Shown one piece after another: positions 1-45,875 of a stretch of 45,875 bases of DNA. The DNA is from Candidatus Poribacteria bacterium (lineage in GTDB: Bacteria > Poribacteria > WGA-4E > WGA-3G). Each line of letters starts with the position of its first letter. The first letter of the stretch is position 1. The DNA lies in contig VXPE01000065.1 in the NCBI GenBank assembly GCA_009839745.1, positions 1 through 45,875 of the forward strand, in the 5' to 3' direction. A program made the position numbers and the translations under genes. The notes below the pieces were generated by a model, which was not told the DNA's origin, ran no database searches, and saw only the letters and a program-made list of their open reading frames with translations.

Positions 1-45
1 CAACGATTTACCCGTGCTTTTCTAAAGACTAAACTTTTATCAAAC

Positions 46-2427
46 TCACGTTAAAAATTGTTTTTGTTCCCTGTTTTTGCTGGGGGCATTGACAATCAGC
101 ACATTGCCAGCTTGCTCGTGTGCCAGAATGAAGTAATAGAGTTTTTCTTTTTCTATGTTGTGTAGGTAAGCGATAAAACGCTGCTCTAATTCTGCGGACT
201 GTTCCGTTGCCGATTTTCTCTTGAAGACATTGGATCTTTTTAGATTTTTAACCCCTGTACTTTGATTAAAGTCCCGTTTGTAGTCCTGGAAAATATCGTA
301 TTTCAATAACTCCCTAAGGTTACTCAAGGTTGGTTGGGCAAAGAGTTTGATGTATTCTTCATAAAAGACTCCGATATGGTTACAATAGGCTTCTATCAGG
401 TGGTGATCTTGATATTCTTCACTTTCGTGATCACCTTCAAAAAAATCATCTACTCGATTGTGGTAATGTTCGGAGACTTCGGGTCTTTGTGTTTTCCTTC
501 TTAAAAAGAGGACCACCGTATTGGTGCCTGTCTTACCAAAGGTGCCACTCCCCAGTTCAGCAATACTCACTATATCGAAAAATTGCAACAGAATCTCACG
601 GGTGCTGGTAAAAACCGCATCAGTGTTAGACAAAATACTGGATGGGACAATTATACCGACTATCCCGCCGGGAGCCATTAAGTAATAAAGCCGTTCTAAA
701 AAGAAGCATTCAATGGTATCGGTATTGCTGTTTTCACCTGTGGCTTTGATGAGCTGATACTCTTTCTTATCTTCCTCGTTCAAGGTTTGTAAAAAACCTT
801 CCACTGCAAACGGAGGATTCGCGATCAGGACATCGAAATTTTCCTGCTGAATTTCCGGGTGAGCGGCAAGAGCGTCTGCATCCAGTATCTTAATCTGTTC
901 TTGACCGTGCATATATGCTGCAACCTTGGCAACCTTTGCCAAACGATCTTCCTTTTCAATACCGGTAATTTGGCTGTAGTAATCGCTGATGTCTCTATAA
1001 TGTGTTTCAACCAAGGGCTTTATTTGATAGGCGTATTCATTCAGGAAATGCCCGGAACCGCAGGCGTAATCAATCGCCTTAATCGGCTCTGCGTTAGATT
1101 CAATTTTTTGGGCGAGTGGTAGGGAGGCGACAATAAATTTGCAAATCGGTAGAGGCGTGAAGAATTGACCCTCCGACTGTTTAATACCGTTGTCGAGAAA
1201 GAACTCAAACATATCCCCCAAAAACTGATTTTGGTTATCTGTCTTGAGTCGTAATTTTTCCCACATCTGCACAATCTCTGATAAGACTTTGGTGTTTCTT
1301 TTAAACAATTCCTCATTGTGGGTATCCAGAAGCGAGAAGGCGGAGTTGGTAAAAAACTTAAGTTCTCTAAAATAGCGTTGAATCTGTTGCTTGGTAGCGT
1401 TGCGTTTGTTTTTAACCGTCCAAAATGCGTTATCAATTTGCTCATTGCTGATATAGCTGATCTCTTCATTTAGGAATTTATGCATCCCTTTCCGATAGAG
1501 ATCTTGCAGTCTATCAACAAAATCGAAGTAATTGTCGTAGGTTATACCTTTCCAATAAAATTTGAGATCGGTCGTATTGTCTTCTTCATCAACAAGTTTA
1601 CAGAGAAACAGATTGACTAAAACCTCAAAGGCGTTTTCCCGTCTTGCGATATTGTGCTTCCTTAGGATTGTTCGGAATTCGTGATATTTTCCCTCTTTAT
1701 CGGAAGCATCAATCGGTTTAGTATCCTCGGCAAGGGTGTACTTATTTTTTCCGATCTGGTAAGCCTGGATATTGTCCTCAAAAATACCATTTTCGGCATA
1801 TTCTAAATGGTAGGTCTCACGCCATACGGCATAGCGATCTTCAATGTCGGTTGCTTCAGCAAACGACCTCGATGTTTCATCTTGTGATAAAATTCTCTCA
1901 TTGTCCCTGTGAGCAATCACTTTGTGGTCAATACGGATCTTATTTTCTACAAAGTCAGAGGCATAAAGACACAGATATTGTGTTGATTGGATCTGTTGGG
2001 CATAACTCAATAACTGGTCACCATCTTGACGGGTTTTCTGCCATGCCCTTTCAAAATCATCACCCGCTGTTTTACATTCAATAATCAGCAAAGGATTCTT
2101 CTCTTGATCTCTAACCAATATATCCGCACGTCCACCACTCGCACCGCGTCCAACCCTCCATCTGGGTTCAAGTTCCAAATGTTCAGGCTTATAGCCCTTT
2201 TCCAGTAGCCGATGCACACACTCAAACACCACAAAATTCTCGTTCTGTGAGAAATTACAGGTTTGCCGTTCGTTGACTTTTAACCCTCTATTCTCGGGAT
2301 AAATTATGCTTTGTTTGCTAAAGTCAACTTTTAAGTCGGCTTCACCGATGGATTTTTGGAAGGTATTCCTTTCCTCCCTGAAGCCTAAGGTTTTGAGTAA
2401 GTCTTTAAAGTTGGTTTCCGTTATCAT
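46..2427 (-). CDS. Restriction-modification fusion: HSDR_N-like nuclease domain plus N6-adenine DNA methylase
   Basis: This 793-residue protein combines two activities. Residues about 60-160 resemble the N-terminal nuclease domain of type I R subunits, with a PD-(D/E)xK core: D102 in GRADILV, then E117 and K119 in LLIIECK. Residues about 400-700 are an HsdM-like N6-adenine methylase, with GQFFTP, the SAM-binding motif DYACGSGHFL and the catalytic NPPF. This is the layout of type IIG or type I-like single-chain enzymes, which usually need a specificity domain or a separate HsdS. The protein stops at EQKQFLT; many relatives continue from a similar FLGYEWS-type motif, so the end may be cut short. 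A specificity gene could lie beyond the window edge. The domains are clear; the subtype and activity are inferred. Confidence 0.85.
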   Translation of the reverse strand: MITETNFKDLLKTLGFREERNTFQKSIGEADLKVDFSKQSIIYPENRGLKVNERQTCNFSQNENFVVFECVHRLLEKGYKPEHLELEPRWRVGRGASGGRADILVRDQEKNPLLIIECKTAGDDFERAWQKTRQDGDQLLSYAQQIQSTQYLCLYASDFVENKIRIDHKVIAHRDNERILSQDETSRSFAEATDIEDRYAVWRETYHLEYAENGIFEDNIQAYQIGKNKYTLAEDTKPIDASDKEGKYHEFRTILRKHNIARRENAFEVLVNLFLCKLVDEEDNTTDLKFYWKGITYDNYFDFVDRLQDLYRKGMHKFLNEEISYISNEQIDNAFWTVKNKRNATKQQIQRYFRELKFFTNSAFSLLDTHNEELFKRNTKVLSEIVQMWEKLRLKTDNQNQFLGDMFEFFLDNGIKQSEGQFFTPLPICKFIVASLPLAQKIESNAEPIKAIDYACGSGHFLNEYAYQIKPLVETHYRDISDYYSQITGIEKEDRLAKVAKVAAYMHGQEQIKILDADALAAHPEIQQENFDVLIANPPFAVEGFLQTLNEEDKKEYQLIKATGENSNTDTIECFFLERLYYLMAPGGIVGIIVPSSILSNTDAVFTSTREILLQFFDIVSIAELGSGTFGKTGTNTVVLFLRRKTQRPEVSEHYHNRVDDFFEGDHESEEYQDHHLIEAYCNHIGVFYEEYIKLFAQPTLSNLRELLKYDIFQDYKRDFNQSTGVKNLKRSNVFKRKSATEQSAELEQRFIAYLHNIEKEKLYYFILAHEQAGNVLIVNAPSKNREQKQFLT

Positions 2428-2458
2428 AGTGATGTTTTCGTTGATTAGAGGTATTTTC

Positions 2459-2579
2459 AGGACTTATGCAATTTTGACGATATGACGCTCCGTTAGAGAG
2501 TAAACTCTAAAAAAACACAGGCGTTCTCATGGCACAACCTAACAGGTTATGCTACAAAAAAGCAACCTGCCTAAGTCCT
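2459..2579. mobile_element. MITE-like element with 12-bp terminal inverted repeats
   Basis: The gap between the R-M gene and the next gene is bounded by aggacttatgca at 2459-2470 and tgcctaagtcct at 2568-2579. These are inverted copies matching at 11 of 12 positions. Inside is a short hairpin, aacct-aac-aggtt. There is no ORF, and about 120 bp is typical for a MITE. No target-site duplication is obvious. The call rests on the inverted ends only. Confidence 0.45.
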
Positions 2580-2586
2580 AAAATAG

Positions 2587-3735
2587 TTACTCAAAGGGTT
2601 GCAATACCCCGTCTTTGACTATCAGTGCTTTCTGGTCATAAACGCCATCCCCGTTGGCATTAAAAGAGAACTTACCCAAAATTGTGTCGAAGTCTCTGAT
2701 ATCCGCCAAGGCATCTCGAATCGCAGTTGAATCCGTGGAGTGGGCATTCGTAATTGCCGCCGCCAAGATATAGACGGACGCATAAGAAACTGCGGCAAAG
2801 CCATTTGGCTCCTCGCCAAACATTTCGCTATAATTCTGAACGAAGGCGTGGTTTCCGGGAGTATCGTCTGTCGTGAGCCAACTTATGAAAGTGATCGCAC
2901 CTTCGGCGGCGGGGCCCGCAGCTTCTATCTCAAGATCGGTTAACGAAGAAATAATAATAGGCACGGTGATACCGAGTCGGTGTGCCTGAATCAATATCCC
3001 CGGTTTTTCGGGTGGCAACGCCGAGACGAAGATAGCATCCGGGTTCAACGCCTTTATCCGAGTGAGCTGCGATAAGAAGTCAGTATCACCCGTTTGGAAG
3101 GTTTCCGGAGTGAACGCCTCAATACCATTTGCAGCGAATACTGCCCGTAATGTCCTGTCTTGATCCGTAGAGAAAAGATCGGCATCGTCGTAGAGCGTAG
3201 CGACCTGTTGATAGCCGAGTTTTGCCTGCGTCGCCTTGATGCCTGTAGCAATGGCGACCTGGGTCGTGCCCGGAAGACGGAAGACAAAGTCACCGATTTC
3301 GGTAAGGCCGCTTGCCCCTGCTGTTGGGCTAAGTGCTACGATCTCATTCTCTTGTGCTATCGGAAATGCTGCCTGAGTTGCGCTGGAAGTCGAGGGACCG
3401 AGAATAGCAGTCACCTTCTCCGTATGAATAAGTTTGTTGAATGCCTTAACCGCTCCTTCTGGGGTGCCCATGCCATCCTCGAAGATAAACTTGAGTCCGA
3501 CCTTACTGACATCTGCTGTGTTAATTTCATCAATAGCAAGCGCAAAACCCCGCTTCATGAGTTGTCCGGTAGGAGCCACGTGTCCTGTCAAAGGTAAAAC
3601 GATTCCGACAGAAATTTCTTGACGCTTATCTTGTGTATCGGGAGTGGTAGGTTGAACAATTGGGGACACCCGCTCACAGGCAGAAACGCCCACTATCAAG
3701 GTGGCAATTGCCACGATAAATACAAATGACTTCAA
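2587..3735 (-). CDS. ABC transporter substrate-binding lipoprotein, branched-chain amino acid (LivK/Peripla_BP_6) type
   Basis: This is a 382-residue receptor of the leucine/isoleucine/valine-binding family. The N-terminus is a lipoprotein signal peptide with a lipobox ending VSAC, so Cys20 would be lipidated. The mature part has the two-lobed type I periplasmic-binding fold: VGIVLPLTG at the start, then ILGPSTSSATQAAFPIA and NPDAIFVSALPPE. In this family the protein captures amino acids, amides or urea and hands them to an ABC permease. No permease or ATPase gene is adjacent, so the ligand cannot be inferred. It is followed, in transcription order, by the R-M gene on the other side of the MITE-like element. 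Confidence 0.85.
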   Translation of the reverse strand: MKSFVFIVAIATLIVGVSACERVSPIVQPTTPDTQDKRQEISVGIVLPLTGHVAPTGQLMKRGFALAIDEINTADVSKVGLKFIFEDGMGTPEGAVKAFNKLIHTEKVTAILGPSTSSATQAAFPIAQENEIVALSPTAGASGLTEIGDFVFRLPGTTQVAIATGIKATQAKLGYQQVATLYDDADLFSTDQDRTLRAVFAANGIEAFTPETFQTGDTDFLSQLTRIKALNPDAIFVSALPPEKPGILIQAHRLGITVPIIISSLTDLEIEAAGPAAEGAITFISWLTTDDTPGNHAFVQNYSEMFGEEPNGFAAVSYASVYILAAAITNAHSTDSTAIRDALADIRDFDTILGKFSFNANGDGVYDQKALIVKDGVLQPFE

Positions 3736-3754
3736 TTTAATTTATTCCCTTCTT

Positions 3755-3776
3755 TTAACTGAAAATCGAAAACTGA
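3755..3776. repeat. Short AACTGAAAA-type intergenic repeat, copy 1
   Basis: The gap between the RNase J gene and the binding-protein gene contains ttaactgaaaatcgaaaact. Related stretches occur at about 17588-17610 (inverted) and 22334-22360. All three lie in intergenic spacers, which suggests a small dispersed repeat. Confidence 0.4.
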
Positions 3777-3785
3777 TTCCTATTA

Positions 3786-5588
3786 TCAAACCCGCATAAC
3801 GACGGGAAAGATGAGGGGTGTCCGTTGCATCTGTTTCGAGAAGAACCGGCGGAGCGAGCCCCGGATCTCGTCTTGGACTGCCTCTGTTTCCTCCTTCTGT
3901 TCATCGCTTAGGTTTTCAATGATGCTCTGGGTAATTTCTTTCACTTCCTCTATCAGTTCTTCAGACTTATCCATATAGACAAACCCTCGCGAGATGATTT
4001 CTATCTGTGTTCTAATTTTACCTTGCGGTTCGGTTAGGTGGGTTGAAATGTGAGAGTCGTTCTCCGTAGATCCGCCCTCCAACTGCTGCTCGCTCTCTTC
4101 CTGACTCTTAGCTGTTAGCTCCTGCTTGTCCTCACCCGCATCGCTGTGCAGCACAACTATCGGAACGACAATACCATCTTCGGAGAGTTGGATACGATCG
4201 CGTAGGACGATATCCTCAAGTTCAAATTCTGGCTTGCCATCGACAAAGACGCGTCCGGAGCGTCCCTCGCGTCCAAAAACCTCACACGTCTCTGGGGTCA
4301 GTAGAATGAGTTCGCCATCTTCAGCGACTTTAATGTTGTCGCTCGGTATACCCATAGACTCAGCGAGTTCAGCATGCCGCATTAGGTTTTGATATTCACC
4401 GTGCATCGGCATGAAAAACTTAGGCTGTAAAAGATTGAGCATTAACTTCAGATCCTCGCTTGAGCCATGACCTGATACATGAACGTCTGCATTGCGTTCA
4501 TGGTATATCTTGGCACCGCGTCTGAGCAGATGATTGACGACGTTCCCGATAGCCTTTTCATTACCGGGGATGATCCTGGCAGACATGACGACCGTATCCC
4601 CTTGTTCCACTTTTAAAAACGGGTGGTTGTCAAGTGCCATCAATGATAGAGCAGATCGGTGTTCGCCTTGGCTGCCGGTGCTTAAAATCACGAGCTCGTG
4701 CGGTTTAAACATGGACGTATCGCGAGCGTCAATGAGATAATCCGGATTCACGTTGAGATAGCCCAGTTCAGTGGCGGTGCGGATATTGTTGAGCAAGGAG
4801 CGTCCAGTGACAGCCACAAGCCTCCGATGTATACCTGCCAAGTCGATGAATTGCTGGATGCGGTGCAGACTCGAAGAAAAGGTACAGAGAAACAACTTCT
4901 GCTCAGCCTTCTGAAAGATGTTGTCTATCGTTCCATAGATGCTCCGCTCAGAAGGGGTTTGCCCGGGTCGCTCTGCGTTCGTGCTATCGGAAGCGAGCAG
5001 CAGGACACCCTCTGCTCCGAGACGCGCCAGCGTCTGAATGTCGCTCAACCTACCATCGACAGGGGTCATGTCAAACTTGAAATCGCCTGTATGAACGATG
5101 ACACCGACGGGTGTGCGTAGTGCAATTGCTACGGTATCTGGAATACTGTGTGTAACATGGATGAATTCGGCTGAAAAATCACCTAACTCGACTGTATCGC
5201 CAGGGGCAATCGTATTGAGTTGTGCCTTGCTGAGAACATTGTATTCACGTAATCTGCCGCTTGCAATCGCCAGGGTCAGCTGCGTGCCATAGACCGGCAC
5301 ATCTAACTGTCGTAGAACGTAAAATAAGGCACCGATATGATCTTCATGTCCGTGCGTGAGAAGGATCCCGCGAATCTTTTCCTGTCGTTCAACGAGATAG
5401 TGGATATCTGGTAATATCAGATCGACACCGGGCATGTCTGCATTCGGTAGCATGAAACCTGTGTCAACGACGATAATGTCATTTTCAGTCTCATACACCA
5501 TCATGTTAAGCCCAAATTCGCCTAAACCTCCCAATGGAATGATTGAAACGTTTCCCTCGATCCTTTCAAATTCAAAATCTTCTGTCAT
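3786..5588 (-). CDS. rnj: Ribonuclease J
   Basis: This 600-residue metallo-beta-lactamase/beta-CASP nuclease should act in the cytoplasm as a 5'-3' exonuclease and endonuclease in mRNA decay and rRNA maturation. The zinc-binding motif is THGHEDHIGA (H79, H81, D83, H84), followed by HTGDFKFD. The beta-CASP and RMMBL parts show ARIIPGNEKAIGN, HVSGHGSSEDL and MPMHGEY. The C-terminal domain contains IISRGFVYM. Between VVLHSDAGE and QIEIISRGF there is an extra, acidic, low-complexity segment of roughly 33 residues (about 488-522). Part of it is encoded by a copy of a repeat otherwise found between genes. The 5' neighbour is leuS, in the same direction, across an 81-bp gap holding a hairpin. Confidence 0.95.
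   Translation of the reverse strand: MTEDFEFERIEGNVSIIPLGGLGEFGLNMMVYETENDIIVVDTGFMLPNADMPGVDLILPDIHYLVERQEKIRGILLTHGHEDHIGALFYVLRQLDVPVYGTQLTLAIASGRLREYNVLSKAQLNTIAPGDTVELGDFSAEFIHVTHSIPDTVAIALRTPVGVIVHTGDFKFDMTPVDGRLSDIQTLARLGAEGVLLLASDSTNAERPGQTPSERSIYGTIDNIFQKAEQKLFLCTFSSSLHRIQQFIDLAGIHRRLVAVTGRSLLNNIRTATELGYLNVNPDYLIDARDTSMFKPHELVILSTGSQGEHRSALSLMALDNHPFLKVEQGDTVVMSARIIPGNEKAIGNVVNHLLRRGAKIYHERNADVHVSGHGSSEDLKLMLNLLQPKFFMPMHGEYQNLMRHAELAESMGIPSDNIKVAEDGELILLTPETCEVFGREGRSGRVFVDGKPEFELEDIVLRDRIQLSEDGIVVPIVVLHSDAGEDKQELTAKSQEESEQQLEGGSTENDSHISTHLTEPQGKIRTQIEIISRGFVYMDKSEELIEEVKEITQSIIENLSDEQKEETEAVQDEIRGSLRRFFSKQMQRTPLIFPVVMRV
4014..4080. repeat. Dispersed repeat copy lying in frame inside the RNase J gene
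   Basis: The segment 4020-4080 aligns without gaps to 22230-22290 downstream of the DUF5916 gene. I count about 46 of 61 identical positions, with perfect ends (accttgcggtt and tccgccctcc). Here it is read on the minus strand as part of the RNase J coding sequence and codes for the acidic linker ending in LTEPQGK. It introduces no stop codon. Confidence 0.75.
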
Positions 5589-5618
5589 ATTTATGCTCTT
5601 TTAGGTGCTTCTTGTGAA

Positions 5619-5650
5619 AGGTTGGGTTCGCTTGCGGCTCAACCCAACCT
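5619..5650. terminator. Hairpin between leuS and RNase J
   Basis: A perfect 10-bp inverted repeat, aggttgggtt and aacccaacct, encloses a 12-nt loop just downstream of the leuS stop. There is no T-run after it on the minus strand, so it may be a repeat-type hairpin, a weak terminator or an mRNA processing site rather than a classical terminator. Confidence 0.5.
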
Positions 5651-5669
5651 ACGTCCTATCTCTTTCGGT

Positions 5670-8225
5670 TTAAACAACAATGTTGATAAGGTTGCGGTTC
5701 GACACGACGATAACCTTCCGAATCGGTTTCCCTTCAATGAACCGTTGAATCCGTTCATCTGCGAGTGCAGCCGCCTCAATCTCTTTGTCGGTTGCATCGG
5801 CAGGAAGTTCAAGCCGGTTGCGAAGTTTTCCATTGACTTGCGCAATGATCGTCACCGTAGCAGTCGTGAGCACGCCTTCATCGTGTGTGGGCCACTGTGA
5901 ATGCGCAATAAATCCGGTTTCACCGAGACGATGCCACAACTCCTGCGTAATATGCGGGGCATAAGGTGCTAGCAGATGCAGGAACACCTTCAATATCTCC
6001 GTAGGTAGTGTTTTCGTCTGTGTAGCAGCGTTAACGAAAATCATCATCTGGCTAATCGCCGTATTCATCTTGTCAATGGACTCCGTGTCTTCGGTTACCT
6101 GTTTGATGGTTTTATGGAGTTCCCGCCAGAGTTCCGGTTCCGTTGTGCCAGCAGCGTCGGTTAACTTATCGCTGAGTTCGCCGTTCTCCTCATCAATAAC
6201 GAGTCTCCAGACACGTTGCAAAAACCGGTAAACCCCTTCAACACCGGCATCTTGCCACGGGGTGCTCGCTGTGACGGGTCCGATAAACAGGAGGTAGAGA
6301 CGTATCGCATCCGCGCCGTAATTGTCAATGACATCATCCGAATTAATGACATTAAAACGAGATTTAGACATTTTCTCCACTTGCACATTGAGCGACACAC
6401 CAGAAGTTTTCGCTACAGATTCTCCATTGTTCTGCTCAACTTCATACGGATAGTAATACTTGCCTGCATCGTCCTGATACGACTGCGCAAGAATCGTCCC
6501 TTGATTCACCAAACCTTGGAACGGTTCTTTCGTGGAGACCAATCCACAATCGTAAAGGACCTTATGCCAGAAACGTGCATAGAGTAGATGTAACACAGCG
6601 TGTTCTGCACCGCCCAAGTAAAGATCAACAGGCATCCAGTAGCGTTCAAGTTCAGTATCAAAAGGTACCTCAGCGTTGTGTGCATCGAGGAACCGTAGGT
6701 AATACCAGCAAGAACCTGCCCATTGCGGCATGATGTTCGTTTCACGTATCGCGGTTTGTCCGTCAAGGAGTGTCACATTCAACCATTCGGATCCCGCGCG
6801 AGCCAGTGGCGGTTTGCCATCCTCTGTCGGCTTATACGCATCAATAGGCGGAAGTTCTAAAGGCAGTTCCTCATCGGGCAGTTGCACAATGGTCCCGTCC
6901 TCAAGATGCGCGAGTGGAAACGGTTCACCCCAATAGCGTTGCCGTGAGAAGAGCCAATCTCGTAAACGGTATTGAACTTGGCGCGCCCCTCTATTCTCAC
7001 TTTCAAGCCACGCAATCATCTTCTCTTTCGCCTCAGTAACCTGTACCCCGTTTAGGAAACCGGAATTGACGCAAACACCATCCCCCTCAAAAGCCTCCTC
7101 TTCAATCGGTTTTTCACCGCCCTTGATGACCTCGACGATGGGAATACCGAAAGTTGTGGCGAATTCATGGTCGCGTTCATCGTGTCCGGGAACAGCCATG
7201 ATGGCACCCGTGCCATAAGTCATCAGAACGTAATCCGCAACCCAGATCGGAACAGGCGCGTTGTTACAAGGGTTGATCGCATAGGCACCCGTAAAGACCC
7301 CTGTCTTCTCCGTGGCGAGGTCTGTCCGTTGAAGATCGGATTTGTTAACCGCTTCCTTAACATAAGCGTTAACTGCTGAAGTGGCATCGGGGTGCGTGAT
7401 CTCGGAGACGAGCGGATGTTCGGGGGCAAGGACACAGTAGGTCGCCCCAAAGAGCGTATCCGGGCGCGTCGTGAAAACAGTGAACGTGTGATCGCTGTCT
7501 TTAATGTCAAAGGTGATATCTGCCCCTTCTGACTTACCGATCCAGTGTCGTTGCATTTCCTTGAGACCCTCGGGCCAATCCAATAAGTCGAGGTCGTCCA
7601 ACAACCGATCCGCGTAGGCAGTAATTCTGAGCATCCATTGTCGCATGAGGCGGCGCTCAACAGGATCTCCCGTCTCGACATATTTTCCATCTTTTACCTC
7701 TTCATTTGAGAGAACAGTGCCTAACGCCGGGCACCAATTGACGGGGACGTTGGCGAGATACGCCAACCCTTTTTCATAGAGACGGAGGAAAATCCATTGC
7801 GTCCATTTATAATATTCGGGGACAGAGGTGTCAATTTCGCGTGACCAGTCGTAAGAGAAACCGAACCTCTGCATCTGATGGCGAAAAGTGGCGGTATTGC
7901 GTTGTGTGATGTGTGCTGGATGTTCGTTTTCACGGACGGCTGTGCGTTCTGTCGGAAGTCCGAAGGCATCCCAGCCCATTGGGTGCATCACGTGATAGCC
8001 TTGCATTCGCCGGAAATTTGCAAACACATCGGTAGGTAGGTAGTTTTTTGAGTGTCCCACGTGAAGTCCAGCACCTGAGGTATAAGGGAACATGCCAAGC
8101 ACATAGAACTTCGGTTTCTTTGACAATGTCTCAATATCGTTTGGAATTTTGAATGCTTCTTTTTCTCGCCACACGGCTTGCCAATAGGGTTCTATTTCCG
8201 CCGGGGCGTAAGGATGGTTCTCCAT
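5670..8225 (-). CDS. leuS: Leucine--tRNA ligase
   Basis: This 851-residue class Ia aminoacyl-tRNA synthetase charges tRNA-Leu with leucine in the cytoplasm. The HIGH motif appears as HVGH (residues 55-58), after MFPYTSGAG. The KMSKS loop (EKMSKSRFN) lies near residue 617. An editing (CP1) domain between them is shown by [13 protein letters not shown] and [15 protein letters not shown]. The C-terminal anticodon-binding region ends in a VNGKLRNR stretch typical of bacterial LeuRS. Length is normal for the family. A sigma70-like promoter precedes it at 8277-8305. RNase J follows in the same direction and could be partly co-transcribed. Confidence 0.98.
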
Positions 8226-8276
8226 TTCGCGTTCGTCTCCTTTTTCATCCTGTTCATAGGGGCTTTATGACAATAA

Positions 8277-8305
8277 ATTCTAACATATCCTCGCCGTATT
8301 GTCAA
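8277..8305 (-). promoter_or_regulatory. Sigma70-type promoter for leuS
   Basis: On the minus strand, TTGACA (8300-8305) and TAGAAT (8277-8282) are separated by 17 nt. They lie about 50 bp upstream of the leuS start. The fit to consensus is strong; activity is inferred. Confidence 0.7.
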
Positions 8306-8349
8306 GCAGGCTTTTCTCAGACCCAGAACCCTTCAACAGAAAAAATTGT

Positions 8350-8379
8350 TTGACAACAGAGAACGCTCTTTGTTAAAAT
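8350..8379 (+). promoter_or_regulatory. Sigma70-type promoter for the 8416 gene
   Basis: TTGACA (8350-8355) and TAAAAT (8374-8379) are separated by 18 nt. They diverge from the leuS promoter. An in-frame ATG at 8380 touches the -10 box and so cannot be in the transcript body, which supports the start at 8416. Confidence 0.7.
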
Positions 8380-8415
8380 ATGCTCAATTCAAATTTTGTA
8401 GAGGTGAAGTGCAAC

Positions 8416-8796
8416 ATGGCGGACCAAAACAACAACGAGAGTGCTGTCGAAGCCCAAGAACAAACACAGGCAACAAGCGGTGTAATCATCAACGCTGCGC
8501 AGATGCAGTCCCTCGATATTAGTGATCGGTTCACTCGGGCGAAAACGGCAACCGGTTGGCAAATTAAGTTGGAGGCATCAGCGCGCGTCACCATTAACTT
8601 CATAACCAGCATGCGAAAGTTTGAAATCACATTAATGCAGAACGATATTATTGAACGTGACGGGGACGATCTCATCCTGATCCGGAACCAGCCAGCGGAT
8701 GCTTACCGTTCCCAAAGGGGTGTATCCTCTTCACCGCTCGCGCGCGGTAATGAACGCACATTAGCTTCTGAATCCACCGAAGGTAGGACAGTATAG
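8416..8796 (+). CDS. Small hypothetical protein
   Basis: I do not recognise this 126-residue protein. The ATG at 8416 is preceded by a GAGGTGA ribosome-binding site. The upstream in-frame ATG at 8380 overlaps the promoter -10 box, so I reject it. The N-terminus is polar and Q/N/E-rich (about 25 residues). The middle (IINAAQMQSLDISDRF to QNDIIERDGDDLILIR) looks folded with alternating hydrophobics. The C-terminus is Ser/Arg-rich and probably disordered. There is no signal peptide or membrane segment. It may be co-transcribed with the zinc-ribbon gene 86 bp downstream. Confidence 0.65.
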   Translation: MADQNNNESAVEAQEQTQATSGVIINAAQMQSLDISDRFTRAKTATGWQIKLEASARVTINFITSMRKFEITLMQNDIIERDGDDLILIRNQPADAYRSQRGVSSSPLARGNERTLASESTEGRTV

Positions 8797-8881
8797 TTCT
8801 TTTTTGTTATAAAGGTATAGGAGGTGGCAGCCCATTTTAGAACGCATCTATCAACTGCTCTCCAGCTTAAAAGGCGGAACG

Positions 8882-9343
8882 ATGATTCCGACAGAAGTGG
8901 TACTCAGCCCACAAAGTTACGCGAAACTCGTTTCCGAACTCGCCAAAAAACTTGGGTCTCAAGGTATATCGCATTTGCAACTCGCACATCATCTCGCCTT
9001 GCCGGTCTCCATCCAACAAGAAAATACAGACTTGGTCGTCCTGAAGGAATTGACCCCTAACCCTTGTCCGATCTGCCACCGTCGGTTGACGTTCCTTCGA
9101 GAAACAATAGAACGTTTTGAGAATGATAATTCCGATATGATCCGCTGTCCGATGGGACACCGTTATCCGGGTGTGCTAAAGGTGTATTATCTGAACATTC
9201 TCCAACATGCTGAGAAGGATGAAACCGAAAAACCGGTAAAAATATGCCCAGTGTGTAGTGGTAAGAACATCCAGTACTTAGGACCGAAGGTGATGTTTTG
9301 TCTCGACTGCGATTGGGATAGCGGGCTGGAGGCACGGTATTAG
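8882..9343 (+). CDS. Hypothetical protein with two zinc-ribbon-like Cys clusters
   Basis: This 153-residue protein has two Cys clusters. The first is CPIC followed by CPMGH, and the second is CPVC followed by CLDCDW. This pattern suggests two zinc ribbons for nucleic-acid or protein binding. The N-terminal 60 residues are helical and lack Cys. The reading frame stays open upstream to a stop at 8810. A strong AGGAGG (8819-8824) sits 9 nt before an in-frame ATT codon at 8834, whereas the ATG used here has only a weak GGCGG. A 169-residue product starting at ATT is therefore possible. The function is unknown. Confidence 0.65.
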   Translation: MIPTEVVLSPQSYAKLVSELAKKLGSQGISHLQLAHHLALPVSIQQENTDLVVLKELTPNPCPICHRRLTFLRETIERFENDNSDMIRCPMGHRYPGVLKVYYLNILQHAEKDETEKPVKICPVCSGKNIQYLGPKVMFCLDCDWDSGLEARY

Positions 9344-9408
9344 GTATTTCTAATTTTCCTTGCGGATAAGTGCCGGGATTTGGAACATTGACGGTTTTTG
9401 CTTTGAGG

Positions 9409-9433
9409 TAGGCGCGCTTTGGAAGCGCGCCTA
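9409..9433. terminator. Bidirectional hairpin between convergent genes
   Basis: A perfect 9-bp stem, taggcgcgc and gcgcgccta, with a 7-nt loop sits between the ends of the zinc-ribbon gene and groEL, which converge. The GC-rich stem suits termination in both directions. A diverged copy of the ttttaccttgcgg repeat head lies just before it at about 9349-9365. Confidence 0.6.
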
Positions 9434-9446
9434 ACGATGAATGCGT

Positions 9447-11099
<1,653 letters not shown>

Positions 11100-11138
11100 T
11101 CAATTTTAGTGTTGTAATATTACACGATCAAAAGTGTT

Positions 11139-11153
11139 GCGATTACGAATCGC
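11139..11153. promoter_or_regulatory. Inverted repeat at the groEL transcription start, possible operator or leader hairpin
   Basis: The sequence gcgatt-acg-aatcgc is a perfect 6-bp inverted repeat immediately downstream of the groEL -10 box. A second palindrome, tgtaatattaca, lies at 11113-11124 in the leader. Neither matches CIRCE (TTAGCACTC-N9-GAGTGCTAA). A role in heat-shock control is a guess from position. Confidence 0.35.
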
Positions 11154-11160
11154 TGATATA

Positions 11161-11189
11161 ATTATAGCATACACGAGGCATAAAGTCAA
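11161..11189 (-). promoter_or_regulatory. Sigma70-type promoter for groEL
   Basis: On the minus strand, TTGACT (11184-11189) and a perfect TATAAT (11161-11166) are spaced 17 nt apart. They lie about 77 bp upstream of the groEL start. The match is to housekeeping sigma, not to a sigma32-type heat-shock promoter. Confidence 0.75.
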
Positions 11190-11262
11190 TTTTATTATAG
11201 GAGCACACGCAGATATAAAAATAGGCGAGGTATCAGAAACCTCACCTACGCGTCAAGTGATT

Positions 11263-11991
11263 TTAACGTCCACGCGAATTTTTCAGGCTCCCCCACGTGA
11301 TAGCCAATTTCTCCATTGGATCGACTGCAAGTGTCGCTTCGCCTAACGTAATCGCTGGAATCACAGGCACTGAACCTAATTCCAAAGAGATGGCATCTAT
11401 GGTCTCAATCCAATCATCGGGTCGCGGGTTTTCCCATTTTGTGGTAACCAACCCTGCGTGTCCGCAAGGTCCACCTTCTTTCTTTACCCATCCCCAGACA
11501 GAGTTATCGTCTTGGAGCGCGGCATCGTCGTGGCACCAATCATCGGAGTTAAAACCAGAAATCATTTCAAGTTCCTCCTTCTTCCCTGTCCGATAGTGCA
11601 TCACGAACTTGTAGCTTGGCACGCCGTTCTGTTCCCATCCGGTCGCGTGGAAGAAATAGACAAATTTTGCCTTGCCGCCAACGATAATGTCGTTCACCGC
11701 CTTGGGCCATATCGCGGCATTCGTGCCGAAGAGCACAATCGCACCGTCTATGATTTGGAACTCTACCTTTCCGTCGGGTCCCTCAAACTCATCAACCTCA
11801 CCGATAGGCAAGCGAGAAAGGGTGCTATCTCCAGGTTGTTTCGTCCACCACTGGTGTTTAACGAGTTTTGAGTTGGCGAAGGGTTCCAGGTCAACATGGA
11901 CCCATTCGTCTAATGCTGTAGCGATTCCTGTCGTAAAAAGACTGACAACACAAAGGAGTGCAATCAGTATGAACCACTTAACCAGTTTCAT
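11263..11991 (-). CDS. Secreted hypothetical protein
   Basis: This 242-residue protein starts with a clear signal peptide (KWFILIALLCVVSLFTTG) and probable cleavage near ATA-LDE. The mature part looks like a beta-sandwich: KFVYFFHATGW, SYKFVMHYRTGKKEELEMISG, then a Trp/Asp-rich WCHDDAAL stretch. It resembles extracytoplasmic domains that often accompany carbohydrate-active proteins in planctomycete- and Poribacteria-like genomes, but I cannot name the family. Two Cys residues (in DWCHDD and GPCGHA) might pair. A promoter at 12023-12051 suggests separate transcription; groEL downstream has its own promoter. Confidence 0.75.
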   Translation of the reverse strand: MKLVKWFILIALLCVVSLFTTGIATALDEWVHVDLEPFANSKLVKHQWWTKQPGDSTLSRLPIGEVDEFEGPDGKVEFQIIDGAIVLFGTNAAIWPKAVNDIIVGGKAKFVYFFHATGWEQNGVPSYKFVMHYRTGKKEELEMISGFNSDDWCHDDAALQDDNSVWGWVKKEGGPCGHAGLVTTKWENPRPDDWIETIDAISLELGSVPVIPAITLGEATLAVDPMEKLAITWGSLKNSRGR

Positions 11992-12022
11992 AAGAATTTC
12001 TCCTATGTTAATTTTGGGGGAT

Positions 12023-12051
12023 AGTATAACAGGGTTACGAATTGATGTCCA
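12023..12051 (-). promoter_or_regulatory. Sigma70-type promoter for the 11263-11991 gene
   Basis: On the minus strand, TGGACA (12046-12051) and TATACT (12023-12028) are spaced 17 nt apart. They lie 32 bp upstream of the gene start. Confidence 0.55.
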
Positions 12052-12060
12052 TACATTTTG

Positions 12061-12387
12061 GTAGGTTGGTAGGGCTATTCATACCATTTCTGAATGACTA
12101 CTCCTCATTAACGCAACCTACGCGTAGGGGCGAGGTCCCCTCGCCCGTTATATGTTTCAAAATCTCTGAAATGCGGAGTTATTTTTTAGAGTTGGTATTA
12201 GTTTTCCATTCTTTAGGAGAATTTTTGAGGAACCAGGCCTGGTAGGTGCGGTTTCTAACCAGGGTTCCCACCCGTTACTGGGAAGGGACACCGGATCCTG
12301 AAAAAAGCGGGAAATCCGACAATTTCTTAAAACTGAATGCTACTGGTAGGTTGATAGGAAAGCGTTTACGGTGGGCACCCATCGGAA
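12061..12387. repeat. Intergenic repeat cluster with nested hairpins
   Basis: This stretch lies in the 562-bp gene-free region 11992-12553. It contains an 8-bp inverted repeat, gtaggttg at 12061-12068 and caacctac at 12114-12121, enclosing about 45 bp. It also holds a GC-rich hairpin gggcgagg-tcc-cctcgccc (12128-12146) and a perfect palindrome accaggcctggt (12232-12243) followed by taggtgcggtttc. These are typical of dispersed palindromic repeats. No intact ORF is visible here; the rest of the gap holds the hicB-like remnant. Confidence 0.55.
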
Positions 12388-12523
12388 TTAATGCCTGCGA
12401 TGTTTGTTGTAGGTAAACTCAAGCACGGGGCGCAGTTCTGTTATGTCATCAGGGATATCGTAGAAAAAGGTCAATTTCTGGATCAAAATCAACAGCACCG
12501 ATATAACCTTTATATGTAATCAT
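12388..12523 (-). pseudogene. HicB-like antitoxin remnant
   Basis: Reading on the minus strand from the ATG at 12523 gives MITYKGYIGAVDFDPEID, which closely resembles the start of HicB-family antitoxins. The frame ends at a TGA (12449-12451) after 24 codons. A neighbouring frame continues with DIPDDITELRPVLEF to a stop at 12388. The usual HicB body and DNA-binding domain are missing, and no HicA toxin is seen. The fragment appears truncated and frameshifted. Confidence 0.5.
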
Positions 12524-12553
12524 AGCATAACCCCGACAAACAAGAAAAATTTT

Positions 12554-14263
12554 CTATTCTTTCCGCTTGGGCACCGCCGGTTCAACAAATAACGTCTTCT
12601 CACGCGTGTAATGCACATACCCAGCGACGTTTCCTTTGCGTTTCACGACATATCGCGCCCATGTATAATCGACTGGCACATTGCTGGCATGATGTGCCTT
12701 GCTGTAGTAAGCCGCAAGTTGGGCGGCTTGTAACAACGTCGGCATCGGAATGTCCTGACGATTCTCTGGATTGCGGATGATGACATGCGACCCGTGAATT
12801 TGCTTGGCGTGAAGCCACATATCGCGCGGCTTGGCAATCTGACGCAAGAGCAGGTCATTCGATTGGCTGTTCCGTCCGACATACATCTGGAAGCCGTTGA
12901 CAGAGGTATACCTTCGGAAAGGACCGGCACCTACCTCCTGTTTCTGCTTACCCCGCTGTGGTGCCTTGAGATATCCGTTCGCGACGAACTCCGCACGTAG
13001 ACGCTGCAGCGCATCTAAAGTATCAGCAGTTTCTAATTTGGAGGCGTAGAGTCGAAGTGTTTCCTGATCCGCCTCTATGTCGGAAATGAGTTGCTGGATA
13101 CGTGAATGTCCCCGTTTCGCTTTTGTGTATTTCTTGAAATAGGTCTGTGCGTTATCGGACGGACTTTGCTCCGGATTCAGCGGAATCGACAGCATTTCGA
13201 GATCCTGACTGTAATAGTTCTGCAATTCTACCTGTTTCTGTCCGCGGGTGATCGCGTGCAGGTTCGCGAGCAGTAATTCCCCCTGAATGCGATACGTCTC
13301 CGCTTTCTCTGCGCGTCCCAGATCGGCGTGCAGCCCTGCTGCTTTTCGTAGAAGAAGTTTCTCCTGTTTCGTCAACGCTTGCGTGAGGGTCCGGTGTTCC
13401 GAGGCGATAGCCTCCTTCAGGGTGACTGCCGCGTAGTATGCTGCGAACGCATCGCTCATTGTGTCAAACGTTTGAGAGGCAGCACTCGGGAACTGATGCA
13501 GCCTCATAGCTGATGCTGCTATCGGACCCTCTTCATCCACGAGAAGTTGCGGTGAGGCATGCGCGGCATCAAAACAGTCGATAACCTGCTGATAGCCCTC
13601 CCAAAGCCCAGTTTCTGCTGCGCGAGCGACCACCTCTTTTGCGAGTGTCGGACTAAAACCGTCAATTTTGTTAAAGAGCTGCCGCCAACTGACTTCTTTC
13701 CGCCCCCCAAAAAGTTCAGTAAACGTTGCTTCATCGAGTGTCAGTGGGTCTACCTTCTCCTGCTGCGGTGGCAACGTATAGGTTTCACCCGGCAATATCT
13801 CTCGATGCCGACTCATTGTCTCGTCAATACGTTTGAGACTTTCCAAAATCCTGTCGTCGGTTGCGTCAATCAGGATAATATTGCTGTGCTTCCCCATAAA
13901 TTCGGCGATAACGGCTTTAGGGGACGGCTGTATCGGTTCATCGGAAACGGGTTGAACGGTTATCTTGAGTATCCGATCCCAACCGAGTTGCTCAATCGCA
14001 GTAACAGTGCCGCGCCTGAGATGCGTTGTGAGAAAATCCGCCAGATAGGATTGTTTTTGTCCGGATGGCGGTTTCTGGATGAGGTGGGCGCGAGCATGCA
14101 ACGAATGTGCGGATAACGTCAGCCAATGCGTCTGAGCACCGCGCCCGATTTTAAATGAAAAGGTGTGAGGATTCGCCTGTTCAATGTGTCGAATTGTGCC
14201 ATTCAAAAGGGTTTCATGCAATTCCTGCGCGACCAGACGAAGTGCTAAACTATCATAAGACAT
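12554..14263 (-). CDS. rqcH: RqcH/NFACT family ribosome quality-control protein (Rqc2 homologue)
   Basis: This 569-residue protein belongs to the NFACT family (also called FbpA-like). In characterised bacteria RqcH binds stalled 50S subunits carrying peptidyl-tRNA and adds C-terminal alanine tails. The N-terminal NFACT-N domain starts MSYDSLALRLVAQEL and has a DR pair in GWDRIL, like the key D/R of RqcH. A long helical coiled-coil middle follows, then the NFACT-R domain with DMWLHAKQIHGSHVIIRNP. The frame is open 35 codons further upstream, but that stretch is Arg-rich and runs into the preceding gene, so the ATG at 14263 is preferred. The preceding gene ends 31 bp upstream. Confidence 0.9.
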   Translation of the reverse strand: MSYDSLALRLVAQELHETLLNGTIRHIEQANPHTFSFKIGRGAQTHWLTLSAHSLHARAHLIQKPPSGQKQSYLADFLTTHLRRGTVTAIEQLGWDRILKITVQPVSDEPIQPSPKAVIAEFMGKHSNIILIDATDDRILESLKRIDETMSRHREILPGETYTLPPQQEKVDPLTLDEATFTELFGGRKEVSWRQLFNKIDGFSPTLAKEVVARAAETGLWEGYQQVIDCFDAAHASPQLLVDEEGPIAASAMRLHQFPSAASQTFDTMSDAFAAYYAAVTLKEAIASEHRTLTQALTKQEKLLLRKAAGLHADLGRAEKAETYRIQGELLLANLHAITRGQKQVELQNYYSQDLEMLSIPLNPEQSPSDNAQTYFKKYTKAKRGHSRIQQLISDIEADQETLRLYASKLETADTLDALQRLRAEFVANGYLKAPQRGKQKQEVGAGPFRRYTSVNGFQMYVGRNSQSNDLLLRQIAKPRDMWLHAKQIHGSHVIIRNPENRQDIPMPTLLQAAQLAAYYSKAHHASNVPVDYTWARYVVKRKGNVAGYVHYTREKTLFVEPAVPKRKE

Positions 14264-14294
14264 CTTCAGTTCTTCTCGTTGCTGTTGACGGAAC

Positions 14295-14741
14295 TTACGG
14301 GTTCGGTTGGTCTCCGTTTTGCGTCGGAGGAGGTTCCTCAAAAGGGACACCCTTCGCTGCCGCCTCAAGTCGTCGAGTGTTCCACTCGGCTACCTGTTGA
14401 TAGGCTTCGGCTTTTCCTTGTTCTATGCCCTCGGCTTTTCCTTGTTCTATAAGTTTCGCGTCATGTTTATTCAACTCGCGTTTCATCAGATTCCAAAATA
14501 ACATGAGTAAGGACCCTCCTACATCAATCGCAAATGTGACAAAAAATGCTGCTGGGATCACAGCACCTATATCGGCAACTATCAATCGAAGTCGTTCGGA
14601 GAAACCGCTGACCGAAACAGGTGGTGCCGTGAAGAGATAACCCACAACTACCACGATAAAGATGATAGCATTTGTCAATCCAATGTTCTGTGCGAAACTG
14701 AAGAGCGATGTATTTTTCGCTTGAGAAGACTGTGTATCCAA
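14295..14741 (-). CDS. Small membrane protein with a C-terminal coiled coil
   Basis: I do not recognise this 148-residue protein. It has two predicted membrane segments: AIIFIVVVVGYLF and AVIPAAFFVTFAIDVGGSLLML. The charged C-terminal helix contains a duplicated EQGKAEG unit and then AEWNTRRLEAAAKG. The start is a TTG at 14739-14741, immediately beside the right end of the IS200/IS605 element. The insertion may have removed the original start or promoter. It ends 31 bp before rqcH and could be co-transcribed with it. Confidence 0.6.
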   Translation of the reverse strand: MDTQSSQAKNTSLFSFAQNIGLTNAIIFIVVVVGYLFTAPPVSVSGFSERLRLIVADIGAVIPAAFFVTFAIDVGGSLLMLFWNLMKRELNKHDAKLIEQGKAEGIEQGKAEAYQQVAEWNTRRLEAAAKGVPFEEPPPTQNGDQPNP

Positions 14742-14753
14742 ACGTCTATGACC

Positions 14754-14900
14754 TTGTGATACTCACAACGCCTAAAGGCGTGTGCTTCTTTGTCTGCTCT
14801 TGGCAGGCTTACTTGATATGAGTCCCGAAAATGGTGACCACTTATCAAGTCTACGCAAGTGTGGGTGAAACCGCACACCTGTGGGGGATACCACCACCCC
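14754..14900 (-). ncRNA. Probable omega RNA (reRNA) region at the tnpB 3' end
   Basis: In characterised IS200/IS605 elements the TnpB guide RNA comes from the tnpB 3' end and right element end, with the guide lying just outside the element. Here the tnpB stop sits inside a hairpin (acgcc-taaa-ggcgt), with another hairpin directly beyond it. The region is inferred from position; the RNA ends and guide are not determined. Confidence 0.35.
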
Positions 14901-16037
14901 GACTACAGGGTTAAAAAGGAAACCCTGATACGCTGTGAGAATGTTACTCGCACCTACAATGTCTCTATGCCCATGCCAACCGCATTTCGAACACTTATAG
15001 TTTCGTTTGGCAGGTTTCTTACGATGACCGCAACTTGGGCAGGTTTGAGAGGTGTAGGCTTCGTCTTGGGCATCAACAGAGATACCGAGTGCTTTGGCTT
15101 TGTAGGTAATCATATCTCTAATTTGAGAAAATGCCCACTGGTGTAACTTCTCATTGGCTTTTTTACCGTAGCTAATGGAGTGTCGGATATGCTTTATATC
15201 ACCAATAACAATCGTTTCTATCTTTCGCTTATAGCAAGTAGAAACAAAGCGTGACGTGATTTTGTGTCGCATGTCACGCAACTGCGCATTGAGTTTCGCA
15301 AGCGATTTATCTTTGGCACACTTGAGTTTTTTCCAACGACGACTCCCTCGCTTGCACCTTGAGAGTTTGCGATTGATACTGCCTTTTGACTTCTCGCGAT
15401 ACCGAACTTTGCTACGATGTTCGCGTCCGTTATAGATTTCAGAATGCAGACCGTCAAAGGCAGTTATCGGGTGTATCTCACCCATGTCCACGGCAACAGC
15501 AGTCCCGTGTTTTACTTTTGTCTGTTTGGGTTGGGTTTGATAGGTTGCATGCAACTCATAGAGTTTTGTTGTTCGGTTATAGACGAGTGAGACTTCGGAC
15601 GGAACGATCTTATGGAATTTCTTATCAATCTTGATGTAAACGGCTTCGCGTCCTTTACCCATAGAAAGTCGTAGTTTGCCGCGTTTGTAGGAGATGCCCG
15701 TAGCACGCCACGTGAAAGTGTGGAACTTACAAGTCCGCTTCGGAGGCTTGGCTTTGGGATTACAACCTTTATTGGAAAAGAAGGAACGCCTCGCACCGCA
15801 ATAATCGTCTATGATTGCTTGCACAGAATGCGCATGGCATGGATACCGCTTGAACTTGAGATACTTCTTAAGTCCACCGTCTGATAACCAGAACCCTTTC
15901 TGGTCATGCGTTTTGAATGCAAGTGATACCGTTTTGGAATAGATACGTCCACCGAGACGGTTTATAGCGTCTAATTCCGCTGTCGGTTTCGCAGTTGCTA
16001 CAATGTAAGTGCGGAAGTCTTTTTCAGGCTTAGACAT
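14772..16037 (-). CDS. tnpB: TnpB RNA-guided nuclease with unusual RuvC-II site
   Basis: This 421-residue protein is of the TnpB family, related to Cas12. Family members use a transposon-derived RNA to cut DNA and help keep the element in place. RuvC-I is AVDMGEIHP with D184. The zinc ribbon is CPSC (C333, C336) and CSKC (C349, C352). RuvC-III is HGHRDIVGASNI with D359. At RuvC-II, where canonical TnpB has a Glu in an IVxED-type motif, this protein reads IVIGDIKHI (G279-D280). A Glu occurs instead in DEAYTSQTC (E326), where many TnpBs have Pro. The ATG at 16037 overlaps the tnpA stop; a TTG at 16052 is also possible. The C-terminus runs into the right end of the element. Confidence 0.92.
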   Translation of the reverse strand: MSKPEKDFRTYIVATAKPTAELDAINRLGGRIYSKTVSLAFKTHDQKGFWLSDGGLKKYLKFKRYPCHAHSVQAIIDDYCGARRSFFSNKGCNPKAKPPKRTCKFHTFTWRATGISYKRGKLRLSMGKGREAVYIKIDKKFHKIVPSEVSLVYNRTTKLYELHATYQTQPKQTKVKHGTAVAVDMGEIHPITAFDGLHSEIYNGREHRSKVRYREKSKGSINRKLSRCKRGSRRWKKLKCAKDKSLAKLNAQLRDMRHKITSRFVSTCYKRKIETIVIGDIKHIRHSISYGKKANEKLHQWAFSQIRDMITYKAKALGISVDAQDEAYTSQTCPSCGHRKKPAKRNYKCSKCGWHGHRDIVGASNILTAYQGFLFNPVVGVVVSPTGVRFHPHLRRLDKWSPFSGLISSKPAKSRQRSTRL

Positions 16038-16374
16038 TCTTCTGATCCTCAATATATCTTTTTACAACTTCTAACGTTACGCTGCCGACTGACGATATGA
16101 ATTTGGAGCGCGTCCACAGTGTAGGTAATCGTGATTTTAGGTGTGGAAATTCCTCACGCAACATTTTCGAGGTGTATCCTTTGAGTAACCCAACTGTTCG
16201 TGTGACTGGCACTTTCGGATTATTCTCGATTATCAAATGCACGTGGTCTTGCATCATCTCGCTGGTACAGACGCTAAAATCTAACTCAGTTTGCTTGGCA
16301 CAGATTAACGGGTGAAGACGTTCTTGGATGGATGCGTCTAAAACTTTACGCCGATACTTTGTACACCAAATCAC
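16030..16374 (-). CDS. tnpA: IS200/IS605 Y1 transposase TnpA, 5' end apparently frameshifted
   Basis: This gene encodes the HUH single-strand transposase: DHVHLII carries the HUH pair (H44, H46) and VVKRYIEDQ the nucleophile Y107, numbered from the GTG at 16374. Relatives begin about 20 residues earlier. The missing segment, SWYSDTNLVYSCQYH, is present upstream in the same frame but has no start codon. An ATG at 16440-16442 is in another frame. Adding one A to the run of five (T run at 16419-16423 on the plus strand) would join them into a 137-residue protein of normal size. The gene may therefore be inactivated, use slippage, or use the internal GTG. It overlaps tnpB by 8 bp. Confidence 0.8.
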   Translation of the reverse strand: MIWCTKYRRKVLDASIQERLHPLICAKQTELDFSVCTSEMMQDHVHLIIENNPKVPVTRTVGLLKGYTSKMLREEFPHLKSRLPTLWTRSKFISSVGSVTLEVVKRYIEDQKNV

Positions 16375-16476
16375 ATGATACTGGCAACTATAGACGAGGT
16401 TTGTATCAGAATACCAACTTTTTCGGGGTTCTTGATAAACATTATACTATATCCTTTATGTTAGTTTATCTGATAG

Positions 16477-16505
16477 AGTATAAGACATTTTTTAGATAAA
16501 GTCAA
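16477..16505 (-). promoter_or_regulatory. Sigma70-type promoter for tnpA-tnpB
   Basis: On the minus strand, TTGACT (16500-16505) and TATACT (16477-16482) are spaced 17 nt apart. The -35 box lies inside the left-end hairpin of the insertion sequence, so single-strand folding could affect expression. Confidence 0.55.
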
Positions 16506-16634
16506 ATCCTTTTTGACTTTAGCACGAAACACGTCGGACTGACCCAAAGCTAAAGCATTGGGATTGTTAAGTGTTTTCTTCAATAGCAGTTTTAAGTTAT
16601 TTTAGCGTAAAATCATAACTTTTGCCAAAACATT

Positions 16635-17573
16635 TTAATGGTAACGCTTCAATTTGTGCATCACCGTGTGAAGGTTTTCCTGAATTTCCGAGGGAACCCG
16701 CGGATTGAAGGGCCCCCCTGTGCCAGCAACAATATCGTCGAAACCGCTTAAGATCATCGCTTCAACGACAGCAGAATAGTTATAGACCCGCTCGTTCATA
16801 AAACGGATCTCCTCAAGTGGTGCAATGTCGGCTTCAATGCGGGCGGAGGTCTCGTAATCCCCCCGACGTTGGGCATTGTTAATCTCATCAGAGGCACGCG
16901 CAAAGGCGACCGCGATACCAGAGGTATGTCCCTGCGTCCCGAGTTCTGCAGGACGGGTACATCTATCCCCGATGCCCCACATCACAATTCCGCTGTCCCC
17001 AACCCCTTCAACGAGCGGCACAACGTCCTCTTCACCTGTTCCAATCTTCACACCCACGAAATGGGGTGAATCGTTCAAGAGACGAATGACGGCTTCTAAG
17101 TCGCGTTTCTGACGGAAATAGTAGAGAAAGCGTGCGCCATAAGCAGTGCCATACTTCTCACCGAATTCCATGTACTGTTGGTAGATACCCTCTGGACTGG
17201 AGATTCCCGTCAGCGGCATGAGCAGATACACATCCGGGGATCTCTGAAGTTCAGATTGCGCTGCAATGAGTTGACCGGCTTGACCGATGGGATTCGGGAC
17301 AATACCGGACATGAGAATACCGTTATCCCCTATTTGTCGTCCGGTTTGGTCGATGAGACGGAGCTGCTCGGTTTCGCTGATATGATGGATCAGACTCGTT
17401 CCAGCGATGGCAATGACCCGCTTGCGTCCTTCGTCAAGATAGTTGTTGCGCATCAAATAGTCAATATTTTTGGCGTGTCCGGTGTAATCGATTGTGTCCC
17501 CATCGAAAGGAACGATAGGAATCGCAGTAACCGAATTCAGAGCGTCTAAAAGATTCGATAGTTCTAACGGCAT
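16635..17573 (-). CDS. Dihydrodipicolinate synthase (DapA) family aldolase
   Basis: This 312-residue protein is a class I aldolase of the DapA/NAL family, with a TIM-barrel fold. Its N-terminus has TAIPIVPFDGD. AGTSLIHHISETEQ replaces the usual GTTGE segment, LYYF supplies the conserved Tyr, and VGVKIGTG carries the Schiff-base Lys (K176). The pyruvate-binding GTTGE motif is not standard, so it may act on another 2-oxo acid or sugar acid rather than in lysine synthesis. The neighbours do not point to a pathway. A repeat-filled 188-bp spacer separates it from the DUF5683 gene upstream. Confidence 0.85.
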   Translation of the reverse strand: MPLELSNLLDALNSVTAIPIVPFDGDTIDYTGHAKNIDYLMRNNYLDEGRKRVIAIAGTSLIHHISETEQLRLIDQTGRQIGDNGILMSGIVPNPIGQAGQLIAAQSELQRSPDVYLLMPLTGISSPEGIYQQYMEFGEKYGTAYGARFLYYFRQKRDLEAVIRLLNDSPHFVGVKIGTGEEDVVPLVEGVGDSGIVMWGIGDRCTRPAELGTQGHTSGIAVAFARASDEINNAQRRGDYETSARIEADIAPLEEIRFMNERVYNYSAVVEAMILSGFDDIVAGTGGPFNPRVPSEIQENLHTVMHKLKRYH

Positions 17574-17587
17574 AGAGTTCTCCTTTA

Positions 17588-17765
17588 TTCAGTTTTCAGT
17601 TTTCAGTTAAGAGGTTTTCGTCTAATACGCCTTACTTCTTAAAGTAGCAGCAAACCCTGAGCCTGCAACAATACGCAGAAATACCCAATCAAAAACACGC
17701 AGGCGGATATGAGGGATGCTCGTCAAAGTTCAAACGTCCGTTGTGCCTCCGCAAGGTAAAATTAA
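17588..17765 (-). repeat. Dispersed repeat copy downstream of the DUF5683 gene
   Basis: Read on the minus strand, this spacer begins ttttaattttaccttgcgg, aggcacaacg, and later has gttgcaggct. The same blocks occur at 18597-18709 and 33012-33125. The TAA stop of the DUF5683 gene (17762-17764) is part of the repeat head. The far end carries the short block cagttttcagttttcagtta (17590-17609). Confidence 0.65.
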
Positions 17766-18589
17766 AACCTTTTCCGTAGGACGAGTACACCTATGGGTGC
17801 CCCTGCCGCTATGTCTGTTTGTAAATCTATTTCAAGGCCGTTGCGTCGTGTCTGTGTGAGTGTCCTTTGCAAGCGGTTATTGAAACGCTTCGTCGAAATC
17901 CGTGCCTCCACTGCACTGACAACGTGGTTTAAGATCGCCATGCCTAAAAAGAATTTCGCGCGTTCAAAGGTATTGTTAGCCTTTTCTCTCAAATTAAAAG
18001 CATCCGATCGGTAATCTGAAGTAATACCTCTCTTTTCAAGATCTCTATGTCTCTCGTTTTTTAGGTCTGGATCAAGATCCGCCCAATACCATTTGCCGGT
18101 ACGCTTTTGGGTTTCCTCTGTATCATAGTCGTGGTTCCATGTTTCATACTGCGTAGCGTGCTCAAAATCCTCTATAGGATCCCAATCTTCAAAGGAGCCT
18201 GGACCAATAAACGTAACGTGTTGTCTGACAACATCGCGATATTCGTCTCGAATGTCTGCAGCATTGTTCCAGAGAATAAAATAGCTAGCGAGCAAAACCC
18301 CCTCTGCTGCCATATAGAAATAGCCACGCTTAGCACCTGTGTAGAGTTGTCCCATACCGGGAATAACAAGCGAATAAAGGAACGCCTCGTTTGGAGACTT
18401 CCGAGTCTGGAGCTCTTGGGTCGCCTCCATAACAACAGTGGATTGATCCTCAAGCGTCCGGTTTCCAAGTGCGGAATCAAGATAGAAAGCCGTAAACGGT
18501 TGTGCCTGTAGGCTCTCAGCGGCGAGACCCATATTGGACAACAGAGAAAATATTAATATAAGTATGATAATTTCGGGGTTAAATTTCAT
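17762..18589 (-). CDS. DUF5683 domain protein, envelope-associated
   Basis: This 275-residue protein starts with a signal peptide (ILILIFSLLSNMGLAAE). Its DUF5683-type core is YSLVIPGMGQLYTGAKRGY followed by a hydrophobic segment. That motif is common in FCB-group envelope proteins of unknown function. The middle is rich in charged and aromatic residues, and a second hydrophobic patch (FFLGMAILNHVVSAVEA) lies near the end. It terminates in RKRF, with a final Phe as in many outer-membrane proteins. The PorV-type gene lies upstream in the same direction, 119 bp away across a repeat copy, so the pair is probably one transcript. Confidence 0.8.
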   Translation of the reverse strand: MKFNPEIIILILIFSLLSNMGLAAESLQAQPFTAFYLDSALGNRTLEDQSTVVMEATQELQTRKSPNEAFLYSLVIPGMGQLYTGAKRGYFYMAAEGVLLASYFILWNNAADIRDEYRDVVRQHVTFIGPGSFEDWDPIEDFEHATQYETWNHDYDTEETQKRTGKWYWADLDPDLKNERHRDLEKRGITSDYRSDAFNLREKANNTFERAKFFLGMAILNHVVSAVEARISTKRFNNRLQRTLTQTRRNGLEIDLQTDIAAGAPIGVLVLRKRF

Positions 18590-18596
18590 TTTTTAA

Positions 18597-18709
18597 TTTT
18601 ACCTTGCGGAAGCACAACGTGCGTCCTATTTATCACGTGCTTTTCTTAAACCTGAAGAAATCCACAGAAACCCTGCGCAGTTGTTGCAGGCTACCCCTTT
18701 GGGCTGACT
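18597..18709 (+). repeat. Dispersed repeat copy between the PorV-type and DUF5683 genes
   Basis: The 113-bp spacer is filled by the repeat. It starts ttttaccttgcgg, has acgtgcgtcctat, tatcacgtgcttttct and aaacctgaagaaa, and ends near gttgttgcaggctac. It matches 33018-33125 block by block. On the plus strand it contains a GTG-initiated frame coding for RPIYHVLFLNLKK, which also appears at the lnt start. I treat this short frame as non-coding. Confidence 0.75.
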
Positions 18710-19833
18710 TAAAACACAATGATTCCCGTTGCCTCAATCAGTCGTTGATTGTTCGGACCGAAACTGGGACCGTAACTCAAATCAAGGTTGAATAAGTATA
18801 CCTTCACACCGATACCGCCGGTAAAATAATCCGTTAGATTCGGTAGATTGATGCCGGGTTCAATTTTATATCCGACCCGAATAGCAAGCAAGTTGCCGAG
18901 CCAATACTCTAAGCCGAGATTCTTTTGAAGGTGCCGCCATTCAAATGCTCGGATACCGACCCCTCGATCGGAAAGCAATTGTTCTTGTGTGAGTTTTTCC
19001 TCTCTTTCGGCGTTAAGTCGATCCAAATCAACGGTTAATTCGTGTGCATCTTCCGCCAATTTATCGATATAGGCTGTGACACCACTAACGAATCGAATAT
19101 GATGATACTTCGCGCGATAAAGACTCATAGACGTGCCGATCCTCAAAAACCGAGGTAACGGATCTGCTTGGTTTTCATCAATAAAAGAGATGCCCGGTCC
19201 AACATTCTGAATCGCGACACCGAGTGTCGTAGGGATAGGTTCAAAAGGCAAAAGATATTGCATTCCCAAATCAACGGCATAAGAACTTCCATTCTCGCGT
19301 CCGAGGACCATCCGAATCATCTTACCGTTGATACCCGCCGATAAAGACTCTGTAATGCGGTCGGCATAAGAGAAGGTCAATGCGAAGTTCGTGCCGAGAC
19401 TTTCTTCACGGAGAATATCAGGCGAATCCGTTGTCACGGCGATTGTGCCTTGTCCCTGGAGCTGGAGTGTCGCGCCGATAGTTCCGACATCCCCGAGGGG
19501 CATCGCGCCTGAGATGAAGGTATAGTATAATCCTTCTCCGGCTTCTCCGAAAGGTGCGCTGTAATCCGTATAAAACATTGAGGCTTGCGCCGCTTTCCTG
19601 CCAGAACGGAATTTACTTTCAGGCATATCTGCCAATCCACTTGGGTTCCAAAGCGATGTGGTTACATCACCTGACATCGCAGAAAACGCGTCGCCGAGTG
19701 CCCTTGCCCGCGCGCCACCGCCAAGGTTTAAAATTTGCGCGCCTGTCCGACCGGGTCCTGCGAGAACCACAATTGGGGAAAAGATGATAAGACATAAAAG
19801 CGGTATGAAGATTTTGCGTCTAAAAAAGTACAC
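18709..19833 (-). CDS. PorV/PorQ family outer-membrane barrel protein
   Basis: This 374-residue protein has a signal peptide (IPLLCLIIFSPIVVLAG). The family signature follows: GAQILNLGGGARARALGDAF, then SLWNPSGLAD. The rest alternates as beta strands of an FadL-like barrel (for example SYAVDLGMQYLL and LLAIRVGYKIEPG). It ends in Phe, as expected for Bam substrates. PorV in Bacteroidetes works with the type IX secretion system; no other T9SS gene is visible here, so that role is not claimed. It is probably transcribed with the DUF5683 gene from the promoter at 19876-19904. Confidence 0.87.
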   Translation of the reverse strand: MYFFRRKIFIPLLCLIIFSPIVVLAGPGRTGAQILNLGGGARARALGDAFSAMSGDVTTSLWNPSGLADMPESKFRSGRKAAQASMFYTDYSAPFGEAGEGLYYTFISGAMPLGDVGTIGATLQLQGQGTIAVTTDSPDILREESLGTNFALTFSYADRITESLSAGINGKMIRMVLGRENGSSYAVDLGMQYLLPFEPIPTTLGVAIQNVGPGISFIDENQADPLPRFLRIGTSMSLYRAKYHHIRFVSGVTAYIDKLAEDAHELTVDLDRLNAEREEKLTQEQLLSDRGVGIRAFEWRHLQKNLGLEYWLGNLLAIRVGYKIEPGINLPNLTDYFTGGIGVKVYLFNLDLSYGPSFGPNNQRLIEATGIIVF

Positions 19834-19875
19834 GAAGTTCCTCCATTTTTTGATTCAATAACAATGCTACTTAAT

Positions 19876-19904
19876 ATTATATAACAACACGAGCAATAAC
19901 GCAA
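19876..19904 (-). promoter_or_regulatory. Sigma70-type promoter for the PorV-type gene
   Basis: On the minus strand, TTGCGT (19899-19904) and a perfect TATAAT (19876-19881) are spaced 17 nt apart. They lie 43 bp upstream of the gene start. Confidence 0.6.
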
Positions 19905-19925
19905 ATCGCTTTAATTTGGTTTACA

Positions 19926-19939
19926 TTCACTGCAGTGAA
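19926..19939. promoter_or_regulatory. Perfect 14-bp palindrome between divergent promoters
   Basis: The sequence ttcactgcagtgaa is perfectly self-complementary. It lies almost centrally: 21 bp from the -35 box of the PorV promoter and 23 bp from that of the DUF5916 gene. Position and symmetry fit an operator for a dimeric regulator of both envelope genes. The regulator is unknown. Confidence 0.4.
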
Positions 19940-19962
19940 AAATATTGTCTTCCTTTTTGATA

Positions 19963-19991
19963 TTGACAAAAAAATAGATACGTGCTAAAAT
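19963..19991 (+). promoter_or_regulatory. Sigma70-type promoter for the DUF5916 gene
   Basis: TTGACA (19963-19968) and TAAAAT (19986-19991) are spaced 17 nt apart. They lie 45 bp before the start codon. Confidence 0.7.
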
Positions 19992-20036
19992 CGGAAAATA
20001 GATTGACACCAAAAGGAGGTCTGAATACACAAACCA

Positions 20037-22226
20037 ATGCGAATAATTGGGGCGCAACTTAGCCCATATCTGATACTATCAATCTCTCTCATCCTCTGTT
20101 TGTGGAACCCTACAATATTGCCTGCAGACACAGATGACGCACCACCCGAAATTCTTACGAACCGCGAGATTAAAGCAGTCCGCATTAAAATTCCTCCAAA
20201 AATCGATGGAAAATTGGACGATGCCTGCTGGCAACAGAGCGCGAAAACCGGTGAATTGCTTCAATTTGAACCGCAGCGCGGTGAACCCGCAACCCAGTCA
20301 ACGACTATCTATCTCGCTTACGATGCCAATAATCTCTACGTCGCCTTTGAATGCTTTAAAACCGACATGGGCAATCTCGCAGCGAATCTGACGCGGCGCG
20401 ATTCCTTCTTTTTCTCCGATGACCACGTCGAAGTTCTCATCGATACCTTCCTTGATGGCAGAAACTGTTATGCGTTCGCCTTAAACCCACTCGGCACACA
20501 AACCGATAGACGTCTGATTAACGAAGGCGCGAACAGACGCACAGGTCAGTCCAGGATCGGTACTGCTATCTCATGGGATTGTGACTGGCAAGGTCAAGCC
20601 GCAATAGGAACGGACAGATGGACCGCAGAATTCGCTATTCCGTTTGCTGAACTCCGATTTTCAAAAGGGACAGAAATAGCAACGTGGGGCATCAACTTCT
20701 GGCGAAACGACGAATCCCCCGCTGAAGAACAGACTTGGGCAGATTTGGGGGACCGTCAATACGCCGTCTCGGAATTTGGACAACTGACAGACCTCCCCAT
20801 TGCTGGATTGGTTACCAAACGACCTACGAAGTTCAAACCCTACGGCACACTCAGACCACAACTCCTGCAACCCGCAGATGGTGAAACATCAACCGCTTTG
20901 AAACCAGACGCTGGTTTAGATATCCGGTATCCGATTGGGGATTTTACGCTTGATCTGACCCTCAATCCAGATTTTGCGCAAATCGAGGCGGATCCTGACC
21001 TGGTGAATCTCACCGACATCCCACTCCGTTTTCCTGAAAAACGCCCGTTTTTTCTCGAAGGAAACGAACTTTTTCAAATGCCCCTTGACCTGTTCTACAG
21101 CCGAAAAGTCGAAGCGCTGCTCGGTGGCGGAAAAGTCATCGGGAAATTTAGTAAGTACAACCTCGCCTTCGTGGGAGCCGTCGCGGGACCGGAAAACCCT
21201 GATCAAGAAATAGAAACGGGTGAACTGCCGCTTGCGAACTACAATTACTCTGTTTTTCGGTTGCAACGCGAGGTCGGTAAAACGTCATCTATAGGGTTTT
21301 TAGGTGTTAACAAACAACGCGGTGCCACCTATGATCGAGCAGGAGGACTTGATGCCCGCATTCAACTGCCTGCCGCGACAAGTCTGAACTTGGAATACGC
21401 AAGAGAATGGAAAGCCGGTGGACTGGACAGAGCAGAGAGGACCGAGGACGACCTTGTCTTCGTTCAACTCTCCCGACGGACGAATGTATTTTCACTCGAT
21501 GCGATCTATGCAGATATTGGGGAATACTTTAACCCTGAAACAGGGTTCGTCCCCCGCGTGGATAGACGTGGCGTGGTTATCAGAAGTCGCTATAATAAAC
21601 AGTACAAAGGGACCCTTGAAAGGCTTCGCGGTGAAATCGAATATGAACGGCTCACGAATCACGCTGGCGAACTGACAAATCACAGGGCGGGTTTTAGTGG
21701 ACTCCTCGGCGTTAAAGACTTTTTTTTCCTCCTTGGACCTGAATGGTACAATCACATTGACGATGACGACAATCGATTATATGAGGACAGGACTGCCCGT
21801 TTCTTCGTCGGGTGGTTTCCACCGAAATATGTGCAAATCCGAAACACCGGTAACTTCGGTCTACGTAATGACAAAAACATTTTCTTTATCCGCCCCGAAA
21901 TCACAATTCGTCCGACTGCCAAACTCAGTTTTGAGTTCATTCTGCAGCGACTCCATGAGAAACATCCCGATGGAACAGCGTGGGAACTTGCTGAATGGAC
22001 GCGTCGCTTTGTCGTGAACTATCAGTTTGCGCAGCGTATGTACGCCAGAACCAGTGCGGAATTCACCTTAGAAAAAGAACGCCGCGTCTTCGCACTCTTC
22101 GCCTATGAGTATCGTCCCGAAAGTAATCTGTTTATCGTCTACAACGACAACCGTAATGTCGAAGGGGACACTGAGCGAATTGTGTTCATCAAAGTCTCGC
22201 ACCTGTTGAAAACCGATCTTTTTTAA
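20037..22226 (+). CDS. DUF5916 outer-membrane protein with an N-terminal CBM9-like domain
   Basis: This 729-residue protein has a signal peptide (ISLILCLWNPTILPAD). The next domain, about residues 50-230, resembles family 9 carbohydrate-binding modules: PPKIDGKLDDACWQQ, then LYVAFECF and DDHVEVLIDTF. The remainder is a DUF5916-type region with FPEKRPFFLEGNELF and many beta strands that suggest an outer-membrane barrel. It ends in Phe. In this family the ligand is unknown; a glycan is possible. AGGAGGT lies 16 nt before the ATG, which is longer than usual. Its stop codon is the head of a repeat. Confidence 0.85.
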   Translation: MRIIGAQLSPYLILSISLILCLWNPTILPADTDDAPPEILTNREIKAVRIKIPPKIDGKLDDACWQQSAKTGELLQFEPQRGEPATQSTTIYLAYDANNLYVAFECFKTDMGNLAANLTRRDSFFFSDDHVEVLIDTFLDGRNCYAFALNPLGTQTDRRLINEGANRRTGQSRIGTAISWDCDWQGQAAIGTDRWTAEFAIPFAELRFSKGTEIATWGINFWRNDESPAEEQTWADLGDRQYAVSEFGQLTDLPIAGLVTKRPTKFKPYGTLRPQLLQPADGETSTALKPDAGLDIRYPIGDFTLDLTLNPDFAQIEADPDLVNLTDIPLRFPEKRPFFLEGNELFQMPLDLFYSRKVEALLGGGKVIGKFSKYNLAFVGAVAGPENPDQEIETGELPLANYNYSVFRLQREVGKTSSIGFLGVNKQRGATYDRAGGLDARIQLPAATSLNLEYAREWKAGGLDRAERTEDDLVFVQLSRRTNVFSLDAIYADIGEYFNPETGFVPRVDRRGVVIRSRYNKQYKGTLERLRGEIEYERLTNHAGELTNHRAGFSGLLGVKDFFFLLGPEWYNHIDDDDNRLYEDRTARFFVGWFPPKYVQIRNTGNFGLRNDKNIFFIRPEITIRPTAKLSFEFILQRLHEKHPDGTAWELAEWTRRFVVNYQFAQRMYARTSAEFTLEKERRVFALFAYEYRPESNLFIVYNDNRNVEGDTERIVFIKVSHLLKTDLF

Positions 22227-22412
22227 TTTACCTTGCGGTTCGGTCAGGTAGATCTGAATTTTAGGGTGCCTTCCCGTATATCCGCCCTCCGCTACGCTTA
22301 CGGGCTAACGGGTTAGGACGAAAGAATACCGCTTAACCGATAACTGAAACCTGAAAACCAATTTTATCTTGCGGAGGCACAACGTGCGTCCTATCTATCG
22401 CGTGTCTTTCTT
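22222..22412 (+). repeat. Compound dispersed repeat leading into lnt
   Basis: Two repeat units sit in tandem. The first (about 22222-22290) starts ttttaatttaccttgcgg and ends tccgccctcc; it aligns to the copy inside the RNase J gene. After a spacer with taactgaaacctgaaaacca, the second unit (22362-22412) reads ttttatcttgcggaggcaca followed by acgtgcgtcctat. It extends into the lnt coding sequence and carries a GGAGG and GTG. Confidence 0.75.
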
Positions 22413-24048
22413 AAACCCGCCTGTACCTTTGTTGGCGGTGCTTTCAGCACTGTTGTTGTTCCTCAGTTTCCCAAATTTAAATCTCTTTCCGTTGGCTTGG
22501 GTCGCGATGGTGCCATTTTTCATTGCCCTGACGCGCGCAACAGGCTGGAAATCCGCTTTTTGGATCGGCTACCTAACCGGTTTCCTGTTTTTCGCAGGAC
22601 TGCTCCCTGCCATTCTTCTACTCTACCCGTATGCAAACATCTTTGCGACGCTGGTAGGGTACCTGCTATTAGTGGGATACACGGCACTCTATTTCGCTGT
22701 TTTCGCAGTGTTGATGCGTTTTGTGCCGAGGCGTTCCAGCATCCTATTTGCTCTGTCCGCCGCATGTATCTGGACAGCATTAGAATGGGTGCGGAGTTGG
22801 GTAATAACAGGGTTTCCCTGGGGAAGCATCGGGTATTCACAATGGAACAATCTGCCGGGGATACAAATAGCCTCGCTCGTTGGTGTACACGGTATCAGTT
22901 TCGTCATTGTGCTCTTCAATGCGAGTCTCGCTACTTTGCTTTGTAACCGTCATCAATGGCAACAAGAACTTCGTGCTGTCGTCCTGTCATTGATCCTGAC
23001 GCTCCTGTGTTTCGGTTACGGGATCCTCCACCTCCAAAAGGCTGACCCCTTAGCGCAGCGTCCAAACGCGTCCCCTCGAACAAACGTTGAGACCTTAAAA
23101 GTTGCGCTCATCCCTGGCAATATCTCACAACTTCAGAAATGGGATCTCCGTCAGTTCCCAAAGATTCTGCAACGTTATATCGAGTTGACGCATAAAGCCA
23201 GCAGAGAAGGTCCTGAGTTAATTGTGTGGCCCGAAACTGCAACACGCAGTAGGGCATTGACAGGTGAGTGGCCCACCTATTACAGAAGATTCTCGCAGAT
23301 GCTTCGGGATACAGGGATTCCACTGCTTCTCGGGACAGCGAACATAGGAGAAACAGACGAAACAATAGGTCAATTTTCCAAAAATCGTGAAAAAAGAGAT
23401 ACGCAAATATATAACCGCGTCCTGTCGATAGCCCCAGATGGAAAGATACACGGGGATTATGCGAAGATGCACCTTGTTCCGTTTGGTGAATACGTGCCGC
23501 TGACACACCTCCTGCCGGATTTTATCCCCAATTTTATCCAGTTTGAACCCTTCGCTCATGGAAAAACAGTAAACCTTTTAACCGTGTTTGACGTTAAAAA
23601 TAAGACAAACACCCGGAAGATAGAGATCGGAGTTTCGATTTGCTTTGAATCGGTGTTCCCAGATGAATTTCGCAGACCTGTCAAAATGGGTGCCAGCGTG
23701 ATGGGGATCTTCACGAACGATGCTTGGTTCAAAGGGACGGCTTTCCCCGAACTGCATCTCTCAATGGCACCTTTCCGCGCCATTGAGAACCGTATTGCCG
23801 TGTTCCGCTGCGCAAATGGTGGATTTACGTGCGTCGTAGACAAGTTCGGTAGGATAACGACACCTTTGATTACACCGGACACCGCTCAGGAAATTCTCAT
23901 CGCATCCGTTCCACTTCTGTCTTCTACGGAACATAAACAAACACTCTATACCCGCTACGGCGATTGGTTTCCGATTCTTTGCGCGCTTATGTGCGTTGCG
24001 GGGTTCGGCAGTCGAGCCCTAATATGGGTGCGTCGTAGACATTCTTAG
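22384..24048 (+). CDS. lnt: Apolipoprotein N-acyltransferase
   Basis: This inner-membrane enzyme adds the third acyl chain to the N-terminal Cys of lipoproteins, preparing them for Lol export. The protein has an N-terminal block of six or more membrane helices and a nitrilase-fold periplasmic domain. The catalytic Glu-Lys-Cys are visible in VWPETATRS, DYAKMHLVPFGEY and GVSICFESV. A final membrane helix follows. The chosen GTG at 22384 gives 554 residues and is preceded by GGAGG; a TTG at 22369 gives 559. The first 14 codons (RPIYRVSFLN) come from the dispersed repeat. prfB follows 18 bp downstream. Confidence 0.93.
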   Translation: MRPIYRVSFLNPPVPLLAVLSALLLFLSFPNLNLFPLAWVAMVPFFIALTRATGWKSAFWIGYLTGFLFFAGLLPAILLLYPYANIFATLVGYLLLVGYTALYFAVFAVLMRFVPRRSSILFALSAACIWTALEWVRSWVITGFPWGSIGYSQWNNLPGIQIASLVGVHGISFVIVLFNASLATLLCNRHQWQQELRAVVLSLILTLLCFGYGILHLQKADPLAQRPNASPRTNVETLKVALIPGNISQLQKWDLRQFPKILQRYIELTHKASREGPELIVWPETATRSRALTGEWPTYYRRFSQMLRDTGIPLLLGTANIGETDETIGQFSKNREKRDTQIYNRVLSIAPDGKIHGDYAKMHLVPFGEYVPLTHLLPDFIPNFIQFEPFAHGKTVNLLTVFDVKNKTNTRKIEIGVSICFESVFPDEFRRPVKMGASVMGIFTNDAWFKGTAFPELHLSMAPFRAIENRIAVFRCANGGFTCVVDKFGRITTPLITPDTAQEILIASVPLLSSTEHKQTLYTRYGDWFPILCALMCVAGFGSRALIWVRRRHS

Positions 24049-24066
24049 TGATTGATGAGGAACAAT

Positions 24067-25171
24067 ATGCTTGTAGATTTAAAAAATCAGGTTGAAGAGA
24101 TGCAGACCCGTCTCGAAGAACTCAGAGGTTATCTTTGACCTGGCTGAAAAACGAAAAGAATTAGCAGAACTTGAAGAGGCGACAATTGCCCCTGATTTTT
24201 GGAGTAATACACAACGCGTTCAAAAAGTCAATCAACGCATCGCCATCCTCCGAGATGAGGTTGGGGCATACGAAAACCTCGCCCTCAAAATTGAAGATAT
24301 CCAAACCCTGCTCGAACTCGCGACCGAAGAGAACGATGAGAGTTTACAAAAAGAGATTGTTGACGGATTGAACACCGTCACACAACATCTCGAACAGATG
24401 GAACTTCGCCTCATGCTAACGGGTGAGTTCGATGCAAACAATGCGATCCTCAGCATTCACTCCGGTGCCGGTGGGATTGACGCACAGGATTGGGCGGGGA
24501 TGTTGATGCGGATGTATCTGCGTTGGTGCGACCAACGTGGCTATCAGACCGAAATCGTAGACCTCACTTCAGGAGATGAAGCCGGCATCAAAGGCGCGAC
24601 AATCCTTGTTACCGGTGCTTCGGCTTACGGCTATCTTCAAGCTGAGGCAGGCGTGCATAGACTCGTTCGCTTGTCTCCCTACGATTTCAACAAGCGGCGA
24701 CACACCTCCTTCGCTGCTATTGATGTAACCCCTGAAATTGACGATACCGTAGAAGTAGATATTCAATCCGAAGACTTGCGGATAGATTTCTATCGCGCAA
24801 GCGGAGCAGGTGGTCAACACGTCAACGTCACGGATTCAGCAGTTCGGATTACCCACAAACCCACTGGAATTATCGTGCAGTGCCAGAATGAACGTTCGCA
24901 GCATAAGAACCGAGAAATCGCTATGAAATTACTCCGTTCCCGCCTTCATGAGAAATATCGCGCCGAACGGGAAGCAGCACTCTCAAAACAGCGGAGCGAA
25001 CGTTTAGACATTGACTTTGGAAGCCAAATCCGGTCTTACGTCCTGCATCCATACCAACGCGTCAAGGATTTGCGCACAAACATCGAAACGGGTAATGTTA
25101 ACGCCGTGTTGGATGGTGCTTTGGACCCCTTCATCGAAAGTTACCTAAAAATGAAGGCGCAGCGGAAATAA
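24067..25171 (+). CDS. prfB: Peptide chain release factor 2, made by programmed +1 frameshift
   Basis: RF2 recognises UAA and UGA and triggers peptide release on the ribosome. The gene starts at ATG 24067 (GAGG upstream). Codons 1-23 end at ...LRGYL, followed by an in-frame TGA at 24136-24138. The sequence agaggttatctttgac matches the known RF2 recoding site. A +1 shift at CTT continues as DLAEKRKELAEL to the stop at 25171, giving 367 residues. The catalytic GGQ is in SGAGGQHVNV. The stop-recognition tripeptide is SPY in RLSPYDFNKRRHTSF rather than the usual SPF. The long frame alone starts at 24092, but the out-of-frame first exon-like part is the real N-terminus. Confidence 0.95.
24125..24139 (+). 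promoter_or_regulatory. prfB recoding (programmed +1 frameshift) site
   Basis: Here agaggttatctttga c combines an internal Shine-Dalgarno-like AGAGGT, the slippery CTT codon and a TGA stop followed by C. In characterised bacteria low RF2 lets the ribosome slip at this site, which controls RF2 level. The SD-like element is weaker than the usual AGGGGG. Confidence 0.9.
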
Positions 25172-25185
25172 TACTGTTTTTTGGG

Positions 25186-25214
25186 TTGCTTTATGGACGA
25201 GACTAAGGTATAAT
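25186..25214 (+). promoter_or_regulatory. Sigma70-type promoter for lysS and the downstream envelope operon
   Basis: TTGCTT (25186-25191) and a perfect TATAAT (25209-25214) are spaced 17 nt apart. They lie 67 bp upstream of the lysS GTG. No other strong promoter was noticed before bamA, so it may drive much of the cluster. Confidence 0.6.
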
Positions 25215-25281
25215 TGTTAAAATATTCCTGAAGTATAGCACCAGTCTATCACAGAAAATAAAATAACAGAGGGGAAGAGTA

Positions 25282-26754
25282 GTGGAAGAAACAAAGGACC
25301 TCATTCAGCAACGTCGCGAGAAGTTAGACGAAATTCGCAACTTTGGTGTAGAGCCATACCCGCATAAATACGAACCTACACACACGACTTCCGCCATTCA
25401 TAGAGACTTTGCTGACATTCAAGAAACACCCGATGAAACCCAGAAAATCCGAATCGCCGGTCGGATCATGACGAAGCGCGACCACGGAAAAAGTAGTTTC
25501 GCACATCTGCAAGACAGTGAAGGCAGAATTCAAATCTACGTTCGACGGGACAGTGTAGGCGCAGAACCGTATAAAATCTATCGACGCTTTGATACCGGTG
25601 ATATTGTTGGTGCCGAAGGATCGGTCTTCCGGACACGCACCGGTGAACTCACCGTTCTTGTTGATGCTGTCCATCTCCTTTCCAAATCCGTTCGACCGCT
25701 CCCTGAAAAATGGCACGGTTTACAAGATAAACAGACACGCTACAGACAACGCTACGCAGACCTCATCATGAACCCAGAGGTAAAGGACGTTTTCCTTAAA
25801 AGGACCCGCATCGTTCAAGCGATCCGTGACATGCTCAATGCGCAAAACTTTGTTGAAGTCGAAACGCCCGTCCTTCAACCTATTTACGGTGGGGCAAACG
25901 CTCGCCCCTTCACAACGTATCACAATACATTGGAACAATCGCTCTATCTGCGGATCGCAAATGAACTTTACCTCAAGCGTCTCATCGTCGGAGGGTTTGA
26001 TCGTGTTTATGAGTTCTCGCGCGACTTTCGAAACGAGGGAATGGACAGGGACCATAACCCCGAATTCACAATGCTGGAACTCTATCAAGCCTACGCAGAC
26101 TACATCCAGATCATGGAACTCACTGAAACCCTAATCGCTGACACAGCGAAAACCCTTCACGGAACAACGAAAATTCAGTATCAGGAACATGAACTTGACC
26201 TCATACCCCCTTGGCGTAGATTGCGCATGGTCGATGCCGTTCGCGAATACAGCGGTATAGATCCGGGTCCACTTTCAGCCGATGAACTCTACAAAGCAGC
26301 AGTTGACGCGGGGGTTGACTTAGCGGGTGATGAGACGAAAGGCAAAATTATAGCCGAACTCTTTGACGCATTCGCAGAATCGAAACTGATCCAGCCGACA
26401 TTTATAACAGATTATCCCATCGAGGTCTCACCGTTTGCCAAAAAGAAGCCCGATACTCCAGAGTTCGTCGAACGTTTTGAGGTTTTTATCTGCGGCATGG
26501 AATTCGCAAACGCCTTTAGTGAACTCAACGATCCGATCGACCAACGCCAACGTTTTCTTGAGCAGGCGAACAATTTGGAGGCTGGGGATGACGAAGCCTT
26601 CATGGTAGATGAAGATTATTTACGGGCCTTGGAATACGGGATGCCGCCGACAGGTGGACTCGGCATCGGTATCGACCGATTGACAATGTTGCTAACAAAC
26701 CAATACTCCATCCGAGACGTAATCTTATTTCCGCAAATGCGTCCGGAACGCTAA
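25282..26754 (+). CDS. lysS: Lysine--tRNA ligase, class II
   Basis: This 490-residue enzyme charges tRNA-Lys. The N-terminal OB-fold anticodon-binding domain spans about residues 55-150 (IRIAGRIMTKRDHGK). The class II core follows: motif 1 around VETPVLQPIYGGANARPF, motif 2 FRNEGMDRDHNPEFTMLE and motif 3 GLGIGIDRLTMLL. The start is GTG with AGAGGGG eight bases upstream. lysS directly before lol and bam genes is an arrangement seen in several diderm phyla. The start and length are normal for the family. Confidence 0.97.
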   Translation: MEETKDLIQQRREKLDEIRNFGVEPYPHKYEPTHTTSAIHRDFADIQETPDETQKIRIAGRIMTKRDHGKSSFAHLQDSEGRIQIYVRRDSVGAEPYKIYRRFDTGDIVGAEGSVFRTRTGELTVLVDAVHLLSKSVRPLPEKWHGLQDKQTRYRQRYADLIMNPEVKDVFLKRTRIVQAIRDMLNAQNFVEVETPVLQPIYGGANARPFTTYHNTLEQSLYLRIANELYLKRLIVGGFDRVYEFSRDFRNEGMDRDHNPEFTMLELYQAYADYIQIMELTETLIADTAKTLHGTTKIQYQEHELDLIPPWRRLRMVDAVREYSGIDPGPLSADELYKAAVDAGVDLAGDETKGKIIAELFDAFAESKLIQPTFITDYPIEVSPFAKKKPDTPEFVERFEVFICGMEFANAFSELNDPIDQRQRFLEQANNLEAGDDEAFMVDEDYLRALEYGMPPTGGLGIGIDRLTMLLTNQYSIRDVILFPQMRPER

Positions 26755-26818
26755 CCAGAAAGATATTTTTTGAAGATACACTTCAATGCCGTATACTAAA
26801 AAGTGAGTTCGTAGAGAA

Positions 26819-27385
26819 ATGAGGACCGCACCACCCCTTCTTACGGAAAGGCTGCTACTTCGTTCACTGACCCTTGGAGATGCCACCGATGTGCAACGCC
26901 TGGCTGGTGATCGTGACATAGCCGCAACGTTAGCGACCCTGCCGCATCCCTATGAAAATGGTATGGCGGAGAAATGGATTCGTTCCTGTTACGAAAAGTT
27001 TCAAAAAGACGAAGCACTCAATTTCGCAATTACGCTGAGAACAGACAAAAACTTAATCGGTGGGATAGCACTGAGACTCGATCAAGAAAACGAGAGGGGT
27101 GAACTCGGTTATTGGATTGGGAAATCGTACTGGAACTGCGGGTATGCCACAGAAGCAGCAAAGGCTGTTGTGGCGTATGGTTTTAAAGTGTTGAAGTTGA
27201 ATCGAATTTATGCTTACCACTTCACACGAAATCCCGCCTCTGGGCGAGTGTTGGAAAAAGTCGGAATGCGCTACGAAGGCTATCGCCGACAACATACAAA
27301 AAAATGGGGAAATTTTGAGGATTCAATGGGATACGGGATGCTAAAGGCGGACTTCGATGCTAAAGCTGTTAAAGAACCGTTGTGA
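26819..27385 (+). CDS. GNAT family N-acetyltransferase (RimJ/RimL-like)
   Basis: This 188-residue protein has the RimJ/RimL form of the GNAT fold. Key stretches are LTERLLLRSLTLGDA at the start, ELGYWIGKSYWNCGYATEAAKAV for acetyl-CoA binding, and NPASGRVLEKVGMRYEG near the end. Relatives acetylate ribosomal proteins, other protein N-termini or small molecules; the substrate cannot be read from sequence. It sits 64 bp after lysS and 77 bp before lolC. Confidence 0.9.
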   Translation: MRTAPPLLTERLLLRSLTLGDATDVQRLAGDRDIAATLATLPHPYENGMAEKWIRSCYEKFQKDEALNFAITLRTDKNLIGGIALRLDQENERGELGYWIGKSYWNCGYATEAAKAVVAYGFKVLKLNRIYAYHFTRNPASGRVLEKVGMRYEGYRRQHTKKWGNFEDSMGYGMLKADFDAKAVKEPL

Positions 27386-27462
27386 GGTTATCAAAAGTTT
27401 CTTACCCATCGGAAAACTGCAAGGACAACGGACGCAGCAGCTCAGGAGAAATAGCTTAAAAA

Positions 27463-28923
27463 ATGAGATTTGAATGGTTCATCGCCTCCCGCTATCTACG
27501 CTCACGGCGCAAACAGTCCTTTATTTCAATTATCAGTATTATTTCCATTGGAGGGGTGGCACTCGGGGTCGCAACAGTAATACTCGTAAGTGCGATATTA
27601 GATGGGGTTGAACAGGGACTCAAGGATAGATTCCTCGCAAATGAGGCGCACGTTGTCTTGCGGTTGCACGATACTAGTTTCTTTGGGGATTACCAAAAAC
27701 GCATTTCCCAAATTGAGACAATCGATGAAGTCGTCGCGGTATCACCAGTCGTTTTGTCACAAAGTGCTGTTTTTCAGGAACGCAGCAATGCCATTCAAGA
27801 CGTAATTTACATCAAAGGCATTGATCCTGTTCAGGAAGACCGAGTCACCGACTTCTCAAAATTCGTGGACGGCTCCACCGAGTTACAAAACTCGCCGTAT
27901 ATTGAGAGTGCCCGACTTATTAGAGATGAAACCATCACAGGTGGGATTGTGCTCGGAGGACGTTTAGCCGCTCGTCTCGGGGTCATTAAAGGTGACGTGC
28001 TACGCCTTATCGTGAACCTGGCAAAACATCCTGTAAACGAGTCGATGCTCATACCGGACTTGGCGAACTTCGTTGTGGTTGGATTCTATGAGTCTGAATT
28101 GGCGGTTTATGACAACAACTTCGGGTTTATTGATCTGGCAGCCGCTCAAAAGATGTATAACAAAAAGAATAGAGTAAACACGATCTTCGTTCGGTTAACC
28201 GATGCGGAATTAGCACCTCGGATCGCCAGACAGATTGAGGATAAGGTTCAGTTCTCGGTCTTAGAAGGAATGCCGGACGCCAGAACGTGGATGGAGATGC
28301 AGGCACCCCTTTTCTCAGCACTTCGGTTGGAGAAAATAGCAACTGTCATTATTGAAGCACTTATCATCTTGGTCGCATCCTTCAATATCGCAAGCACACT
28401 CATCATGACCGTCATGGAAAAGACGAAAGATGTTGGGACCCTGCGAACACTCGGTGCGTCACGCGGAAACGTTATGAGACTTTTTATGATACAAGGGAGT
28501 GTCATTGGGATGCTTGGAACGTTATTCGGCACGGTTTTGGGACTTGTTCTTTGCTGGCTTTTGAGTTATAACGCAGACCGTCCCTCTTACTGGTATGCCG
28601 TTGTACTCGTTGTCCCAATTTTCCTACAAGTACTAATTGCGCTGAGGCACCTAATACCACGCCGTAAGGGATGGATGTTCGCAATTAGTTTTTTATGGCT
28701 TGCGGCGATCGGGTTCGCGCTCTACTGTGCTGTCACACCCATTTCGCTGGCGGATCTCGGACTGAGTCAAGTCTATCAGATGAATCAACTACCGATACAG
28801 GTGAATTGGTTTTTCGTTGTTTTCATCAATATACTTTCATTTTTAATCTGTTGGCTTGCAACACTCTATCCGGCATGGCAAGCGGCAAACTTAAAACCGG
28901 TTGAAGCCTTACAACATGAATAG
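27463..28923 (+). CDS. lolC: LolC/LolE-type lipoprotein-releasing ABC permease with an extra membrane segment
   Basis: This 486-residue inner-membrane protein belongs to the LolC/LolE (FtsX-like) family, which extracts mature lipoproteins for transfer to the outer membrane. It opens FIASRYLRSRRKQSFISIIS, has a large periplasmic domain (about residues 50-280), then membrane helices with ILVASFNIASTLIMTVMEKTK and MLGTLFGTVLGLVLCWLL. A stretch of about 75 residues follows (YWYAVVLVVPIFLQVLIAL and FAISFLWLAAIGFALYCAV) that adds two hydrophobic segments absent from typical 400-415-residue members. The end, LKPVEALQHE, is family-typical. lolD overlaps it by 8 bp. Confidence 0.9.
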   Translation: MRFEWFIASRYLRSRRKQSFISIISIISIGGVALGVATVILVSAILDGVEQGLKDRFLANEAHVVLRLHDTSFFGDYQKRISQIETIDEVVAVSPVVLSQSAVFQERSNAIQDVIYIKGIDPVQEDRVTDFSKFVDGSTELQNSPYIESARLIRDETITGGIVLGGRLAARLGVIKGDVLRLIVNLAKHPVNESMLIPDLANFVVVGFYESELAVYDNNFGFIDLAAAQKMYNKKNRVNTIFVRLTDAELAPRIARQIEDKVQFSVLEGMPDARTWMEMQAPLFSALRLEKIATVIIEALIILVASFNIASTLIMTVMEKTKDVGTLRTLGASRGNVMRLFMIQGSVIGMLGTLFGTVLGLVLCWLLSYNADRPSYWYAVVLVVPIFLQVLIALRHLIPRRKGWMFAISFLWLAAIGFALYCAVTPISLADLGLSQVYQMNQLPIQVNWFFVVFINILSFLICWLATLYPAWQAANLKPVEALQHE

Positions 28924-29599
28924 CAATGTAGAACCCCTTATCCGCATCGTAGATTTACACAAGTCCTACTATGATGGAGAATCAGAACTTCCGGTTCTTC
29001 AAGGCATCAACCTTGAAATATATATGTCAGAATTACTCGGGATCGTCGGAGCATCAGGTGTTGGGAAAAGCACGCTGCTTCACATCCTTGGAACACTTGA
29101 CAGACCCACTACAGGAAACGTTCTATACGACGAACAAGACGTATTCACACGCTCCGATACAGAACTTGCTCGGTTTCGGAACAAAGAAATTGGGTTTGTA
29201 TTTCAATTTCATCACTTATTACCGGAATTTACGGCACTTGAAAATGTCGCGTTGGCGGCATTAATTACATCATCACACAATAAAAGCGTATATAAAGAGG
29301 CTGAAGCATTACTCGATTATGTTGGACTCTCCGAAAGACTTTCACACTATCCGAGCCAATTGTCTGGTGGTGAAAGGCAACGCGTCGCAATCGCACGCGC
29401 ATTGATCAATCAACCGAAGATTGTATTCGCTGATGAACCCACTGGCAACCTTGATCGGCGGAGTAGCGAAGCGGTCTTAGAACTGCTCTGGGATTTGAAC
29501 GCTAAGTCTGGACAGACCTTTGTTATCGTAACACACAATCAAGAACTCGCTCAAAAAGTAGATCGAGTTATCCAACTCGTTGACGGAAAGGTTTTTTAG
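28916..29599 (+). CDS. lolD: Lipoprotein-releasing system ATPase LolD
   Basis: This 227-residue ABC ATPase powers the LolC-type permease. It has Walker A GASGVGKST, the signature LSGGERQR, Walker B IVFADEPTGNLD and the switch His in VTHNQ. The ATG at 28916 lies within the lolC stop region (atgaatag), which gives tight translational coupling. A TTG 15 bases upstream is also in frame but less likely. The family match is very strong; the MacB-like ATPases are the main alternative, but the lolC partner supports LolD. Confidence 0.92.
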   Translation: MNSNVEPLIRIVDLHKSYYDGESELPVLQGINLEIYMSELLGIVGASGVGKSTLLHILGTLDRPTTGNVLYDEQDVFTRSDTELARFRNKEIGFVFQFHHLLPEFTALENVALAALITSSHNKSVYKEAEALLDYVGLSERLSHYPSQLSGGERQRVAIARALINQPKIVFADEPTGNLDRRSSEAVLELLWDLNAKSGQTFVIVTHNQELAQKVDRVIQLVDGKVF

Positions 29600-29602
29600 A
29601 AA

Positions 29603-30484
29603 ATGTTGATTTATATCGACGGAGAATTTTTACCAAAAGCAGAAGCCAAGGTTTCGGTGTTCGATCACGGTTTGCTCTATGGTGACGGTGTTTTTGAAGG
29701 TATCCGTTCCTATAACGGCAGAGTCTTTAAACTCGATGAACACCTTGAGCGGCTTTACGATTCTGCCAAATCAATCATGTTACAGATCCCCATGCCCATT
29801 GAAACGATGAAGGAAACGGTTCTGGAAACACTCCGTCGAAACCACCTCAGTGAAGCCTATATTCGATTGGTTATAACTCGCGGCGTAGGAGATCTCGGAC
29901 TCGACCCGGATAAATGTCCACAGCCGAGCATCATTATTATTGCAGATAAAATCGCCCTCTACCCACAAAAATTCTATGAAGAGGGGTTAGAAATTGTAAC
30001 CGCCTCTGTCCGAAAGAATTATCCAGAAGCCATCAACCCGCGCATTAAGTCGTTGAACTATCTAAACAATATCTTAGCCAAAATCGAGGGCAAACAGTCC
30101 GGAGCAGTAGAGGTCCTGATGCTTAACGCAGACGGTTACGTTGCTGAATGTAGTGGCGACAATATTTTCTGGCTAAAGAATGAGGTACTTGTCACGCCGC
30201 CTGTTCACATGGGAATTTTGGAAGGTGTAACCCGGAATAGCGTTATCGATCTGGCACGCGACGCTGGCATGCGTGTCGAAGAGCGGGTTTTTACACGACA
30301 TGATCTTTACATTGCAGATGAATGTTTTCTCACCGGCACAGCCGCCGAGGTCATACCTGTTGTGAAAATAGATCGACGCGTCATCGGGAACGGGCAACCC
30401 GGAAAAGTGACAGAAAAGCTCATTGCAGCATTTCGGCAGTTTGCGCATAGCTGCGGCACCCCAATCTATACCACTGACGTATGA
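29603..30484 (+). CDS. ilvE: Branched-chain amino acid aminotransferase (class IV)
   Basis: This 293-residue PLP enzyme of fold type IV carries out the last step of valine, leucine and isoleucine synthesis or the first step of their breakdown. The start IYIDGEFLPKAEAKVSVFDHG and FEGIRSY are typical. K149 in IKSLNYLNN is the PLP-binding Lys, and ECSGDNIFW and GTAAEVIPV are further signatures. D-amino acid transaminase relatives are the alternative, but the length and motifs favour IlvE. It starts 3 bp after lolD and sits inside the envelope cluster. Confidence 0.92.
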   Translation: MLIYIDGEFLPKAEAKVSVFDHGLLYGDGVFEGIRSYNGRVFKLDEHLERLYDSAKSIMLQIPMPIETMKETVLETLRRNHLSEAYIRLVITRGVGDLGLDPDKCPQPSIIIIADKIALYPQKFYEEGLEIVTASVRKNYPEAINPRIKSLNYLNNILAKIEGKQSGAVEVLMLNADGYVAECSGDNIFWLKNEVLVTPPVHMGILEGVTRNSVIDLARDAGMRVEERVFTRHDLYIADECFLTGTAAEVIPVVKIDRRVIGNGQPGKVTEKLIAAFRQFAHSCGTPIYTTDV

Positions 30485-30548
30485 CAGTCGCATAAATCGT
30501 GCCGACACGCGCATGGAAACGCCTACAGCACATAGGAGGAGATTGATC

Positions 30549-33017
30549 ATGAATGCACCCAAAAACGTTCTTATTCTCATAAGTCTATTCATCGGACTCG
30601 CAGCAATCACAGCGTTTGCAGAAGAAACGGAAAAACCCGTATTTGGTCCCCAAGCAGCCACTACCACCGAACAGCAGGTGGAAACTGAATCTGATACAGA
30701 AACAACAGATACAACCACTACGACCGAAGTAACTGGTGATTCGATGCTTCTCGTCAAGAAAGTCTCTTTTTCAGGCGTGAAAACCACTTCCGAAGATATG
30801 CTGCGCACCCTTATTCAGACACAGATTGGGCAGGAAATCTCTGAAGAACTCCTCACACAGGACCTGAAAAGCCTCTTTAAAGACACAGGCTTCTTCTCTG
30901 AACTCACAGTAGATGTAACACCCGTTGAAGAGGGTGGATTGGAAGTCACTTACAAGGTCGTCGAAAGTCCTAAAATTTCTGGAATTAACATTATTGGAAA
31001 CGAAAATTTGAGTACCGGCAAACTTAAGGATGAAATTACACTCCGCCCCTCAGAAATTTATAGTGATCGGCGCCGGTGGGAAAGCGAACGCGCTTTACAG
31101 AAACTTTACCACGAAAAAGGATACTATCTTGTCGGCGTTCAAACCCACCTTGGCGATCGGGATGAAGAGGCGAATACTGTCCAAGTCACGTTTGAGATAA
31201 ACGAAGGACCGAGAGTGCGAATTGAGGAAATCAACTTCATTGGAAGCACACAAGTCTCGGAGAATACACTCCGGAAAAAACTCAAAACCCGCACCGGTAA
31301 ACACTTCGATCAGATGCTGTTTGAGGAAGAAGACTTATCCCTGAACCTCCGAAATTACTATCAGGACCGCGGCTTCGCACAAGTGAAGATCATCGGCTAC
31401 GAAAAACGGTTCACAGAAGACAAAACCGGCTTAATGCTTGACATTACTGTTGATGAAGGTCCCGAATTCATTATTGGAACATATACCCTTGAGGTGGAAG
31501 CCGGTGCTAAGGAACTCTTTTCTGAAAAGAAGATACGTGGGATGCTCGACCCTGCGGAAGGCGAGGTTTTTAACCGCGCGGCTTTTGACGAATCCATCGC
31601 AAATTTACAGCAGGCTTATCTCGACAAAGGCTACCTCCTTTCAGAAGTGATGCCGACGCCTACGTTCAATGAAACGGAAGGCGTGGTTGACATTACCTTG
31701 AAGATCAACGAAGGAGATGTCATCGTTATTGACAAGGTCATCATTACTGGATTAGAAAAAACACAGGAACACGTCGTTAAACGTGAGTTGGATTTCTTGG
31801 ACATCAAGGCTGATGAGTTATTAGATGTCAAAGCCCTGCGCAAAGCACGGCAACGTCTATTCCAGATGGGTTCCTTCATTCGTGCCGTTGACTTTGTCCC
31901 AAGTGATACCTCTGAAGAGAAACGAAAGGAGTTAAGAGTCAATATCGCGGAAACGCCACGAACAGGGATGTTAAGTCTCGGCGGTGGATACGGCAGCGAA
32001 GGCGGTATCTTCGGTGTTGCGGAGGTTGGACAGAACAACTTTCGCGGACGCGCGTATCGGGTGCATCTAAAAGGCGAGTTAGGCACAAGAGATCACCATA
32101 CCGCTGAACTCAGTTTTGGAACCCCGTGGATTTTGGGTACCCCCACTCGGCTTAACGCCAGACTTTACGACAATCGACGCTTTCGTCGTTACTATGGAAC
32201 GATCGGCGCTCTCTACAACCGTCGTAGTCTGGGAAGTAACTCCCCATACGGTCTATACGACCGGTACATTTGGGCGAGACGCGGGGCCTCACTCACCCTC
32301 GGCAGACCCATTGCCCACGACATTGATTTGTCCGTCCGTTTTCGGAATGAACACGTAGAATCACATAACCCCGATCGAGAGTTATACAATCGCTCCACAC
32401 GGAGTATCCTGTTTTCCGTTGGACGAGATACCCGCGATTATCGAACTTCTCTGTTTGACCCAACAGCCGGTTCATTTAATACACTCTCCTATGAATACTC
32501 AGGCGGTATTCTTGGAGCGGACAACAAATTCCAGAAATATTATGCGGACTCGAGCTTGTTCTACAGTGGATGGTGGAACCACGTTATCGCCGTGCATGCT
32601 CGCGCAGGTCTCATGCGAAGTGAAAGCACCGATGCTTATTTCCTATTCTACGAAAGGTTCTTCCTCGGGGGTGTAGATAGTATCCGTGGCTACGATGATT
32701 GGGAAATCTATCCTGATCCAGATGAAACGGGCTTTATCAATCCTTACGGGGGTGATAAGGTATTCTTCGCAAACTTTGAGTATCGTGTTCCAATTTCTCA
32801 GCAGCTCACGGCAGCACTGTTTCTTGATATAGGACAGGTGTGGGATGAAAGCACTACAAACGTCTTCAGCGAAATCAATATGAAACGAGGTCTCGGTCTT
32901 GAGGCGCGGTTCACCATGCTTGGCATGTTAGTTCGGTTAGGTTGGGGGTATGGCTTGGATCGCATTAGCGGCGAACCTGCTGGCAAATTCCACTTCACGG
33001 TTGGTCCGGGATTTTAA
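30549..33017 (+). CDS. bamA: Outer membrane protein assembly factor BamA
   Basis: This 822-residue Omp85 protein inserts beta-barrel proteins into the outer membrane. It has a signal peptide (LISLFIGLAAITAFAEE), a Thr/Glu-rich linker, then five POTRA-like repeats (about residues 60-430; for example VSFSGVKTTSEDML, ISGINIIGNENLSTGKL, VRIEEINFIGSTQVSE). The C-terminal barrel (about 460-822) contains FFLGGVDSIRGYDDWE, the VRGF/Y-like lid loop, and ends in Phe. The ATG at 30549 is chosen because AGGAGGA lies eight bases upstream; a longer frame to 30423 overlaps ilvE. ompH follows. Confidence 0.96.
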   Translation: MNAPKNVLILISLFIGLAAITAFAEETEKPVFGPQAATTTEQQVETESDTETTDTTTTTEVTGDSMLLVKKVSFSGVKTTSEDMLRTLIQTQIGQEISEELLTQDLKSLFKDTGFFSELTVDVTPVEEGGLEVTYKVVESPKISGINIIGNENLSTGKLKDEITLRPSEIYSDRRRWESERALQKLYHEKGYYLVGVQTHLGDRDEEANTVQVTFEINEGPRVRIEEINFIGSTQVSENTLRKKLKTRTGKHFDQMLFEEEDLSLNLRNYYQDRGFAQVKIIGYEKRFTEDKTGLMLDITVDEGPEFIIGTYTLEVEAGAKELFSEKKIRGMLDPAEGEVFNRAAFDESIANLQQAYLDKGYLLSEVMPTPTFNETEGVVDITLKINEGDVIVIDKVIITGLEKTQEHVVKRELDFLDIKADELLDVKALRKARQRLFQMGSFIRAVDFVPSDTSEEKRKELRVNIAETPRTGMLSLGGGYGSEGGIFGVAEVGQNNFRGRAYRVHLKGELGTRDHHTAELSFGTPWILGTPTRLNARLYDNRRFRRYYGTIGALYNRRSLGSNSPYGLYDRYIWARRGASLTLGRPIAHDIDLSVRFRNEHVESHNPDRELYNRSTRSILFSVGRDTRDYRTSLFDPTAGSFNTLSYEYSGGILGADNKFQKYYADSSLFYSGWWNHVIAVHARAGLMRSESTDAYFLFYERFFLGGVDSIRGYDDWEIYPDPDETGFINPYGGDKVFFANFEYRVPISQQLTAALFLDIGQVWDESTTNVFSEINMKRGLGLEARFTMLGMLVRLGWGYGLDRISGEPAGKFHFTVGPGF

Positions 33018-33125
33018 TTTTACCTTGCGGCGGAACACCGTGCGTCCTATCTATCACGTGCTTTTCTCAAACCTGAAGAAACGCCCAAGCAAAAACCCTG
33101 CACCGTTGTTGCAGGCTACGTCTTT
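33012..33125 (+). repeat. Dispersed repeat copy between bamA and ompH
   Basis: The spacer begins ttttaattttaccttgcgg, with the bamA TAA stop (33015-33017) as part of the head. It continues through cgtgcgtcctatc, tatcacgtgcttttct, aaacctgaagaaa and gttgttgcaggctac. These blocks match 18597-18709 in order and spacing. Confidence 0.75.
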
Positions 33126-33152
33126 GATTTAAACATTGGAAGGAATAATTTT

Positions 33153-33698
33153 ATGAAACCATTTCGGTTGGGTGCTTACCCAGCACACTTAACACTCTTA
33201 ATTATCGGTCTTACAGTTTTCTGCCTCAGTTCGGGCAGCATTGGACAGGAATCTTTCAAAATCGGTGTCGTAAACACACAAGAAGTTTTAGAAGGATCCC
33301 AAAAAGCGACGGATGCCACCGAACTGCTCCAAGCGGCAAGCGAACGCCTGAAAACGAAATTGCAGCAGTTAGAAGACGAGATCAGAACGCTACAAGAAAA
33401 GAAGGCGAAAACTGAACTCTTCGTCGAAAGAGCACAGACCGCGGATTTGGATAACGAAATTCGCCTCAAACAGCAGGAATACCAACGTGAGGTCCAAATC
33501 GGTCAGCAGGCATTGCTTGAAAAAGAGCAAGAGTTGATGGAGCCGATTTACAACAGCCTTCAAGAACTGATTATCAAAGTCGGTGAGTCCGAAGATTTCG
33601 ACATCATCCTCGAAAAACGACTCATCACCCTTTATGTGAAAAAGGATTACGATTTGACACAACAGTTAATCGGCTTGATGAACGAAGGCTCCGAATAA
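33153..33698 (+). CDS. OmpH/Skp family periplasmic chaperone
   Basis: This 181-residue protein has a signal peptide (LLIIGLTVFCLSSGSIG). It then shows the OmpH opening, FKIGVVNTQEVLEGSQ, and a long charged coiled coil (about residues 55-130). The end, EDFDIILEKRL and YVKKDYDLTQ, is family-typical. Skp-like proteins hold unfolded outer-membrane proteins in the periplasm and pass them to BamA, whose gene lies directly upstream. AAGGAA precedes the ATG. Confidence 0.92.
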   Translation: MKPFRLGAYPAHLTLLIIGLTVFCLSSGSIGQESFKIGVVNTQEVLEGSQKATDATELLQAASERLKTKLQQLEDEIRTLQEKKAKTELFVERAQTADLDNEIRLKQQEYQREVQIGQQALLEKEQELMEPIYNSLQELIIKVGESEDFDIILEKRLITLYVKKDYDLTQQLIGLMNEGSE

Positions 33699-33783
33699 CG
33701 CGACACTGCCTAAACTCCAGTTGTGGGAGGGGGGTGTACCCCTGAATAACCATTCACATCAATGGGGAAAGGAACACGGTTAA

Positions 33784-34836
33784 ATGTGTATGAAACTCAA
33801 GGAAATTTGTGAACGCTTGGATGGCGATCTTTCTGGGGACGGTGATATTGAAATTACAGGCGTTTCTGGAATCAAAGAGGCACTCCCAAGTCAGATTACC
33901 TTCGTTGCTAACCCGAAATACCTCGCTGCCATAGCGACAACACAAGCAGGCGCCATTATTATTGGTCGCGGTGTCAACGGTAACGGTAAGCCTACCATCT
34001 GTGTTGAGAATCCCTACTGGGCTTTCGTCAAAGTTATAGAAATGTTCGCGTGGGACAAAAACGAACGCGCACTTCCCGGGGTCCATGAAACCGCAATTTT
34101 AGGAAAAAACGTTAAACTCGGTGAGCGCGTTTCTATCCAAGCGTTTGCCTATATCGCAGACAACGTTGAAATTGGAGATGATACCGTTATTCAGCCGTTT
34201 GTTCACATTGGTGAAGGCACCAAAATCGGCTCCGATGGTCTAATTTATCCACATGTCAGTATTCGAGAAGAAATAATTATCGGCGACCGAGTGATCATCC
34301 ACTGCGGCGCGGTGATTGGCAGCGACGGTTTCGGATTCGCGCCCGTTAGCAACCGACACCACAAAATCCCTCAAATCGGAACTGTAGTCATTGAAGACGA
34401 TGTTGAAATTGGAGCGAATACTACCATTGATAGAGCAACCCTCTCCGAAACACTTATCAAACGCGGCACCAAATTGGATAATCTCGTCCAAATCGCACAC
34501 AATGTTGTTATCGGAGAAGATTGTTGTCTCGCCGCGCAAGTGGGTATCGCTGGCAGCACGACGATCGGGGACCGCGTAAATATCGCTGGGCATGGCGGCG
34601 CAGCAGGACATCTGACACTCGGCGCAGACAGTGTCGTTTATGCCAAATCCGCAGTTACAAAGGACATGCCCGCTGGCAGTCATCTGTCTGGATTCCCCGC
34701 ACGTCCTCACAAACAGGAACTCCGGATTCACGCGGCGACTCGGAAATTGCCAGAACTGCTCCCCGAATTCACGAAACTCCAAAAACGGGTTGCGGAACTG
34801 GAAGCGAAGCTTCAAGAACTGGAGGATAAATCGTAG
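33784..34836 (+). CDS. lpxD: UDP-3-O-acylglucosamine N-acyltransferase
   Basis: This 350-residue enzyme adds the second acyl chain in lipid A synthesis. The N-terminal uridine-binding domain (ICERLDGDLSGDG to about residue 95) is followed by a left-handed beta helix of hexapeptide repeats (IGDDTVIQPFVHIGEGTKIG and so on). The catalytic His lies in IAHNVVIGE, and GSDGFGFAP is diagnostic of LpxD. The C-terminal helix is long and charged (ELEAKLQELEDK). An ATG six bases further on is an alternative start. lpxA, fabZ and lpxC are not next to it. Confidence 0.95.
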   Translation: MCMKLKEICERLDGDLSGDGDIEITGVSGIKEALPSQITFVANPKYLAAIATTQAGAIIIGRGVNGNGKPTICVENPYWAFVKVIEMFAWDKNERALPGVHETAILGKNVKLGERVSIQAFAYIADNVEIGDDTVIQPFVHIGEGTKIGSDGLIYPHVSIREEIIIGDRVIIHCGAVIGSDGFGFAPVSNRHHKIPQIGTVVIEDDVEIGANTTIDRATLSETLIKRGTKLDNLVQIAHNVVIGEDCCLAAQVGIAGSTTIGDRVNIAGHGGAAGHLTLGADSVVYAKSAVTKDMPAGSHLSGFPARPHKQELRIHAATRKLPELLPEFTKLQKRVAELEAKLQELEDKS

Positions 34837-35011
34837 GCAGATCACCGAAAACAGAGACTTCAATTTTTTTCGGTTTCTATGCGAACCTTCTTTTTCCACT
34901 GTATCTCCTCTCTTTCAAGCAACACTATAGTCGGTGTGCTGGCAGTATGGAACGCATCTCGGTATCCGTTATCCCTAACAGATTATCCTTCAATGCTCAC
35001 GATCAGAAAAA

Positions 35012-35860
35012 ATGAAGACATTGATCGCGTATGTTGAGTTGGCGCGTCCACTTAACGGAATCATCGCCTTCATCTCTGCATGGCTCGGTGGAATGTTTGC
35101 CAGCCAAGGTAACGTGGAACACCTCGTCGATATCCGACTGCTGTTGGTTTCCGTTGCTGCGCTTGTTGTGATCTCTGCCGGAAACGCCATTAACGATTAC
35201 TGTGATTACGACATCGACCGAATCAATCGCCCACGGCGACCGCTCCCTTCTGGACGCATTCGGCGTTCCAATGCCCTAATTTTTGCAATCATCCTTACGG
35301 CAATCGGCATCTATCTGGGAACCCGTATCAACAGAAATTCGACAGCCATTGCTATCCTCGTGTCGGTCGCCCTTGCAAGTTATGCTTTTTGGTTGAAACG
35401 CACCCCTTTTGTCGGCAATTTAGTCGTCAGTGGATTAACGGGTTTAACCTTCATTGCTGGCGGTGTAGCGATAGATTCGGTGCAAGGCACACTCATTCCA
35501 GCAATCTTTGCCTTTTTGTTCACAACGGCGCGGGAAATCGTCAAAGACCTTGAGGATACGGAAGGGGACGAGAAAAATAACGCGAAAACGCTTGCGACCC
35601 TTAACCCACGGATCGCAGTCTGGGCAGCCATCGGTTTCATGGCATCTGTTATTTTGTTTAGCCCCCTCCCTTATGTATTCGGTTGGTATTCATGGCACTA
35701 CTTGATTGTCGTTTTCATCGGTGTTGATGTGGTACTCATCGGTTTGGCAATTCGTCTGTGTCAAGATGCTTCCAAAGAGAGTTGTGCATCCATTCAACGT
35801 TGGATGAAATGGGATATATTCGTCGGACTCGGCGCGATCTATCTCGGAACGTTTTTATGA
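35012..35860 (+). CDS. UbiA-family prenyltransferase, DGGGP synthase-like
   Basis: This 282-residue integral membrane protein has about eight hydrophobic segments. The two Asp-rich prenyl-diphosphate/Mg motifs are NDYCDYDIDRINRP and DLEDTEGDEKNN. The pattern INRPRRPLPSGRI and EIVKDLEDTEGD is close to archaeal digeranylgeranylglyceryl phosphate synthases, which add a second isoprenoid chain to glycerol phosphate. A GGGP synthase gene lies about 1.3 kb downstream, which supports this role. Other UbiA enzymes (quinone or heme synthesis) remain possible. The next gene starts within its stop codon (ATGA). Confidence 0.85.
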   Translation: MKTLIAYVELARPLNGIIAFISAWLGGMFASQGNVEHLVDIRLLLVSVAALVVISAGNAINDYCDYDIDRINRPRRPLPSGRIRRSNALIFAIILTAIGIYLGTRINRNSTAIAILVSVALASYAFWLKRTPFVGNLVVSGLTGLTFIAGGVAIDSVQGTLIPAIFAFLFTTAREIVKDLEDTEGDEKNNAKTLATLNPRIAVWAAIGFMASVILFSPLPYVFGWYSWHYLIVVFIGVDVVLIGLAIRLCQDASKESCASIQRWMKWDIFVGLGAIYLGTFL

Positions 35861-37077
35861 TAAACTACGACAAGGTCATCGTTTTCTTAGAGAAGGAGAG
35901 CTCAGCGGCAGATGCCGTTTCCCGTTTTAAGCAAGCGTATCATACCTTCTGTAAAACGGATACATGGTCCCCCGCATATCAGGTATTTGTCACAGGTTGG
36001 CAGCGGCTTGACGGGGTTATGTTGTTAGAACCGGAGGACACGTTTGACAATGGCTACCGAGTTCATCTCACAACGACAACGGAACGAAGTTTGAGAGAAC
36101 TCCTCCTCGCCTTTCCGAGACGCTATACAGGGCTGTTTCATATCAACGAAAAATGGATAGAAAACAGAATCCACGATGTTGTAGAAGGCGACGTAATTCA
36201 GACTGATACAGGTTCCTATTATCGGGGTATCAAACGCGGCAGCAGCACCAGTGCGGAACAACGAACCGTCACAAAACGGAAGGATACAGTCGTATCGCAC
36301 ATTCACAAATTGGCCTCTTTGCGGGGGAAACTTGAACACTCCGAATTTATTGTCGAAGGTCCTCTGATAGTAGAAAGAGCCGTCACAGATGGACTCCCAA
36401 TTAAAACGATTCTCTATACGACCGGATTTGTGGCAACCCCCGAAGGGAAAGTTTTGCTCACGCGGGCAGCATCAGAAAACCTATCTGTTTATCAGGTCAA
36501 TGATGGCATGATGGGTTCAATTACGACAACACGGCCCGTGCCATCCATAATCGCTTCGGTTCATCTCAGCTATCCGAACTTCCTTTCGGCATCCGGAAGT
36601 CTCAATTTTCACTGTAGTCCAAGATGTGTATTGCTCATCGCAGAGAATATTGGAAATCCTGACAATCTTGGAATGACGTTACGGACAGCCGACGCAGCGG
36701 GCGTATCCGGAGTCCTCTTGAGTGATAGCGGCGCGAGTCCTTTTCATAAAAACTGCATCCGTGCTTCCCGAGGGGCAGTCGGTCGCTTGCCTTTATTTTT
36801 TACACGAGACATCTGCGATGCGATTGATGCACTCCGTGTCTCAGGTTGGCAAGTGTTGGGAGCCACAGCGAGTGCCACAAACCAACTGCATGAAATGGAA
36901 TTTATACGCCCCACGGCTATCGTCGTAGGTAACGAGAATACAGGGCTCTCTGCTGATGCCCGGGACTGCTGCCCCCAATTAGTTCGCATTCCCATGGCAT
37001 CAGGGCAATCATCACTGAATGTAGGTGTCGCGGCAGGTATTCTGCTCTATGAACTCACGCGACACCACAGAATTTGA
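35857..37077 (+). CDS. TrmH/SpoU family RNA methyltransferase with an extra N-terminal domain
   Basis: This 406-residue protein methylates a ribose 2'-OH in rRNA or tRNA, by family. Residues about 255-406 form the SPOUT knot with NPDNLGMTLRTADAAGV, IVVGNENTGLS and IPMASGQSSLNVGVAAGI. An RNA-binding L30e-like domain precedes it (HSEFIVEGPLIVERAVTD). The first 140 residues (FLEKESSAADAVSRFKQAY and following) match no domain I recognise. The ATG at 35857 overlaps the UbiA stop by 4 bp, so the two are probably coupled. A promoter for the next gene overlaps its own stop. Confidence 0.88.
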   Translation: MINYDKVIVFLEKESSAADAVSRFKQAYHTFCKTDTWSPAYQVFVTGWQRLDGVMLLEPEDTFDNGYRVHLTTTTERSLRELLLAFPRRYTGLFHINEKWIENRIHDVVEGDVIQTDTGSYYRGIKRGSSTSAEQRTVTKRKDTVVSHIHKLASLRGKLEHSEFIVEGPLIVERAVTDGLPIKTILYTTGFVATPEGKVLLTRAASENLSVYQVNDGMMGSITTTRPVPSIIASVHLSYPNFLSASGSLNFHCSPRCVLLIAENIGNPDNLGMTLRTADAAGVSGVLLSDSGASPFHKNCIRASRGAVGRLPLFFTRDICDAIDALRVSGWQVLGATASATNQLHEMEFIRPTAIVVGNENTGLSADARDCCPQLVRIPMASGQSSLNVGVAAGILLYELTRHHRI

Positions 37078-37102
37078 CAAATCGACATAAATATGATAGA
37101 AT
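37074..37102 (+). promoter_or_regulatory. Sigma70-type promoter for the GGGP synthase gene
   Basis: TTGACA (37074-37079) and TAGAAT (37097-37102) are spaced 17 nt apart. The -35 box overlaps the stop codon of the SpoU gene. Confidence 0.65.
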
Positions 37103-37196
37103 TTTTAAGGTAACTGATGCGCTATAAGTCCCCACTATCAGAAAGGGCATAGCATTTAAACCGATATTTAGCATAGTCAAAGAAGGAAAATCGCAT

Positions 37197-37943
37197 TTGA
37201 GATCGAATTGGGTTCTTAACTACTTTCACGAGGTATTGAAAAAGCACCATGCTGGTTATTTCGTTCTAATTGATCCGGAGCAGTGTGAAATTGGAAGATG
37301 CGTTAAACTTGCAAGCGAAATAGAGGCGGCGGGGGCAGACGCGATTTTGCTCGGTGGCAGTTTTTTAACGAGCGATTTGCACCACGTCGCGAAAGCCCTT
37401 AAGCAGGAAACAGAACTCCCACTGGTGTTATTTCCGGGCGATTCGATGCACCTCACTCCGCATGCCGATGCGATTCTGTATATCAGTCTCATAAGTGGAC
37501 GCAATCCGAACTATCTCATTGGCGAACAGGTCAAAGCGGCACCGCGGATACAACGTTACGCGCTTACCCCCATTCCAACGGGCTATATGCTGATTGAAGG
37601 CGGCAACAAAACCGCAGTTGAATTTATGAGTGGCACAATGCCCATCCCACGCGATAAACCCGATATTGCGGGACCGCACGCATTGGCTGCCCAGTATCTC
37701 GGTATGCAAATGGTATATCTGGAGGCGGGGAGTGGTGCTGAACACTCCGTTCCAGAAGCGATGATCACAACAGTGAAAAATCAAATTAGCATCCCACTCA
37801 TCGTCGGTGGAGGCATCCGCACACCAGAAATTGCTGCACAGAAGGTAGAAGCAGGGGCGGATTTCATCGTTACAGGGAACATTCTCGAAGAAAACGGATC
37901 CCTCGAACTGATGCGGGAATTTGCTAACGCCGTTCATGACTAA
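37197..37943 (+). CDS. Geranylgeranylglyceryl phosphate synthase family protein (GGGPS/PcrB)
   Basis: This 248-residue TIM-barrel enzyme joins a polyprenyl diphosphate to glycerol-1-phosphate by an ether bond. In archaea this is the first step of membrane lipid synthesis. Signatures are FVLIDPEQCE, ILLGGSFLTS, FPGDSMHLTPHADAILYIS, MVYLEAGSGA and VGGGIRTPEIAAQKVEAGAD. The PcrB enzyme of Firmicutes, which uses heptaprenyl diphosphate, is the alternative. The nearby DGGGPS-like UbiA gene favours the archaeal-type reaction. The start is TTG at 37197 with AGAAGGA upstream. Confidence 0.9.
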   Translation: MRSNWVLNYFHEVLKKHHAGYFVLIDPEQCEIGRCVKLASEIEAAGADAILLGGSFLTSDLHHVAKALKQETELPLVLFPGDSMHLTPHADAILYISLISGRNPNYLIGEQVKAAPRIQRYALTPIPTGYMLIEGGNKTAVEFMSGTMPIPRDKPDIAGPHALAAQYLGMQMVYLEAGSGAEHSVPEAMITTVKNQISIPLIVGGGIRTPEIAAQKVEAGADFIVTGNILEENGSLELMREFANAVHD

Positions 37944-38006
37944 AATGGACGACTCAAACAAATGTGCTTTCCAAGCACACCTCAAGAAGGACAGAAGGAC
38001 TTCATT

Positions 38007-38858
38007 ATGGCTGAAGTGAAAGAAATACACATAGAAACAGAAAAAGAGACAGAAACGGAAGCATCTACTGATAGCACTTCCAGCACTGGTAAAGAAAAAA
38101 CAATTGCCGAACGAATGCGAGAAATCGCGGAGACGGCACTTGATACAGTCAAATCGGAAGTAAAAAAGGAGATAGAAGAACGCATCGCGCCTGTAGAAAA
38201 AACAGCTGCCAACCTCACCTCCGAAGTCAAAGAAGAAGTTGAAGCGATCGTGCAAAGGGTGCGCGAGCAATACGAAGCAGAACGCGAAGACTTATTGCAC
38301 ACAGAAATCGAAAAAGAGGTAGAAACCGCTGTCCAACAGGTCCATGAGGAATATAAAGCGGAACGCGATCGTCTTCTACGCACAGCAGCAGAAGCTGAGA
38401 ATACCAAAAAACGCCTGCAAGTGGATTATCAACGGCAACTCAAATTCGCCAATGAGGGAATTTTAGAAGGAATGATCCCGGTCCTGGACAGTCTGGAAGC
38501 CGCGATCAAAAGTACAGCAGAACAAGGCGAAACGAGCGATGCGTCGCACGCCTTCACGACCTTCAACGAAGGCGTGCAACTCGTTCATAAACAATTCTTA
38601 GATGCCCTCAGAATCCACGGACTAACCTCCATTGAAGCAGTTGGTGAAATGTTCGATCCAAATCAGCACGAGGCACTCTTGGTCACAGCATCGGACGATG
38701 TCCCAGAGGGAAAAATTATTGAAGAATTTCGGCGTGGCTACATGTTGCATACCCGTGTTCTACGCGCCTCTCAAGTTGTCGTCTCCCAGGGACCCGCCGA
38801 AGAAGACGCATCAGACGACGTGTCGGATGATACAGATGCTACTGATACTACCGAATAG
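38007..38858 (+). CDS. grpE: Nucleotide exchange factor GrpE with a long N-terminal coiled coil
   Basis: GrpE releases ADP from DnaK. The conserved part covers about residues 125-265: ENTKKRLQVDYQRQ, ILEGMIPVLDSLEAAI, FDPNQHEALLV and GYMLHTRVLRASQVVV. Before it is an unusually long charged coiled coil, and the total of 283 residues exceeds the usual 190-200. The tail is Asp-rich. The ATG at 38007 follows AGAAGGAC; an upstream in-frame start at 37962 is less likely. dnaJ follows 18 bp later; dnaK is not in the window. Confidence 0.93.
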   Translation: MAEVKEIHIETEKETETEASTDSTSSTGKEKTIAERMREIAETALDTVKSEVKKEIEERIAPVEKTAANLTSEVKEEVEAIVQRVREQYEAEREDLLHTEIEKEVETAVQQVHEEYKAERDRLLRTAAEAENTKKRLQVDYQRQLKFANEGILEGMIPVLDSLEAAIKSTAEQGETSDASHAFTTFNEGVQLVHKQFLDALRIHGLTSIEAVGEMFDPNQHEALLVTASDDVPEGKIIEEFRRGYMLHTRVLRASQVVVSQGPAEEDASDDVSDDTDATDTTE

Positions 38859-38876
38859 CGACAGGAAGGACAATAT

Positions 38877-39998
38877 ATGACGCAAAAACGCGACTATTAT
38901 GAGATTCTGAACGTCAATCGTGATGCCGATGCAGACGGAATAAAAAAGGCGTATCGCAAACTCGCCATACAATTCCATCCGGACAAAAATCCGGGCGATA
39001 AAGTCGCCGAAGATAAATTTAAGGAAGCCACAGAGGCGTATGAAGTCCTGCAAGACGCTGAGAAACGGGCCCGTTATGATAGGTTCGGGCACGCAGGACT
39101 GGAGGGCATGGGAACTGACTTCGGAGACCTTGGGATAAACCTTGACGACGTTTTCGGTGATGTTTTTGGCGACCTCTTTAGTGGATTCGGTAATCCGCGG
39201 CGTTCCCCCAAACACGGACGCAGTTTACAATACAACCTTGAGGTAACACTGGAAGACGTTATCCATGGCAAGGAAGTCACAATCCAAGTGCCACGAATTG
39301 AATCGTGCCCTACCTGTGAAGGCAGTGGTGCGAAAAAAGGCACACGGCCTACACGGTGTCCGCAATGTCACGGCAGGGGTCAAATCAGTCAATCACAAGG
39401 TTTTTTCACAATGTCCCGAACGTGTCCGAGATGCCGGGGAGAAGGCACCATTATTACAGAGCCTTGTCAGTCCTGCAACGGAAGAGGCGTTGTCCGGAAC
39501 ACGCGTGAGCTTAAGGTAAATATTGAAAAAGGCGTTGATACAGGCTTCAAGTACCAACTCCGCGGTGAAGGCGAAATCGGTATAAACGGGGCACCCCCGG
39601 GTGATTTGTTTGTTGTCATTAATGTCGAACCCCACGAACGTTTTCAACGGGATCGCAATGACCTGATTACATCCGCCAAAATCTCGTTTGTCCAAGCCAC
39701 CCTCGGTGGGAACATTGAAGTTGATAGTATCGATGGAAAAGAGGAATTGCACATCCCGCCGGGTACACAGTGGGGTTCACACCTCCGTATTCCTAACAAG
39801 GGGGTGCCACATTACAGACGCTCCTATTCAGGGGATCTGGTCGTGAGAGTAGAGATCGAAACACCAAAGCATCTCAGCACGGAACAGCGAAGAAAGTTAG
39901 AAGAATTTGCGACACTGCGTGGAGAAGACCACCAGAGCGAACACGGCGGATTCTGGGATAAACTGCTCGGTAGACATGATGACGAAGACCCCGAATAG
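38877..39998 (+). CDS. dnaJ: Chaperone protein DnaJ
   Basis: This 373-residue type I DnaJ delivers unfolded proteins to DnaK and stimulates its ATPase. The J domain has HPD at residues 34-36. A Gly/Phe-rich linker ([17 protein letters not shown]) follows. Four zinc-binding CxxCxGxG repeats appear as [24 protein letters not shown] and CQSCNGRG. The C-terminal client-binding domains end in [10 protein letters not shown]. The order grpE-dnaJ-prmA is common in bacteria. Confidence 0.97.
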
Positions 39999-40038
39999 AA
40001 TCTACCGGTCCGTAGGGGCTGGGGGATAAGGTAGAAAC

Positions 40039-40944
40039 GTGGTAAATATGGACTGGGTAAGAATCACGGTAACGACCTCTCAAGAGGCATCAGAAGCCGT
40101 TGCGAACCTTCTCTTTGAATTAAAGGCAATCGGCGTTGAGTTCAAAGAGAAGAAGGCATCCACGGTAGACCTCATTGCCCATTACCCTTTAGATGACCGA
40201 GTTGATGCCCGGACGCAGAAATTGCGCGACTTCCTTACGGAGCTGCCAACATGGGGTATCCAACCACACCCAGCGACGATTGATCTAAAACATGTCAAAT
40301 CCGAGAAATGGGAAGAGGCATGGAAAGCCGCCTTCCCACCACAACGTGTTGGCAACAGGATCGTCATTGCCCCGACATGGAGTGAGATCTCCGACAACAA
40401 AACGGAAATCTTGATTCAACTCGATCCGGGCATGGCATTCGGGACAGGTTACCATCCCACCACACGACTTTCCCTCGAATTATTGGAACGCACCGTCGAT
40501 CCACATCATCACGTTGCTGACATCGGGACGGGTTCGGGTATCTTAACAATTGCTGCTATCAAGTTAGGGGCGGCACACGTTGACGCGATTGAAATTGATT
40601 CGACAGCTCTCCCCGTTGCAGCAGCCAATTTTCAGTCAAATCGTGTGGCATCGCAGGTGTGTTTATCTCAAGGCGATGGACTCAAAGGAAGCGCAAACAG
40701 ATACCATCTCATCGTTGGTAACATCTTAACGAAGGCAATTCTCCCAATGATTCCGTTCTGCGCACAACGGCTCTATCCCGATGGAATCGTCATTTTTTCT
40801 GGGATTTTAGAGACTGAACTCGCGCACGTTAAGTCGGTTTTAGAAGCACATCAGTTTCAATGTCTTGACATCATCAGTGAAGCAGAAGATAAAGTTACGT
40901 GGATAGGAATCAAAGCCATCCTGAGTCCCGCCGATAGGTCGTAG
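40039..40944 (+). CDS. prmA: Ribosomal protein L11 methyltransferase
   Basis: This 301-residue SAM-dependent enzyme trimethylates ribosomal protein L11. The N-terminal substrate domain (DWVRITVTTSQEASEAVANL) is followed by the methyltransferase core: DPGMAFGTGYHPTTRL, VADIGTGSGILTIAAIKLG and the catalytic region IVGNILTKAI. The start may be GTG 40039, with AAGGTAG at good spacing, or ATG 40048, which matches the usual N-terminus. Its stop lies 7 bp from the end of the convergent cytochrome gene. Confidence 0.94.
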   Translation: MVNMDWVRITVTTSQEASEAVANLLFELKAIGVEFKEKKASTVDLIAHYPLDDRVDARTQKLRDFLTELPTWGIQPHPATIDLKHVKSEKWEEAWKAAFPPQRVGNRIVIAPTWSEISDNKTEILIQLDPGMAFGTGYHPTTRLSLELLERTVDPHHHVADIGTGSGILTIAAIKLGAAHVDAIEIDSTALPVAAANFQSNRVASQVCLSQGDGLKGSANRYHLIVGNILTKAILPMIPFCAQRLYPDGIVIFSGILETELAHVKSVLEAHQFQCLDIISEAEDKVTWIGIKAILSPADRS

Positions 40945-40951
40945 CCCTGTT

Positions 40952-41227
40952 TCACTTACTATCTTGTGCTTGCGGGTCCTCGTTAGACAACCCGTGGCAG
41001 AGGTTGCACCGACCGAGATTGAGATGCGGCATCGTTGGTGATTTTTCATCGCCTCTTAAGTGACACTTCAGACACTCAACCGCTTCCTCTGAACCGCGAT
41101 GCACCTCGATATTAGAACGGGCGGGTGCAGCATTAAAAAAAAGAATAACCATCACAATCGCAAAGATAAGACCAATAACGCTGACAATAACAAAAAGCGT
41201 TCTGGGACTGGCTTGTTCCGTTGGCAT
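40952..41227 (-). CDS. Small membrane-anchored diheme cytochrome c-like protein
   Basis: This 91-residue protein has one N-terminal membrane helix (LFVIVSVIGLIFAIVMVILFF) and two heme c motifs, CLKCH and CNLCH. A His before each (HRGSEE and MPHLNL) could serve as an axial ligand. It is probably an electron carrier on the periplasmic side of the inner membrane. The ATG at 41227 is chosen because the frame upstream belongs to the PIG-L gene region. It is likely the second gene of a two-gene unit with PIG-L. I cannot name a partner oxidoreductase. Confidence 0.75.
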   Translation of the reverse strand: MPTEQASPRTLFVIVSVIGLIFAIVMVILFFNAAPARSNIEVHRGSEEAVECLKCHLRGDEKSPTMPHLNLGRCNLCHGLSNEDPQAQDSK

Positions 41228-41246
41228 AGCGTTAAAATGAAACTCC

Positions 41247-42101
41247 TTACTTGAAAAACGGAAAGAGGGTGGGGATATTTTCTGGGGTGAGTGCGGAACC
41301 GTATTCGCATCCCTCAAATGCCTCAGCATACTTGATTTGCGCTCCCACTTCTTCACCATAGAGTGCTATTAGCAAATCTCGATGCTTTTCAGCAACATCT
41401 CGAAAACGATTTAGCAAGCGTTCAGCGAGCCAAGCACGCCGTTCCGAGGCACCCGTAGGGACGGTATCTAACGATCCACTGTTGTAAGGCAGCCACTCGT
41501 AAAACTGCGATACGTGACAGTGGAGCATATCAATCTTCTGTTCAACGACAGCATCAATACCAACAACGACATCGGGTGCGAACGGATAGGGTTTCATGAA
41601 ACCATCGCTCAAATAAGCGATAACAGGGTTTTTCTCCAAATGCGGTGTGAGGGCACAGATGTTCGGCACAGTCACCATGTATGCCGCGTCTTGAACCAAG
41701 GTTGACGTATACCGATGGTCAGGGTGATAATCGTTGGGTCGGTGGGTTATAATTAAATCTGGCTGGAATTCACGAATCGTGCGAATAAGCTTATATCGGT
41801 TTTCTAACGTCGGCATGAGTTCGCCATCGTGATTGTCCAATAACGCATATTCAATACCGACGACTTCAGCGGCGGCTTGTGCTTCTCTATATCGCCGCTG
41901 CGCCAAAGGACCGCCACCCATTTCGTGATGCCCCGCATCGCCGTTCGTAACAGAGACAAATTGAACGCGATGCCCCCGTTGGACATATAAGGCAGCGATA
42001 CCTCCCGCTTTAATATCACAATCATCGGGATGTGCACCGAAAACCAGAATATTGAGTGGCGTTGTTTGCGAATTTATATCAGAAATCTGTTCAGTTGGCA
42101 T
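41247..42101 (-). CDS. PIG-L family deacetylase (LmbE-like)
   Basis: This 284-residue zinc enzyme belongs to the PIG-L/LmbE family, which removes N-acetyl groups from sugars such as GlcNAc-inositol or BshB substrates. Metal-binding motifs are AHPDDCD (H24, D26, D27) and a later HPDH. The family also includes mycothiol and bacillithiol pathway enzymes, but no such pathway gene is nearby. Its N-terminus shares MPTEQ with the downstream cytochrome. The substrate is unknown. Confidence 0.9.
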   Translation of the reverse strand: MPTEQISDINSQTTPLNILVFGAHPDDCDIKAGGIAALYVQRGHRVQFVSVTNGDAGHHEMGGGPLAQRRYREAQAAAEVVGIEYALLDNHDGELMPTLENRYKLIRTIREFQPDLIITHRPNDYHPDHRYTSTLVQDAAYMVTVPNICALTPHLEKNPVIAYLSDGFMKPYPFAPDVVVGIDAVVEQKIDMLHCHVSQFYEWLPYNSGSLDTVPTGASERRAWLAERLLNRFRDVAEKHRDLLIALYGEEVGAQIKYAEAFEGCEYGSALTPENIPTLFPFFK

Positions 42102-42188
42102 TTTTAGGTGTCCTTTGAAAAATCGAAACCGGGCATCGAAACCTTCATTTTTACTTTAGCATTACACAGAAATAGCGACGATAAAATC

Positions 42189-42656
42189 ATGAAAAACTGG
42201 AAAGTTGAAGTTTACTATAAACCTGAAGTCCCCGATACCGTTGGACAAGGTATTCTTGAGGATATAACCGATCTTGGTATCAATGGCATCGATGCTGTGC
42301 GTACAGCTACAGTCTACTGGCTCGAAGGATCCCTCGAGGCAGAAACGATTGACCGAATCGGCACTGAACTCCTCGCTGATCCCATTACACAAGCTCACGC
42401 CTTTGGCGCTGAAAATGATACCGACACAGACTGGACCCTTGAAGTCCAATTCAAGCCCGGTGTTACGGACGCAGTCGGTGATAGCACCGTCAAAGGCATC
42501 ACAGACTTAGGGATTGCGGGCATTACCGCCGTTCGCACGGGAAACAAATATTGGTTCACTGGGACGCTAAATGCGGAAGTGCTTGAGACGATCGCACAAC
42601 GGCTGCTCATGAACGAGGTTATCCAAACATTCTCTTACCAAGCACCCAAATTGTGA
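42189..42656 (+). CDS. Tandem PurS-like protein
   Basis: This 155-residue protein is two copies of a PurS-like domain. Copy 1 is WKVEVYYKPEVPDTVGQGI to about residue 75, and copy 2 is WTLEVQFKPGVTDAVGDST to the end. Both keep DLGI.GI.AVRT, a central aromatic (VYWLEG or KYWFTG) and a final helix with LL..(P/E)(I/V)(T/I)Q. PurS is the small structural subunit of FGAM synthetase in purine synthesis; normally one domain of about 80 residues dimerises. The ATG at 42189 fits the repeat start. purL and purQ are not adjacent. Confidence 0.75.
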   Translation: MKNWKVEVYYKPEVPDTVGQGILEDITDLGINGIDAVRTATVYWLEGSLEAETIDRIGTELLADPITQAHAFGAENDTDTDWTLEVQFKPGVTDAVGDSTVKGITDLGIAGITAVRTGNKYWFTGTLNAEVLETIAQRLLMNEVIQTFSYQAPKL

Positions 42657-42666
42657 AACGCACGTC

Positions 42667-43488
42667 CTAACTCGCATACACTCGGATCACCGTGCCTAAA
42701 TGGAATCGAACCAAGGCAGCAGTCGCGGCTTGACGAAGTGCGAAACCGATTCCTGCTGTTGGGCTAACGCGTCTCGGTTTCCCCAATGTAACGTCCTGAA
42801 AGCCGTGCTTCCGAAGTAATTTCGGTAAGGAACGCGCGGAAAAATAGTAGAGATGATCGCGCGGGTGGACATAGGGCCACTCCGCTTTCTGAAGGCGACT
42901 CTGCAAACCTTCACCGTTCGGGACTTCAATGACAAGGGTCCCTGTCTGAGGCTTCAGAATCCGACGTAACTCGCTGAGGAGTGGATTTAACGCCGGGATA
43001 TGCTCCAATACATGGTAGAGTGTAATTGCGTCGAAATAGGCAGTTGGAAAGTTCGCATCAAAGACCTCCCCACACTGCACATCTAATTGATGTATCTCTT
43101 GCGCGAAAGTAATACCGCTCTTGGAGGGATCAACACCGTGCGGTTCCCAACCTCCTTCGCGTGCAAGATGCAGAAACGTCCCAATACCGCATCCTACATC
43201 CAAAAGTCTCCCCTTATCCTGACGGTGTTTCTCTAACTCAGATAAACGCTCCGTCATCTGTAACCATTCCATGCTATCCGTATGGATGCGTGCTACTTTA
43301 TCCGGCGGATAGTAGGTCTCAATATACCCGTCTTCAAGCGTCTCACAATTGATTCTGGGGTTGACATAACGCAAGAAACACCGCTTGCAGACGACCACCG
43401 ATAAGGTGTCCTTACTAAACAGTTCTTCCGTTTCATCCCCTTCACAAATTGGACAGTTGATATGTTCGAGATTGTCTACTTCCATCAT
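42667..43488 (-). CDS. Class I SAM-dependent methyltransferase with an N-terminal zinc ribbon
   Basis: This 273-residue protein has two CxxC pairs (CPIC and CKRC) that form a small zinc ribbon at residues about 10-38. The methyltransferase fold follows: LLDVGCGIGTFLHLA for SAM binding, then FDAITLYHVLEHI and LVIEVPNGEG. This layout matches the Methyltransf_23 group, often found with glycan or lipid modification genes. The longer frame to 43623 overlaps the SMP-30 gene, so the ATG at 43488 is preferred. The end is 10 bp from the convergent PurS-like gene. Confidence 0.85.
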   Translation of the reverse strand: MMEVDNLEHINCPICEGDETEELFSKDTLSVVVCKRCFLRYVNPRINCETLEDGYIETYYPPDKVARIHTDSMEWLQMTERLSELEKHRQDKGRLLDVGCGIGTFLHLAREGGWEPHGVDPSKSGITFAQEIHQLDVQCGEVFDANFPTAYFDAITLYHVLEHIPALNPLLSELRRILKPQTGTLVIEVPNGEGLQSRLQKAEWPYVHPRDHLYYFSARSLPKLLRKHGFQDVTLGKPRRVSPTAGIGFALRQAATAALVRFHLGTVIRVYAS

Positions 43489-43514
43489 CCTGTAGGAGGG
43501 ATTTGTAATCCCGA

Positions 43515-44483
43515 TTAAAAATACGGAACTCCCTGAGCCTCCACATAAACTGCGTAGAGAGACTGGCTCCCCATCATAAACAATCTGTTTCTCTTGACCC
43601 CACCGAAGCAGAGGTTTGCACAAATTTCTGGGAGATGAATTTGCCCGATACGTGTTCCGTCTGGTGCGAAGACATGCACGCCATCGTATCCATCACCAAC
43701 CCATCCCGCACTCGCCCACAGGTTTCCATCGACATCACACCGAATACCGTCAGCAATACCGGGCGATGTATCACAGAACACCTCTTGTTTGCCTAACCGC
43801 TCGCCATCTATGACATCATAGACGAAGAGATGCCGCGGGGTTCCCTCTTTATGCGTAACCCCCGTATCCACGAGATAGAGTTTTTCATAGTCGGGTGAAA
43901 AGCAGATACCGTTCGGTTTTTCAAGTTCATCCGTCGCGACGGTTGCTTCTCCCGTATCAGGATTGAGACGATACACGCAGGTCGGCAACTCAAATTCGGC
44001 TACATGTCCTTCATAGTTGAGCATAATACCGTATCCGGGATCGGTAAACCAGACATGCCCATCGGGATGGACAGCGACATCATTCGGTGCGTTGAGCGGT
44101 TTCCCGTCAAAGCTATCCATCAGCACGGTAATTGTCCCGTCGTATTCAGTGCGTGTGACGCGCCGTGCCCCGTGTTCGCAACTGATGAGCCTGCCCTGCC
44201 GATCGCGGGTGTGTCCGTTGGTATAGTTCGAGGGTTTGCGATAGACGCTCACGTCGCCAGTGGATTCTTCCCATTTCAGAATCCGGTTGTTCGGAATATC
44301 GCTCCAGAGCAGATACCCACCATCGCCGAACCAAGCAGGTCCCTCCGCCCAACGCGAGCCTGTCCATAACCGTTCAACGACAGAATTCCCGATTGTATAT
44401 TTCCCGAAACGGGGGTCTAATGCCTCAATTGCGGGGTCCGGATAGCGGACAATTGAATCATCCCATTTTCTTTCTGTACTCAT
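43515..44483 (-). CDS. SMP-30/gluconolactonase family protein
   Basis: This 322-residue beta-propeller protein belongs to the SMP-30/gluconolaconase/LRE family, calcium-dependent lactonases acting on sugar lactones. The metal-binding Glu is in WAEGPAW, followed by LLWSDIPNNRIL. Asn and Asp ligands are likely in LNAPNDVAVHPDGHVWFTD and NGICFSPDYEKLY. No signal peptide is seen. The ATG at 44483 is preceded by AAGGAGA. It is probably transcribed from 44527-44554 together with the methyltransferase gene. Confidence 0.92.
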   Translation of the reverse strand: MSTERKWDDSIVRYPDPAIEALDPRFGKYTIGNSVVERLWTGSRWAEGPAWFGDGGYLLWSDIPNNRILKWEESTGDVSVYRKPSNYTNGHTRDRQGRLISCEHGARRVTRTEYDGTITVLMDSFDGKPLNAPNDVAVHPDGHVWFTDPGYGIMLNYEGHVAEFELPTCVYRLNPDTGEATVATDELEKPNGICFSPDYEKLYLVDTGVTHKEGTPRHLFVYDVIDGERLGKQEVFCDTSPGIADGIRCDVDGNLWASAGWVGDGYDGVHVFAPDGTRIGQIHLPEICANLCFGGVKRNRLFMMGSQSLYAVYVEAQGVPYF

Positions 44484-44526
44484 GCAAGTCTCCTTAAACA
44501 GCAAAACACTTTCGATTTCTGCAAAT

Positions 44527-44554
44527 AGTATATCATAAGTAGAAGAGATGTCTA
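44527..44554 (-). promoter_or_regulatory. Promoter for the SMP-30 gene
   Basis: On the minus strand, TAGACA (44549-44554) and TATACT (44527-44532) are spaced 16 nt apart. They lie 43 bp upstream of the start. Confidence 0.5.
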
Positions 44555-44613
44555 TAGGAAAATGTTTGCGTCTTCGTCTCCAAAGTTGTGTATGAGGATG
44601 GGTTTGGTGTTAA

Positions 44614-44763
44614 GGAATTCCCATAAGAGATGCAGAGGAATACATTACCTTCCTTGAAGCACAATACCATCTCTGGCCGAGCGAAACAACATTACGGACA
44701 CTGGAAACCTTGCGAAAGGAGAAAGCAGAAGGCGTACGAATCATTTTCAGGAGTGAAAAATGA
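44614..44763 (+). pseudogene. 3' remnant of a paralogue of the downstream lipoprotein gene
   Basis: The frame open from 44614 reads DAEEYITFLEAQYHLWPSE and then TLRKEKAEGVRI before a TGA at 44761-44763. It resembles the C-terminal part of the next gene, which has FLEAQDQL and FRKAKAEGIPF. There is no start codon or signal peptide in this frame. The stop overlaps the next ATG (atga), so the original two genes may have been translationally coupled. The upstream part has been lost. Confidence 0.5.
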
Positions 44764-45710
44764 AAAATATCTTCACCTTACCTCTACTCAGAATTTTGAG
44801 ATTTTATTTCGTATGCAGCCTCGGTCTGTGTCTCTTTCTTGGCTGTGGAGATATAGAAGATAAGGAAACAGAAGCAACGGAGCCCTTCAATTCAATCGTA
44901 ACACCCAACTTACCTGTTGACAGCCTCCAAGAAACGGAACCCATCTTATTACGCGTTAAATCCATCTATAAACAACTCACCTCTCGGGAAATGCATATTC
45001 CTCTCAACTGGGAGACGGAAAAAGACCCAGTCTTACGCGCTGCATACACCCGTTTCTTGCTCAGTAGAGGGAACATAGATATTCCTCCAAACTGGCACGA
45101 GACAACGGATCCTATCTTACATGCCGAATATGAACGTGCCCAACTCATTAGACAGTTCGGGGACATACCGCAGGTTCACATTCGGGCAGATTTCCATCTG
45201 CTAAGTCCCTTAGGCGTAAAAACGGTAACACGTGAGACATTCATCGCATATTTTGAGGCACAATATTTTCTCTTCCCGAACGAAGTCAATCGGCGTGCCC
45301 TTGAAGATGCCAAGAAGCCAGAACCAATTGGGGGACTTGAGCTGGATAAACTGAGAAAAGAGGACCCTGAAGCATGGGCTAAACGCTATCGCGCTCAACT
45401 TATTGCAGAGCTCGGGGATACGCCACAAGTTAAGGTCGTTGCGGATTTTATACGCAAATTGGAACTGGGGTTACCGAGAACCGATGCAGAATGCCACACT
45501 TTTCTTCAGGCATACAGCCAAACGAGAGGTTTAGCAGCAAAGCAAGAGTTTATATTTCCACTTGATGAAGAATACGCTTTTCTTGAAGCACAAGATCAAT
45601 TGAAAATTAAAGTGAATGAATTAACACGGCTCAGACTCACACAATTCCGAAAGGCAAAAGCGGAGGGAATTCCATTCCATCTCATGGATCGGATTGATGA
45701 TAATGCGTAA
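44760..45710 (+). CDS. Repeat-containing lipoprotein of unknown function
   Basis: This 316-residue protein has a signal peptide with lipobox LFLGC, so it is a likely lipoprotein. The mature part holds several internal repeats. IPLNWETEKDPVLRAAY resembles IPPNWHETTDPILHAEY. RAQLIRQFGDIPQVHIRADF resembles RAQLIAELGDTPQVKVVADF. A third unit, FEAQYFLFP, recurs as FLEAQDQL near the end. I do not recognise the family. The predicted structure is mainly helical. The gene overlaps the remnant of a paralogue by 4 bp, and the last 165 bp of the window hold no further gene that I can see. Confidence 0.7.
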   Translation: MKNIFTLPLLRILRFYFVCSLGLCLFLGCGDIEDKETEATEPFNSIVTPNLPVDSLQETEPILLRVKSIYKQLTSREMHIPLNWETEKDPVLRAAYTRFLLSRGNIDIPPNWHETTDPILHAEYERAQLIRQFGDIPQVHIRADFHLLSPLGVKTVTRETFIAYFEAQYFLFPNEVNRRALEDAKKPEPIGGLELDKLRKEDPEAWAKRYRAQLIAELGDTPQVKVVADFIRKLELGLPRTDAECHTFLQAYSQTRGLAAKQEFIFPLDEEYAFLEAQDQLKIKVNELTRLRLTQFRKAKAEGIPFHLMDRIDDNA

Positions 45711-45875
45711 TTCATTTTCGATCAAATTGATGAGGAATTATGTATCCTTTATAATTGGGTGACATTCTATTCCTTTCTCCTACCTGCGGGGCCTCCTGCA
45801 TAATTAGCAACTCTTAGAGATACTAAAGTTTGGACAATTTTAAGAATTAAGGTGTTTGAAAGCAGAAAAGCAGGT

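Follow-up and report, generated by a model that had tools for sequence, protein, structure and literature searches.

Archaeal-type ether-lipid genes in Poribacteria and a candidate selenocysteine geranylgeranyl reductase in related genomes

Geranylgeranyl reductase (GGR) is the enzyme that saturates archaeal lipids, and in Bacillus, PcrB gives a mono-ether intermediate that is used for something else. The bacterial precedent for archaeal-type ether-bond synthesis comes from Candidatus Cloacimonetes. In E. coli, the geranylgeranylglyceryl phosphate synthase (GGGPS) and DGGGP synthase (DGGGPS) of this group yielded PG-archaeol with unsaturated chains (Villanueva et al. 2020, PMC7852524). According to that article, bacterial co-localisation of the two genes seemed confined to Cloacimonetes, and its main text makes no mention of Poribacteria. 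The Bacteroidetes provide a solved bacterial member of the GGGPS family, FjGGGPS of F. johnsoniae (PMC9385802). In Poribacteria, homologues of Tes and Mss, involved in the synthesis of membrane-spanning lipids, were reported in 10/29 and 14/29 MAGs, respectively (PMC11868695).

Here, we analysed a window of 45,875 nucleotides, i.e. the whole stretch of DNA under study, which is one contig of a Candidatus Poribacteria genome (G000; 5.04 Mb, 96% complete). Gene identities, active-site residues, synteny and joint retention were computed across Poribacteria, as were the in-frame UGA codons of GGR with their hairpin, tRNA-Sec and SelB.

Gene order and enzyme identities at the locus

The original prediction placed a DGGGP synthase-like UbiA gene and a GGGPS gene just past lpxD. 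We retrieved both at exactly these coordinates, together with the motifs YLEAGSGA and VGGGIRTPEIA. The proximity of the three genes stands as well, except that a spoU gene between ubiA and GGGPS had been omitted. The features of the locus are as follows.

33153..33698, + strand: OmpH/Skp-like chaperone (skp), upstream neighbour (PF03938, 84.5 bits)
33784..34836, + strand: lpxD, lipid A acyltransferase, upstream neighbour (TIGR01853, 372.8 bits, above cut-off)
35012..35860, + strand: UbiA-superfamily prenyltransferase, DGGGP synthase-like, predicted to form the second ether bond (Pfam UbiA, 149 bits)
35857..37077, + strand: SpoU-family RNA 2'-O-methyltransferase, between ubiA and GGGPS (PF00588, 121.7 bits)
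37197..37943, + strand: group II geranylgeranylglyceryl phosphate synthase, predicted to form the first ether bond (TTG start; PF01884, TIGR01769)
37962..38858, + strand: grpE-like ORF, in conserved order in Poribacteria loci
38877-39998: dnaJ, downstream of the grpE-like ORF, in conserved synteny

The start of spoU overlaps the stop codon of ubiA (ATGA). This gene is probably co-transcribed with its neighbours and probably no member of the lipid pathway. About 145 residues of its product, ahead of the recognised substrate-binding domain, have no Pfam match. The order skp-lpxD-ubiA-spoU-GGGPS-grpE-dnaJ-prmA was found in most of 31 other Poribacteria loci, where GGGPS is 72-99% identical to the window copy. 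Hence, the arrangement results neither from chance nor from an assembly artefact.

Judged by its sequence, the window GGGPS is a group II GGGP synthase. It matches the Pfam PcrB/GGGPS family PF01884 at 166 bits (cut-off 23.9) and the NCBIfam GGGP synthase model TIGR01769 at 221.5 bits (cut-off 161.6), and among solved structures it best matches that of the Methanothermobacter enzyme, which is of group II (PDB 4mm1, 192.8 bits). When aligned with 4mm1, it retains the catalytic Tyr130, Tyr174 and Glu176 and the phosphate-binding GGGIR loop at 204; both the catalytic residue types and the group II classification follow PMC9385802. The original prediction had named a PcrB-like identity as the outcome that would speak against it. 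PcrB of B. subtilis belongs to the same superfamily, but the window protein reaches only 31.5 bits with the heptaprenylglyceryl phosphate synthase model NF003197 (cut-off 260), against the 221.5 bits it scores as a GGGP synthase, and 27.5 bits with the PcrB structure 3vzx. On these scores, we rejected a heptaprenyl lipid enzyme of the PcrB type. Two further GGGPS, each 52% identical to this one, were also seen. One, in a genome outside Poribacteria (L123, G185:C164:6500-16000), directly follows a GGR gene; the other, in a Chitinispirillales genome (L041:6998-7765), lies beside alaS with no ubiA nearby.

The best solved match of the UbiA protein is the DGGGP synthase of M. jannaschii (PDB 6m31, 136.5 bits), the next structure scoring 35.8 bits. 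The two members of the UbiA superfamily align over their full length and have in common both aspartate motifs, NDYCDYDID at residue 61 and DLEDTEGD at 179 of the window protein, as in the DGGGP synthase pattern of NDxxDxxxD and DxEDxxGD-type motifs. Unlike its archaeal counterpart, the window UbiA is bacterial; the similarity is moderate (136 bits) and the activity is predicted. With the NCBIfam models of the DGGGPS type, it falls short of the curated thresholds (217 bits against 296 for PRK12882 and 229 against 269 for PRK12884). Hence, we describe it as a protein that probably works like a DGGGPS and claim no formal membership from profiles. The profile and solved-structure matches thus uphold both enzyme assignments of the original prediction.

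UbiA enzymes are functionally diverse, and bacterial homologues had been assumed to do other things, according to Villanueva et al. (PMC7852524). The window UbiA might thus give another prenylated product (a quinone, a pigment or another prenyl lipid), while GGGPS would supply a mono-ether intermediate for something else, a reading compatible with the scores below the DGGGPS cut-offs. We regard it as improbable: the DGGGP synthase is the best structural match by ~100 bits, models of quinone enzymes (the outcome that the original prediction had set against its own reading) reach at most ~57 bits and are rejected as the best description of this protein, UbiA is retained or lost jointly with GGGPS, and in relatives the two genes share an operon with a GGR that is of the same type as archaeal lipid reductases.

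Joint retention and partner genes

Among 85 Poribacteria genomes, GGGPS was found in 73 and the orthologous UbiA in 74, a count that leaves out a 30% match in one genome (G022). Both genes are present in 72 genomes and neither in 10, with three discordant cases (Fisher p 2e-10, for 85 draft genomes and ignoring their relatedness). The genomes that lack both genes belong to several separate genera (g1, g4, g9 and g18). In several g4 genomes ubiA and GGGPS lie far apart, yet both are retained. As many as 48/73 of the GGGPS-bearing genomes lack GGR, showing that saturation by this enzyme is not needed for retention.

We then considered the partner genes that the original prediction had listed for the source genome, where the outcome was mixed. 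A GGPP synthase-like gene is present (L112), with GGPP synthetase 1wmw as best match (220.9 bits), its product length being predicted. The relative of G1PDH (L003, 877-1938, - strand) is weak, at 120 bits for a cut-off of 413. It can be aligned with G1PDH chains (58-68 bits), but with glycerol dehydrogenases too. The ORF beside it may, we presume, be of a sugar-lyase type. G1PDH-like genes occur in most of genus g1 and in none of g4, which mostly retains GGGPS. Their presence fails to follow GGGPS between genera, and we rejected G1PDH as a linked partner. The genome has no dedicated CarS: the hits are weak matches over part of the profile (25 bits), perhaps to the homologous bacterial CdsA. 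There is also no match to PlsY (PF02660), though lpxD is present; a Bacteroides control had no match either, which makes a different acyltransferase likely.

No true GGR was found in the source genome. The best match, a protein of 420 aa (C90), is below cut-off and has its best scores with CmlS-type halogenases. Counterparts are present in nearly all genomes, with or without GGGPS, and C90 is therefore not the GGR of the pathway.

Geranylgeranyl reductase in relatives and its candidate selenocysteine

A GGR-family search retrieved strong GGR genes in part of the phylum. The order ubiA, GGR, GGGPS on one strand was found in 12 genomes from seven families of deeper Poribacteria, and the three genes are directly adjacent in seven of them (G001, G011, G012, G023, G024, G025 and G026). 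In G016, G013 and G014, spoU lies between ubiA and GGR, and the window has no GGR at that place. Comparison with these three genomes suggests that the junction between spoU and GGGPS in the window would be the former site of GGR. These GGR are closest to the digeranylgeranylglycerophospholipid reductase of T. acidophilum (PDB 3oz2, 273 bits) and score 242 bits with TIGR02032 (cut-off 158.8). They have GYIWVFP and SGGGI motifs, in line with the YxWxFP and GGG motifs of the family (PMC6309074), and either Cys or a Sec codon in the active site. The T. acidophilum enzyme is an FAD reductase with the same two motifs, and its active-site Cys aligns with the poribacterial position; in contrast to it, one Poribacteria clade has UGA (Sec) in place of the catalytic Cys, and the window genome lacks the gene.

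The mono- or di-ether prenyl glycerol phosphate could be a minor lipid or precursor instead of a bulk phospholipid, and would be unsaturated in the GGR-less lineage of the window. Most of genus g1 is without GGR, and no dedicated CarS or linked G1PDH was found, as this alternative would have it. On the other hand, GGR, where it occurs, is usually inside the operon, and the Cloacimonetes work (PMC7852524) indicates that the unsaturated product is accepted by the enzymes with which E. coli makes CDP-lipids and head groups. We consider a minor role unlikely, though less so than a different product.

In 16 GGR genes, all from one order-level clade, an in-frame UGA occupies the codon of the catalytic Cys (Cys47 in S. 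acidocaldarius, Cys45 in T. acidophilum; PMC6309074, PMC10821996), while eight other poribacterial GGR genes have UGU or UGC there. A SECIS-like hairpin begins 13 bases past the UGA. It forms 6-7 of 7 pairs in 15/15 readable UGA genes, against 1-3 of 7 in the eight Cys genes, and its pairing is lost on sliding by 1 to 3 columns. The hairpin shows compensatory changes: the covariation score and the number of paired cells exceed those of all 500 shuffles, which ignore relatedness, whereas the count of pairs changed on both sides is not above all of the shuffles. The Sec copies form one clade (support 99/99) and the Cys copies branch outside, which is consistent with a single change from Cys to Sec. 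As for the decoding machinery, tRNA-Sec is present in 75/85 and SelB in 76/85 Poribacteria genomes, including that of the window. Among the genomes with UGA, G024 (80% complete) matched neither and G059 (81% complete) had no match to SelB. In the window genome, SelB is directly followed by tRNA-Sec (G000:C22:3346-5439), which makes Sec decoding probable there, though it has no GGR.

An ordinary stop codon in decaying pseudogenes would be the obvious alternative to selenocysteine, and two copies from the family of the window are indeed broken elsewhere, by an in-frame TAG in G069 (L089, C136) and by a frameshift in G035 (L088, C133). We judge this alternative very improbable. In every case the UGA lies at the codon of the catalytic Cys and nowhere else, 13 copies (72-100% identity) are otherwise open over ~397 codons, the hairpin is conserved with compensatory changes, the genomes encode the Sec machinery and the Sec copies make up one supported clade. 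The two damaged copies, and a third cut by a contig end (G059), rather make the loss of GGR in the family of the window look ongoing. An alternative genetic code was rejected, since UGA also terminates other genes, among them ubiA in the window and GGR within the UGA-bearing clade. We also discarded two UGA codons as Sec candidates: in the UbiA of G004 it is an ordinary stop at the C-terminus, and in the GGR of G213 it is a normal C-terminal stop in a gene whose active-site codon is Cys. We found no UGA at the catalytic site among the GGR matches checked in ~300 genomes outside Poribacteria. Hence, the GGR of these relatives is a candidate bacterial selenoprotein, in which the UGA and hairpin suggest that Sec would be inserted.

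Proposed pathway and comparison with known systems

Read from the genes, the pair would most likely supply a mixed membrane with a diether phosphate of the archaeol type whose chains are unsaturated. GGGPS would couple geranylgeranyl diphosphate to glycerol phosphate (probably G1P), and addition of the second geranylgeranyl chain by UbiA would yield this phosphate. Bacterial enzymes of CDP-lipid and head-group synthesis may take over from there. The involvement of bacterial head-group enzymes is thus predicted, as are the lipid product and its stereochemistry. In evolutionary terms, the ancestral Poribacteria operon would have included the chain-saturating GGR, whose catalytic cysteine presumably became selenocysteine in one order-level clade; the window lineage would later have lost GGR from the locus while retaining both ether-forming genes. 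Taken as a whole, this account of archaeal-type ether-bond steps in a bacterium, an ancestral GGR operon, a Sec clade and a later loss of GGR is the one we find probable, with fairly good confidence. A stronger version is that archaeal-type diethers are regular membrane components in Poribacteria and that the saturation step of one clade is carried out by a selenoenzyme GGR with catalytic Sec. We advance it tentatively, at slightly less than an even chance.

The proposal of archaeal-type lipid synthesis made in the original prediction is thus partly supported. The enzyme identities speak for it, and the joint retention and the ubiA-GGR-GGGPS operon of relatives provide independent support. The gaps lie in the genome itself, which has no true GGR or dedicated CarS and whose G1PDH relative is weak and does not track GGGPS.

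These results would add Poribacteria, a group that includes sponge symbionts, to the bacteria that are exceptions to the lipid divide. Since the ether-bond and saturation genes lie in one operon, a mixed membrane becomes testable in a natural bacterium. If true, the Sec-containing GGR would represent a new family of selenoproteins and offer a natural means of probing the catalytic cysteine of this enzyme, whose role has so far been described as a presumed modulation of redox or of electron transfer. The openly searchable literature yielded no report of a Sec-containing GGR, and nothing earlier that links selenium to the synthesis of archaeal-type lipids. A review of selenoproteins in prokaryotes from 2026 contains neither 'prenyl' nor 'lipid', and the two FAD-dependent enzymes listed there are of other kinds.

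The idea of the pathway is already known from Cloacimonetes. The new elements, neither of which lies in the window, are the Poribacteria operon that includes GGR and the GGR that is a candidate selenoprotein. FjGGGPS (group IIb) belongs to the same group of the GGGPS family as the window enzyme. As a difference, the GGGPS of Poribacteria is linked to DGGGPS-like and GGR genes. Candidatus Cloacimonetes offer a close precedent (PMC7852524). Both groups have clustered GGGPS and DGGGPS homologues beside bacterial lipid genes; Cloacimonetes have no recognised G1PDH or CarS, the window genome has a weak G1PDH relative and no dedicated CarS, and a mixed membrane was proposed for Cloacimonetes. Cloacimonetes are, however, another phylum, and in contrast to them the ancestral Poribacteria operon would have had GGR between both genes; in one Poribacteria clade, this GGR is moreover a candidate selenoprotein.
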